Below the pieces are notes generated by a model. It searched no databases. It saw only the letters and a program-made list of their open reading frames with translations, and was not told the origin of the DNA. Position numbers and translations under genes: made by a program. Positions 1 to 48,203 of a DNA stretch of 48,203 nucleotides are shown piece after piece. Origin of the DNA: Planctomycetaceae bacterium (GTDB lineage Bacteria > Planctomycetota > Planctomycetia > Pirellulales > Pirellulaceae); assembly GCA_007694185.1 (NCBI GenBank), contig RECD01000101.1, positions 1-48,203 of the forward strand. Direction: 5' to 3'. Each line of letters begins with the position of its first letter. The first letter of the stretch is position 1.

Positions 1-979
1 CGCGGATCAGCGCGTGAGCCTTCTTCTCTTCGCTCCACTTGCACTCGATGAACTCGAGGATATCGGGGTGCCAAACCTTCAGCGACTGCATCTTGGCGGC
101 CCGGCGGGTTTTGCCGCCGCTCTTGATCACGCCGGCGATCGAGTCGTAGACCCGCATGAAGGAGAGCGGGCCGCTGGGGGTGCCGCCTCCCGACAGCTTC
201 TCCCGTTGGCTGCGGATCGTCGACAAGTCAGTACCGGTGCCGCTGCCGAACTTGAACAGCATCGCCTCCGAACAGGCCAGCCGCATGATGTCCTCCATGT
301 TGTCATCCACCCGTTGGATGAAACAGGCTGACCCTTGCGGGTATTCGTACGGGTTTTCCGGCTGACTCACCGATTCGGTCGTCGGGTCCCAACGCCAATT
401 GCACTTCGAACCCGAGACGCCGTACTGGTGATACAGCCCGACGTTGAACCAGACGGGGCTGTTGAACGCGCCGTGTTGGTGCAGGCAGAGCCAAGACAGG
501 TCACGATAAAACCGTTCGCCATCTTCCGGCGTGTCGAAGTAGCCATCCGCCAAACCCCAATCGGTGATCGTGCGGGTGACCCGATGGATCAACTGCCGGA
601 CGCTTCGTTCCCGTTCACGCGGGTTCTTGGGGTCGCCGTAGAAGTACTTGCTGACCACCACGTTGGCGGCCAGTTGGGTCCAGGTTGCGGGAACCTCACA
701 ATCGGTCTGTTCGAACAAAACCTTCCCGCTCTCGTCCTTGATCGCCGCGCTGCGCAGCTCCCAAGCGACCGTGTCGAACGGGCTTTCCTCGTTCGCCGGG
801 CAGAACACGCCGTCCACCTTCAAGCCGGACTTCCCGGACCTGCGGGAGTCATCAAATTTCTCCCGGGCGTACTCGACGCCATGGTTCTGGCAACAATCCG
901 CGGGGCTGGTGATGGGTACAACGGGCGACTCAAATTCGGCAATGGCCATGGCTCTCAAAGACTCCTGAGGGGGTTTCAT
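1..979 (-). CDS. nrdJ: Adenosylcobalamin-dependent (class II) ribonucleotide reductase, N-terminal part
   Basis: Partial gene: it begins at an ATG at 979 and reads open for 326 codons to the left edge, so the C-terminal part lies outside the window. The enzyme reduces ribonucleotides to deoxyribonucleotides in the cytosol, using B12 to generate the active radical. Visible family landmarks are HGAFNSPVWFNVG (about residues 165-180), QGSACFI (the first cysteine of the active-site redox pair), FGSGTGTDLSTIRS and the following loop ending GGGTPSGPLSF, and KSGGKTRRAAKM. An in-frame ATG at 949 is an alternative start. A purine-rich stretch (AAGGGAAAAGGGAAG) precedes the chosen ATG. Two candidate NrdR boxes lie about 190-235 bp upstream. 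Whether the missing part carries an intein cannot be seen. Confidence 0.93.
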   Translation of the reverse strand, partial: MKPPQESLRAMAIAEFESPVVPITSPADCCQNHGVEYAREKFDDSRRSGKSGLKVDGVFCPANEESPFDTVAWELRSAAIKDESGKVLFEQTDCEVPATWTQLAANVVVSKYFYGDPKNPRERERSVRQLIHRVTRTITDWGLADGYFDTPEDGERFYRDLSWLCLHQHGAFNSPVWFNVGLYHQYGVSGSKCNWRWDPTTESVSQPENPYEYPQGSACFIQRVDDNMEDIMRLACSEAMLFKFGSGTGTDLSTIRSQREKLSGGGTPSGPLSFMRVYDSIAGVIKSGGKTRRAAKMQSLKVWHPDILEFIECKWSEEKKAHALIR

Positions 980-1088
980 CCTGGCTTCCCTTTTCCCTTC
1001 CGCCCGCGGCTCCTCCTGGGGATCCGCGTCCGTGCGGGGTGATGGCAAGACCGATTCGACAAGGATCGTGAACGTTTGTCAATCCAAA

Positions 1089-1112
1089 TCGTCGCTTGTC
1101 ACGAAGCGACGA
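1089..1112. other. Perfect 9-bp stem hairpin in the nrdJ leader
   Basis: TCGTCGCTT (1089-1097) and AAGCGACGA (1104-1112) are exact inverted repeats around a 6-nt loop. If transcription starts near the candidate NrdR-box promoter, the hairpin lies in the 5' leader of the reductase mRNA, about 110 nt before its start codon. No T-run follows on the minus strand, so it is not a standard terminator. No B12-box-like sequence was seen around it. Confidence 0.5.
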
Positions 1113-1167
1113 CCGGGCTGCGGCAAACCGGTTTGGGACTACCGAACCGAGGTGAGCTAGCCCGAAA

Positions 1168-1214
1168 TTACTATACCTAGTCGAATTTCCGCCAGAGAAG
1201 ACTAGATATGGCGA
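1168..1214 (-). promoter_or_regulatory. Pair of candidate NrdR boxes upstream of nrdJ
   Basis: Two AT-rich imperfect palindromes resemble the NrdR-box consensus (acaCwATATwTwGTgt). One contains CTATACCTAGT (from 1171), the other reads CCATATCTAGT on the minus strand (from 1211 downward). Their centres, about 1175.5 and 1206.5, are 31 bp apart, the three-helical-turn spacing typical of NrdR box pairs. A TATAGT hexamer suitable as a -10 element on the minus strand lies inside the proximal box. NrdR represses ribonucleotide reductase genes when dATP is high, so the position fits the downstream gene. The match is by eye and each box deviates at a few positions. Confidence 0.6.
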
Positions 1215-1508
1215 AACGAAATGTAGCGAATGCTAGCACGCTGTCAACAGAAATTTCACAATTCGGGCGACCAAGAGTGACGCCGGCGAACCGCCCCGTG
1301 GGCCCCCAGGGTGAGGGGGGAATGGTCCGAAATCAAGCCGCTTTGAGCTGCTTCGCTGAGCCGGAAGACCGCGTCGGGGCAGGCCAAAGAATCTGCCAAA
1401 TTTTTCGCCACGGCAGCTCAGGACCCAGCCTCACGGAACGGCTCAACCGACCGGCCATTGGGATCAGCCGTCGGGTCTGGGCATGCACGGCCGCAGAACG
1501 CGATCAAA

Positions 1509-3530
1509 TCAGGGGGCGGCCACGGTCAGCCACAGATCGGCGGTGCCGAATCCGTCTCGGATTTCGAAGCGGGCCGCAGCGACCGGCTCGGCCGCCGGCT
1601 CAGCCGCGGTGGTTTCGACGGCTTCGGTGGCGGTGTCCTGGGCGGCGGGCGCAGCTTCCGAACCATCCACCGGGTAGGCAACGATGCGGAGCGGCCCTTG
1701 AAACCGTAGCGGTTCCCCTTCGCCGACGTCTGCGGCGACGAGTTTCAGCGTGACCTTTTTGGACGAGTCGCCGCTCGCTTCCGACACCGTCGCGGCTGCG
1801 GTGACACCATCGGGCAGCCCTTCGACGACGACCCGCAGCGGTTGGGCGAACCCGTCGAGGCGGCGGACGTCGACGGGGATTTCCAACTCCTTGCCGCTGA
1901 CAACGCGGAAGCGATCGGCGGCCACGCCGAGTTCGACAGCAGGGGTGATCGCTTCGAGCCACAAGCTGTAGGCGTGTCCCGGTCCGTGCCCGCCGACCAA
2001 GTCGGTGACCTGCACTTCCAGCTCGGTCGGCGTTTGGTTGCCACCGGGGAGGACGAAGTCGATCGCGGCGTCTCGTTCGTTGCGTGACACGTCGTCGTTT
2101 TTGCCGAGCTGAGTGCCGGTTGCCGGATCGACCACGGTGAGTACCGAATCGACCAACAGCCCGGCACCGCGTGAATAGACGCGGGCCCGATACTTGACGC
2201 CGGGTTGCGCGGTGAACCTCACCCGGTGAACGGCGGTCGGTTGTTCGAACTGACCCGAGATGACTGCCGGTAAGTCGCTGATCCCGATCGGCTCCGCCCC
2301 CTCGGCGTCGCCAAATTGGCGGACGCCCCGTGGCGCCGGCATCGCGAACGGGAACCAACCGATCGCGGCTTCGACGAACACGATCGGCGGGGAGACCGAA
2401 GTCGCAGCCAACAGCCGCGGTTCGGCGGTGTCGTCCCAGTTCCATCCGATCAGCCGCGGCGCGATCGCGGCGGCAGGTGGAGCGATGCGTTCGTCCACGC
2501 TACTTTCGGCCGCGACGGCTTGATCCGCAGCGGCGTCCGGATCCGCGTCAACAACCGCTTTGGCGGGGACAGGCCCGATGGTCGGGTCGATGGTCGGAGC
2601 GGTCATCGGCAGGGCGTAATCGAGCAGCGGTCCGACGGTAGCTTGCAGGTGATAAACGAAGTCACCGCCGCCGGCGAAGCCGATCGTGCCCGTTGGCACT
2701 AGCGGAAAGGCGAACAGGCGGATGATCAGGTCGGCATCGGCGCGGCAATCGTAGACCACTTGGGGATCGATACCGCGGGCGTCATCGGACTGGGCGAGCA
2801 CGTTGCCGTCCCGATCGACCACTTGCAACACGGCGTCCATGGGTGAACCGAGCAGCCGATTGGCGGTCACGCGACCCACCAACCTTTGGCCGGCAGTGAC
2901 CGAGACGACGTAGCCATCAACGTCACCTGCCTTTTCCAGTTTTCCGACCATCACCGCCGGCAGATCGACCCGCTGTGCCTGATCAAGCCGATCGTTCGGC
3001 TCGACCTCCGACGTGACCGGCGCGGTCTCGATCAGCAGCGGCAACAGTCCCGAGGCGGAAGCTTCGTCGTGCAGACGCAACCAAGCGATTCCGGGCGGCG
3101 TGTCGGCCGCGGTTCGGACGAGCAGGCTTCCTGAGGTTTCCGAAGCCGTCACCGAAACGTCCGCGCGATCACACTCGACCTGGACCGGCCAGCGGGGGAA
3201 TTTGCCTTCGACGGTCACGGTCCGTTCATCGCCGACGGTCACGGCCGGGGGAAACAGCCGATCCGCCGTGAACTCCTCCGCCACCGCAGCCGGGAGGCTG
3301 ACGGACCACGCCAGTAGTCCGACCATGATCAGCAGTAGCGATAATCGGCGATCGGTGGCGACCGGTCGGAGGCGTGGGCAGGGCAACGGGCGTGAGGCTG
3401 GGCATGCGCGAGCAGGGGCGTTGCCACATCGGGGCTGCCGGTCGGAATTGAGAAGGGAGCGATCGCTGCGGGCCTGTCGGTTGAAGGCGTGATCGGCGAT
3501 CCGACGATTGGGGCGGGGCGAGGCGGGCAT
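1509..3530 (-). CDS. Exported protein with PPC (pre-peptidase C-terminal) domain
   Basis: 673 residues. A hydrophobic export segment (LSLLLIMVGLLAWSVSLPA) follows an unusually long arginine- and proline-rich N-region of about 60 residues. An EVEPNDRLDQAQ motif then opens a PPC-type beta-sandwich (about residues 175-295: GDVDGYVVSVTAGQ, DAVLQVVDRDGNVLAQSDD). A second sandwich-like part follows (VHRVRFTAQPGVKYRARVY, DSVLTVVDPATGTQLGKNDD), then a Pro/Ala/Glu-rich tail. PPC domains are exported beta-sandwiches; in planctomycetes they occur in many large secreted proteins without a proven role. No catalytic motif was seen. The ATG at 3530 is chosen because GGAG lies 6 bases upstream; an in-frame GTG at 3557 is less likely. 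The substrate or partner is unknown. Confidence 0.8.
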   Translation of the reverse strand: MPASPRPNRRIADHAFNRQARSDRSLLNSDRQPRCGNAPARACPASRPLPCPRLRPVATDRRLSLLLIMVGLLAWSVSLPAAVAEEFTADRLFPPAVTVGDERTVTVEGKFPRWPVQVECDRADVSVTASETSGSLLVRTAADTPPGIAWLRLHDEASASGLLPLLIETAPVTSEVEPNDRLDQAQRVDLPAVMVGKLEKAGDVDGYVVSVTAGQRLVGRVTANRLLGSPMDAVLQVVDRDGNVLAQSDDARGIDPQVVYDCRADADLIIRLFAFPLVPTGTIGFAGGGDFVYHLQATVGPLLDYALPMTAPTIDPTIGPVPAKAVVDADPDAAADQAVAAESSVDERIAPPAAAIAPRLIGWNWDDTAEPRLLAATSVSPPIVFVEAAIGWFPFAMPAPRGVRQFGDAEGAEPIGISDLPAVISGQFEQPTAVHRVRFTAQPGVKYRARVYSRGAGLLVDSVLTVVDPATGTQLGKNDDVSRNERDAAIDFVLPGGNQTPTELEVQVTDLVGGHGPGHAYSLWLEAITPAVELGVAADRFRVVSGKELEIPVDVRRLDGFAQPLRVVVEGLPDGVTAAATVSEASGDSSKKVTLKLVAADVGEGEPLRFQGPLRIVAYPVDGSEAAPAAQDTATEAVETTAAEPAAEPVAAARFEIRDGFGTADLWLTVAAP

Positions 3531-3765
3531 GAGAACTCCGAGGTGGGACAGCGGCACGACGGTGGCAACGTCGTCGTCCGCTTATCTTAATCGTCCCGCG
3601 TCTCCCTGGCTGCAAGCGAACCGGACTTAACGCTTGCGGAGTTGGAACCATGCCCTAGAATCAAATCCGTCGGCCAGGAAGATCCTTGGCCAACGGCATG
3701 ATCGAATTGATTTCCGGCAATCGATCCGGACCCCCCGATTCAGAAGTTCGAAGGAGAAGCGACCC

Positions 3766-3945
3766 ATGTTGAGCGAAGCGAGCGTCGAGAAGTCTATCCG
3801 TAAAATGCTCAGTTCACCGGAGCGAACGGAGGAAGACATCGACCGAGCTGAGGAGATGCTGGAAGACCTGCGGCCGGAAAGCCCGCTGCGTCACCGATTG
3901 AGCGTCGAGCTGGACGAATTGCGAAACTTGGCTGCGAAGGCCTAA
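3766..3945 (+). CDS. Small charged helical protein, 59 residues, unknown function
   Basis: The translation starts MLSEASVEKSIRKML and ends ELRNLAAKA. It is rich in Glu, Arg and Leu, has no membrane segment or signal peptide, and is probably mostly alpha-helical. The ATG at 3766 has a good Shine-Dalgarno (GAAGGAGAAG, about 7 bases away), which argues for this start over the in-frame ATG at 3634. A strong hairpin terminator follows within 20 bp of the stop. The good ribosome site, independent terminator and coherent composition support a real gene. I do not recognise the family. The heptad-like leucines suggest a helical hairpin or a partner-binding peptide, but that is inference. Confidence 0.65.
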   Translation: MLSEASVEKSIRKMLSSPERTEEDIDRAEEMLEDLRPESPLRHRLSVELDELRNLAAKA

Positions 3946-3960
3946 GCCGCAACGCGACAA

Positions 3961-3990
3961 AGCCGCGAGTCCCCCCCGGTACTCGCGGCT
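3961..3990. terminator. Bidirectional hairpin terminator
   Basis: AGCCGCGAGT (3961-3970) and ACTCGCGGCT (3981-3990) form a perfect 10-bp stem with a 10-nt loop. The hairpin lies between the convergent ends of the 59-residue gene (plus) and the BBP7-like gene (minus), so it can serve both. T-runs are weak on either side. Confidence 0.7.
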
Positions 3991-4020
3991 TCGCACGTCG
4001 GCATCGTGTTGCGACCGCGG

Positions 4021-5277
4021 TTAGCGGTTGAGTGCAACGCCGAAAGTGAACCCTGCCATCAAGGCTCGCTGATCCTGATTCGAAGTGGGGTCGATCAACC
4101 GCCCACGCCAGACGCCGGTGGCGATGTCGATCAGTTGGAAGCCGCCGCGGACTTCGATCATCCGAGTCAGCGTGTAGCTCAGTTCGCTGCGGATGTCGTA
4201 CCCCCAAGCGAACTCCGTGTTCTTGCCGTACAGCGGTCGACTTTGATCACGGATGAAGTGCCGAATTTCCGAACCCGGTTCGACTTCCGTGTCGTCGTAC
4301 AAGGTCGTTTCGGAGAAGCTCTGCAACTTGTTCGACTGGAAGCTCGCCGCATTGAAGATGCGGAATTCGCCCGAGTACCGCCAGCGGTTGATGTGCTTGA
4401 AGTACCGGAAGCCGATCTGTCCGCCGATCATGTCGTTGTTCGTCACCGACCGTTCGGTGATGACCTGCTCCCCGGCTAGTAGGTCGGGATCGATCGGGTC
4501 GAAGACGGGCGGCAGGAACAGCCCGGGGGTGTATTCCATCCGCTGGTAGACATCGGCGAACCGCATGTAGCGAACCCCGATCAGCGGTTCCAGGATGCCG
4601 CCGTAGTGGTACGGTTCCAGCCGCCAGGTCTTGTTCGCCTCGAAGCTGCGGAAGTCGGCGACGTTTTCGCTGTCACGCATCGGGACAAAGCGATAGTTGT
4701 AGCCAAAGTTGTTGCCGTCTTCTTGAATCGATGGCAAGCCGAATGGGGGGCCCAAGAAAATGTCTTCGGGGACCCCTTCGTCATCCAGCGGCACGAGTCG
4801 GTTCAGCCGTTCGCGGTCGTAAGCGTCGTAGGAACCGACCCGGAAATCGGTATAGGTCACCGAGTAACCGTGATCGTTGTCGAGCATGTAGCCCAGGTCG
4901 AGCCGATAACCGGTGCCGCGGTCCATCACCCAGTCGCCGTCGGCGTTGTCCGGACGGGTCGTCCAGAGTTGCAAGCGGTCGACCGAACCGAACCAACCCG
5001 TGTGGGCTCGCTTCTTCGGCTTCATGTCGAGGATGTCGGCATCGTACAGCGGCTCGAACCACTGGTAGTCGGCGTCCAAGATCGCCGGATCTTTGGAGGG
5101 GAGATGGTCGGTGAACTCGGCCACCGCCACACCTGGCCCGGATGCCATCGCGAGGCCTGCGGCCAGCGCCATTCCGCGAACGATCGGGGTCGGATGCTCG
5201 ACCAGCGATTGTCGCAACGAATCGACCCTTGTCAGGGCCGCGAGTGCCAGCTTCCGTACCGACATGGTTTTATCCAT
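4021..5277 (-). CDS. BBP7-like outer-membrane beta-barrel protein
   Basis: 418 residues. The N-terminus carries a signal-like segment (GMALAAGLAMASGPGVAVAEF, about residues 35-55) after a charged leader. The mature part has alternating aromatic/polar strands (GYRLDLGYMLDNDHGYSVTYTDF, ILEPLIGVRYMRF, IGGQIGFRYFKHINRWRYSGEFR) and ends in a strand (MAGFTFGVALNR) suited to a barrel. The pattern resembles the planctomycete BBP7 family (Pfam PF07585), thought to be outer-membrane proteins of unknown transport or structural role. In-frame ATGs at 5277 and 5265 are both possible starts; neither has a clear ribosome site. It is transcribed alone, with the shared hairpin terminator behind it. Confidence 0.75.
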   Translation of the reverse strand: MDKTMSVRKLALAALTRVDSLRQSLVEHPTPIVRGMALAAGLAMASGPGVAVAEFTDHLPSKDPAILDADYQWFEPLYDADILDMKPKKRAHTGWFGSVDRLQLWTTRPDNADGDWVMDRGTGYRLDLGYMLDNDHGYSVTYTDFRVGSYDAYDRERLNRLVPLDDEGVPEDIFLGPPFGLPSIQEDGNNFGYNYRFVPMRDSENVADFRSFEANKTWRLEPYHYGGILEPLIGVRYMRFADVYQRMEYTPGLFLPPVFDPIDPDLLAGEQVITERSVTNNDMIGGQIGFRYFKHINRWRYSGEFRIFNAASFQSNKLQSFSETTLYDDTEVEPGSEIRHFIRDQSRPLYGKNTEFAWGYDIRSELSYTLTRMIEVRGGFQLIDIATGVWRGRLIDPTSNQDQRALMAGFTFGVALNR

Positions 5278-5919
5278 CGTTGTGCGTTGCGTTAGCTCGG
5301 CGAAGTCTCACTCCGCCGAAAACCTGAACTGCCCCAGACACGTCTGCCGGATCCCGAAGGTGCCCGAGGCGTGCCATTCACCCGCTCCGAATCGGCCGTG
5401 GGAGGCGATCGGTCAGCCGAAACACTGCATCTGCTCAGCGATCCAGAAGGGGTTGTGCGGATAGTATCGGTCGGTGCGGTCGCCCGGGATGAATGAAGTT
5501 TGATGGATCGATCGCTAAAACCGTCACATTTTGCCTCGCCCCGACCATCCGAAATCGGAGCCGCAGTCGAAAGCGCTGACGGGCGATGAAAGATAGGTGG
5601 TCTCGCGGGTTTGGGAGGGCTGTGATTGCCCTCCGTGGTGGCGGAAAGCCAGCCGCCGTAACCTTCCACTTGGCGGGCTTGGCCCTCGGCGAGCAGCAGG
5701 TTCACCGGAAGGAACCGGCTTTCCACTTGGGGTGAACGGGCCGCGGAACCCCCGCACCCAGCCCTTTTCGTGATCGGGCGATTCCGTGACCGGGTGATTC
5801 CGTGATCAGTCAATTCGATGGTCAGGGCGTCCCGTGATCGGCCATTCGCGCGATCGGCACGCTCGAAGCGAGACCGATCGCCTGCTCGTGAACCAGATCA
5901 GCGGGCGTTTAGCTGCGGC
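5278..5919. other. Intergenic region upstream of the BBP7-like gene
   Basis: About 640 bp between the 5' end of the BBP7-like gene and the 3' end of the cytochrome gene, both on the minus strand. It presumably carries the promoter of the former. Apart from the 16-bp tandem units near 5770 I see nothing specific. A 173-codon minus-strand frame (5292-5813) has a low-complexity Arg/Ser/Pro composition and no ribosome site, so it is not called. Confidence 0.5.
5770..5817. repeat. Three degenerate 16-bp tandem units
   Basis: GTGATCGGGCGATTCC (5770-5785), GTGACCGGGTGATTCC (5786-5801) and the weaker GTGATCAGTCAATTCG (5802-5817) follow head to tail. Units 1 and 2 differ at two positions. They lie in a non-coding gap upstream of the BBP7-like gene. 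No function is evident. Confidence 0.6.
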
Positions 5920-6333
5920 TCACTCCGGAGTCCGCAATTGGCGGTGACAGCGGACGCAGTTGAGCGTCATCTGCATGTAGCCCAAAGTGGCGCCGTCGAT
6001 GTTTCGATCCTTGGCGGCATCGACCATCAGCTTCACGGCGCGGCGAAACTCGTCGCTTTGGCGTCGGTACTCGTCGGTTTGGATCACCATCCAACTCTCG
6101 TCCAGCGACAGGGCATGGATGCGGGTGGCCGCAGCCGTGATCCGGTCAAAATCCTCCAGCGCGATCCCTTCCAACACGTCCTTGACCGGGTCCAACTTCA
6201 GCCGCATGAAGGCGGCTCGTGGGGCGGTACCGGGCTGTTGTGCCGTTGCCGTGCGGGGGCTCGAAACCCAGTAAACTCCCGCGGCAGCGAGCAGAGCACA
6301 GCAGGGAAGCACCCATTTCCATCGTTTCAACAT
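5920..6333 (-). CDS. Exported c'-type cytochrome
   Basis: 137 residues. A signal peptide (WVLPCCALLAAAGVYWV, ending near TATAQ) is followed by a helical domain and a single C-terminal haem-binding motif CVRCH inside NCVRCHRQLR. A haem motif close to the C-terminus with amphipathic helices in front (DEFRRAVKLMVDAAKDRN) matches the four-helix cytochrome c'/c-556 fold. A role in periplasmic electron transfer or gas binding follows from the family only. AGGAG lies about 10 bases before the ATG at 6333. It is divergent from glgA with only 90-150 bp between the starts, so the two promoters share that gap. Confidence 0.82.
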   Translation of the reverse strand: MLKRWKWVLPCCALLAAAGVYWVSSPRTATAQQPGTAPRAAFMRLKLDPVKDVLEGIALEDFDRITAAATRIHALSLDESWMVIQTDEYRRQSDEFRRAVKLMVDAAKDRNIDGATLGYMQMTLNCVRCHRQLRTPE

Positions 6334-6485
6334 GACTCGTATTCTCCTGAAGGGGGTCGGGCCGTACCGCCGACGGATCGGGCGGCGGTTGACTTGAATT
6401 GGCTCGAGTAGAGAAGTTATAGGAGATGCAGCGATATCAGGGTAATCCGGGAAAGCGATCCGTGTGGACCGAAGCGTCGATTAAA

Positions 6486-8201
6486 ATGGTTGTCGGATCG
6501 GTCGACTCGGCCCCCCTTTCCCTCTCGAGACAGGTTCGTCCCTTGGAAATCGTTTTTTTGTCGACCGAAGCGGTCCCGTTCGCCAAGACCGGTGGGTTGG
6601 GTGACGTTTGTGGTGCCCTGCCGATGACGTTGGCGGCACGTGGACACCGCGTGACGCTGATCCTGCCCGCCTTCCGCTCGATCCGGGCGTCGGGTCTGTC
6701 GATCGTGCCGACGAACCTCAGCTTCGCGGTTCCGATTCGCGGCCGGATCGTCGGTGCGAGGCTGTTGCGGGCCGAATTGCCCGTTGCCGAAGTCGCCCGG
6801 CAGGGGCCCGCTGAGATCGAAACTCAGGCACAGCAACGCCGGACCGGGATGCCGGGGAGCAAGTCGCGGTCGGTCCCACAGCCGGTCACGGTCTATTTCA
6901 TCGACCAGCCCGAATATTACGACCGCCACGGCTTGTACGGCGACGAAGCGGGCGATTTCGCTGACAATTGCGAGCGTTTCGCGTTCTTTTGCCGGGCCGC
7001 GTTGCAGGCGATCACACGATTGGAACGGCCGATCGACATCGTCCATTGTCACGATTGGCAAACCGGTTTGGTCCCGGCTTACATGCGGATGGGATTCGAG
7101 TCGCACCCCTGGATGGCCACCGCTCGGAGTGTGCTGACGATCCACAACCTCGCTTATCAAGGCCGGTTTTGGCACTGGGATTTCCCGTTGCTCGGCGTCG
7201 ATTGGGATTACTTCAAGCCCGACTGGTTGGAGTACTACGGCGAGATCAATTTTCTCAAGATCGGCATTCAGCACGCCGACACGTTGACGACCGTCAGTCC
7301 CACCTATGCGGAGGAGATCCAGAACTCGTTGCATGGCTGCGGGCTCGATCCGCTGTTGCGGTCACGTTCGGGGGCGTTGCGCGGGATCACCAACGGGATC
7401 GATGATTCGATCTGGAATCCCGCGACCGATCCGCATTTGAGGTTTCCGCAGGTCGGTACAGAGAGCGCTCGAGGGACGGCGGCTCACGGCAATTACGACG
7501 TCGACTCATGGCGCGAGGGAAAATCGCTGCAAAAGCGGCATTTGCAGGAAACCATGGGGTTGGCGGTCGACGAATCGGTCCCGCTGATCGGTTTGGTCGG
7601 GCGGCTGGCCGACCAAAAGGGCTGGGATTTGGTCTTACAGGTTCTCCGATGGCACTTGGAACAGTCTCGACCGACCCAGTGGATGATCCTCGGCACGGGA
7701 GAAACGCGGTTCCACCAGGCGCTGACGGAGCTGCAGGACTTGTACCCCGGTCGGTTCGGTCTGCAACTCGGTTTTTCCGACCAGTTGGCTCATCGGATCG
7801 AGGCGGCGGCGGATCTGTTTGTGATGCCGAGTCGCTACGAACCTTGTGGTTTGAATCAGCTCTACAGTTTGCGATATGGAACGATCCCGATCGTGATGTC
7901 GACGGGCGGTTTGGTCGACACCGTGGTCGACGCCACCCACGAAACGATCGCCGACGGGACGGCAACCGGGTTCCGAATGCGCGACTTCTCGGCCGAAGAA
8001 CTCGACCGTTTGATCGGTGTGGCGTTAGAAATCCGTTATCACCAGGAAAATATTTGGGCGCAGCTGGTCGAAACGGGGATGCGTCAGGACTGGTCTTGGC
8101 GGCAGATTGCGCTCCAGTACGATCGACTTTACGCGGACACGTTGGCCGTACCTAAAATGCCACCTCCCGGCGGTGTCCCGCGAACCGAATTGGCCCGGTA
8201 A
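6486..8201 (+). CDS. glgA: Glycogen synthase (ADP-glucose type)
   Basis: 571 residues from the ATG chosen here; an in-frame ATG at 6426 would add 20. Neither has good Shine-Dalgarno spacing. GT5-family enzyme adding glucose from ADP-glucose to the non-reducing end of glycogen in the cytosol. Landmarks: LEIVFLSTEAVPFAKTGGLGD with the nucleotide-sugar-binding KTGGL; HCHDWQTG; GIQHADTLTTVSPTYAEEI; GIDDSIWNPATD; GLVGRLADQKGWDL; and the C-terminal SRYEPCGLNQLYSLRYG with the two conserved glutamate/acceptor-site positions. It is longer than the usual roughly 480 residues because of the N-terminal extension and an insertion of about 25 residues after RAELPV (EIETQAQQRRTGMPGSK). The GalT-family gene lies downstream in the same direction. 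Confidence 0.93.
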   Translation: MVVGSVDSAPLSLSRQVRPLEIVFLSTEAVPFAKTGGLGDVCGALPMTLAARGHRVTLILPAFRSIRASGLSIVPTNLSFAVPIRGRIVGARLLRAELPVAEVARQGPAEIETQAQQRRTGMPGSKSRSVPQPVTVYFIDQPEYYDRHGLYGDEAGDFADNCERFAFFCRAALQAITRLERPIDIVHCHDWQTGLVPAYMRMGFESHPWMATARSVLTIHNLAYQGRFWHWDFPLLGVDWDYFKPDWLEYYGEINFLKIGIQHADTLTTVSPTYAEEIQNSLHGCGLDPLLRSRSGALRGITNGIDDSIWNPATDPHLRFPQVGTESARGTAAHGNYDVDSWREGKSLQKRHLQETMGLAVDESVPLIGLVGRLADQKGWDLVLQVLRWHLEQSRPTQWMILGTGETRFHQALTELQDLYPGRFGLQLGFSDQLAHRIEAAADLFVMPSRYEPCGLNQLYSLRYGTIPIVMSTGGLVDTVVDATHETIADGTATGFRMRDFSAEELDRLIGVALEIRYHQENIWAQLVETGMRQDWSWRQIALQYDRLYADTLAVPKMPPPGGVPRTELAR

Positions 8202-8216
8202 AATTCGGCATTTTTT
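8185..8216 (+). terminator. Rho-independent terminator of glgA
   Basis: CCGAATT (8185-8191) pairs with AATTCGG (8202-8208) around a 10-nt loop that contains the glgA stop codon, followed by CATTTTTT. It is a modest 7-bp stem with a clear T-run. Confidence 0.6.
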
Positions 8217-8510
8217 GCGGACGTGTCTGTTTGTGGGGCGGTTGAATGTCGCTAGGATGGCCGAGGTGAATTGCTGGCGAGGCTTGGTCTCGATGAGTGA
8301 TTTTTGATTTTTTCGGACCTCAAGCGATCGGAAGTCGCCGTGAGACATTCCATTTCCGGAACCGACGGGTCCCCCAAATCGGCGGTCGCTGGGCCGGATG
8401 TCGCGACGGCCGAATCGGCGAGCAAAGAACTCCCTGCCGAAGTTCATACCCCTGCGTCGGGTGTTGGCGAGCATCCTCTTTGTCGCCGGCAGCGATCTGA
8501 GGAGCAGGCA
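8202..8510. other. Intergenic region between glgA and the GalT-family gene
   Basis: About 310 bp. It holds the right part of the glgA terminator and presumably the promoter of the next gene. An in-frame extension of the GalT reading frame back to 8304 exists but shows no family similarity and no ribosome site, so it is treated as non-coding. Confidence 0.5.
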
Positions 8511-9743
8511 ATGAAACCGGAGCTGGCCTCGAAGTCGGAACGGTCGGCCCTGGCCGGTGATTCGGAATTGGTCGATTACGACTGTCCTCATTCGCGGATG
8601 GACGTGATCACCGGGCGATGGACGTTGTTCGCCAATCATCGTGGCGAGCGGCCGAACGACTTCGTGTTCACCGCGACGCCCAAAATGACCCAGGAAGGGT
8701 GCCCGTTCTGCAAAGGGAACGAGGCGAGTACCCCCGACCCGGTGATGATCCTGCCTCGCGACGATTCCGGGGCGACGGGCCAGGCGTCAGGCGAGGGGAC
8801 GGACTGGGGGATTCGGGTCGTCCCCAACAAATATCCTGCCGTCGGCACGCGGTCCTGCGAATCATCAGGCTCCGCCGGCAGCAGCGCTGTTTCCCCCGCT
8901 GCCAAGCACTCCGGCGACCCGGTTTGGCAAAGCTATCCCAATCAAGCGGGCTACTCCCGATCGGCCGAGCGGCAGCCGACCCCACCGCCGGACGCGGCGC
9001 TATTTCCTGTCCGTGGCATCACCGGCGGGCACGAGGTTTTTATCGAGTCGCCCGAGCATTTCACGTCCTTCGCCGATCTCGATTTGGGCCAGGTCGCCAA
9101 CCTGTTGCGGGTCTACCAAGCCCGGCTGGGGCATTGGGCACAGCAGCCATCGATCCGCTACGTTTCGCTGTTTAAAAATGCCGGCCCTTCGGCCGGGGCA
9201 TCGCTGCTGCACCCCCACAGCCAGTTGATCGCGGTGACCGAAATGCCGCAGGCGATCCGGGCGACGATCGACCGGATGCGGCGCTACCATGCTCGCACCG
9301 GTTGCTGCTTGCAGTGCGACGTGGTGCGGGCGGAGTTGCGTTCTCGCCGACGGTTGATAGCGGTCACCGACAGGTTGATCGCCTACTGTCCCTTCGCCAG
9401 CTACCTGCCGATGCTGCTTCGGATCACGACCCGCCAACACGCGGAGCGATTCGAAGATCTGGGGGACGACGATATCGACGACTTGGCCCGCTTGATCCGC
9501 CGCTCGATCGGTTGGTTGAACAGCCTCTACCCGGACGTCGCCTACAACTTTCTGATCCACACGCGACCGCCGCAAGCGGCTGCACAACAGGGCTTCCATT
9601 GGTCCTTCGAGCTGTTTCCGCGGTTGACGCAGATCGCCGGGTTCGAATGGAGTTGTGACACGGTCATCAACCCGTTGTTACCCGAGGACGCAGCCACTCG
9701 GTTGCGGGCCGTCGCCCTGCGGGAAAACCCGCTCCGCGATTAG
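8511..9743 (+). CDS. GalT-family hexose-1-phosphate nucleotidylyltransferase
   Basis: 410 residues. The ATG at 8511 is chosen because GAGGAG lies 6 bases upstream and homology begins shortly after (DVITGRWTLFANHRGERPNDF). Landmarks: CPFCKGNE (zinc-site cysteine pair), RVVPNKYPA, the active-site HPHSQ containing the nucleotidylated histidine, CLQCDVVRAE, AYNFLIHTRPP, and FHWSFELFPRL near the C-terminus. The family transfers UMP or AMP between hexose 1-phosphates (galactose-1-phosphate uridylyltransferase) or acts as ADP-glucose phosphorylase. Many relatives have HWH where this protein has HWS. An insertion of about 60 residues rich in Ser, Ala and Pro follows NKYPAVGT. Its place behind glgA suggests a link to nucleotide-sugar or glycogen metabolism, but the substrate cannot be decided. 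Confidence 0.85.
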   Translation: MKPELASKSERSALAGDSELVDYDCPHSRMDVITGRWTLFANHRGERPNDFVFTATPKMTQEGCPFCKGNEASTPDPVMILPRDDSGATGQASGEGTDWGIRVVPNKYPAVGTRSCESSGSAGSSAVSPAAKHSGDPVWQSYPNQAGYSRSAERQPTPPPDAALFPVRGITGGHEVFIESPEHFTSFADLDLGQVANLLRVYQARLGHWAQQPSIRYVSLFKNAGPSAGASLLHPHSQLIAVTEMPQAIRATIDRMRRYHARTGCCLQCDVVRAELRSRRRLIAVTDRLIAYCPFASYLPMLLRITTRQHAERFEDLGDDDIDDLARLIRRSIGWLNSLYPDVAYNFLIHTRPPQAAAQQGFHWSFELFPRLTQIAGFEWSCDTVINPLLPEDAATRLRAVALRENPLRD

Positions 9744-10080
9744 TGATCGCCCGCTTGCGCCTCTCGATCGATTCGGCTCGGTCGATCGCCTGTGTCTGCG
9801 GCTAAAGCGCTTCGGCCGCTGCCGTTTGCATGAGCGGTGTTCGTCGCGTCCAGGACGCCGCCACGAGTCGGGGGCCAGCTTTGGCTGTCGGCACCGCTCG
9901 GGCTCACCCTCAGCAGTAAGGCCCCGTCCACCCCGCCCGCCACCCGTTTGGAATCGCTGTTGCGACAAATCGCAAAATCGGGCTAGCAAATTCGATTTCA
10001 GGCTTGCCCGAGGTGATGGTCTCCAGGTAGAGCCAAGACGGAAGTCCCCAGCCCGGGGAAAACGTGAACGAGCGGACGGT
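9744..10080. other. Intergenic region before the porin-like gene
   Basis: About 340 bp with no convincing gene. An interrupted hairpin (CGGGC 9979-9983 with GCCCG 10006-10010, plus AGC with GCT inside) and a GC-rich hairpin near 9800 are visible. Neither is followed by a T-run. The promoter of the porin-like gene should lie here. Confidence 0.4.
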
Positions 10081-11555
10081 ATGCCGAACAGGACCAGACA
10101 CACGATTGACAACGCGGTGAGCATCCCGTGTTCACGCTCGCCGGGCGATCGGTGCGGAAAGTCGCTCGGCGTTTTCATTACGATCTGTCGCACGCTGATG
10201 ATGCTCGCGTTGCTCTGCAAGCCCGCGACCGCCCAAACGGTTCAAGTCGGCGATTGGCCGGCCCCCCTGCGAGTGGTCGCGGAGGAACTTCCGCCCGTTT
10301 CGGACGCAGAGATCGTCGAGTCAGAAGGTGGCGGGCCTTGGCTTTCCTTGAGCGATCTCGATGAGCAATCTCTGATCGATCTGAGACGCGACCCTTGGAT
10401 TCGCTTCGGCAGCCGGCTATCGGGGGAGCCTGACGAGTTGTCTAGCGACGACGAACCACCGTCTTCGGCGTCAGGTGCAACCGGTTACGGGATCAGGACC
10501 CGCCACGGATTGGTGTCTTCGGGGCACTTTATGAAACGGTGGAGTACCGATTGGAATACGACTTCGCCGAAGAGGCTCGCCCTCGGTTTCTCGACAACTG
10601 GATCGCCCTGACCAACATCCCGGTCGTCCGTAACGTGATCGTCGGCCACTATTTCGAGCCTTTCAGCCTGGAACGCTACACGCCAAACCGGTTCATCACG
10701 TTCAACGAACGCTCCTTGGCCGATACCTTCGCCCCAGCCAGAAACATGGGGATGATGATTTACGGCAATGCTTTGGACGAAAAGCTGACGTTCGGCGTGG
10801 GCGCGTTTCGATCGAACAGCAACGATTACGGGGAAGACGTTTCCTACCGTTCGGGCTATGCCGGTACGGCCCACGCGACCTATCTGGCTTGGTTTCGAGA
10901 ATTGAACGAATACCAAGTCAGCTTGCTGCATCTCGGCGGGTCGTTTAGTTACCGAACATCGGGAGACGATCCGGTTCGCTACGCGACGCGACCGAGCATC
11001 CGCATGCGACAACAGGACGTCGCCGGTGTCCCGGTCTTTGTCGACACGGGCGAGATGCCGGATGTCAGCCAGATTTATTTGGCGGGTGTGGAAGCGGCTT
11101 GGGTCCATGGCCCGTTTTCGGTCCAAAGCGAATACATCCAATCTCAGCTAGTCCGTACTGCGAATGACAACCCGACTTTCCATGCCGGCTACGTTTACGG
11201 CAGCTGGTTTTTGACAGGCGAAGGCCGTTCGTACAGCCCTACCAGCATCCTCGGCCGTTTTCGTGAGGGGATCTTTCAACGGATCACGCCCCGCAGCAAC
11301 GTCTTTGATCGGAGCGAACGTCAGGGCTGGACCGGGCTGGGGGCGATGGAGTTGGCCGTCCGCTGGTCTTACATCGACCTGAACGACGCCGGCGTCCGCG
11401 GCGGCTACATGGAAGAGATGACGTACGGCGTCAACTGGTACCTGAACAAGTACACCCGCGTCTCGCTGAATTACGTCCGTCCGGACCTTCACGACCCGGA
11501 TCAGGGAGAAAGCGACGCGAACATGTATTCTTTGCGGTTCCAGTTCGAATTCTGA
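10081..11555 (+). pseudogene. Phosphate-selective-porin-like (OprO/OprP) gene with a frameshift
   Basis: Two adjacent frames together make one outer-membrane porin. The first (ATG at 10081, or 10198 for a shorter leader) gives a signal peptide (TLMMLALLCKPATAQ) and mature N-terminus up to about GYGIRTRH. The second continues RIGVFGALYETVEYRLEYDF from about 10506 and runs through VGHYFEPFSLERY, ITFNERSLADTF, VYGPFSVQSEY-like WVHGPFSVQSEYIQ, YVYGSWFLTGEGR and a terminal strand MYSLRFQFEF. The join is a -1 change near 10500-10510, as from loss of one base; no slippery heptamer is present. Everything else is intact, so a sequencing or assembly error is as likely as a recent mutation. The family forms trimeric anion or phosphate channels. 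Confidence 0.7.
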
Positions 11556-11599
11556 TCCATCAAGACAATAGCCGCACACCGACACCTCAAGGCTCGCTT

Positions 11600-11657
11600 T
11601 TTGATGGGTGGCACCTTCCGCCGTTTCGTTTGATGGGTGGCACCTTCCGCCGTTTCG
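11600..11657. repeat. Perfect 29-bp tandem duplication with GTGGCACC core
   Basis: Two identical 29-bp units lie at 11600-11628 and 11629-11657. Each starts TTTGATGGGTGGCACC and ends TTCCGCCGTTTCG. Read on the minus strand, the core GGTGCCACCCA matches the palindromes at 43374-43501 and the copies near 47.4 kb. The outer arms pair less well here, so these look like degenerate or partial copies of that family. They lie between the porin-like gene and the tRNA gene. Confidence 0.85.
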
Positions 11658-11850
11658 CGGGTGGTAAGTCGAAACTCGCTTACGGCCGATTGGGGTGTAT
11701 TCTGCGCCGACCTCAGGGCGGATCGCTGGCCCTTGTCGGTTTTTGAAAAAAACGCTCCTCGACGCCCCGGCGAACGGCGAGTGGCTTCATTTCGGAGTTG
11801 GCTGACCGGTTGGGGCGGCGCGACGCGGAATCGGCCTCGGTGACGGGCTC

Positions 11851-11880
11851 TTGACGAAAATGGCAGGCCGAATCTATCTT
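11851..11880 (+). promoter_or_regulatory. Sigma-70-like promoter of the tRNA gene
   Basis: TTGACG (11851-11856) and TATCTT (11875-11880) are separated by 18 bp and end 20 bp before the first base of the tRNA. This is a plausible -35/-10 pair for a short-leader stable RNA. Confidence 0.5.
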
Positions 11881-11900
11881 GTTCCGACAGCTTTTGGCTG

Positions 11901-11974
11901 GCCAGCGTAGCTTCAATTGGTAGAGCATCGCATTCGTAATGCGAGGGTTGCGGGTTCGAGTCCCACCGCTGGCT
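11901..11974 (+). tRNA. tRNA-Thr (anticodon CGU)
   Basis: Acceptor arms GCCAGCG (11901-11907) and CGCTGGC (11967-11973) pair fully. The D-arm is GCTT/GAGC with a GG in the loop. The anticodon stem TCGCA/TGCGA encloses TTCGTAA, giving anticodon CGT, which reads ACG (Thr). The T-loop is TTCGAGT. The T-stem GCGGG/CCCAC has one C-A mismatch at position 50/64. The discriminator base is T and no CCA is encoded. A promoter-like pair precedes it. Confidence 0.9.
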
Positions 11975-12054
11975 TTTCTGTCCGACCGCCGGTCCCGGAT
12001 CCTCTCCGGTGGTACAGTCCCCTTTCGCGACGTCTCCTTGGAGAGCTTCAATCC

Positions 12055-13383
12055 GTGACCAGTTCAGTCGATAGCCAAGTCGATATTCGCGAAATCGTCA
12101 ATCAGCCCTCCTTCGGTCCGACCGAGGTGGAGACGATTCGGCGGTCGATCGCCGACAACCACTTGCAATTCATCGCCCTCCGCGACGCCGTGCTCGAGTT
12201 GGAGCAGGACGCGGAGATGTCGCCAGCCACCCGCACCAAGCTGGGCGTGCTGCAATACCTGATCGGCAAGTTCAAGCTGGCCGCGACGACCCTGTCCGCC
12301 GCCGACGGTGGCGCGATGGCGTTGTTCTACTCCGCCCGCTGCGCTTTTGAGCTGGGGCAGTACGAAGGGGCGATCGAAACTTACGAGAAGGCAAAAAAGG
12401 CTGGCTACGACGGCGATCGTTGCCTGCTGGGGATCGCCGAAGCCTACCGCTACCTGGGGAAGGTTTCTGAGGCGATGACGTTGCTGGACAACATGTTCGG
12501 CCCGATCGAGCAGACGGCGGACTACCTGTGCCAGCGGGCTGCGACGGTGTCGACGATCGGCGGCAACCTGCCCGAAGTGATCGCGCTGTACCAACGGGCG
12601 GTGACCGCCGACGGGAATCACGCCGGGGCACTGTTCGGGTTGGCTTTGGAAAACGATCGCCTGGGCAACGACGACGAGGCGCTCAACCTGTACGAGCGAG
12701 CTGCCAGCGCGTTCCCGACCGGACTGGGCGCACTGCTCAACCTGGGCGTGTTCTACGAGGACAACAACCAGTACGACAAGGCTCAGATCTGCTATCGCAA
12801 AATCCTGGATGCCTACCCCGATCACAAGCAGGCGCTGCTGTACATGAAGGACGCGTCGGCGTCTGGCAACATCCTGTACGACGAAGAAACCCAGCGGCGT
12901 AACGACCGTTTGGCACAAATCCTCAACCAGCCGGTTACCAACTTCGAACTCTCGGTTCGCAGCCGCAATTGCCTGTCCAAGATGGGCATTGAGACGATCG
13001 GTGACTTGACCCGGACCAGCGAAGCGGAGCTTTTGAGCAGCAAAAACTTCGGTGAAACGAGCTTGTACGAGATCCGGGAGATCTTGGCGAGCAAGGGTTT
13101 GTCGTTGGGCCAATTCGCGAACGAGCGGAAGTCGACCGAACCGCCGATCGACACCTCGCACATGTCGCCGGACGAACAGGCGCTGCTCGACCGTCCGATC
13201 GCCGACCTGAACCTGTCGGTGCGGGCCCGCAAGTGCATGGTTCGGTTGGGGATCAACACGATCGGCGAGTTGATCCGCAAGACCGGCGACGACATGCTGG
13301 AATGCAAGAACTTCGGCGTCACCAGCCTCAACGAGGTCCGTGAAAAGCTAGGCGTTCTCGGACTGAAGATGCGGGGCGACTGA
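12055..13383 (+). CDS. TPR protein with two C-terminal RNA polymerase alpha-CTD domains
   Basis: 442 residues from a GTG at 12055; the in-frame ATG at 11917 lies inside the tRNA and is rejected. Residues about 60-290 are tetratricopeptide helices ([60 protein letters not shown]). Two domains follow that closely resemble the C-terminal domain of RNA polymerase alpha: residues about 296-350 ([20 protein letters not shown], then NFGETSLYE) and 385-442 ([20 protein letters not shown], then NFGVTSLNE). Positions equivalent to E. coli Arg265, Gly296, Ser299 and Glu302 are kept in both; the Asn268 equivalent is kept in the first and Lys in the second; Lys298 is Thr in both. It may bind DNA or regulators in place of alpha, but its role is unknown. 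tgt starts 11 bp after its stop. Confidence 0.88.
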
Positions 13384-13393
13384 GTCTCCCGCT

Positions 13394-14533
13394 GTGCCCG
13401 CATTTACTTTTCAACTGCGGCACTCGGACCGCTCGACCGGGGCTCGCCGGGGCGTTTTTCGAACGCCTCGGGGGGACGTGCAGACGCCCGCCTTCATGCC
13501 GGTCGGCACTCAGGCGACGGTCAAAGGCTTGACGATCGATCAGGTGCTCGGTACGGGCGCCGAGATGATCTTGGCCAACACTTATCACCTCTGCCTGCGG
13601 CCGGGACACGAGCTCGTTCGGAAGCTCGGTGGCTTGCACCGGATGATGCGTTGGGACGGGCCGATCCTGACCGACAGCGGCGGCTTCCAGATCTTCAGCT
13701 TGGGCGATTTGAACCGGGTCACCGAAGAGGCGGCGACGTTCAAAAGCCACTTGGACGGCTCCGTGATCCGGCTGACTCCGGAATACGCGATCGAGATCCA
13801 GGAAGCCTTGGGCAGCGACGTCGCGATGGTGCTCGACCACGTCATCGCGTTACCCAATTCGCCGGAAGTCATCCTCGATGCCTTGGCGCGGAGCATCCGC
13901 TGGGCCGGCAGGTGTCTGAACGCGGCCAGTCGCGAGGACCAAGCCCGCTTCGCCATCGTGCAAGGCGGTCTGGACGCGACGCTGCGGGTGCAGTGCGCTA
14001 CGGAATTGGCGTCGATGGGCTTCGATGGCTACGCCGTGGGGGGGTTGAGCGTCGGCGAGCCGCCCGCCGAGATGTACCGGATCACGGCGGCGACGACGCC
14101 GGCGCTGCCGGTCGACAAGCCGCGGTACCTGATGGGGGTCGGTCGCCCGATCGACCTGCTGGAGTCGATCGCACGGGGGATCGACCTATTCGATTGCGTG
14201 ATGCCGACTCGAAACGGCCGCAACGCGATGGCCTTCACCTCCGGCGGACCGATCAAGATCCGCAACGCCGTCCACCGCGACGACACGCGACCGCTCGACC
14301 CGGACTGTCCCTGTCTCGCTTGCCGTCACAGCCGCGGTTACTTGCGGCATCTGTTCATCAGCGACGAGATGCTGGGCCCGATCCTGCTGTCGCTGCACAA
14401 TTTGACCTACTACCAGCGGCTGCTGGCAGAGGCTCGCGAGGCGATCGAGCGAGACGAGTTCGATCTCTTGCTCGACCGGCAGCGGGCGCTGTGGTCAGCT
14501 CAAAAGCCGCTGGACGAAGTGAACTCGGCGTAA
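13394..14533 (+). CDS. tgt: Queuine/preQ1 tRNA-guanine transglycosylase
   Basis: 379 residues from a GTG at 13394, 11 bp behind the TPR/alpha-CTD gene, so probably co-transcribed with it. It exchanges guanine-34 of tRNAs with GUN anticodons for preQ1 in the queuosine pathway. Landmarks: [45 protein letters not shown] with the substrate-binding aspartate, [20 protein letters not shown], and [13 protein letters not shown] carrying the catalytic aspartate region. The zinc site is [17 protein letters not shown] (Cys-x-Cys-x2-Cys and a later His). Length is normal for the bacterial enzyme. Its 3' end overlaps the 3' end of the convergent dnaB by 34 bp. Confidence 0.96.
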
Positions 14534-15993
14534 TCGTCGAACTCGCTGTGCCGATCGGGGGCTCGGTCGAGGAAGCGGGTGAAGTCTCCTTCCCAGGTCA
14601 GCGGCACTTCGCCGATCGGCCCGTTTCGCTGTTTGGCGATGATGATCTCGGCCTGCCCCGCGAACTGAGCCTTGTCCTCGCCCCGGTGGTAGTACTCCTC
14701 GCGGTGGACGAACATCACCACGTCGGCGTCCTGTTCGATGGCCCCCGATTCCCGCAGGTGACTCAGTCGCGGACGGTGATCCTTGCTGTCCTCTGCCTGC
14801 CGATTGAGCTGGGACAAGCAGAGCACGGGGACTTTCAGTTCGCGGGCCAGACCCTTCAGGCGGCGGGCGATCTTCGCGACCTGTTCCTGCCGCGGGTCGC
14901 GGGGATTGTCCGGTTCGATCAATTGCAGGTAGTCGATCACGATCAGATTCAGCCCGCCGAAGCGACGCAGGATCCGCCTGGCGGCCGCCGCGATCTCGCT
15001 GACCGTCCGGCTGGGGGAATCGTCCACCAGCAGCGGCGAATTGCTGATTTCGTTTGCCTTTTGCACCAAACGGTTGCGATCCTCGCCGCTGATCGTGCCG
15101 TTGCGGAGCTTGTGGCCGTTCACGCGGGCCAGCGAACAGAGCATCCGGTCGGCCAACTCGATCCCGGACATTTCCAGGCTGACAAACAGGGTCGGCTGCT
15201 GGTTCTGCAACGCCACGTTTTCGCTGATGTTCATCGCCAACGCGGTTTTGCCCATCGACGGTCGAGCGGCCAGGATGACCAGTTCGCCGTTGTGCAGCCC
15301 GCCGGTCATGTTGTCGAAATCGACAAACCCGGTTTCGCAGCCCCCGTCGACGTGAGTCCCCTCCATCCGGGCCTCCATCCGGTTCATCGCCTCGTGCAAG
15401 ATGTCCTTGATCGTCGACGCCTGTTGGCCGCTGCGTCCGTCGGCGATGTCAAAGATCTTCTGCTCGGCCTGCGACAGCAAATCCTTCGGATCGGACGCTT
15501 GGTCGTAGGCGTCGCGGAGGATTTCGGTGCTCGCCTCGATCAGCTTACGCAGGGTCGCTTTTTGGGCGACGATTTCGGCGTAATGAACCGCGTGAGCCGC
15601 GTTCGGGACGGTGATGCTGAGTCGCGCTAAGTAGCTGACGCCGCCCACCTTATCCAAATCGCCGGTCGTGTTCAGCCGCGAAACCAGCAGGGTGTGGTCG
15701 ATCTTTTCGCCGGAATCGTACATGTCACGAATCCGCGAGTAGAGCAGCCGGTTCGCGTCGTCGTAGAAGTCATCCTCGCGAATCAGCGAGGCGACGTCGT
15801 CGCAAACCTCGGGCAGCAGCAAGATGCTACCCAGCACGCCCATTTCGGCGTCGATGTCGAACGGGGGACGCCGGGCCAACAGCTCCGCGGGGGCCGTTTT
15901 GCGGGGTTTTCGGCGTTTGCCGCCCCGGGGGCCATCCGTTTTCAGACCGCCCGTCGCCCCGCCACCTGGGGCGAACTCTTCCTCAAAAACCAT
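14500..15993 (-). CDS. dnaB: Replicative DNA helicase DnaB
   Basis: 497 residues. The ATG at 15993 is preferred over the in-frame start at 16047 because GGGGAG lies about 8 bases upstream. After a Gly/Lys/Arg-rich leader come the N-terminal helical domain ([29 protein letters not shown]) and the RecA-like C-terminal ATPase. The latter shows Walker [27 protein letters not shown], Walker B region [47 protein letters not shown] and a terminal [14 protein letters not shown]. It forms the hexamer that unwinds DNA at the replication fork. It is the last gene of a minus-strand run (TIGR03009-type gene, lysS and thioredoxin-type gene upstream, with gaps of about 100-320 bp). The 3' end overlaps tgt. 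Confidence 0.96.
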
Positions 15994-16117
15994 CTTGGCT
16001 AGCTCCCCTGACCACCGAACCGAACCCGTGCGATCATCCTGTCGCACTGCGGTCTGGCTGGCAACCGGCGAGAGCTAAAATTTGAATCCAGGCGGTCTGG
16101 GGGCTTAGGGATGCCGA

Positions 16118-17041
16118 TTATCGCAACGTTTTTTCGCCGTTCGGCTGAGCGACCTGCGGGCCTGGCTCGATCGGGCGGTAGGTTTCGCGGATCACCTTCC
16201 AATCGGCCGGCGGCCGTTGGGCGATGAACACGCGGCCCCAGTTCGCCAAGCCTTGGCGGATCGAGTTCCGTTCGACGTCGGTGAACTCGTAATGGTCGTA
16301 ACCGGGTGAGTTCACCGGGTCGAAGTTCGGCCCGTACAGGATCAACGCCTGGGGGAGGAACGATTGGTCGTTGATCACGATCCGCACGAAGCGGTATTGG
16401 GCGCGATCGGCTTGGCGTTTCGGGTGTGCTTCCAGCACGTAGACACCGGCCGGGGCATCGATCCGCCGGATCCAGTAGCGTTGTTTGATTTTCTCGGCGT
16501 TCAGGTTGAACACGAACGGCAGGGGGCTTTCCAGGATCTCTTTCCCCTGCAGGTCGGGCGGCAGTTGCTGGATCCGGCATTCCTTGCGGGCATGATCGAA
16601 CTCGAGCAGTTCTTGGCCGTTGCAAACCCAGTGTTCGCCGAATTGGCCCTCATGCGACTTGTAGGTCGGTTTGCCGTCGACGATCCCGGAGAAGAACTTG
16701 AGCTGGGAGACTTGAAACAGCCCCTTGTCGGGGGCGGAGTACTTCACCATGCCCTCGGCCCAGGTCGCGTGGACACCGGCAGGTGCCGCAAGGAGGTCGA
16801 AGTGCCAGCGGCGGAACTTGGCTTCCAACTGTTTCGTACCGACGCTCTGTTTTTCCCAAGCCAGCAGCAATTGGTCCATCTCCGACTGTTCGGTCGGCGA
16901 CAGCGTGAACGGGGCGGCTGGTGCCGCCGCCTGTCGGGTGGGGGCTGCTTGGCCGCCTTGGGGCTGACCGGGAGCTTTGGGGGCGAGTTGAGCTTGGGTC
17001 AGCAAGCAAAACGTCAACATCACCGCCGTAGATCGCATCAT
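16118..17041 (-). CDS. Exported TIGR03009-type planctomycete protein
   Basis: 307 residues. A signal peptide (STAVMLTFCLLTQAQ) is followed by a Pro/Ala/Gln linker and one domain that opens LSPTEQSEMDQLLLAWEKQS and continues EAKFRRWHFDLL. This opening is characteristic of the planctomycete uncharacterised domain TIGR03009. Strand-rich segments such as GLFQVSQLKFFSG, GEHWVCNGQELLEFDHARKEC and RYWIRRIDAPAGVYVLEAHPK recall the half-barrel of LolA-like lipoprotein carriers, so a periplasmic binding role is possible, but that is inference. It sits between lysS and dnaB, all on the minus strand. No enzymatic motif was seen. Confidence 0.75.
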   Translation of the reverse strand: MMRSTAVMLTFCLLTQAQLAPKAPGQPQGGQAAPTRQAAAPAAPFTLSPTEQSEMDQLLLAWEKQSVGTKQLEAKFRRWHFDLLAAPAGVHATWAEGMVKYSAPDKGLFQVSQLKFFSGIVDGKPTYKSHEGQFGEHWVCNGQELLEFDHARKECRIQQLPPDLQGKEILESPLPFVFNLNAEKIKQRYWIRRIDAPAGVYVLEAHPKRQADRAQYRFVRIVINDQSFLPQALILYGPNFDPVNSPGYDHYEFTDVERNSIRQGLANWGRVFIAQRPPADWKVIRETYRPIEPGPQVAQPNGEKTLR

Positions 17042-17216
17042 CCTTGACGCCTTCCTGGTAATTCTGCTGGTAGGGGACGGGCGCGGTTCACGCGATCACC
17101 GCAGCCGGGCTCTGTCCCGGGTCGAAGCGGACTCTACCAAGTTTTCGAAGGTGGCGAAAAGACGGATTCCGTCAATCTGCACCTGTCCATCTCACCTTTG
17201 CTTCGTCCCAATCTCC

Positions 17217-18896
17217 TTACTTTGACCCTTCGCTGTCCGCCGATCCACCCGTGGTTGACGTTCCCGGGGGGCTGGGCTGGGCAGCGGTGGCGGAATCGGC
17301 CGCAGGTGATTCGGACGCTTCGGGGCGGAGGACCGGAAACAGGACGATGTCGCGGATCGACCGTTGCCCGGTCAGGATCATCACCAACCGATCGATGCCG
17401 ATCCCCAGACCGCCCGCCGGGGGCATTCCGTAGCGGAGGGCGCGGACGAAATCGTGGTCCATCTTGGCCATCGAATCCTCTTCCGCCATGCCGGCCAGTT
17501 GGGTTTCGAACAGCGTTTCTTGGAGGTCCGGGTCGTTCAATTCCGTGTAGGCGTTGGCCAATTCCATCCCGCCGACGAACAATTCGAAACGTTCGGCGAT
17601 CGCCGGGTTGTCGGCTTTCCGTTTGGTCAGCGGGCAGATGCTGGCCGGGTAATCGATCACGAAGATTGGCCCGACGAGCGAGTCTTCTACCCGCTGCTCG
17701 AAAATCTCGTTGCGGATCACGTCGGGGTGTTTGCCGGCGGTCTCCAAGCTCATCTCTTTCGCCAGCCGAATCACGGCTTCGTCATCCGCGGCATCGACAC
17801 CGGTCGCTTCGCGAAACAGTTCGGCGTAGGTACGACGGCTGAACGGCGGTGTGAAATCGATCTCGTGGCCGTTGAAATTCCGCACGAAACCGCAACCGAT
17901 CGCGGTGATCGCGTCGGTGACGATCCGCTCGGTGAGATCCATCATGGTGCGATAGTCGCCGTAGGCCTGGTAGGCTTCCAGCATCGTGAATTCGGGGTTG
18001 TGGCGAGGGCTGATCCCCTCGTTGCGGTAGACCCGGCCGAGTTCATAAACCCGTTCGATGCCGCCCACGAGCAGTCGCTTGAGGTGCAATTCCAACGCGA
18101 TCCGCATGAAAAGTTGGCGGTCGAGGGCGTTGTGGTGGGTGACGAAGGGGCGGGCGGCCGCGCCGCCGGCGATCGCGTGCAGCGTCGGCCCTTCGACTTC
18201 ACAATAGCCGTCTCGATCGAGCGTGCGTCGGACGGACCGGACGATCTCGGTCCGTTGCAAAAAAATCTCCATCACGCCGTCGTTGAATGCCAAGTCGGCG
18301 TACCGCATCCGCTGACGCAGTTCCGGATCGGTCATCCCGGCGTGCTTATCGGGTGCCGGTTCGAGCATCTTCGTCAGGAAGTGCAGTTTTTCGGCGAAGA
18401 CGGTCAATTCGCCAGTGTTGGTCCGTCCCAGCCGGCCGTCGACACCGATCAAATCTCCCAGGTCGATCAGCTTGGTCAGTTCGAAGTTCTCTTCACCGAC
18501 CTGGTTTTTGCCGATAAAAAGCTGGATCTCACCGGTCCAATCGCGGAGGGTGATGAAGACGAGTTTCCCTTTGTCGCGGAGGAGCATCACGCGACCGGCG
18601 ACCCTCACGGTGGGTCCGATTTCCTCACCTGGACCGAGCTCGTTTCGCCACGCCCGCAGGTCGGTATCGGGAAGAATCGTCGGCAGCGGGAATTCTTCGC
18701 CGGCCGTGGTGCGATAACGGATCTGGCCTGCCAATTGGCGGGCGTCGCCGATCGACCAGCGGTTATCAAAACGACTGCCCCAGGGGTCGATCCCGGCTTC
18801 GCGTAGCCTCCGCAGCTTGTCACGTCGGGCGACCCGGGGGTCCTTGAGTTGGTCTTCGGTCAAGCCGGAGTGGTCGGCGGGATTGGGCTGGTTCAT
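17217..18896 (-). CDS. lysS: Lysine--tRNA ligase, class II
   Basis: 559 residues from ATG 18896 (an in-frame start at 18914 adds six residues). It charges tRNA-Lys with lysine. An N-terminal OB-fold anticodon-binding domain (VRVAGRVMLLRDKGKLVFITLRDWTGEIQ) precedes the class II catalytic core: motif 1 region (DRDGYCEVEGPTLHAIAGGAAARPF), motif 2 (ERVYELGRVYRNEGISPRHNPEFTMLEAY) and motif 3 (AGGLGIGIDRLVMILTG). ELANAYTELNDP is also typical. The C-terminus has an extra low-complexity Ser/Pro/Thr/Gly tail of about 35 residues beyond the usual end (after DIVLFPVLRPE). Length without the tail is normal. Confidence 0.96.
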   Translation of the reverse strand: MNQPNPADHSGLTEDQLKDPRVARRDKLRRLREAGIDPWGSRFDNRWSIGDARQLAGQIRYRTTAGEEFPLPTILPDTDLRAWRNELGPGEEIGPTVRVAGRVMLLRDKGKLVFITLRDWTGEIQLFIGKNQVGEENFELTKLIDLGDLIGVDGRLGRTNTGELTVFAEKLHFLTKMLEPAPDKHAGMTDPELRQRMRYADLAFNDGVMEIFLQRTEIVRSVRRTLDRDGYCEVEGPTLHAIAGGAAARPFVTHHNALDRQLFMRIALELHLKRLLVGGIERVYELGRVYRNEGISPRHNPEFTMLEAYQAYGDYRTMMDLTERIVTDAITAIGCGFVRNFNGHEIDFTPPFSRRTYAELFREATGVDAADDEAVIRLAKEMSLETAGKHPDVIRNEIFEQRVEDSLVGPIFVIDYPASICPLTKRKADNPAIAERFELFVGGMELANAYTELNDPDLQETLFETQLAGMAEEDSMAKMDHDFVRALRYGMPPAGGLGIGIDRLVMILTGQRSIRDIVLFPVLRPEASESPAADSATAAQPSPPGTSTTGGSADSEGSK

Positions 18897-18991
18897 CTTC
18901 GATCGTGGCGGCACGGCTAACGGGCGGGCTCGTCACCGGGACGAACCGAACAGCCCGGTAGAATAGGCGCCACGGACGCAGTCGCCAAGCG

Positions 18992-20047
18992 TTACCGGAT
19001 CGGGTTGGCCTCGGCCACCGCCTGGCGGGTCACGCGGATCGCCGCGTCGGTGTAACGCGTGTGCTGGCTTTCGAAGTGGACCATCGCCGCTTCGTCCGCG
19101 AAGAAAAACATCCGGTTGTTTTCGGGGTCACGGGCACCGAAGTCACGCTTGCCGGGAACGATCCGCTTTTCTTCGAAGAATCGCACGACATCGATCCCGT
19201 TCAGGACCGGTGTGTAGGGTTCCGGGTTCGCCAGGAACTTGTTCATCGACTCGGAATCGCAAAACAGGTAGAGCTGGCCGAGGTGGATCACGCCCCATTC
19301 CGAGTCCCCTTCGACCCACCGGTCGAGGTCCAGGAGTGATACGGGGCAATAGCCGTCCAGGGCGATCGGGTGCATCGGCGAACCGGCATCGGCCGATCGC
19401 TTGGCGACGGGAGTTGCCTGAGTCGTCGACTTGGCATCGACGCCGGCGGGCGGGACCAAGCCGGCGGAAACGGAACCCGGTTGCGGCGTGAAGCTCGATT
19501 TTGCCAATTCCGACGGTGCCGACGCGACGGTCTCGGCCGGCATCGAGTCCTGCGGCGACGTGGCGGGGGCGGGGGCGGGAGTCGATTCGGCTGCGGCGAT
19601 CGAGGCTGCGTCTGCTTGCAGCTTGCGGCTTGTGGCGCTTTCGCTCAGCATTTCGATGTATCGGTTGGCCGCCTGGGGGCTGGTCCGGTGAGCCAAGGCG
19701 GTACCTTCGGGCGTCACGATCACGTCGGTCGGATAGCCGTTGATCCGGAAAGTGCGTGCCACACTGGGATTTTGACCCGCGTGAATTTTCACCGGGACAA
19801 AGTTCTGCTCGATCGCCTCGGCGACCGCAGGAGCTTGGAACGCTCCGGCTTCCAGCCGATCGCACCAGACGCACGAGTCGCTGTAGAAATGCAACAGCAA
19901 CAGCTTGCCCTCCCTTTCGGCCCGGTCTCGGGCGGCGCGAAGGTCCGATTCCCAAGGGATTTCGGCCTGTGCGGTGGAGGTCGGACAGACGAGCGAAGTC
20001 GCGACCAGGGTCAACGACGCCAAGGCGGTGGGGAGGAAGGCTCTCAT
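18992..20047 (-). CDS. Exported thioredoxin-fold protein with C-terminal YHS-like segment
   Basis: 351 residues. A signal peptide (ALASLTLVATSLVCPTSTAQA) is followed by a thioredoxin fold with active-site CVWC at residues 59-62 (LLLLHFYSDSCVWCDRLE) and the cis-proline region RINGYPTDVIVTPEG. A linker of about 80 residues rich in Ala, Pro and Ser leads to a C-terminal part with IALDGYCPVSLLD, WGVIHLGQLYLFCDSESMNKFLANPEPY and VPGKRDFGARDP, which resembles one or two YHS-type metal-binding modules. A periplasmic disulfide or metal-handling role is likely from the folds, but the partner is unknown. It lies 95 bp upstream of lysS on the same strand and is divergent from the GT2 gene. Confidence 0.78.
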   Translation of the reverse strand: MRAFLPTALASLTLVATSLVCPTSTAQAEIPWESDLRAARDRAEREGKLLLLHFYSDSCVWCDRLEAGAFQAPAVAEAIEQNFVPVKIHAGQNPSVARTFRINGYPTDVIVTPEGTALAHRTSPQAANRYIEMLSESATSRKLQADAASIAAAESTPAPAPATSPQDSMPAETVASAPSELAKSSFTPQPGSVSAGLVPPAGVDAKSTTQATPVAKRSADAGSPMHPIALDGYCPVSLLDLDRWVEGDSEWGVIHLGQLYLFCDSESMNKFLANPEPYTPVLNGIDVVRFFEEKRIVPGKRDFGARDPENNRMFFFADEAAMVHFESQHTRYTDAAIRVTRQAVAEANPIR

Positions 20048-20470
20048 GTTCTGACCTGAAGCGGTAATCTTGTCCGTCTCGGGCGGCCGCGTTTAGGCTC
20101 GGAGAGGACGGGGAGGTGACACCGAATGGGATCGGGACGACGAAACCGAAGGGCGATCGCCGCCCAAAACCGTCGACCCTGCATCGTTCATCGGAACGGC
20201 TGGGGGTACGGCTTGAGCAGAAAGTACGGATCAAGTCGACTTTGACGCCACCTCGATTTTTTCTCATCGCCAACCTTCAGGCTGCCGACGCCCGCCGCTC
20301 GAGTGCGAACGGCCTCCAGAAACCTTGCCGGCCGAGTTTTTTAGCCGAATTTGCGAGTCCGCCCATCAGCCGATTGAGCGAACCGCAGCAGCGGCACTGG
20401 GAAGGGCCGTGGGGTCCTGGTAGGCTGAATCGTCCCTCCCTTTTCCTCGCCTCCCCCGCCCAGGACGCCG
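20048..20470. other. Divergent intergenic region, thioredoxin-type gene / GT2 gene
   Basis: About 420 bp between two divergent starts, expected to hold both promoters. I see no clear promoter pair, repeat or RNA. A 138-codon plus-strand frame (20116-20532) overlaps the GT2 start, is Arg/Pro/Ser-rich and is not called. Confidence 0.45.
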
Positions 20471-21463
20471 ATGAGTGCTCCGCCGACCGTCACGGTTGTG
20501 ATCCCGCTGCTCAACGAACAGCCGTCGCTTGAAGAGTTGCATCGGCGGATCGTCGAGTCGATCGAGCTGGCGATGTCACAGGAATTGGTCAGCGGTTATC
20601 GCATCCTGTTCGTCGACGACGGTTCGACCGACGGCTCTTGGGAAACGATCCGCAGGTTGACCCGCAGCCATCCGATGACTGAGGGCATCCGGCTGCGACG
20701 CAATTTTGGCAAGGCGGCGGCGCTCGCGACCGGTTTCGCGGCCGCCGACGGTGACGTCGTGATCACGATGGACGCTGACTTGCAGGACGATCCGAAGGAG
20801 ATCCCGCGATTCATGTCGCAGCTCGCCGAGGGCTTCGACGTGGTCAGCGGCTGGAAGCAGGTTCGGAACGACCCGTGGCACAAGACGCTACCCAGCGCCG
20901 TTTTCAATCGTTTGGTTTCGAGGCTGACCGGCGTCATGTTGAACGACCACAATTGCGGTTTCAAGGCTTATCGCCGCGAGATCTTTGACGAAGTCAAGCT
21001 GTATGGCGAATTGCATCGGTTCGTTCCGGTGCTGGCCGCCGCCCGGGGTTGGCGGGTCGGTGAAATCGTCGTGGAGCACCACGCGCGGCAATTTGGCCGT
21101 TCCAAGTACGGCTTGTCTCGAATCGTCAAGGGTTTTTTGGACCTCTTGACGATTTACTTTTTGACGGGATTCGCCCAGCGTCCCTTGCACCTGATCGGTT
21201 CGGCGGGGCTGCTGGGGCTGCTGCTCGGCGGCAGTGGGCTAACGTGGCTCACGTTCCGCTGGGTATGGACCCGCAGTTTTGCTGACCTTGAGCCGCTGCA
21301 TTTGCACGAGACCGCGATCTTTTATTACTGCATCACCGCCCTGTTGCTGGGGGCCCAGTGCCTGTCGGCCGGGTTGATCGCCGAGTTGATCACTTCGGTG
21401 ACTCAGCCCGATCGTCCCCCCGCATCGGTCGCCGAGGTCATCCGATCGGAGACGCGGTCTTGA
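20471..21463 (+). CDS. GT2 family membrane glycosyltransferase (DPM1/GtrB/ArnC type)
   Basis: 330 residues. The cytosolic GT-A domain shows VTVVIPLLNEQPSLEELHRR, ILFVDDGSTDGSWETIR, RNFGKAAALATGF and VITMDADLQDDPKEIP with the metal-binding DAD. LNDHNCGFKAYRREIFDEV and HHARQFGRSKYGLSRIVKGFLD complete the family pattern. Two C-terminal membrane helices follow (LIGSAGLLGLLLGGSGLTWL and FYYCITALLLGAQCLSAGLI). Relatives load sugars onto polyprenyl phosphate at the inner membrane. The stop overlaps the probable TTG start of the next gene (TTGA), implying translational coupling with the polytopic protein, which could use the lipid-linked sugar. Confidence 0.9.
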   Translation: MSAPPTVTVVIPLLNEQPSLEELHRRIVESIELAMSQELVSGYRILFVDDGSTDGSWETIRRLTRSHPMTEGIRLRRNFGKAAALATGFAAADGDVVITMDADLQDDPKEIPRFMSQLAEGFDVVSGWKQVRNDPWHKTLPSAVFNRLVSRLTGVMLNDHNCGFKAYRREIFDEVKLYGELHRFVPVLAAARGWRVGEIVVEHHARQFGRSKYGLSRIVKGFLDLLTIYFLTGFAQRPLHLIGSAGLLGLLLGGSGLTWLTFRWVWTRSFADLEPLHLHETAIFYYCITALLLGAQCLSAGLIAELITSVTQPDRPPASVAEVIRSETRS

Positions 21464-23133
21464 ACGCTGCTGACGCGGGCCGTTGCCCTTCGGGGGCAGC
21501 CACCGGGGCGGCCGCCTGCCTGCTGATCGTCGCCAGCTTGGCGATCGTCGCGGGGCGGATCGCCGTCGTGATCAGCCCCGAGGGGGACACGGCGTTTTTG
21601 AGCGCGAACGACCGCAGCCGTTGGGCGTCGGTCGCATCGCTTGTCGATCATAGCACTTACGAAATCGATCGCCTGCTGGAAATCCGTGATCGCACCGGTC
21701 GGCGACGTCCGTGGCAATCGATCGACCGGGTTCAGCACACCGGTCGCGACGGCCGGATGCACGATTACAGCAGCAAGCCGCCCTTGCTGGCGACCCTCGT
21801 CGCGGCTGTCTACGCGCCGGTTCGGGCGGTCACCGGCATGTCGCTGATCGACCAGCCGATCTACCTGACTCGCATTGTCTTGGGGCTCGTCAACCTGCCG
21901 ACGCTAGCCATTCTGTTGATCGCCACCTGGTGGGCCTTGCGACCTGGCGCGCAGACGCTTTCCGGCCAAGCGGCGAGCTGGGGGCCGCTCGCCACCCTCG
22001 CTGTCGTCTGTTTCGGCACGATGCTAATGCCGATGTCGATCAGTTTAGGGAACCATCTGCCGGGTGCGGCGGCCACCGCGGTGGCGTTGGCGATCTACGT
22101 TTCACGCCCCGGGATCGCGGGGGCCTGCTTCGCCGGGATGGCTGCCGCCTTCGCCGTCACCTGCGAGTTGCCTGCGCTGATCATGCTCCTATTTTGGGCG
22201 ATCCTGTTCTATCTGAAGGATCGCCGCTCCACCTTGATCGGCTTTCCGGTCGGGGTGGCGATCGTCCTGATCGCCTTCTTCGGGACGAACTGGTTGGCTC
22301 ACGCCAGCCTGCTTCCACCGTACCTCCATCGGACGGACGGGCGGGTGATCGATCGAGTCGCTCGGCTGCCACAAGCAACCGACGGGACGATCGCCCCGCA
22401 GACCACCCAGTCGATCGCGGAGCTGCTGCGGGCCTCGGGCCTTGTCCATCCGTTGCACCGTGATTCGGAACCGCAGCTGCTTTCGACCGAGTCGCCTGAT
22501 CGCTGGATCATCGAGTTGGGGGATGGTGATCAGCGGTTCGCGTTGGTCTCGCGAGCGTCTGACGATGCAAATTCGGTCGGCGATGGCAAGGCAGCCGATT
22601 GGTGGGAAATCCGGCAGTGGAACCATTGGTACGACTACCCCGGCAGCTACTGGACCACGCCTCGCAAGGGTGTCGATCGTGGGGAGGCCTCGCGAACGAT
22701 TTACGCCTTCCATGCGACGCTCGGGCATCACGGAATTTTCTCGTTGACGCCGTTCTGGTTATTGCTGCCGTGGGGCGTCTGGCTGCGTTTTCGGGGCGAT
22801 CCCTTGGCGTCCGACCGTCTGCTGTTGGCCGCGATCGTGGCGGCGACGCTGGTTTGTTTCGCCTTTTACATCAGCCGACCGTTGATCGACCGCAATTATG
22901 GAGGCGTCAGTTGCTGTTTTCGCTGGCTGCTGTGGTTCACCCCGCTGTGGTTTTGGTTGGCGCTGCCGGCAGCCGATCGGTTGGGGCGATTCAGTCCGGG
23001 AAGTTGCCGCGGCATGCTGCTGCTGGGATTGGTGGGTCTGAGTATTTTTTCGGCCGCTACCGCCCTCGACTCGCCCTGGCGGCATCCTTGGATCTATCGG
23101 TACTTCGAGTTTTTGGGCTGGCTTGGCGGTTGA
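21460..23133 (+). CDS. Polytopic membrane protein, possibly a lipid-linked-sugar glycosyltransferase
   Basis: 557 residues from a TTG at 21460 that overlaps the GT2 stop. The first helix (GAAACLLIVASLAIVAGRIAV) is followed by a charged loop with STYEIDRLLEI and HDYSSKPPLLATLVAAVYAPV, then many helices (ILLIATWWAL, LATLAVVCFGTMLMPMSI, GACFAGMAAAFAVTCELPAL, FPVGVAIVLIAFFGTNWL) and a large soluble loop (about residues 290-420) before four more helices. An early acidic loop and SSKPPL stretch in a polytopic protein recall PMT/ArnT-type GT-C enzymes, but the match is too loose to be sure. The coupling to the GT2 gene supports a role in glycosylating envelope material. The AsmA-like gene starts 83 bp downstream. 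Confidence 0.7.
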   Translation: MNAADAGRCPSGAATGAAACLLIVASLAIVAGRIAVVISPEGDTAFLSANDRSRWASVASLVDHSTYEIDRLLEIRDRTGRRRPWQSIDRVQHTGRDGRMHDYSSKPPLLATLVAAVYAPVRAVTGMSLIDQPIYLTRIVLGLVNLPTLAILLIATWWALRPGAQTLSGQAASWGPLATLAVVCFGTMLMPMSISLGNHLPGAAATAVALAIYVSRPGIAGACFAGMAAAFAVTCELPALIMLLFWAILFYLKDRRSTLIGFPVGVAIVLIAFFGTNWLAHASLLPPYLHRTDGRVIDRVARLPQATDGTIAPQTTQSIAELLRASGLVHPLHRDSEPQLLSTESPDRWIIELGDGDQRFALVSRASDDANSVGDGKAADWWEIRQWNHWYDYPGSYWTTPRKGVDRGEASRTIYAFHATLGHHGIFSLTPFWLLLPWGVWLRFRGDPLASDRLLLAAIVAATLVCFAFYISRPLIDRNYGGVSCCFRWLLWFTPLWFWLALPAADRLGRFSPGSCRGMLLLGLVGLSIFSAATALDSPWRHPWIYRYFEFLGWLGG

Positions 23134-23216
23134 CCTGACCGCTAAGGTTGGCGAATCACCCGTGCGGGGACGCCCGGCCGGGTCTGTCCGTCCGGCCCCA
23201 GCACGAACCTCGCGGC

Positions 23217-26200
23217 ATGGATGCCACGCAACCGCAGCGCCCGCCCAAACGTCCGTGGCGTTTTCTGATCGCCCTGGCGGTCGGAAACGCCATCGTGCTC
23301 GGCTATTTTCTCGCGCCTCAGACGGTCGGGGAGCAGATTCGGCGGGAATTGGTGACCCAACTTCGGGCTCATTACCCACACCTGGAAGTCCGCATCGGTT
23401 CGGGAAGGATCGGCACGAACGGGACGCTGACACTGCAGGGGATCGAACTTCGGACGATCCCACAGCGATTCGGACAGAAATCGCTTCCGGTCCTTCAGGT
23501 CGGCCGACTGGAGGTGCTCGGCAGAATCGAGCTGGATCGATTGCGCGAGGGCAAGCCTCCGATCCGTCCCGACAAGGTGATCGCATCGGACGTCGTGGCC
23601 GACCTGTGGCAGGGGGCGGATGGCCGTTGGTCCGCCGAATGGCTCTGGCCGCCGCTCCGGATGGATGACGAAGACCTACGGATCGAGATCCGGTCGGGGA
23701 GACTGCGGGTCCATCGAGATGACCGGCTGGAACAGCGACCGCTTGAAATCGACCAGATCGACGCGGTACTCGACCTGCTCGGCTCAAACCCAACGCCGGA
23801 CGCGTTATCCGTGGCTGACAGGACGGCGGACCCAAGTGGCGAGAAAACGACCGCGGCATCCTCGAGGGATGGCGAAGAACGGTCTTTCGAGTTCCGTTTT
23901 GAGGTTCAGGCGGCCGCCCCGTTCATCGATTCGGTCACGTTGTCCGGCGACGTATCCGGCGGGCGACTCCGTGTGGCGGGCCAGGCGAATGGCGTGCGGA
24001 TGGATCCCGTCGTTGCTGCCCGCTTGCCGCGCGGGCTTGCGGAACGGTGGTCGGATTTGCAGCGAGTCAGCCTGTTGGCGGACCTGCGTTACGAATTCGA
24101 AGGGAGCTTCGGAGGTTCGCAGGCCCTTCCCGATGGTCCCTTGCGAGGACTCGGGATCGCGTCGACGGCGGGGCGGGGGAACGGCGATTGGCGATTCTCC
24201 GTTGACGGATTGGTCCGGGACGGTCGCCTGGAACATGAGTGGTTGCCCCAGCCGCTGGAGCGGCTTCGCGGTCAATTTGCTTTGCATCCTGGCGGCATCG
24301 ACATTCTGAACGCCGCGGCCCGTTTGGGAGAAGCGGAATTGCGATTGTCAGCGACGGCCGATTCCTGGTCGAGCCAAGCCGATTGGCGCGGCAAGCTGCA
24401 AGCCGACGGGCTGCTGATCAACGCGGCCTTGGCTGAGAAAATGCCGGGGCGTGTCGGCGCCGTTTGGCAGGACCTGCGTCCTCAGGGCCAGTTGGACGTC
24501 GACGTGGACTGGGAGCGAAGTGCCGGCCGCTGGTCGTCCTGGGGCGAAACTCGCCTGCTCGGGGTCGATGTCGAATGGGCGGATTTCCCCTATCCGATCG
24601 CTCAGTTGACCGGTACCGTCGAGTTTGACGAGACAGGAGCCAGCAGCGACGGGTTGGTCGGTCGGATCGGCGGACGGAGTTTGAATGTCGCGTTCGACCA
24701 TAAGGAGGGAGCCGCCAGCCGTTCCAATTGGCTGGAACTCGCCTGCGACGGCCCCGTCACGATCGACGCGTCGTTGATCGCCGCGTTGACGGGGCGAGAC
24801 AAGCCGGAATCGGGACTGGAGCGGTTCGTCCGCTCCCTTTCCCCCGGTGGCCAGATCCACTTGGCGGCCGCCAGGTGGGACCGCGATGCAGCTGGTAAGA
24901 AGCGTCATTCGATCGATCTGAAGGTCAGTGGCGGGACACTCCGTTACGAGGGCTTTCCCTATCCGCTGTACGATGTCCGCGGCCAGATCCTTGTCCAAAA
25001 TGAAATCACGCGACTGATCGGTTTCCAAGCTGGCAACAGCGACAACGCGAAGATCCTCTGTGAGGGTTACTTCCTCGATGTGGCCGAGCGATCAGAACCG
25101 CCGTCGCAAGCGAACTCGGCCTCGGCCGAGCGTGCGCCCGCAGCGTCCGTATCCGCCGCAGCCACCACCCCAAATCCGGAAAATGCCGTGGGTGGCAACG
25201 ACGGTTGGCGGCTGGCGCTTCGGTTTCAGGCCCGCGACCTGCCGCTCGACGAGGCGCTGCGAGCCGCGCTCACCCCCGATTCTCGCGCGATCTGGGATAA
25301 CCTGTCGCCGACCGGGGTGCTGGATCAAGCAGAGGTCACCGTGGAACACGTCGAGGCGTGGGAAGAGCCGCGAATCCTGATTTCGGCCCGCCAGGCGGCC
25401 AAGCCGACGATCGACAACCGCACGATCAGCCTCCGACCGGTCGACATCCCCTACCGGATCGACCTGGTCGAGGGGGCGATGCGATACGACGGCGACATGG
25501 TCTGGATCGATTCACTCGACGGTCGCCACGACTCGACCCGGATCTCGGCGACGGGGCAATGTCAGCGGAATGAGTCGGGGCGTTGGCGGATGGATCTGAA
25601 CATCCACAGCGGCAGCCGCCTGCACCCGGATACCGAATTGATCGGTTCGTTGCCGGCCCAGGTTCGGGGCGGTTTCCAACGGTTGCAGTTGCGCGGGCCG
25701 CTCAGCGCACGCGGACGAGTCGGCGTTTGGTTGCCGGACGCGCAGTACCTGGATCCGGCCTTCGACTGGGACATGATCCTGCAATTGGAGGGGAACCGGA
25801 TCGGCGACGTCGGCCCCGTGCGGGACCTGCGTGGCGAAATCACGATGCGCGGCTCCCAAGACGCCTCCTCCGCTTATGCCGAAGGGCTGGTCAGCATCGA
25901 CTCGATGCACATCGGGTCGCAACAGATCACGACCATCCGCGGCCCCTACGTGATCCGGAATGGGTTGCTACTGCTCGGAGACGCGATCCCGCCTCCGGAC
26001 AACTCGCCTCGCACATCCGGCGGATCTGTCGGAGCCGATTGGATGACCACCCGAGGCCGGCCACTCTTCGGGAAGGTGTACGGCGGTACGGCGTCGTTGT
26101 CGGGTGAGGTGTTGCTGAACGACGGCTCGTTCGATGTGCTCGTGGCGATCGCCGATGCCGATGTCAGGACGCTGTTGCGGGAATTGGGCCAGGCCGACAG

Positions 26201-26747
26201 CAGCGTGGTTGGGAAGGCGGAGGGTCAGGTGCGGTTGGAAGGGGCGGTCGGCGCGGCTCACTTGCTGAAAGGTGCCGGCAGCGCGAGGCTGTCACAGGCC
26301 AACCTGTACCAATTGCCATTCTTGATCAGCGTCTTCAACCTGTTGCGAGTCAAGCCTTCCGAAGCCGTCGCCTTCACCGACGGCAACGCGAGGTTCTCCG
26401 TGTACGGGAATCAGGTGACCTTCAATGAATTGAAACTATGGGGAGACCTGATCGCCTTGGACGGTTCCGGGACGATGAACCGATCTCAGGAGGTCAACCT
26501 ATCGTTCAACACGAAGGTCAGCCCTCACAACGTCTGGAGCTATGTGACCAGCCCCTTCGGTCAGGATCGCTACACGCTGTGGACGATCAACGTCAGCGGC
26601 TCGTTGGCGAACCCTCAGATCGATCGGATCGGGATGGAAGCCGTCGGCGGCACGCTCGAGAAGTTGCTGCCCGGCATCGCCGCGCCGAATGCCCCCTCTC
26701 GTCAAGCCGCCCGCCGCCCGGGTTGGCTCGATCGGTGGACCCGCTGA
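23217..26747 (+). CDS. Large AsmA-like envelope protein
   Basis: 1176 residues. One N-terminal membrane anchor (FLIALAVGNAIVLGYFLAP, about residues 17-35) is followed by a long periplasmic part built from repeated beta segments (NGTLTLQGIELRTIP, VTLSGDVSGGRLRVAG, QADGLLINAALAEKMPG, GTLRYEGFPYPLYDVRGQI, GDMVWIDSLDGRHDSTRISATG). The C-terminal part (LEGAVGAAHLLKGAGSARLSQANLYQLPFLISVFNLLR, FNELKLWGDLIALDGSGTMN) matches the AsmA C-terminal region. AsmA/TamB-type proteins are thought to bridge the periplasm and carry phospholipids to the outer membrane. The ATG at 23217 is chosen over 23148 since residues before it are low-complexity and overlap the upstream gene's tail. The third gene of an envelope run. 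Confidence 0.8.
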   Translation: MDATQPQRPPKRPWRFLIALAVGNAIVLGYFLAPQTVGEQIRRELVTQLRAHYPHLEVRIGSGRIGTNGTLTLQGIELRTIPQRFGQKSLPVLQVGRLEVLGRIELDRLREGKPPIRPDKVIASDVVADLWQGADGRWSAEWLWPPLRMDDEDLRIEIRSGRLRVHRDDRLEQRPLEIDQIDAVLDLLGSNPTPDALSVADRTADPSGEKTTAASSRDGEERSFEFRFEVQAAAPFIDSVTLSGDVSGGRLRVAGQANGVRMDPVVAARLPRGLAERWSDLQRVSLLADLRYEFEGSFGGSQALPDGPLRGLGIASTAGRGNGDWRFSVDGLVRDGRLEHEWLPQPLERLRGQFALHPGGIDILNAAARLGEAELRLSATADSWSSQADWRGKLQADGLLINAALAEKMPGRVGAVWQDLRPQGQLDVDVDWERSAGRWSSWGETRLLGVDVEWADFPYPIAQLTGTVEFDETGASSDGLVGRIGGRSLNVAFDHKEGAASRSNWLELACDGPVTIDASLIAALTGRDKPESGLERFVRSLSPGGQIHLAAARWDRDAAGKKRHSIDLKVSGGTLRYEGFPYPLYDVRGQILVQNEITRLIGFQAGNSDNAKILCEGYFLDVAERSEPPSQANSASAERAPAASVSAAATTPNPENAVGGNDGWRLALRFQARDLPLDEALRAALTPDSRAIWDNLSPTGVLDQAEVTVEHVEAWEEPRILISARQAAKPTIDNRTISLRPVDIPYRIDLVEGAMRYDGDMVWIDSLDGRHDSTRISATGQCQRNESGRWRMDLNIHSGSRLHPDTELIGSLPAQVRGGFQRLQLRGPLSARGRVGVWLPDAQYLDPAFDWDMILQLEGNRIGDVGPVRDLRGEITMRGSQDASSAYAEGLVSIDSMHIGSQQITTIRGPYVIRNGLLLLGDAIPPPDNSPRTSGGSVGADWMTTRGRPLFGKVYGGTASLSGEVLLNDGSFDVLVAIADADVRTLLRELGQADSSVVGKAEGQVRLEGAVGAAHLLKGAGSARLSQANLYQLPFLISVFNLLRVKPSEAVAFTDGNARFSVYGNQVTFNELKLWGDLIALDGSGTMNRSQEVNLSFNTKVSPHNVWSYVTSPFGQDRYTLWTINVSGSLANPQIDRIGMEAVGGTLEKLLPGIAAPNAPSRQAARRPGWLDRWTR

Positions 26748-26792
26748 AGTCGAAGGTGCCGTGCCCAATCCGGGGACCGAGCGTGCCGACGT

Positions 26793-27941
26793 TCACTTCG
26801 TCAACCGCCAACCGCTGTCATCCACGACCAGCGCGGTGTTGCCGCGATGCCGATCGTAGGTCGCTTCCATCTCTTCGACCGAATCGAAAAAGCCGACGAT
26901 GTGGGCGGCGCTGAACGATTCGCCCGCCTTGACCGGTCGCCCGTGGACCTCTTCGATCAGCACGATGATGTTCCCCGGCCGTTGGCTGCACCACGCTTCG
27001 TAGACGACCGACGGTTCCAGGGTTAACCCCGCCAACCACGGCCCGTCACGACCGGTCTCGGGATCACGCAGCCGATAACCGCGCAGAAAGCGTTCCGGGA
27101 TGCGGTTTTGGTCGCGGCGGTAGCCGAACTTGCGATCCGGTGGGAACGGCTGAAAAAACTCCTCAGCCGGGATGCGTACCCCGTTGGGCCCGCCCAGGTA
27201 GCTGAGGTAGATTTCGCTGAACGTGTCGCCGCGGTCGTGTCGGACACAGCCGGGTGTGTCATTGCGAAGGAACATCTCGGGCGAATCGTTGACGCTGTCG
27301 ATCCGGTCCATCAGGACGAAGTACCGCTCGCCACGAGGAAACACCACCCACTGCGTCCAGCGTGAGCCGGGATTCCGACCGGGGGCGGCGTACTCGAACC
27401 GATAGGACGTTTTGACGGCGACGAAGTCGTCTCCACGAATCACCTCGGGCGAGACCGGTTTCATCCGATGGCAGAGCTGCGGGCCTTCGATCATCCGTTT
27501 GCGATGGCTCGACCCGTGGGCCAACAGCGCGTATTCGCGTCGATCCGGATCGACCTCGTTCTCGTACCATACGTATCGCCCGACGCCGTTGCCGTCGGGG
27601 GCGATGATCTCGTCGCCCCACTCCGCGTCGCTGCCCGGTTCCATCAACCAGTCGATGACCATCAGGCCATCCCCCACTTCGCGGAAGCCGGTCGACTTGT
27701 CTCGGAAGGACCCTTTCTCGATCCCCGTCATCCAATGCTTCGGGTTCCGCTTCGGGATCACCGCTTCCAGCAAATCCGTCTCGATCCGAATCGCATCGTC
27801 CGTCTCGATCACCTCCGCCCACTGGGCCGCGGCCGGCATCGGCGACAAAGTGACCGCGGCGATGGCCAGCGTCAGCAGAACCTCGGGCAGCCGGGATCGA
27901 GACGTTCGGGCAACGGGCGACCGGTGGACGATCAAGCACAT
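26793..27941 (-). CDS. Exported protein of unknown function
   Basis: 382 residues. The ATG at 27941 has GGAG 9 bases upstream and gives a normal signal peptide (LPEVLLTLAIAAVTLSPMPAAAQ); the frame is open to 28010 but that start is worse. The mature part is rich in aromatic and acidic residues, with IRIETDLLEAVIPKRNPKHWM, GDGLMVIDWLMEPGSDAEWGD, RWTQWVVFPRGERYFVLMDR and VRHDRGDTFSEIYLSYLGG. No Cys pair, haem motif or catalytic triad is obvious. Stretches such as FVLMDRIDSVNDSPEMFLRND look like a beta-sandwich of the sugar-binding or polysaccharide-lyase accessory kind, which is only a guess. The gene converges with the AsmA-like gene and lies downstream of amylosucrase on the same strand with a gap of about 135 bp. 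I do not recognise the family. Confidence 0.7.
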   Translation of the reverse strand: MCLIVHRSPVARTSRSRLPEVLLTLAIAAVTLSPMPAAAQWAEVIETDDAIRIETDLLEAVIPKRNPKHWMTGIEKGSFRDKSTGFREVGDGLMVIDWLMEPGSDAEWGDEIIAPDGNGVGRYVWYENEVDPDRREYALLAHGSSHRKRMIEGPQLCHRMKPVSPEVIRGDDFVAVKTSYRFEYAAPGRNPGSRWTQWVVFPRGERYFVLMDRIDSVNDSPEMFLRNDTPGCVRHDRGDTFSEIYLSYLGGPNGVRIPAEEFFQPFPPDRKFGYRRDQNRIPERFLRGYRLRDPETGRDGPWLAGLTLEPSVVYEAWCSQRPGNIIVLIEEVHGRPVKAGESFSAAHIVGFFDSVEEMEATYDRHRGNTALVVDDSGWRLTK

Positions 27942-28075
27942 CGGCAGGTTCTCCGCGACGGGATGGAAACAGAGCAGGCCGGTAAACCGATCGGCGAGCG
28001 GCGCTGGCATGCACCCGAAGGCTCAACCAACGCAATCTCGGCATCCGACCACGGAACACCAGTTTAACCGGTCGC

Positions 28076-30064
28076 TCAGACGCGGGTCAGCCACATGGCC
28101 TGATAGGGCTGCAATTGAACGGGGTGGGAGGTGCTGATCGTTTCTTCCGTGATCAGATCTTGAAAGAACCTGCCTAAGCCCGCGGTCCGGAGTCGGTTGG
28201 CCGGGACCTCGAATTCACTTTCGGAAAAATTAGCCAGCACCACCAACCGGCTGCCTTCGTGCTGGCGGACATAGCCGAGCACCGCGGGGCAGTCGGTGGG
28301 GAACAGTTCCATCCGGTTGCCCGCCAACGCGGCCTGAGAACGACGCAGGCGGATCAGCTTCCGCAGCGACTCGAAGATCCGGTGCCTTAGGGCCGCGTCC
28401 TCACGGGCCGGATCGAGCCATTCCCAACGCATCTTGGGGCGGTGAACCCAGCGGGAATCGCTGACCTTGGCCGGATCCTTGACGAAGTCGTAATCGTTGA
28501 TCGTCCCCCATTCCTCGCCGAGGTACAGCAGCGGCACGCCGCCGATGCTGAGCGTCAACGAGTGCAGCAGCAACATCCGGCGGACGGCCAAGTCGATCTG
28601 TTGCTCATCCTGTTCGTCGATCGCCTTTTCGAGACCTGCCAGCGACGCCATCGTGCCGCTGATCCGCATGTCCCCCGTCTGGTGGTTGTGCTGGAAGGGG
28701 ATCCCGCGAGCGAACGAGCCGGGGAACTCGCCGGTGTAAAACCGATTGAGGAATTGTCGGTGGCCGTAGGCCTCGATACCGACCGCCGCCGCGTCGGCGT
28801 CATCAAACGTCCAGCCGATGTCATCATGACACCGCAGGTAATTCACCCAACTCGTCTGCGGCGGCAGCGGGTGCCGGTGGCTGAGCGAACGGACGAGCAG
28901 TTTGGTGTCTCGGGTCGCCAACGATTCCCAGCAGAGCGCCATCAGCGTCGGGTTGTAGGAGAGCTGGCATTCCTCCGGGCTGATGAACCGGACGACCTCG
29001 TCGGGGTGGACGATCGCTTCGCTTTTGAAGACCAACGCGGGCGCCGCGATCCTCGCCAACGCGTTGAAGGCCTGGATCACCCAGTGGGCTTCGGGGAGGT
29101 TTTCACAGGAAGTCCCCATCCGTTTCCACAAAAACGCGGCGGCGTCCAGTCGCAGCACGTCGACGCCCGTATTGGCGATGAACAACATCTCGGCCAACAT
29201 CGCACGGAATACCGCCGGGTTGGCGTAGTTCAGGTCCCACTGGAAGTTGTTGAAGGTCGTCCAGACCCAACGGCTCAAGCCGTCATGCCAAGTGAAATTG
29301 CCACGGCGAACCGAAGGGAAGATTTCCCGCAGCGTTCGCTCGTAGGCGTCGGGGATCTCGCGGTCCGGAAACAGGTAATAAAACTCCTGGTATTCCGGGT
29401 CGCCCGCCAACGCCTCGCGGGCCCACTGGTGATCGTCCGCGGTGTGATTGAAGACGAAATCGAGCACCAGCAGGATGCCGGCCTCGCGGAGTTCGGCCGC
29501 CAGCAACCTCAGGTCTTCGATCGTCCCCAGCCGCGGATCGACGCTGCGATAATTGCTGATCGCGTACCCGCCATCGCTGTCCCCGGGCCGGACGGCAAAC
29601 AGCGGCATCAGGTGCAGGTAGGTCAGCCCCAGATTCTGGAAGTACTGGATGTGCTCGCGGAGCTGGCCGAGGTTCTCGCTGAACAGATCGACGTACAGCG
29701 CGCCGCCAACGATGTTCTGGGACTGAAACCAATCCGGTTCGTTGATCCGCCGCGCGTCGACCTGCCGCAACCCTTCATCTCGCCGAACCCAGCCGCGGGC
29801 GGCCGTTAGCAGGATCTGTTCCAAATGATAGAAAAAATCGTATCGCTGGCCGTAGAGTTGTCGCAGCAGGCGAAACAGCCGCGGCCACTGCTGGACCAAC
29901 TGCTCTTCGAAGGGGTCGCTGACGTCTGCTTCAACCCCCTCGGTTTCCCAGAACTGGACGAGCCGCGGCAACAGCCGCTTGAGGCTGACCTGCGCGTCGT
30001 ACTGGGGTGAGCCCGCGGGGGCGGAAACGGAATAGTTCGAAACACGCAACACGCCGAAAATCAC
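28076..30064 (-). CDS. ams: Amylosucrase (GH13)
   Basis: 662 residues from a GTG at 30064 that overlaps the stop of the upstream synthase gene (GTGA). The enzyme splits sucrose, building an alpha-1,4-glucan from the glucosyl part and releasing fructose. An amylosucrase-type N-terminal helical domain precedes the barrel. Catalytic residues: nucleophile Asp307 in [11 protein letters not shown], acid/base Glu349 in [10 protein letters not shown], and the transition-state Asp at 414/415 in [22 protein letters not shown] and [13 protein letters not shown] are the other conserved regions. It is the last gene of the fruK - sps - ams operon. A sucrose hydrolase or phosphorylase is the alternative, but CHDDIGW and the N-terminal domain favour amylosucrase. 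Confidence 0.92.
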
Positions 30065-32220
30065 TCCGCGGAATCATTGGGAATCCGAACATTCCCCAAG
30101 AAGTTATAGTATTCGATTCCCTCTAGGATACCCCGCGCGTGGTGCCCTTCCGCGAAATAAACCCGGGGGGATTTACGGAGTTTTTCGAGTTCAGGGCTGT
30201 AATTCCCTACCACCACACCAAGCGTGCGCCCTTTCAGCATCCCCTCGTCGTTGCCAGAATCGCCGGCGATCAGCAATTGCTCGGGCTCGAACCCCCAGCG
30301 GTAGGCCAAATAGCGGATCGACAGGTCACTGCCAGCACGGATCGGAACGATATCGAGGAACATACCCAGCGAAAAAATCACTTTGACCCGCAATCCGGCC
30401 TCGCGGAGCAGACGCCGAATCCGCTGAACGGGGGGGGCGAGTTCAGGGTCGATTTGGTAGCTGACCTTGAACTCCGTCTGCTCGTGGTCCTCCTGCCGCG
30501 TGAAGCCAGGCAGCGGGTCGAGAACCTTGCGGATCTCGTCCGGCCGCCAGTACGCCGAGATCTGGCGTTTCCAACCGAAGTCGGGACGAAGGTCCTTGCC
30601 GTAATACAGCTCCGTTCCGACGGCGGTCGCGAGCACGTCCGGTCGCGGCATGTTCCGCCGCTCGAGCCATTCCATCACGTCGTCCAACCGGCGCCCCGTG
30701 GCGATCCCGAAACCGACATTTCGACCTGCATCCTGAAGCATCTCGATGAATTCCTGCAACGCCTGGTCGTCCCCCTCCAAGGTGTTGTCCAAATCGCAAA
30801 TGATCAACCGATCGAAATCGGGCAACCGCCGCGGTTGGCGACGATCCTCCCACGGGGAAGCGGCGCTTTCTTCCACGATCTCGCCGACGTCTCGCAGGTA
30901 GCGGTCGACGTGATGCTGCCAACTGTAGTGCCGCGTCACCCCCTCGACCCCGTTGTGGGCCCAGGTGTCCCAGGACTCCGGTTCGGTGAGCATGCGCAAC
31001 AACGCATGTTCCATCGCGGAATGATCGAGCGGGTCGACCAGCAGGCCGTTTTGGCAATTGCCGATGATGTCGACCGGGCCGCCATCCGCCGTGGCGATGA
31101 CCGGCAAGCCGCTGGCGCCCGACTCCAGCAGCGTCAGCCCGAACGGTTCCGTGAGCGCCGGGTTGATGAACACGCCACGGAGCTTGGCCGCCCAGCGGTA
31201 GAGTTCCGAGATGTCGCCCGATTGGTGAGACTTGGGGTAGGCCACTTGGCCGTACAGGTCATGCACGTCGATCAGCGTCAAGACGTTCAGCAGCACGCGG
31301 CGGCCGCCGGCAGACAATTCCCGCAAGTCGTCCCGCTGGCCCATCACCAGCACCAGGTTTGCCAATTCCCGGAGCTTCTTAGAGCCACCGTAAACCTCGA
31401 CCAACGTCTCGAAGTTCTTGCGGCTATCGGGCCTGGCGACCGCCAGGATTATCGGCTTGCTCGGATCACGCAGGAACGGTTCCAATCGCTCGGCGATCGG
31501 CGGCGCCGGCCCGTCCGCATCCGGCGGCCGAAAGGCCCCTAGTTCGACACCGGGCGGGATCACTTCCATCCGATCGGGCTGGTAATGCTCGTACTTCTCG
31601 TACTGATCCTTTACCTCTTGCGACGTGCTGGTGATCACCAGCGACGCGGTCTCCAAAGAGATCTCTTCGGCCTCGTTCCGTGCCGAAAACTGATAGGTAT
31701 GTTCGAGCGTTTGTGGGTCGCTCTCCTTCGCGACCATCAGCCGCTCCCGCTTCACCCGTCCCAGCGAGTGGCCGGTGAAGACGTACGGGATTTGCAGCAG
31801 CCGAGCCAATTGGGCGCCGGCGTACCCGGCGTCGGCATAGTGGCCGTGCAGCACGTGCGGGATGCCGTATCGGCGGAAGTGCATCAGGCACTGGTCGACG
31901 AACAATTCCAAATAGGGCCAGAGCGCCTCTTTCCGCAAGTAGCGACGGGGCCCGAAGGGCAAGCGGATGATTCTGGCTTTCGGCCCGATCGATTCCTCGA
32001 CCTGTGCGTACTCGGGGCCGACCCGCGGGTCGACGATCTGGCGGGTGATCAGGTCCACCCGTTCGACCTGTTCGCGACGACCCAGTTCCCGGGCCAATTC
32101 CAGGACGTATTTGACTTGACCGCCGGTATCGGCATCCCGTCCCAATTCCGGTTCGTGGCCACGGATCAAACCGTGCAGGCTGATCAAGGCGATTCTGAGC
32201 TGCGTCGGTTTAGCGGTCAT
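30061..32220 (-). CDS. sps: Sucrose-phosphate synthase fused to a HAD phosphatase domain
   Basis: 719 residues. The ATG at 32220 has GGAG upstream and overlaps the fruK stop by 11 bp. Residues about 1-450 form a GT4 synthase joining UDP- or ADP-glucose to fructose 6-phosphate: [83 protein letters not shown]. Residues about 470-715 form a HAD domain of the sucrose-phosphatase type: DLDNTLE with nucleophile Asp476 and Asp478, [18 protein letters not shown] and [11 protein letters not shown]. The DxDxT motif is intact, so the fused phosphatase may be active, unlike the degenerate domain in some bacterial and plant synthases. A separate phosphatase-like gene lies 1 kb away. Confidence 0.92.
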
Positions 32221-33178
32221 GACGGTTCTCCGTTTGAGCATAAAAATCAGGGTCCACGGAGATCGCGCCGCGAATGCCACAGACGCGAGCGGCGAACGCC
32301 GCCGCTTCCCTCAGCAGTTCTCGTGGTGACTTCTCTGTCGAGAGTCCCCGGATGATTTTGGCGGCGAAGGCGTCTCCCGCGCCGACCGTATCGAGCATTT
32401 GCGGGACCGGGGTCACAGGCACGGCCTCCCATTTCGCGTCTCCCCCACTCCAAGCCGCCCCCAGCTTACCCGCGGTGATCCACAGGTTGTTGATTTCAAA
32501 CCGCTCCCGCAGCTCTTCCGCTAAACCACGGTAGGGCTGCCACCGGAGCGTTTCGTCCCCCTCGGCAGCGTCGTCCGCAGGGGCAGCGGTTACCGTCTCG
32601 GCCGAGGCCAAGCCGGCGTTCTCCGCCAACTCGACCAGTTCGGCCAGGTTCAATTTCACGTGACCGGCATTGCGGAGTATCGGCTCGGTCCAGTCCGGGT
32701 CAAAATGCGGAGGCCGCAGGTTGATGTCGACAAACCTTGGGCAATCGAGCCGGTCGGCCAAACCGAAGATCGTCCGCCGCGATTCCTCCCCACGCAGCGC
32801 CAGGCTGCCGTGATAAAAAATCCCCCAAGGTGAGCCCGCCTCAACCGCGTCGGTCACCCGAATGTGGTCGTAAGCGACGTCGTCCCAGAAGCGATAACTC
32901 GGTTCGCCTCCCGACAATTCGATGTCGACCCGACCGGTGGTGTGATCGGGCAGAACCTGCAAAGCTGACCCGTCCAGGCCCCAGCGGCGCATCGCCTCGA
33001 TGACCTCTTCGCCCGCCTCGTCTTGGCCGACGGCCGAGACCATCAGCGGATGGCTGCCGAGGCCACGCAGGTTCCAGGCAACGTTGAAGGGAGCCCCGCC
33101 GAGCACCCTGCGGTCCGGAAAACAATCGAATAAGACTTCACCCGCGATCAGCGGACGAAGGGTCGAACTGAAACTCAC
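32210..33178 (-). CDS. PfkB-family fructokinase
   Basis: 322 residues from a GTG at 33178. It would phosphorylate fructose to fructose 6-phosphate, returning the product of amylosucrase to the precursor of sucrose-phosphate synthase. Landmarks: [16 protein letters not shown] (substrate-binding start), [38 protein letters not shown], and the ATP/anion-hole signature [16 protein letters not shown] with the catalytic aspartate. An extra charged stretch ([15 protein letters not shown]) follows [10 protein letters not shown]. It is the first gene of the minus-strand operon and its stop lies 11 bp inside the synthase gene. It is divergent from the stand-alone phosphatase across about 100 bp, where both promoters must lie. 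Substrate is assigned from the neighbours. Confidence 0.88.
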
Positions 33179-33282
33179 AATGCAACTCGATGTCCCCGCG
33201 ATCGAATCCTCCCGCCCGTGCTTGGCGAGAACGGACCCTCCGAGGGGCTGTTAACCGGTCGGAGACGATCACGGAGTAAGTC

Positions 33283-34224
33283 ATGGTTGAAACCCGCACT
33301 GCCCGATCATCGATCATGGCACCAATCTTGGCGACCGATCTGGACGGAACGCTGATCCCGCTGCCTCCGCAGGAGCCGTCGGAAACCCCCGAAAACACGG
33401 TGAATTCGGGCCATCCGATCGGCGAAGAGTCGAGCCGACTTCAACGCTCAGCCCTGCGACGGCTGCAACAACTGGTCGACGCCGGCAGCCTGGAGATCCT
33501 CTTCGTTACCGGACGCCATCTGGCCAGCATCCTCGAGGTGATTCGCCGGGAGTCACTGCCGGTTCCCGATTGGATCATCGGGGATGTTGGCACGACCGTC
33601 CTGCAGCGACGACCCGATGGAGCCTATCGGGTGATGGAGGCTTATGTCAACCATCTGGACCGGATCGCCGGCGACCTGCGGGCTGCCGAGGTTCGCTGCG
33701 AGGTCGACGATTTGGACGGTTTGGTGTTGCAGGAATCGGAGAAACAAGGCCTTCACAAGTTGAGCTTTTATTGCGACGCCGGCGAAGTCGAGCGGCTCGG
33801 AGAAGACCTTAGAAGACGGTTGGTCGAGCGATCGGTTCGGTACCGCGTCGTGGCGAGCATCGATCCGTTCACGAACGACGGCCTGATCGACCTGCTGCCG
33901 ATCGGAGTGGACAAGGCGGCCGCGATCCGCTGGTGGGCGGAGAGACAAGGCCACCCGGCCGAGACGATCATTTTCGCAGGCGATTCCGGGAATGACTTCG
34001 CCGCGCTGACCGCGGGCTACCGCGCGGTGCTGGTCGGCAACGCCGATCCGGCTTTGGCAGAGCGGGTCCGTCGCCACCACGATTCGGCCGGCACCTCCGA
34101 CCGGTTCTACCATGCGTCCGGACTCGCCACGGCGGGCGTTTGGGAGGGGCTGAGCCATTTCACCGGAATCGAGCCTGTCGGGGATAGCCAGGTGGAACCT
34201 GTCGGGACGAAACCGCTGAGCTGA
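33283..34224 (+). CDS. Stand-alone sucrose-6-phosphate phosphatase-like HAD protein
   Basis: 313 residues. The ATG at 33283 has GGAG 6 bases upstream; Met12 is an alternative. HAD motifs: DLDGTLIPL with the nucleophile and acid aspartates, TGRHLAS, PDWIIGDVGTTVL, lysine in GLHKLSFY, and AGDSGNDFAAL binding magnesium. The cap layout and GDVGT region match the sucrose-phosphatase/mannosylglycerate-phosphatase group. In this cluster it most likely hydrolyses sucrose 6-phosphate to sucrose, duplicating the phosphatase domain fused to the synthase. It is divergent from the operon, and a GC-rich hairpin lies behind its stop. A different sugar phosphate cannot be excluded. Confidence 0.85.
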   Translation: MVETRTARSSIMAPILATDLDGTLIPLPPQEPSETPENTVNSGHPIGEESSRLQRSALRRLQQLVDAGSLEILFVTGRHLASILEVIRRESLPVPDWIIGDVGTTVLQRRPDGAYRVMEAYVNHLDRIAGDLRAAEVRCEVDDLDGLVLQESEKQGLHKLSFYCDAGEVERLGEDLRRRLVERSVRYRVVASIDPFTNDGLIDLLPIGVDKAAAIRWWAERQGHPAETIIFAGDSGNDFAALTAGYRAVLVGNADPALAERVRRHHDSAGTSDRFYHASGLATAGVWEGLSHFTGIEPVGDSQVEPVGTKPLS

Positions 34225-34284
34225 TACGGCGTTTGCCGTCGCCTCGCCGGCACGAAGTCCGCCGTCCGCCGGCAGCGACGAACC

Positions 34285-34304
34285 CCCCCGCCGCATCGCG
34301 GGGG
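34285..34304. terminator. GC-rich hairpin behind the phosphatase gene
   Basis: CCCCCGC (34285-34291) pairs with GCGGGGG (34298-34304) around a 6-nt loop, 60 bp behind the stop codon. No T-run follows, so it is a possible rather than clear terminator. Confidence 0.4.
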
Positions 34305-34350
34305 CGGTTGCCCCCCACCCGCCCCGCTTGGTACGCTTCGACTTTCCGTC

Positions 34351-35415
34351 GTGACGTCTGACAGCCGATTCACTCCGCACCCCCTAGCCGCCGTGTCCCA
34401 CGCTCTGATCGGTCCGATCGCGATTCATTTGCCGGAGCGGATCGAGACGAATGAAGACTTGCGAAGGGAGCATCCCGATTGGGATCTGGACCAGATCGCG
34501 GAAAAGACCGGTATCCTGCAGCGGCCGATCGCCGCCGAGGGGGAAACGGCAAGTGATTTGGCTTTTCAGGCGGCCGAAAAACTGTTTGCCACCCACAGGA
34601 TCGATCGGTCGTCGATCGATTTCGTGCTGTTTTGCACGCAAACCCCCGATTACCCCCTGCCGACGACGAGCTGCCTGTTGCAGGATCGGTTGGGGCTGTC
34701 CGTGAACTGCGGCGCGCTCGATTTCAACCTCGGTTGCAGCGGCTATGTCTACGGTTTGGCGTTGGCTGACGGCCTGATCCGTTCCGGGGCCGCTCGCCAA
34801 GTGTTGCTACTGACCGCCGAAACCTACAGCAAGTACATCGACCCGGACGATCGCAGCCTGCGGACGATCTTCGGAGATGCGGCGGCGGCGACCCTGCTCA
34901 CGGCTCACTCCGAACCGAGCCTGTGGGGGTTCCAGTTCGGCACCGACGGCAGCGGTGCGGATACGTTGTTGGTCAGCGATGGCGGGGCCCGACCGGCAGC
35001 CGACGCGATCCGCCCCCGACACCGGAAACGGTGGAACAGCCGCTTGTACATGGACGGACCCAGCCTGATCAATTTCACCGTCGAGGCGATCCCTCGCTTG
35101 ATCGACGAAATTCTTGCCAAGCAGCAGTTGACCCAGCCGCAGATTCATCGGTTCCTGATGCATCAAGCGACCCGCAAGATGCTGCAACAGATGGCCCAGC
35201 GGATGGGTGTTGACGAGACGCGAATGCCGATCGACATGGAAGACGTCGGCAACACCGTTTCCTGCACGCTGCCGATCTTGATCGATCGGTTGCGGAAACG
35301 TGGCGATTTGCCCGCCGGCGAGACCAACCTGTTGGTCGGTTTTGGTGTCGGATTATCCTGGGCAGGTTGTTTGTGGCGTGACAACTGGCCCGGCTCCCAA
35401 CCTCAACCCTTGTGA
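34351..35415 (+). CDS. Beta-ketoacyl-ACP synthase III-like enzyme (FabH family)
   Basis: 354 residues from a GTG at 34351; a second in-frame GTG at 34393 is near where family similarity starts (ALIGPIAIHLPERIETNEDL). FabH-type enzymes condense an acyl-CoA with malonyl-ACP. The triad is present: Cys in FNLGCSGYVYGLA, His in FLMHQATRKML, and Asn in DVGNTVSCTLPI. FCTQTPDYPLPTTSCLLQDRLGL and TAETYSKYIDPDDRSLRTIFGDAAAA are also typical. The KAS III relatives found outside fatty-acid operons often prime special lipids, so the acyl substrate is uncertain. Its stop is 7 bp before the YqgE start, making an operon with the next two genes. Confidence 0.88.
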   Translation: MTSDSRFTPHPLAAVSHALIGPIAIHLPERIETNEDLRREHPDWDLDQIAEKTGILQRPIAAEGETASDLAFQAAEKLFATHRIDRSSIDFVLFCTQTPDYPLPTTSCLLQDRLGLSVNCGALDFNLGCSGYVYGLALADGLIRSGAARQVLLLTAETYSKYIDPDDRSLRTIFGDAAAATLLTAHSEPSLWGFQFGTDGSGADTLLVSDGGARPAADAIRPRHRKRWNSRLYMDGPSLINFTVEAIPRLIDEILAKQQLTQPQIHRFLMHQATRKMLQQMAQRMGVDETRMPIDMEDVGNTVSCTLPILIDRLRKRGDLPAGETNLLVGFGVGLSWAGCLWRDNWPGSQPQPL

Positions 35416-35422
35416 TCGAGTC

Positions 35423-36022
35423 ATGCCCCGAATCGCCGGTCGAATGTTGGTGGCGTCTCCCTACCTGACCGACGAAAATTTTTTTCGATCGGTGATCTAC
35501 CTGATTCGACATGACGAAGAGGGCGCCTTCGGCCTGGTGCTGAATCGCCCCACAACGCAGTCCCTGGGGCCGGCCTTCGCGGACCGCTTGGGCCACGAAC
35601 CTGCGCGGTCGGATTCGATTCACGTCGGCGGCCCCGTCGAGGGCCCCCTGATGGCGTTGCACACCCTGCCGGGGCTTGGCGAACCCTGCGGCCCCGATTG
35701 CCTTCGCGGCGACGTCGATTCGCCGCCGGACGACTTGGCGGGGACCAGCCCGCTCTGGCTCACGGCCGACGAAGACCAATTGATGGCACTGGCCGATCGT
35801 ACCGACATTCGAGTCAAGTTCATCGCCGGATACAGCGGCTGGGGCGTCGGTCAGCTCGATCGCGAACTGGAGCAGGGCGGTTGGTTGGTCGGGCCACCCG
35901 AATGGGAGTTGATCTTCGCCGATACCGAGACCGTCTGGGAGGAACTCGTTAAACGCTTGGGGCGTGAAATCCTCGGTGACATCGTCCGCGCCCCGCTGGG
36001 CGACGACCCTCAGTGGAATTGA
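35423..36022 (+). CDS. YqgE/AlgH family protein
   Basis: 199 residues from the ATG at 35423, where family similarity begins (MPRIAGRMLVASPYLTDENF); the longer frame from 35300 lies inside the upstream gene. Landmarks: FFRSVIYLIRHDEEGAFGLVLNRP, HVGGPVEG, VKFIAGYSGWGVGQLDRELEQGGWLVGP and LGREILGDIVRAPLGDDPQWN, the C-terminal hallmark of the family. It is a soluble cytosolic protein of the UPF0301 group; the biochemical role is not established. The stop touches the start of the phosphatase gene, so the two are translationally coupled. Confidence 0.93.
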   Translation: MPRIAGRMLVASPYLTDENFFRSVIYLIRHDEEGAFGLVLNRPTTQSLGPAFADRLGHEPARSDSIHVGGPVEGPLMALHTLPGLGEPCGPDCLRGDVDSPPDDLAGTSPLWLTADEDQLMALADRTDIRVKFIAGYSGWGVGQLDRELEQGGWLVGPPEWELIFADTETVWEELVKRLGREILGDIVRAPLGDDPQWN

Positions 36023-36025
36023 GTG

Positions 36026-36805
36026 ATGCGACGGTACGTGATCGGCGATGTCCACGGCTGCAGCAAAGCCCTCCGGGCCCTGGTGGACGAGATCTCGCCG
36101 GAGCGTGACGACACGCTCATTTTTTTAGGCGACTTCATCGATCGTGGCCCCGATTCACGGGGCGTTCTCGATCTGGTCATCGATTTGGCCGGCTACACCC
36201 GCGTCGTCCCGCTCCGCGGCAACCATGAGCTGATGATGATGGGAGTGTTGTTCGGCGGACTTGGTCCCGATGTCTGGATTCGCTGCGGGGGACACACCAC
36301 GATCGCCAATTACGGCGGCAACTTAGATCGCGTCCCCGATTCACACGTCCAGTTCCTGCAATCGCTGCATCGTCATCACGAAACCGAGCGGGAAATTTTT
36401 ATCCATGCGGGCTACCTGCCGCAGTGCGCGATCGAGCACACCGATGACGCGGTCCGCTACTGGAACCATCCCCAGATTTGGCCGGGCCCGCATCGCAGCG
36501 GCAAACGGGCTTACGTCGGCCATACACCCCAACCGGACGGTGAGGTGCTGAACCTGGGCCACCTCGTTTGCGTCGATACGTATTGCTTTGGCGACGGCTG
36601 GCTGACGGCGGTCGACCTCGATTCTCACGCGACGTTGCAAGCGTCCAAACAGGGCCACCTGAGGCGGGTCCCCCTGCAAATGATGCTGAACTGGTTCAAG
36701 CGAATGGTCGGGCGTGAACCGGCAACGAAACGCCGTGCCGGCCAAGCGAGCGATCCGGATCGAACGCTGAAAGAACTCGGTTTTCCCGAGCCGCCAGGCC
36801 GTTGA
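36026..36805 (+). CDS. PPP-family metallophosphatase
   Basis: 259 residues from ATG 36026; a GTG at 36023 directly after the YqgE stop would add one residue. The metallophosphoesterase signature is complete: GDVHGCSKAL, GDFIDRGPDSRG, RGNHELMMMG, and later histidines in FIHAGYLP and YVGHTPQ. It resembles bacterial PrpA/PrpE-like serine/threonine or Ap4A phosphatases, all binding two metals. The C-terminal 50 residues (FKRMVGREPATKRRAG and onward) are basic and outside the catalytic domain. The substrate cannot be told from sequence. Third gene of the KAS III - YqgE - phosphatase run. Confidence 0.9.
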   Translation: MRRYVIGDVHGCSKALRALVDEISPERDDTLIFLGDFIDRGPDSRGVLDLVIDLAGYTRVVPLRGNHELMMMGVLFGGLGPDVWIRCGGHTTIANYGGNLDRVPDSHVQFLQSLHRHHETEREIFIHAGYLPQCAIEHTDDAVRYWNHPQIWPGPHRSGKRAYVGHTPQPDGEVLNLGHLVCVDTYCFGDGWLTAVDLDSHATLQASKQGHLRRVPLQMMLNWFKRMVGREPATKRRAGQASDPDRTLKELGFPEPPGR

Positions 36806-36853
36806 ACTTCACGCGGTGTGGATCTGACCGGCTCGCGTCCGCTCGGCCGCGAC

Positions 36854-39091
36854 TCACTTTTCGTTTGAGTCGAATAGCCGTGACCTCAAGTAATGATAGG
36901 CCAATGCCGTCATGTAGGCCCGCTGGCTATTGTTGGCCGCGCCGCCGTGACCGCCTTCGATGTTTTCGTAATACAAAACATCCTGACCAGCTGTCTCCAT
37001 CTTGGCCATCATCTTCCGGGCATGCCCCGGATGAACCCGGTCATCTCGCGTCGATGTGGTGAACAACACCGACGGGTATTTCCCAGCCGGATCGAAGTTT
37101 TGATACGGGGAATAAGTCCGGATGAAATCCCATTCGCCCGGTTTGTCCGGGTCGCCGTACTCCGCGACCCAACTGGCGCCGGCCAACAGCAGGTGATAGC
37201 GTTTCATGTCCAACAGCGGGACCTGACAGACCGCCGCGGTGAACAGTTCGGGATAACGGGTGACCATGTTGCCGACGAGCAACCCGCCGTTGGATCCCCC
37301 TTGAATCCCCAAGCGACGAACCGAAGTGACACCCCGTGCGATCAGGTCGCGGGCGACGGCCGCGAAGTCTTCATAAGCGCGCAACCTTTCGGCCCGCAGA
37401 GCCGCCTGGTGCCAGCGGGGGCCATACTCGCCGCCCCCACGGATGTTCGCGACGACGTAGACCCCGCCCGCGGCCAACCAACCTCTGCCGACTGTCGGGT
37501 TGTAACCGGGTGTCAACGAGATTTCGAAACCGCCGTATCCGTACAACAGGGTCGGGTTGTCGCCGTCCAGTTCCAACCCCTCGCGAGCGACCATGAAATA
37601 AGGAACCCGCGTGCCGTCGTCACTGGTAGCGAAGTGCTGAGTGACCTGCAAACCCGTCGCATCGAACTGATCCGGCAATCGCTTCAATACCTCCGGCTCC
37701 ACTCCCACCGTCCCCAGCGACAACGTCGTCGGCGTGAGATAACCGCTGGTGGTCATGAAGTACTCGTCGGATTCGTCCGCGTCGACGGCCGACACGCTGA
37801 CCGTGCCCAGCGACGGGGCGCCGACCAACGGTTCACGACGCCAACCCGATTCATCCCGAGTCAAGACCTCGATCCGGTTCTTGACGTCATCGAGGATATT
37901 GATCAACAGGTGATTGCGGGTCGGCGAATACCCGGCCAAGGAAGTCGTTTCGGTCGGTTCGAAGGCGACATCGAAATCACGTTTGCCGGCGAGGAAATCG
38001 TCGAACCGGGTGACCAACAGTGACCCCGCCGCGTATTCCCGCTGACCGACCTGCCAGGGTTCGCGGAGTTCCAGCAACAGGTATTCTCGGAAGACGTCCT
38101 TGTTGGCGGAATTCGGGGCGTCGATCTTGGTCAGCTTCAGATCGTCGTCGATCAGATAAAGCTCATCGTTGTAGAAGGCGATCGTCCGCCGCAAGAAGTT
38201 GCGCTCGAAACCGGGCGAATTGTCATGAACGGCGGAGATGTACATGTCCTCCGGCAGCCCCTCGTAGACCGTGGTCGCCTCCGCCATGGGCGTGCCCCGA
38301 CGCCACAATTTCGCGATCCGCGGGTAGCCGGAAATCGTCTTCGAGCCTTCACCGAAATCGGTGGCGATGAAAACCGTATCCCGATCGATCCAACTCATCC
38401 GCCCCTTCGCTTCAGGCTTTTCAAAGCCGCCCTCCACGAACCGCCGCGACGCGATATCGAACTCGCGGACCACCGTGGCGTCGGCACCGCCCCGCGAAAC
38501 GCTGATCAAGGCCCGGTCATAATTAGGCCGCAGCAGGCTGACTCCTGCCCAAACCCAGTTCTCGTCTTCCTCAGCGGCCAAGGCATCCAGGTCGAGCAGG
38601 ATCTCCCACTGTGGGTTTTCCTTGCGGTACTCCGCTGGCGTCGTCCGACGCCACAACCCCCGCACGTTCTGCCGGTCTCGCCAGAAATTGTAGTAGTACT
38701 CCCCGTAACGGCCGACGAACGGGATCCGCTGGTCCGAATCGAGGATCGTCAACAGGTCCTCTTTCAGGCGGACGAATTCGGAATCCTCGTCGAAGATCGC
38801 TTGAGTTTTCGCGTTTCGCTCGCGGACCCAGTCGAGCGCCGCGTCGCCCGTGACATCTTCTAAACCGAGATAAGGGTCTTCTTCCATGCTCACGTCAGAC
38901 ACCTTGGGCTGCGACTCGGGACTCACACTTTCCTCGGCTACGGTGGGAGCCGTCGACCCGCACAGGCAGGTCCATGCGGCGAACATGACAGCGGGAAACC
39001 GGCTTCGCAGCCGGTCGCAGAGCCCGCGAACAGGGTGGCGAGGGAACGTCCCCCCGACCGTATCAACCGGCGTCCTGACCAAGCGATTCAT
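36854..39091 (-). CDS. Exported prolyl oligopeptidase family serine peptidase (S9)
   Basis: 745 residues. An N-terminal export segment (FPAVMFAAWTCLCGSTAPTVA) follows a basic leader. A beta-propeller (about residues 75-480) begins EEDPYLGLEDVTGDAALDWVRERN, the usual S9A opening. The alpha/beta-hydrolase domain carries the catalytic Ser600 in GGSNGG, Asp near 683 in STRDDRVHPGH and His715 in EGGHGG. LLYGYGGFEISLTPGYNPTVGRGWLAAGGVYVVANIRGGGEYG is the typical oxyanion region. It cleaves short peptides, probably after proline, here in the periplasm. AGAGG about 10 bases before the ATG at 39091 supports the start. It converges with the phosphatase gene with under 50 bp between. Confidence 0.94.
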   Translation of the reverse strand: MNRLVRTPVDTVGGTFPRHPVRGLCDRLRSRFPAVMFAAWTCLCGSTAPTVAEESVSPESQPKVSDVSMEEDPYLGLEDVTGDAALDWVRERNAKTQAIFDEDSEFVRLKEDLLTILDSDQRIPFVGRYGEYYYNFWRDRQNVRGLWRRTTPAEYRKENPQWEILLDLDALAAEEDENWVWAGVSLLRPNYDRALISVSRGGADATVVREFDIASRRFVEGGFEKPEAKGRMSWIDRDTVFIATDFGEGSKTISGYPRIAKLWRRGTPMAEATTVYEGLPEDMYISAVHDNSPGFERNFLRRTIAFYNDELYLIDDDLKLTKIDAPNSANKDVFREYLLLELREPWQVGQREYAAGSLLVTRFDDFLAGKRDFDVAFEPTETTSLAGYSPTRNHLLINILDDVKNRIEVLTRDESGWRREPLVGAPSLGTVSVSAVDADESDEYFMTTSGYLTPTTLSLGTVGVEPEVLKRLPDQFDATGLQVTQHFATSDDGTRVPYFMVAREGLELDGDNPTLLYGYGGFEISLTPGYNPTVGRGWLAAGGVYVVANIRGGGEYGPRWHQAALRAERLRAYEDFAAVARDLIARGVTSVRRLGIQGGSNGGLLVGNMVTRYPELFTAAVCQVPLLDMKRYHLLLAGASWVAEYGDPDKPGEWDFIRTYSPYQNFDPAGKYPSVLFTTSTRDDRVHPGHARKMMAKMETAGQDVLYYENIEGGHGGAANNSQRAYMTALAYHYLRSRLFDSNEK

Positions 39092-39127
39092 CGGGGAAAA
39101 ACCTCTCGCGAGCGTACCGAAGGGGAC

Positions 39128-40276
39128 TCAGACGATCGATTCTAGCAAGTCGACGATTTGCTCGTGGGTGACCCGACGCGGATTGTTTCCCAACCGCTGC
39201 GGGTTGACCTTTCCCGCGATCCGCTCGATGGTCTCTCGGTCCGAAATCCCCCAACCGCTCAATCGGGTTTCACATCCGAGCCGGCGGACGAAGTTGTCGA
39301 TTTCACGACTCGCCTGCTCCGCATCGGCGCAATCGAGCAAGTCGAGGATCATCGCGATCCGGGCGCGAACCGACTCCACACCGCGGGGGTCCTGGTTGTC
39401 GGCCGCCGTGACGCCGGCGTTGTGAACCAACAACGGGCCGAGTGTCAGCGCGACGGCCTGACCGTGTGGCACGCCATGATCCGAGGTGAAGGCGTACGAA
39501 ATCGCGTGCGGCGCGGTGGTGCGGGTCAGATTGATCGCCCTCCCCGCCAAGTGCGAGGCCCGGCACATCGCGGCCCGTGAGGCCGAATCCGGACACCGCA
39601 CCGCAGCCTCCAAATGATGCCACGCCAACCCGATCGCCTCGACCGCGTAGCCGACGCTGCGATCGGTCGCCGCGACGCTCCAGAGCGATTCGATCCCTTG
39701 GCAGAGGGCGTCCAGACCGGTGTGTGCGGTGATGCTCGGGGGCAGCGTGGCGGTCAACGCCGAGTCGAGGACGCAAGCCCGAGGCAACAGTTCGGGCGAG
39801 TCGATCGAACACTTGATGCCGTCGACATACAGGACCGCGAACTGAGTCGCCTCACTGCCGGTGCCGGCCGTCGTCGGTACAGCCAGCAGCGGCAGTGCCG
39901 GCCGGTCCGTTCGAGCCCTCCCGGAGACTAACTCACGGACGTCAGCGGACTGGGGAGCCGACCACGCGATCAACTTCGCCAAGTCGATGGCCGTCCCACC
40001 CCCGACGGCCAACACCGCATCGGTGGGTCTTGATCGATAACGCGCCAGCCCCACGAGCAACTGGTCCAGCTTCGGGTTGGGGTCGAAGTCTTCGAACATC
40101 ACAACCGGGATATCACGGAGCAGCGGCGCCAGACGGTCGCGCGCGCCGGAAGCCTGAAACGCGACCCGATCGGCGACCAGCATCAGCGAGCCGGTGCCGA
40201 GTGATCGCAGCACGTCGCCGACACCCCCAAGGTCACTCAAGCAACGCTCGTCCGTCATCTCGGCGGTGCCGCTCAT
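39128..40276 (-). CDS. Iron-containing (group III) alcohol dehydrogenase
   Basis: 382 residues. The ATG at 40276 overlaps the mtdB stop (ATGA), showing translational coupling. An N-terminal nucleotide-binding half (LAVGGGTAIDLAKLIAWSA, LLAVPTTAGTGSEATQFAVLY) precedes the metal-binding helical half (HTGLDALCQGIESLWSVAATD, APHAISYAFTSDHGVPHGQAVAL with the ligand histidines). Such enzymes interconvert aldehydes and alcohols with NAD(P). Its coupling to mtdB and fae suggests an aldehyde or alcohol that feeds or drains the formaldehyde pool, but the substrate is unproven. Family members in phosphonate metabolism (phosphonopyruvate-derived aldehydes) are an alternative. Confidence 0.9.
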   Translation of the reverse strand: MSGTAEMTDERCLSDLGGVGDVLRSLGTGSLMLVADRVAFQASGARDRLAPLLRDIPVVMFEDFDPNPKLDQLLVGLARYRSRPTDAVLAVGGGTAIDLAKLIAWSAPQSADVRELVSGRARTDRPALPLLAVPTTAGTGSEATQFAVLYVDGIKCSIDSPELLPRACVLDSALTATLPPSITAHTGLDALCQGIESLWSVAATDRSVGYAVEAIGLAWHHLEAAVRCPDSASRAAMCRASHLAGRAINLTRTTAPHAISYAFTSDHGVPHGQAVALTLGPLLVHNAGVTAADNQDPRGVESVRARIAMILDLLDCADAEQASREIDNFVRRLGCETRLSGWGISDRETIERIAGKVNPQRLGNNPRRVTHEQIVDLLESIV

Positions 40277-41154
40277 GCACTCACCAAGGCCTTGGCCAAA
40301 GCGAGGATCTCGGCCGCGTCGAGTACCCGGTCGTTCGCCGCGAACAGTTCTGCTACCGCTCGGCGATGAACCTTCATCTTCAACCCGCCCACACCGATGG
40401 CGCCGTAGACAATCCGACCATCCCGCTCGACCGCCTTGTCCGTCACACCGATCCCTCCCAACCCCACGGGCGGGACGGCGTTCAGATCGATCGCGACCCG
40501 GCAGGAAGGAGGTGCCGACTTCAAGGTCTCGGCATCGATCAATTCGACTCCTGCCGCGCCGCAGGCGATCACCACGTGAGCGCCCGCGAGCGCTTGACGG
40601 GCGGACTCCGGCCCATCCGCTTGGAAACCGCGAACCTTCGCGTCGGCGATCCCGCCGATCCGCTCGCGGACCGCTTCACAGGCCGCATCGGCTTTGGCTT
40701 GAGTCCGCGAGACCAACCAGACTTCCGCCCCTTCGAGCGCAGCCATTTCGGCGACGCGTCTGCCGACCGGGCCGGTGCCGGCCCAGACGGCGACCACCGC
40801 ACCGGACAGGTCGAGATGTTTCGCCGCCGACATCACCGCGGCCGCCGCGGTCGTGTTGCAACCGTTGGCATCGAGCATCACGGAAACACGAACCGGGCCG
40901 AAGAAACAGCCCCGAGCCCGCAGGAAAACCGCCTCTGCGGCCGCGACGTCGCTGCCGCCGACGAACAGGGCGGTCGAGGCCAATTCGGCCCCGCCTCGAG
41001 TGAACATCGCCCCATGAACCAGCGGCGTGACGTTGTCAGGCGTCACACCGCCGTGGCGAAACAGTTGATCCACTCCGGAATCGACCGCCACCACGGCATC
41101 GAAGGTACTCGGGGCGGTGTCCGTATCGAGTTGGATCAAAATCTTCGGCGACAC
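40273..41154 (-). CDS. mtdB: NAD(P)-dependent methylene-H4MPT dehydrogenase
   Basis: 293 residues from a GTG at 41154. It oxidises methylene-tetrahydromethanopterin to the methenyl form. Landmarks: KILIQLDTDTAPSTFDAVVA, YHYGGV-like FRHGGVTPDNVTPLVHGAMFTRG, VSVMLDANGCNTTAAAAV, and the nucleotide-binding AVWAGTGPVGRRVAEMAALEG. ACGAAGVELIDAETL and AIDLNAVPPVGLGGIG follow. The match to MtdB/MtdA of methylotrophs and planctomycetes is clear by these motifs; MtdB is chosen because of the neighbouring fae and the group. It lies 87 bp downstream of fae on the same strand and overlaps the dehydrogenase gene behind it. Confidence 0.9.
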   Translation of the reverse strand: MSPKILIQLDTDTAPSTFDAVVAVDSGVDQLFRHGGVTPDNVTPLVHGAMFTRGGAELASTALFVGGSDVAAAEAVFLRARGCFFGPVRVSVMLDANGCNTTAAAAVMSAAKHLDLSGAVVAVWAGTGPVGRRVAEMAALEGAEVWLVSRTQAKADAACEAVRERIGGIADAKVRGFQADGPESARQALAGAHVVIACGAAGVELIDAETLKSAPPSCRVAIDLNAVPPVGLGGIGVTDKAVERDGRIVYGAIGVGGLKMKVHRRAVAELFAANDRVLDAAEILALAKALVSA

Positions 41155-41241
41155 GATCGGCCTCTCGTTGTGGGCCGGCGGGCACGAAACGGCTGGGTCG
41201 CCGGCCCGCGAGACCCACTCACGAGATCCGATGCGGACCGA

Positions 41242-41739
41242 TCAGAAACCCTTGAACGGGTGCGAAGCCGCGTCCTTGAAACCGAGCATGTCGTCGACCG
41301 AAGGGCTGCCCTTCATCGCGTTGGCGATCGCCTGCTTGGTGGCGTCGTAGTTGTACTCGTAAATCTTCTGGTCGTTTTCGGCGGCCGGGTGGATGAAGAC
41401 GCCACAGACGATCAGCAGGTCCTCGGCCTGATCTTTCGGGATCACCCCTTCGCCGACGCTGTCCGCGACCGCTTTGGCGACCGCGTACTGGGCCGGTCCG
41501 AACATCTGCATGACCGGCTTCATCGACTTCATCGTGACCTTGGTGATCATGACCGTCGCAGGCTTGACCGGCTTGTTCGGCTCCAACACAGCCAACAGGT
41601 TCGTGTGGCCTTCGCTTTGGGTCGACAAGGCGTTGGCGAACGCGGTACCGACCGGGCTGTCTTTGCTGCCGATCATCAGGTCGATGTGTGCGATTTCGTT
41701 TCCGTCGCCCGCCAGGGCTTCACCGATGTAGAACTGCAT
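41242..41739 (-). CDS. fae: Formaldehyde-activating enzyme
   Basis: 165 residues from the ATG at 41739, where family similarity starts (MQFYIGEALAGDGNEIAHIDLMIG); the frame open to 41922 is rejected. It joins formaldehyde to H4MPT, the first step of the H4MPT oxidation pathway. Conserved parts: His18 in NEIAHID (the catalytic histidine position), GSKDSPVGTAFANAL, TNLLAVLEPNKPVKPATVMITKVTMKS, MFGPAQYAVAKAVADSV and the C-terminal FIHPAAENDQKIYEYNYDATKQAI. Length is typical. First gene of the fae - mtdB - dehydrogenase run and divergent from the ATP-grasp gene across 75 bp. Confidence 0.96.
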   Translation of the reverse strand: MQFYIGEALAGDGNEIAHIDLMIGSKDSPVGTAFANALSTQSEGHTNLLAVLEPNKPVKPATVMITKVTMKSMKPVMQMFGPAQYAVAKAVADSVGEGVIPKDQAEDLLIVCGVFIHPAAENDQKIYEYNYDATKQAIANAMKGSPSVDDMLGFKDAASHPFKGF

Positions 41740-41814
41740 TGCGAGAACTCGTGGGTTGAGGGTGGAGGAGTGGGTTGGTTGCTGCTTGAATCCGGCTGAC
41801 CAAATCTGCCGCAG

Positions 41815-43353
41815 ATGGTAACAAACGTGACCCTTCACGCAAGAACCCGCCCTCCCGACGCCGTCTTCACCACCAGCCCGAATGAGCCCCTCCGCTTGAA
41901 TTCGCCTTATTCTGAACCGCATCCGGATCCTCGGCCGACCCTCATTTTGATGGGCGGATCGGTGAGAGCGGCGGCATTCGATGCCGTTACGGCCGGTTAT
42001 CGCGTGATCTCACTCGATCGTTTCGGTGACGCCGACTTGCGAGCGATAAGCGATCACTGGGAACCGCTGAACGATCAGACGGACTGGTCGAACCTGCCGG
42101 GCGACCCGGGGGCTCCGATCGTTCCGACCGGCGGGTTTGCCTGGCCGCAGGAAGAGTATCGAGCCGAGCGGAAGTCAGCAAGTGACGGGACGACGCCCAC
42201 AGCGATCGCGCACCCAGCAGCCTTTAGCGATCAAGCCCTTCGGATAAGTGGCGGTGGGCCGGAACACCGAGACGGCCGCGGGCTGACCGGTTGGGCAAGC
42301 CGCGTCTTGTACCCATCCGCCGCTCGGATCCGGGAACTGCAAGATCCGGCCCTGTTGGCATCGATCGCGGCCGAATCCGGTATTGGGTTCCCGATCACCC
42401 GGGAGCTGACCGCCGCGAATCTCGCCGCGATTCGAGACCCAGAAAACTGGCTGATCAAGCCGATCGGCCGCACGGGTGGTGCGGACATCCGGTTGCTAAC
42501 GAGCGTCATGCGGGTGTCGGGAAGGAACCGATCCCCATCGGAGCTTGCTCGCGCTGCCGCCGAATCGTCCTCGGCCACTTCGTTCACGGCCAACACATCG
42601 GTGGCTGAGGCGAAACCGAATGTGTTGCAGCGACGAGTCGCCGGCCGGTCCATCGGTGTCAATTACTTCGCTCGCCACCGTGCCGGCCGACTCGAAGTCC
42701 GCCTGTTGGGAGTCTTTGCGGGGCTGACCTACCGCCACCTGCCAGCCCACCGCTGGCTTTACGCCGGATCTTGCGGCCCCTGCGGTGAGCGGTGGGCCGA
42801 GTGGCCGCTGTCGCAAATGCGATTGAGCGACCTCGGGAACCGGATCGCCGCGAGGTTCGGCCTTGTCGGGCTGTTCAACGTCGACCTGATCCGCTCCCCC
42901 GACGGTTCGCTGACCCTGCTCGAAATCAATCCCCGCTACTCCGCTTCGATGGAACTGCTCACCGGGTACCGTTCGCTGCCGCCGACATCGTTGATCGATT
43001 GGCATGTCGCGGCACATGCGGAACGGGCGGGGGCGCTCCGGACCGCTGCCGCCGACGGACGCGTGGGTTGGCGAGACCGCGACGTGTCGCTCGTTCCGGC
43101 CGGCCTGCGAGCTTGCAAGCGGATCGTCTATGCCCGCCACGACCACCCGCCCCGCGACCCGCAAGGCTGGCTCGCCCTCGCGGAACCGGAACGATTCCGT
43201 CCGCTATCGGTCTCGCTCCACGATCTGCCGTCGGCCGCGACCGCCGCAGGCTTCCCGCTCCTGACGGTGATCGTCCGCGGCCACGCCCCGATCGCCGAGC
43301 AACTGCAAGTCTCCGCCGTGATCGACCGGCGCCTAAATTGTCCCAAAAACTAA
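41815..43353 (+). CDS. ATP-grasp protein of the H4MPT-cluster type (COG2232-like)
   Basis: 512 residues from ATG 41815; the first 45 are weakly conserved and a later start is possible. TLILMGGSVRAAAFDAVTAGYRVISLDRFGDADL is the opening typical of the ATP-grasp protein that travels with H4MPT genes (the group called ORF17 in methylotrophs). The ATP-grasp core follows: NWLIKPIGRTGGADIRLL (ATP-binding lysine), VLQRRVAGRSIGVNYFA, VGLFNVDLIRSPDGSLTLLEINPRYSASMELL with metal-binding Glu and Asn. It probably makes an amide or ester bond in cofactor biosynthesis (methanopterin or methanofuran), judged from family and place only. It shares a divergent promoter gap with fae. Confidence 0.82.
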   Translation: MVTNVTLHARTRPPDAVFTTSPNEPLRLNSPYSEPHPDPRPTLILMGGSVRAAAFDAVTAGYRVISLDRFGDADLRAISDHWEPLNDQTDWSNLPGDPGAPIVPTGGFAWPQEEYRAERKSASDGTTPTAIAHPAAFSDQALRISGGGPEHRDGRGLTGWASRVLYPSAARIRELQDPALLASIAAESGIGFPITRELTAANLAAIRDPENWLIKPIGRTGGADIRLLTSVMRVSGRNRSPSELARAAAESSSATSFTANTSVAEAKPNVLQRRVAGRSIGVNYFARHRAGRLEVRLLGVFAGLTYRHLPAHRWLYAGSCGPCGERWAEWPLSQMRLSDLGNRIAARFGLVGLFNVDLIRSPDGSLTLLEINPRYSASMELLTGYRSLPPTSLIDWHVAAHAERAGALRTAAADGRVGWRDRDVSLVPAGLRACKRIVYARHDHPPRDPQGWLALAEPERFRPLSVSLHDLPSAATAAGFPLLTVIVRGHAPIAEQLQVSAVIDRRLNCPKN

Positions 43354-43780
43354 GCAAGCCCGGTCCTCCCCCTCCGAAAGGTGCCACCCACTTTTCACCG
43401 AAAGGTGCCACCCACTTTTCGGACGCCCCGAGGGCGATGGCGGCGCGGCCCTCCCTCCGGAAAGTGCCACCCACTTTTCGGAAAGTGGCACCCACTTTTC
43501 GTCCCAACTTTGGGCGGGCTTACCGAGGGCGATGGCTGCGGACGCATCCCACGTCACTGCTTGTCCGTGACTTATCGGTCATCGGTCGCTCGGTCATCGC
43601 GGCGACCGGATCGAAAAGGGAATGGCTTCCCAAAACTGACGAGTTGAATGCGGCTTACGAAACGGTATCGGCGGGTACAGTCAACCGTGTTACATTGACG
43701 CCGCCGGGTCAGCCGAATTGCTCTGCTCGGTCGACGGAGTGCGATCGTTGAAGCCAAACCAAGAATCGGAAGAGGGATGG
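43354..43780. other. Intergenic region with palindromic repeats before the SNF2 gene
   Basis: About 430 bp. The left third holds four palindromic repeat copies (43374-43501). Between about 43502 and 43780 I see no repeat or RNA; the promoter of the helicase gene should lie there. Confidence 0.6.
43374..43501. repeat. Cluster of four REP-like palindromes
   Basis: Four copies at 43374-43396, 43398-43422, 43457-43481 and 43479-43501, all in the same orientation and all containing GTGCCACCCAC or GTGGCACCCAC. The second copy folds with left arm CCGAAAGGTG, loop CCACC and right arm CACTTTTCGG (10 pairs, one of them G-T). The third has left arm CCGGAAAGTG with the same loop and right arm, keeping 10 pairs with the G-T at a different place, so pairing is preserved despite base changes. 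The copies are paired at about 22-24 bp spacing. Confidence 0.85.
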
Positions 43781-46700
43781 ATGGGCCGGAAAAGACGTGG
43801 GAGTCGCAGCAACGGCGGCGGTTTTCTACCCAGCAACATCGCGGCCAGGCTGCGGAAGGTGCTCGCCGGCGGGAATGTGAATCTCGACGATTTCACCTCG
43901 TCAAACCTCGGGAATCTGTTGGAGGCAATTCCAGACGAACCGCGTAGGGTCGCTCGCGAGATCCCCAAGTCTGGACAATGGGAGTTGGCTGTCGAGGAGA
44001 TTGTTGAATCGCTGCCGGACGAATGTCAGGGCATTGCGGGGTACGACAACGCTTCCTACCGAATCGATCGCGTCTACGCGTGCGGAGAGATCCAGGGCAG
44101 GTGGACATATGACGACGAAACCTTTGAAATCTTTGTCAACTGCGGCGGCGAACTGCCCCCCGCAGGATGCTCGTGCGAGGCTTCTGACGGCCAACACCCG
44201 TGCATGCACATCGCCCAGTTTCTTTACTTCCTCAGCCGTCAGTTGCAATATGAAACCGCTCCGCTGAGCGTTCGAATCAACCGCGACGATTTCACTCCCG
44301 GCACCCCTTCACGTGATCGGTACCGGCCTGACCGAGGCTTACTGGCGATCGCCCGCCTCGATGACATCCTGGTCCGCGCCTCGAGCCGTCCGGCGGCGGC
44401 CCGTCTCGAATCGGAGGGTTTGCCGGCGTTGGCTGAGGTATCCCTGGAACGGATCGCGTGGACGGTGAGCGGGAATGGCGGGGTGCTTGAGGTGCGTCCG
44501 CTGCTCCAGCAGCAAAAGAAACGGGGCACCGGGTACACCCAAGGCCGTAAGCTAGCTTTGGAACGACTCAAGACAGACGCCGATTTGCCGCTGACACCGG
44601 CGGATCGCGAGATCGTCAACGAGATCTCGGTCCGCAAAGAGGGCTATGGGTACAATTTGTCGTGGAGTCTCGATCCGATCGAGGCGATCCAGCGATTGGT
44701 CGGTCACCCGCATGTTCTCTGCAACGATCAGCCTTGTCTGGTCAAATCCAGCGAGTTCTATCTCGAACTGATGGAAGACAACGGCTTGTGGCGTTTCTTT
44801 CTTCGCGTGGAAGGGGCTGATCGCCTGGCGGGACCTGTGTTTACGACTGACGAGACGCTCGTCCACATCGATCAGAAGACGCCTCAGGTCCTGTTTGGTC
44901 GTTTGCCTGCCTGCGGGTTTCAACCCCTGCGGGCGTTGCTCCAACTTGCCCCGGTCCAAAGCAAGCACGCCGAGTCGTTATTCGAAAAGGCTCGGCGTCT
45001 GCAAGCGGTTCTACCGCTCCGGCTACCCGAGCAGGTCGGCGGCAGGATCGTGCATGAAGAGTTTCGCCCTGCCTTGTTATTGAGATCCCGTGTCGACGGG
45101 TCGCTCGATTATGGGTTGCGGGTGCGGAGCGCTGACGGACGGTTGCTCCGACCGGGCGGTGACTCGACGCTCCGCCCCGACAAGATCGCGGGTGAACCGG
45201 TGCAGCGACAGCGAAACGTCGCCGCCGAAACCGAACGCTGCCTTCGGCTGGCTGACGATTTGGGTATCGACCCTCGGCCATCCGATCATTGGCACGGGTC
45301 GATTCGCGATTTCGCCAGCGGGTTGAAGCTCGTGGAATCGCTGCCGTCGCTCGGCGATGAGGTCGAAATCCTGTGGGACGAGTGCGGCGAAAAGCCCTTG
45401 ACGGTGCTCGGTCACCTGACCAGCAAGAATGTCCGAGTCGATATCACCAGCAAACGGAATTGGTTCGGGATCACGGGCAAGTGTGATATCGGGGGGCGGT
45501 CGATGCCGCTCGACAAGTTGCTGCAAAGCCTCCCGCAGGGTTCTGATACCGAGAACATTCGGGGCGATTATGTTCGCATCGCCAGCGGCCAATGGGCGAG
45601 GGTTTCGGAAAACCTCCGCAAACGGCTCGAACGGCTTCGCGATGTGACTTACGAAAACCGCAAGTCGCTCGCCGTGGATGCCACCGCAGCGCCGGCGATC
45701 CGGGACCTACTCGACGGCGACATCGAGGTCAAAGCGACCAAAAATTGGCACGAATGCTTGGCGCGACTCGGACGCGCTGAGCAACTCGACCCCCAGTTGC
45801 CGTCAGGCCTGCAAGCCACGCTCCGCGATTATCAGATCGACGGCTACAAATGGCTCCGGCGGTTGGCCGAATGGGGAGTCGGCGGAGTCCTGGCGGACGA
45901 CATGGGCCTCGGGAAGACGCTACAGACGCTCGCCGTGCTGCTCGACCGCCGCGACAACGGACCGACCTTGGTGATCGCGCCTACTTCCGTCGGGTTCAAT
46001 TGGGTCCGCGAGACCGAACGGTTCGCTCCCGAACTTCGACCACACTTGTACCGCGAAACCGAACGAGCTGATTTTCTCCCCGGCGTGGGACCGGGCGACC
46101 TCGTCGTCTGCAGCTACGCGCTGGCCCTCCGAGACGCCGACGCATTGGCGAAGGTCAAGTGGGGCACGCTCGTGATGGACGAGGCTCAAGCCGTCAAGAA
46201 CAGCCGCAGCAAAACGGCCCAGGCGATCGCCGAGTTCGACGCCCAATGGACCGTAGCGCTGACCGGCACGCCGGTCGAAAACCATCTCGGGGAATTGTGG
46301 AGCCTGTTCCATGTCGTTTCCCCTGGCGTCTTCGGCGGCTGGGAGCAGTTCCGTCGCCGCTACGCTTTGCCGATCGAAAAACACGCCGACGCCAACGCCC
46401 GGGCGTTGCTGGCCACGCGTCTGCAACCTTTCGTTCTGCGGCGAACCAAGTCGGAGGTGTTGACGGAATTACCGCCGCGCACCGAAATGAACCTGTATGT
46501 CGAACAGAGTGCGGAGGAACGGCAGCAATACGAACGCGTTCGGCTTTCGGCACTGGGCGAGATCGACGAGATCGCGTCACTGGGAAGCGTCCAAGACCAA
46601 CGCTTCAAGCTGCTCGCCCTGATCACGCGACTGCGGCAATTCGCATGTCACCCCGGGATCGTCAACAAACAGTGGACCGGTTCGTCGGCAAAACTCGATC

Positions 46701-47203
46701 AGTTGTGTGAGACGATGATCGAACTGAAGGAAGAGGGCCATCGGGCGCTCATCTTCAGCCAGTTCACGCAGCACCTCGACTTGATCTGCGGCGCGCTCGA
46801 CGCTCACAAGATCAGCTATCAATACCTAGACGGCTCGACCCCGGCGGCCACCCGCCAACAGCGGGTCGATGCGTTCCAAGCCGGTGAAGGCGATGCGTTC
46901 CTGATCTCACTCAAGGCGGGCGGGACGGGGCTGAACCTGACCGCCGCCGATTACGTGATTCACATGGACCCATGGTGGAACCCGGCGGTTGAGGACCAAG
47001 CGACCGACCGTGCGCACCGATTCGGCCAAGACAAGCCTGTCATGGTTTATCGGATCATCACGCGGGGAACGATCGAGGAGGAGATCCTGTCTCTGCATGA
47101 TGCCAAACGAGACCTCGTCGCCAGTGTGCTCGAAGGGACGACCGCAGCAGGAAAGATGAGCACCCAGGAACTGATGGAAATGCTCCGCGGAACCTCCAAC
47201 TGA
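43781..47203 (+). CDS. SNF2-family helicase/ATPase with SWIM zinc finger
   Basis: 1140 residues from the ATG at 43781, preceded by AAGAGG at 5 bases; the frame is open back to 43718. An N-terminal SWIM motif Cys130-x-Cys132-x8-Cys141-x-His143 lies in CSCEASDGQHPCMH. The middle 500 residues match the SNF2-associated region of bacterial HepA-like proteins. The C-terminal motor shows LRDYQIDGYKWLRRL, Walker A DDMGLGKTLQ (Lys712), Walker B VMDEAQAVKN, LTGTPVENHLGELWSLF, LRRTKSEV, LIFSQFTQHLDLI, SLKAGGTGLNLTAADYVIHMDPWWNPAVEDQATDRAHRFGQ. It translocates along DNA to remodel protein-DNA complexes; the bacterial role is unclear. No nuclease or methylase partner is adjacent. Confidence 0.93.
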   Translation: MGRKRRGSRSNGGGFLPSNIAARLRKVLAGGNVNLDDFTSSNLGNLLEAIPDEPRRVAREIPKSGQWELAVEEIVESLPDECQGIAGYDNASYRIDRVYACGEIQGRWTYDDETFEIFVNCGGELPPAGCSCEASDGQHPCMHIAQFLYFLSRQLQYETAPLSVRINRDDFTPGTPSRDRYRPDRGLLAIARLDDILVRASSRPAAARLESEGLPALAEVSLERIAWTVSGNGGVLEVRPLLQQQKKRGTGYTQGRKLALERLKTDADLPLTPADREIVNEISVRKEGYGYNLSWSLDPIEAIQRLVGHPHVLCNDQPCLVKSSEFYLELMEDNGLWRFFLRVEGADRLAGPVFTTDETLVHIDQKTPQVLFGRLPACGFQPLRALLQLAPVQSKHAESLFEKARRLQAVLPLRLPEQVGGRIVHEEFRPALLLRSRVDGSLDYGLRVRSADGRLLRPGGDSTLRPDKIAGEPVQRQRNVAAETERCLRLADDLGIDPRPSDHWHGSIRDFASGLKLVESLPSLGDEVEILWDECGEKPLTVLGHLTSKNVRVDITSKRNWFGITGKCDIGGRSMPLDKLLQSLPQGSDTENIRGDYVRIASGQWARVSENLRKRLERLRDVTYENRKSLAVDATAAPAIRDLLDGDIEVKATKNWHECLARLGRAEQLDPQLPSGLQATLRDYQIDGYKWLRRLAEWGVGGVLADDMGLGKTLQTLAVLLDRRDNGPTLVIAPTSVGFNWVRETERFAPELRPHLYRETERADFLPGVGPGDLVVCSYALALRDADALAKVKWGTLVMDEAQAVKNSRSKTAQAIAEFDAQWTVALTGTPVENHLGELWSLFHVVSPGVFGGWEQFRRRYALPIEKHADANARALLATRLQPFVLRRTKSEVLTELPPRTEMNLYVEQSAEERQQYERVRLSALGEIDEIASLGSVQDQRFKLLALITRLRQFACHPGIVNKQWTGSSAKLDQLCETMIELKEEGHRALIFSQFTQHLDLICGALDAHKISYQYLDGSTPAATRQQRVDAFQAGEGDAFLISLKAGGTGLNLTAADYVIHMDPWWNPAVEDQATDRAHRFGQDKPVMVYRIITRGTIEEEILSLHDAKRDLVASVLEGTTAAGKMSTQELMEMLRGTSN

Positions 47204-47719
47204 CGTCGCCCCGACAAGTCATCGATTCGCCCGAAACGCTGGGGAATCTGCGGCGAACGACACGGACTTGATCAGCGTTTGCCTCGTCCAACCGGTTTTC
47301 CGAGTGAGCACCCTGCGGCCTGCCGGTGTGGACTTCGGGGAATCGAGCGTTGGTTGGCACCTTCCGCAGGGTCGTTCCGCAGGGTCGGGAAACGATCCAT
47401 CGCCGGTGACAGCCGCTCCTTCGGAACGTGCCACCCATCTTGCGGGCTGTTCACGATCGCACCAGGCGCGGACGGCGGTAGGCAAACGGCTGGAGGGGCC
47501 TCGGACGGATCGGCATGGCTGACGGTGAAAAGTCAGGGCCAGGCCCGCCGCTCGCACCGTGTCAGGCCGCCTCCCACGAGGCGGATCGCTGGCTATCGAC
47601 CTATGGGCGGGGCCTGAACGGATGATTGCAGCGATCACACACCGCCCTGGAGGCCGGATGGGCCTTGCGGTCTGGACCGGCGATTATGCGGAGGCGGCGA
47701 GCAGACGGCTCGGCTACGG
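47204..47719. other. Intergenic region between the SNF2 gene and the transposase-like fragment
   Basis: About 515 bp between convergent genes, with no convincing reading frame. It contains the inverted repeat pair at 47354-47445. Beyond 47446 nothing recognisable was found. Confidence 0.55.
47354..47445. repeat. Inverted pair of palindrome-core copies with a 13-bp tandem duplication
   Basis: TTGGCACCTTCCGC (47354-47367) and CGGAACGTGCCACCC (47422-47436) are inverted copies of the same core, 54 bp apart. Just inside the first copy, TTCCGCAGGGTCG is duplicated in tandem (47362-47374 and 47375-47387). The arrangement of two inverted copies around a short spacer recalls the doublet form of REP elements. 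Confidence 0.7.
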
Positions 47720-48203
47720 TTAAGCCGCGACGAAGAACGCTCGCGCGGTCTTCTGACCTCGGTGCCAACCTCGGCCGTGACGCTGCGCGTCTTCGGCCAT
47801 CGCCGGCGACGATCCCGCACACGAGCCCCGGCCAAAGTACTTCTTGAAATTCCACACCAGCTCACGCCACATCGACGCGTCGATTCCCTGCGACGCCAGC
47901 AACTTCGCTAGCCTCGGCGGCACCTTCGCGTTCATGCCGTCGAACGCCTGCTGAGCCGTCCATCGCAGCAATTCGAAGTAATCCCGCCAACTGAGTTGCA
48001 AAAACCCCTTGTCGCTCGCCCGCAGTCCCGAAGTGTGTACCTGGGGCTGATGCGACAGCGTCTCTGGAGCGAGTTGCAAGGGCGCCAGCCATTCGTCACG
48101 CCGGATGCGGCGTCCCGTCGGCGCCCGCTTCTTCGCCCTACGTTTCGCCTTCAACACCGCCACCGGTGTCTCTCGAATCTCCTTCCCCGCCGCTGCCGTC
48201 TCG
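47720..48203 (-). CDS. C-terminal part of a transposase-like (RAYT-type) protein
   Basis: The frame is open through the right edge, so the N-terminal part with any HUH/Y1 catalytic motif is outside the window; about 160 residues are visible. The stretch RASDKGFLQLSWRDYFELLRWTAQQ, then MWRELVWNFKKYFGR, and the tail AQRHGRGWHRGQKTARAFFV match what I recall of the C-terminal region of planctomycete proteins whose N-terminal half is a Y1 (IS200/REP-associated) transposase. An in-frame GTG at 48163 is probably internal. The basic stretch KAKRRAKKRAPTGRRIRR would suit DNA binding. Copies of the short palindrome family lie 270 bp downstream. Confidence 0.65.
   Translation of the reverse strand, partial: ETAAAGKEIRETPVAVLKAKRRAKKRAPTGRRIRRDEWLAPLQLAPETLSHQPQVHTSGLRASDKGFLQLSWRDYFELLRWTAQQAFDGMNAKVPPRLAKLLASQGIDASMWRELVWNFKKYFGRGSCAGSSPAMAEDAQRHGRGWHRGQKTARAFFVAA

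Follow-up and report, generated by a model that had tools for sequence, protein, structure and literature searches.

Dispersed intergenic hairpin-like repeats in Pirellulaceae, probably related to the termini of a REPtron-like mobile element

We analysed contig RECD01000101.1 (GCA_007694185.1; 48,203 nt; hereafter the window) in the context of its own 5.78 Mb genome (G000) and of related genomes. The window contains short hairpin-like repeats and, at its right edge, part of a RAYT gene. The repeats are dispersed through the genome; they are probably related, as non-autonomous forms, to the termini of a REPtron-like mobile element. A sequence-only reading of the window had proposed a REP/RAYT system. 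That proposal is supported and largely right, and neither of the contrary results that it had named (a full protein lacking a Y1 domain; a core no more frequent in this genome than in shuffled sequence or in relatives without the gene) appeared. It requires two amendments: the gene unit itself looks mobile, in the manner of an insertion sequence (IS), and the repeats lack the canonical GTAG form.

The window contains the following features, where C27 is the intact reference copy of the gene (G000:C27, 388 aa).

11604..11614, minus strand: dispersed core GTGCCACCCAT, between ORFs (at least 120 aa) that end at 11555/11585 and start at 11917
11633..11643, minus strand: dispersed core GTGCCACCCAT, in the same 11555/11585-11917 gap between ORFs of at least 120 aa
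43381..43391, plus strand: repeat core copy 1 (match search and sequence inspection)
43405..43415, plus strand: repeat core copy 2 (match search and sequence inspection)
43464..43474, plus strand: repeat core copy 3 (match search and sequence inspection)
43485..43495, plus strand: repeat core copy 4, which reads GTGGCACCCAC (match search and sequence inspection)
47354..47366, minus strand: a further repeat, degenerate, GTGCCAACC, lying past the right end (sequence inspection; 2 core mismatches)
47422..47719, minus strand: 3' non-coding part of the candidate mobile unit (alignments to C27 and G088:C167)
47428..47438, plus strand: right-end hairpin core GTGCCACCCAT, inverted relative to the gene (match; homology between the window and C27 ends at 47422)
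47720..48203, minus strand: last 160 aa of a RAYT (TnpA-Y1) carrying subclass-2.3 motifs, 93% identical to the C27 C-terminus; the contig ends inside the gene

The hairpin-repeat observation in the window is confirmed. A search for GTGCCACCCAC with at most one mismatch gave nine matches in the window, versus a mean of 0.81 and a maximum of 5 in 100 shuffles. The four cores reported at 43374-43501 lie at 43381, 43405, 43464 and 43485, and the pair placed at 11600-11657 corresponds to two minus-strand GTGCCACCCAT cores at 11614 and 11643. The inverted pair described at 47354-47436 stands in part: its core at 47428 (GTGCCACCCAT) is present, but the second arm, near 47354-47366, is degenerate and reads GGAAGGTGCCAACC on the minus strand. 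None of the copies claimed to be intergenic lies inside a called gene; mechanically predicted ORFs overlap some of them. Two additional matches that the sequence-only reading had not claimed, both TTGCCACCCAC, are located at 25188 and 34586.

A genome-wide count of the core and a check of its intergenic placement had also been proposed, and both came out in favour of a dispersed family. The own genome contains 131 copies of the 10-mer core GTGCCACCCA versus 11 of the reversed control (~12-fold), and 22 copies of the 16-mer GTGCCACCCACTTTTC versus 0 for controls. Nearly all core sites examined in this genome (99/104) lie outside called genes. Neighbouring cores within 300 bp are mostly direct (41 direct versus 5 inverted among the 100 copies listed), and 38 of these 41 direct neighbours are spaced 21-62 bp apart, forming short-period tandem arrays.

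The right-edge fragment, previously described as transposase-like, comprises the final 160 residues of a minus-strand gene and is part of a multi-copy 388-aa HUH/Y1 protein; some of the gene copies are nearly identical. We read the missing N-terminus in C27 and 17 relatives (alignment A1, 18 sequences), where the HUH pair (H72, H74) and the catalytic-type tyrosine (Y184) are invariant (18/18), as are the HxH and Tyr in all 33 sequences of a further alignment (A2). The Y---NP motif is present in 16/18 A1 sequences (the exceptions read YVDLNL and YVDLNV) and in 33/33 A2 sequences. The NCBIfam model REP_Tyr_transpos is matched by 33/33 relatives at E <= 0.01. The cut-off of NF047646, the NCBIfam RAYT equivalog, is missed by the two proteins with listed scores (39.8 and 40.2 bits, versus 80), and judged by sequence the RAYT appears to be a distant branch relative to this equivalog. 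Pfam Y1_Tnp alone is a weak match (E 0.011 for C27; 21/33 members at E <= 0.01), and a PDB sequence search with the family profile gave nothing significant. In a fold search, the AF2 model of a relative (pLDDT 87.8) matched best in the PDB to 4er8, E. coli TnpA-REP with a REP hairpin (Z 12.1, rmsd 2.6, 159/165 residues), followed by the IS608 transposase (Z 6.3), and Foldseek on the AF2 model gave E 3.7e-4. The protein is predicted to have the TnpA-REP fold.

The link between protein and repeat is positional, and the arrangement is that of a REPtron, in which a dispersed intergenic repeat brackets the RAYT gene as an inverted pair. Around 60 distinct planctomycete genes, upstream cores are 61 plus and 3 minus and downstream cores 47 minus and 1 plus. 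A core on the gene strand lies 50-140 bp upstream of 47 of these 60 genes, and a downstream core is present in 27 of the 52 with enough sequence. Five other 5' ends in the own genome were compared with C27: in four the match starts at position 2700, which precedes the core by two bases, and in one it starts 8 bases further on. In G023, G117 and G112, homology between gene copies that are 96-99% identical starts 1-9 bases outside the core. The left-hairpin boundary is common to the own genome and these three genomes. Since the cores are oriented around the genes and the 5' ends start at the hairpin, this REPtron appears to behave like an IS as well.

The right boundary falls at the hairpin in the comparisons among the window, C27 and G088 and in one G112 copy. 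The window copy aligns over gene and flank at 80% to C27 and 82% to G088:C167, and these alignments extend 6 and 8 bases past the window core. Against a right boundary at the hairpin, homology in three other own copies ends within ~100 bp of the stop codon, in G117 it ends before the core is reached, and in G023 its end has no core. The left ends of ten pairs in G147 are spread from 0 to -119, against a fixed left end. The orientation rule is also violated upstream in G105 (same family; protein 53% identical; at least 11 copies, 10 fetched), where arrays of a different core, GGTGGGTGCC on the gene strand, flank the genes on both sides. A search for an empty site in four same-genus genomes found none, because these genomes are too diverged.

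The proposed comparison of RAYT presence with repeat number was made across 149 genomes of the family, with kinship ignored, and supports an association: at least 20 cores occur in 12/30 genomes whose RAYT is close (E <= 1e-150) versus 8/119 others. The 52 genomes without a RAYT match (E <= 1e-10) have a mean of 3.1 cores versus 3.5 for the control. Against the association, 18/30 close-RAYT genomes have fewer than 20 cores, and 4/6 genomes of one genus (G002, G069, G135, G144) carry 21-34 cores yet have a distant RAYT or none. These genomes have three RAYT genes; core-like sites lie upstream of the G135 and G002 genes, and the G144 gene has none.

The shifting G-T pair that had been taken as a sign of conserved structure is present, next to the core in copies 1-2 and at the fourth position in copies 3-4, but the changes are one-sided only, because the 3' arm is identical in all four copies. 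Arm pairing is slightly above that of swapped arms: in the own genome the stem past GTG/CAC averages 2.84 pairs versus 2.39 with arms swapped between copies (11/3000 swaps reach 2.84), and in copies from other genomes the stem past the core averages 1.35 pairs versus 1.12 swapped. Against the hairpin reading, pairing outside the own genome shows no preference for the GTGCCACCCAC strand (1.35 versus 1.51 with A-C instead of G-T). Conservation of the core far exceeds that of the arms, partly by construction because copies were selected via the core. The repeats differ from canonical GTAG REPs: base frequencies over 98 copies from the own genome and 203 from elsewhere show no GT[AG]G foot on the 5' side of the hairpin. 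The core complement begins GTGG, and we considered it as an opposite-strand GT[AG]G foot; by eye, no stem follows it.

Relatives in four phyla carry the flanking core G[AC]CA[CT]CCA. At 36 wider-family loci, cores in the predicted versus the opposite orientation number 37 to 0 upstream and 49 to 8 downstream, and in a set of 13 genes fixed beforehand, 26/26 sites are in the predicted orientation (upstream 15:0, downstream 11:0); these 36 and 13 loci and the 60 planctomycete genes overlap in part. Loop type tracks the protein tree: it changes 8 times, and none of 1000 label shuffles needs fewer than 16 changes (without the close clade, 7 changes versus at least 12). Counted as a 9-mer in 14 non-Pirellulaceae records, the wider core reaches ~1.4-3.2x its reversed control in 11 and is about equal to or below it in G167, W01 and W02; with so short a word and so crude a control, we claim no dispersed families in these 14 records. 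A search of viral contigs yielded a single short match.

In the portion of PMC6006769 available to us, TnpA-Y1 subclass 2.3 is listed as having no REP and is characterised by the motifs WE, YVDLNP and TS, a HuH motif NHYH (MEME consensus), a ~55-residue insertion between beta3 and alphaC and a median length of 325 aa. Our sequences appear to fit this subclass by motif: FWEGRF, YVDLNP and TS before DR are present in 17/18, 15/18 and 18/18 A1 sequences, and FWEGRF, YVDLNP and a TS-DR-like pattern of our own in 28/33, 32/33 and 21/33 A2 sequences. The model has 57 residues (80-136) between a strand (72-79) and a helix (137-155) that is alphaC by our own assignment. The HuH motif reads NHLH, NHMH, NHIH or NHVH in A1 and NHYH in 2/33 of A2, where the published NHYH is a MEME consensus. 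Annotated Pseudoalteromonas relatives are 324 aa long and one from Shewanella is 325 aa, versus 388 aa for the planctomycete protein. On balance, we lean towards the view that this branch, spread over four phyla and reported to be REP-less, owns a REP superfamily read by the loop heptamer G[AC]CA[CT]CC and not by a GTAG foot, and that the Pirellulaceae transposase gene still moves with such ends and would therefore be a living intermediate between IS200/IS605 and domesticated REP/RAYT.

The autonomous unit would be ~1.5 kb long and consist of a left hairpin, ~65-140 bp with a likely promoter, the RAYT gene, ~180-470 bp and an inverted right hairpin. The RAYT, as a putative HUH/Y1 single-strand DNA nuclease-transposase, most likely recognises the small hairpin on single-stranded DNA, and the conserved part would be the loop (here GCCACCC, closed by T-A and G-C; G[AC]CA[CT]CC in the wider family). 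The protein may cut at or beside the hairpin and move or copy, possibly in trans, the complete unit or pieces consisting of the hairpin alone, yielding dispersed, often tandem, intergenic copies. That the protein mobilises or maintains the hairpins, as the sequence-only reading held, is likewise what we infer.

Multi-copy and sometimes nearly identical genes, a shared left boundary, inverted ends and weakly pairing arms would also suit an ordinary IS with short terminal inverted repeats, whose decayed ends and MITEs would account for the dispersed cores and whose hairpin would have no role. We regard this as unlikely: many copies lie in the short-period direct arrays described above (38/41 at 21-62 bp among the copies listed), unlike solo ends, and arm pairing exceeds that of swapped arms, if weakly. 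Moreover, the Y1 enzymes of relatives studied to date act on single strands.

A double-stranded regulatory site, bound by the C-terminal domain of the RAYT or by another factor, with the inverted flanks as operators and the dispersed copies as a regulon, is distinctly unlikely. It would explain why the core is so much better conserved than the arms (partly by construction) and why TTGA, resembling a -35 box, lies 3-18 bases after 34/47 upstream copies versus 2/47 in 14 bases on the other side; operators alone would not predict the tandem arrays (41 direct versus 5 inverted among the 100 copies listed), inverted copies in 3' flanks or recent gene copies bounded at the core. It is very improbable that the repeats are independently amplified RNA elements (terminators or mRNA stabilisers) with incidental RAYT adjacency. 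They are hairpin-like, intergenic and, in the own genome, G-T tolerant on one strand, but they are oriented with respect to RAYT genes in all three sets of loci (60, 36 and 13, partly overlapping), genomes without a RAYT match show no average core enrichment, and an Rfam search of three loci gave no match.

The REPtron-like element that we favour shares with IS200/IS605 elements (IS608, ISDra2) the Y1 fold, hairpin-like ends and an apparently mobile unit. IS200/IS605 transposases have a Y---Q motif and a tnpA of ~150 aa; the planctomycete protein, unlike these, has Y---NP (YVDLNP), is 388 aa long and has a predicted fold nearer TnpA-REP, and the ends of its unit are inverted. With TIRtrons/TIRYT, as presented in the accessible part of PMC3733652, it shares a tyrosine transposase and flanking repeats, inverted and in some cases dispersed. 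That text reports many TIRYT genes with flanking repeats in R. baltica and, as a difference from our repeats, the motif GGGGWSAS in some TIRtron repeats; our comparison was by this motif, and the R. baltica repeats may overlap ours. Subclass 2.3, as far as the available text of PMC6006769 describes it, shares YVDLNP/WE/TS, apparently the extra beta-strand-helix segment in the core, a long C-terminus, several copies per genome and relatives in Shewanella and Pseudoalteromonas; it differs in being listed without REP and with NHYH as consensus, whereas here we find repeats, mostly NHLH/NHMH/NHIH, in planctomycetes.

The planctomycete repeat is not described in the portions seen of PMC6006769, PMC3733652, PMC8266576 and PMC2817692, and a literature search for GTGCCACCCAC or its complement gave, by titles and abstract starts of the papers listed, nothing on bacterial repeats. 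The available part of PMC8266576 describes RAYTs as domesticated genes near housekeeping genes and treats how REPs spread as an open question. Recent RAYT gene copies here have the repeat itself as their left boundary, and a loop-based rather than foot-based repeat grammar seems common to a large protein branch thought to be REP-less, which would offer a recognition mode that is new and open to testing, as well as natural systems for watching REPs spread. Compared with REPtrons as covered by the accessible text of PMC2817692 and PMC8266576, the planctomycete system has in common an HUH/Y1 class-2 protein (Y---NP), a gene flanked by two inverted dispersed intergenic repeats, a repeat number related to gene presence and a repeat type that tracks the protein tree. 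Unlike those REPtrons, its repeats have no GT[AG]G foot and conserve the loop/core instead, its protein is long with extra domains, several gene copies share a hairpin boundary, and neighbouring repeats are mostly direct, not alternating.

The open reading frame at the right edge of the window (47720..48203, minus strand) encodes the C-terminal 160 residues of a protein that is intact (388 aa) on another contig of the same genome, C27. The sequence-only reading had proposed a planctomycete REP/RAYT system, in which a REP-associated tyrosine transposase (RAYT; HUH/Y1 type) would carry an HUH pair and a catalytic tyrosine in the N-terminal part missing here. That part does contain H72, H74 and a catalytic-type tyrosine, Y184, kept throughout alignments of 18 and of 33 relatives. 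The NCBIfam profile REP_Tyr_transpos matched 33 of 33 members (E ≤ 0.01), with bit scores under the family cut-off in both proteins for which a score was shown. An AF2 model of a homologue from Planctomycetes bacterium TBK1r (L144; pLDDT 87.8) is closest among solved structures to TnpA-REP (4er8, Z 12.1), followed by IS608 (Z 6.3). Besides C27, the genome holds further ends of the gene, most cut by contig ends, and remnants:

Five further 5' ends: contigs C165, C197, C41, C228 and C178 (C178 with stops)
Four further 3' ends: contigs C221 (the window), C143, C6 and C19
C27:2192-2338, other strand: diverged piece of the N-terminal part, immediately upstream of the intact copy
C178:147-914 and C178:3457-3615: remnants with stops

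Among these copies, the NF047646 RAYT profile (E ≤ 0.001) found only C27 and C178.

The genome (5.78 Mb in 288 contigs, of which the window is one entire contig) carries a dispersed repeat with the consensus CGGAAG-GTGCCACCCAC-TTTTCG (98 copies, at most one core mismatch). The core GTGCCACCCAC, with up to one mismatch, matches nine times in the window versus 0.81 expected. The 10-mer GTGCCACCCA has 131 occurrences genome-wide and its reversed control 11; for a 16-mer that extends this 10-mer, the counts are 22 and 0. The intergenic placement proposed from the window extends to the genome: called genes contain 5 of 104 core sites, though coding bases make up 70% of those loci (codon-usage caller trained on 22 window ORFs). 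Among the 100 of 131 places listed, core neighbours no more than 300 bp apart are direct in 41 cases and inverted in five. Of 54 clusters, 34 are no farther than 700 bp from a contig end; such zones hold ~7% of genome bases, so the repeats probably break the assembly. One contig end (L030, C86:1-430) is a higher-order tandem array (~130 bp, nine cores). In the window, an SNF2-type helicase gene (43718-47203; Pfam SNF2-rel_dom and Helicase_C) lies directly 3' of the four-copy repeat block.

Arms of the own-genome copies form 2.84 pairs versus 2.39 when exchanged between copies (11 of 3000 swaps as good); in a second set, 92 copies with the exact 10-mer, the excess is smaller (2.90 versus 2.56; 85 of 5000). 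Next to the core, the fraction of arm pairs that are paired is 0.63 when the GTGCCACCCAC strand is read and 0.25 for the opposite strand; no own-genome pair was significant when tested singly. The 203 copies from other planctomycetes, with 191 distinct arm pairs, show less pairing (1.35 versus 1.12 swapped; 5 of 3000), and here the opposite strand is slightly favored (1.51 versus 1.35). The repeat thus likely folds as a hairpin, but its conserved part is the core.

Cores beside the RAYT gene mostly stand in one orientation on each side. The 66 planctomycete loci taken reduce to 60 when genes sharing their first 201 bases are counted once. In 47 of these 60, a gene-strand core with no more than one mismatch lies 50-140 bp 5' of the gene. 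Upstream cores (up to 400 bp away) number 61 in plus and three in minus orientation, and downstream cores (up to 700 bp away) one in plus and 47 in minus; of the 52 genes with 400 bp or more of 3' flank available, 27 have a downstream core. Plus/minus pairs ~1.5 kb apart recur in named genomes, and in G096, a genome with 72 cores and a 52% identical RAYT, two genes have long arrays on either side in the expected orientation. In RAYT-upstream copies (n = 45) the first four arm positions are paired in 63% versus 53% swapped. Because a TTGAC word follows the upstream repeat in 32 of 47 cases, binding there may also control the gene. In genome G105, near-identical RAYT genes (L122-L131) lie between arrays of a different repeat, which contains GGTGGGTGCC or GATGGGTGCC on the gene strand, in one and the same orientation upstream and downstream.

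Several gene copies share a left boundary at these repeats. Four own-genome 5' ends match C27 from position 2700, two bases before the core, and C178 matches from 2708. On the right, the match between the window copy and C27 ends six bases past the cores, and that between the window and a G088 copy eight bases past; three other own copies lose homology within ~100 bp of the stop codon. In three further genomes, G023 (99.3%), G117 (98.2%) and G112 (96.0%), homology within copy pairs begins 1-9 bases beyond the left core, and the outer arms differ despite near-identical interiors. At the right end, a core closes one G112 copy, G117 stops short of it and G023 has none; left starts of ten pairs in G147 spread from 0 to -119. 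Such boundaries could reflect either IS-like movement or recombination at the repeats.

Core number is associated with RAYT presence across 149 genomes of the family (Pirellulaceae, as judged from named relatives), as the sequence-only reading would have it. A RAYT match (E ≤ 1e-10) occurs in 97; at least 20 cores are found in 12 of 30 genomes with a close RAYT versus 8 of 119 others (Fisher p = 2.4e-5, ignoring relatedness), and genomes lacking a match average 3.1 cores versus 3.5 for the control. Within one genus, four (G002, G069, G135, G144) of the six genomes have 21-34 cores; RAYT there is distant (41-43% identical) in three, and none was found in G069.

Table 1 of PMC6006769 gives TnpA-Y1 subclass 2.3 the motifs WE, YVDLNP and TS and an insertion of 55 residues that separates beta3 from alphaC. 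The present proteins carry these motifs too, and the likely insertion place in the L144 model spans 57 residues; by motifs and architecture, rather than the published tree, they appear to belong to this subclass. Relatives occur in Shewanella and other gammaproteobacteria, Verrucomicrobiota and the acidobacterium Acanthopleuribacter. Many of 28 loci, though not all, have inverted matches between flanks (GGACACCCA, GCCACCCAT, GGCCATCCA). Across 36 distant loci, a set that includes planctomycetes, G[AC]CA[CT]CCA lies upstream of 31 genes (37 plus, 0 minus sites) and downstream of 20 (49 minus, 8 plus). An orientation test stated in advance was applied to 13 genes that plasmid records of gammaproteobacteria contain (seven from Pseudoalteromonas) and gave 15 to 0 upstream and 11 to 0 downstream for the predicted orientation (some sites are tandem duplicates within a locus, hence non-independent); 8 of 13 genes had an upstream and 7 of 13 a downstream site, and the Vibrio, Photobacterium and Catenovulum genes had neither. 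At 96 distinct distant and test sites, outer arm positions 5-7 exceed swapped arms (6, 4 and 0 of 3000) and the inner four show no excess. Loop type needs eight changes on the protein tree versus at least 16 with shuffled labels (53 rows, 50 labelled).

What these data show is the association of repeat and gene, its orientation, the left boundary that copies share, the copy number and the protein fold. In the mechanism inferred, the RAYT would bind the single-stranded hairpin through its loop, its tyrosine would cleave at or beside the hairpin, and both whole units and hairpin-only copies would spread. The repeats are quite probably non-autonomous relatives of the ends of a REPtron-like mobile element, a RAYT gene flanked by inverted REPs.

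REPtrons are already described (PMC2817692, PMC8266576). For subclass 2.3, PMC6006769 lists Chromatiales and Alteromonadales as hosts and no REP, and states that automatic and manual searches alike found no REP-like sequences for subclasses 2.1 and 2.3. Rhodopirellula baltica is reported to carry numerous genes for tyrosine transposases together with repeats that flank them (PMC3733652), and these may overlap the present family; the R. baltica genome behind locus L179 has 12 cores versus five controls. As far as our searches of the RAYT/REP/REPtron literature show, the repeat family and its loop-type conservation, repeats in an apparent branch reported as REP-less, and multi-copy RAYT units bounded at the repeat are new. 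We lean towards the view that this branch has its own loop-recognized REP superfamily and that the Pirellulaceae gene still moves with these ends.
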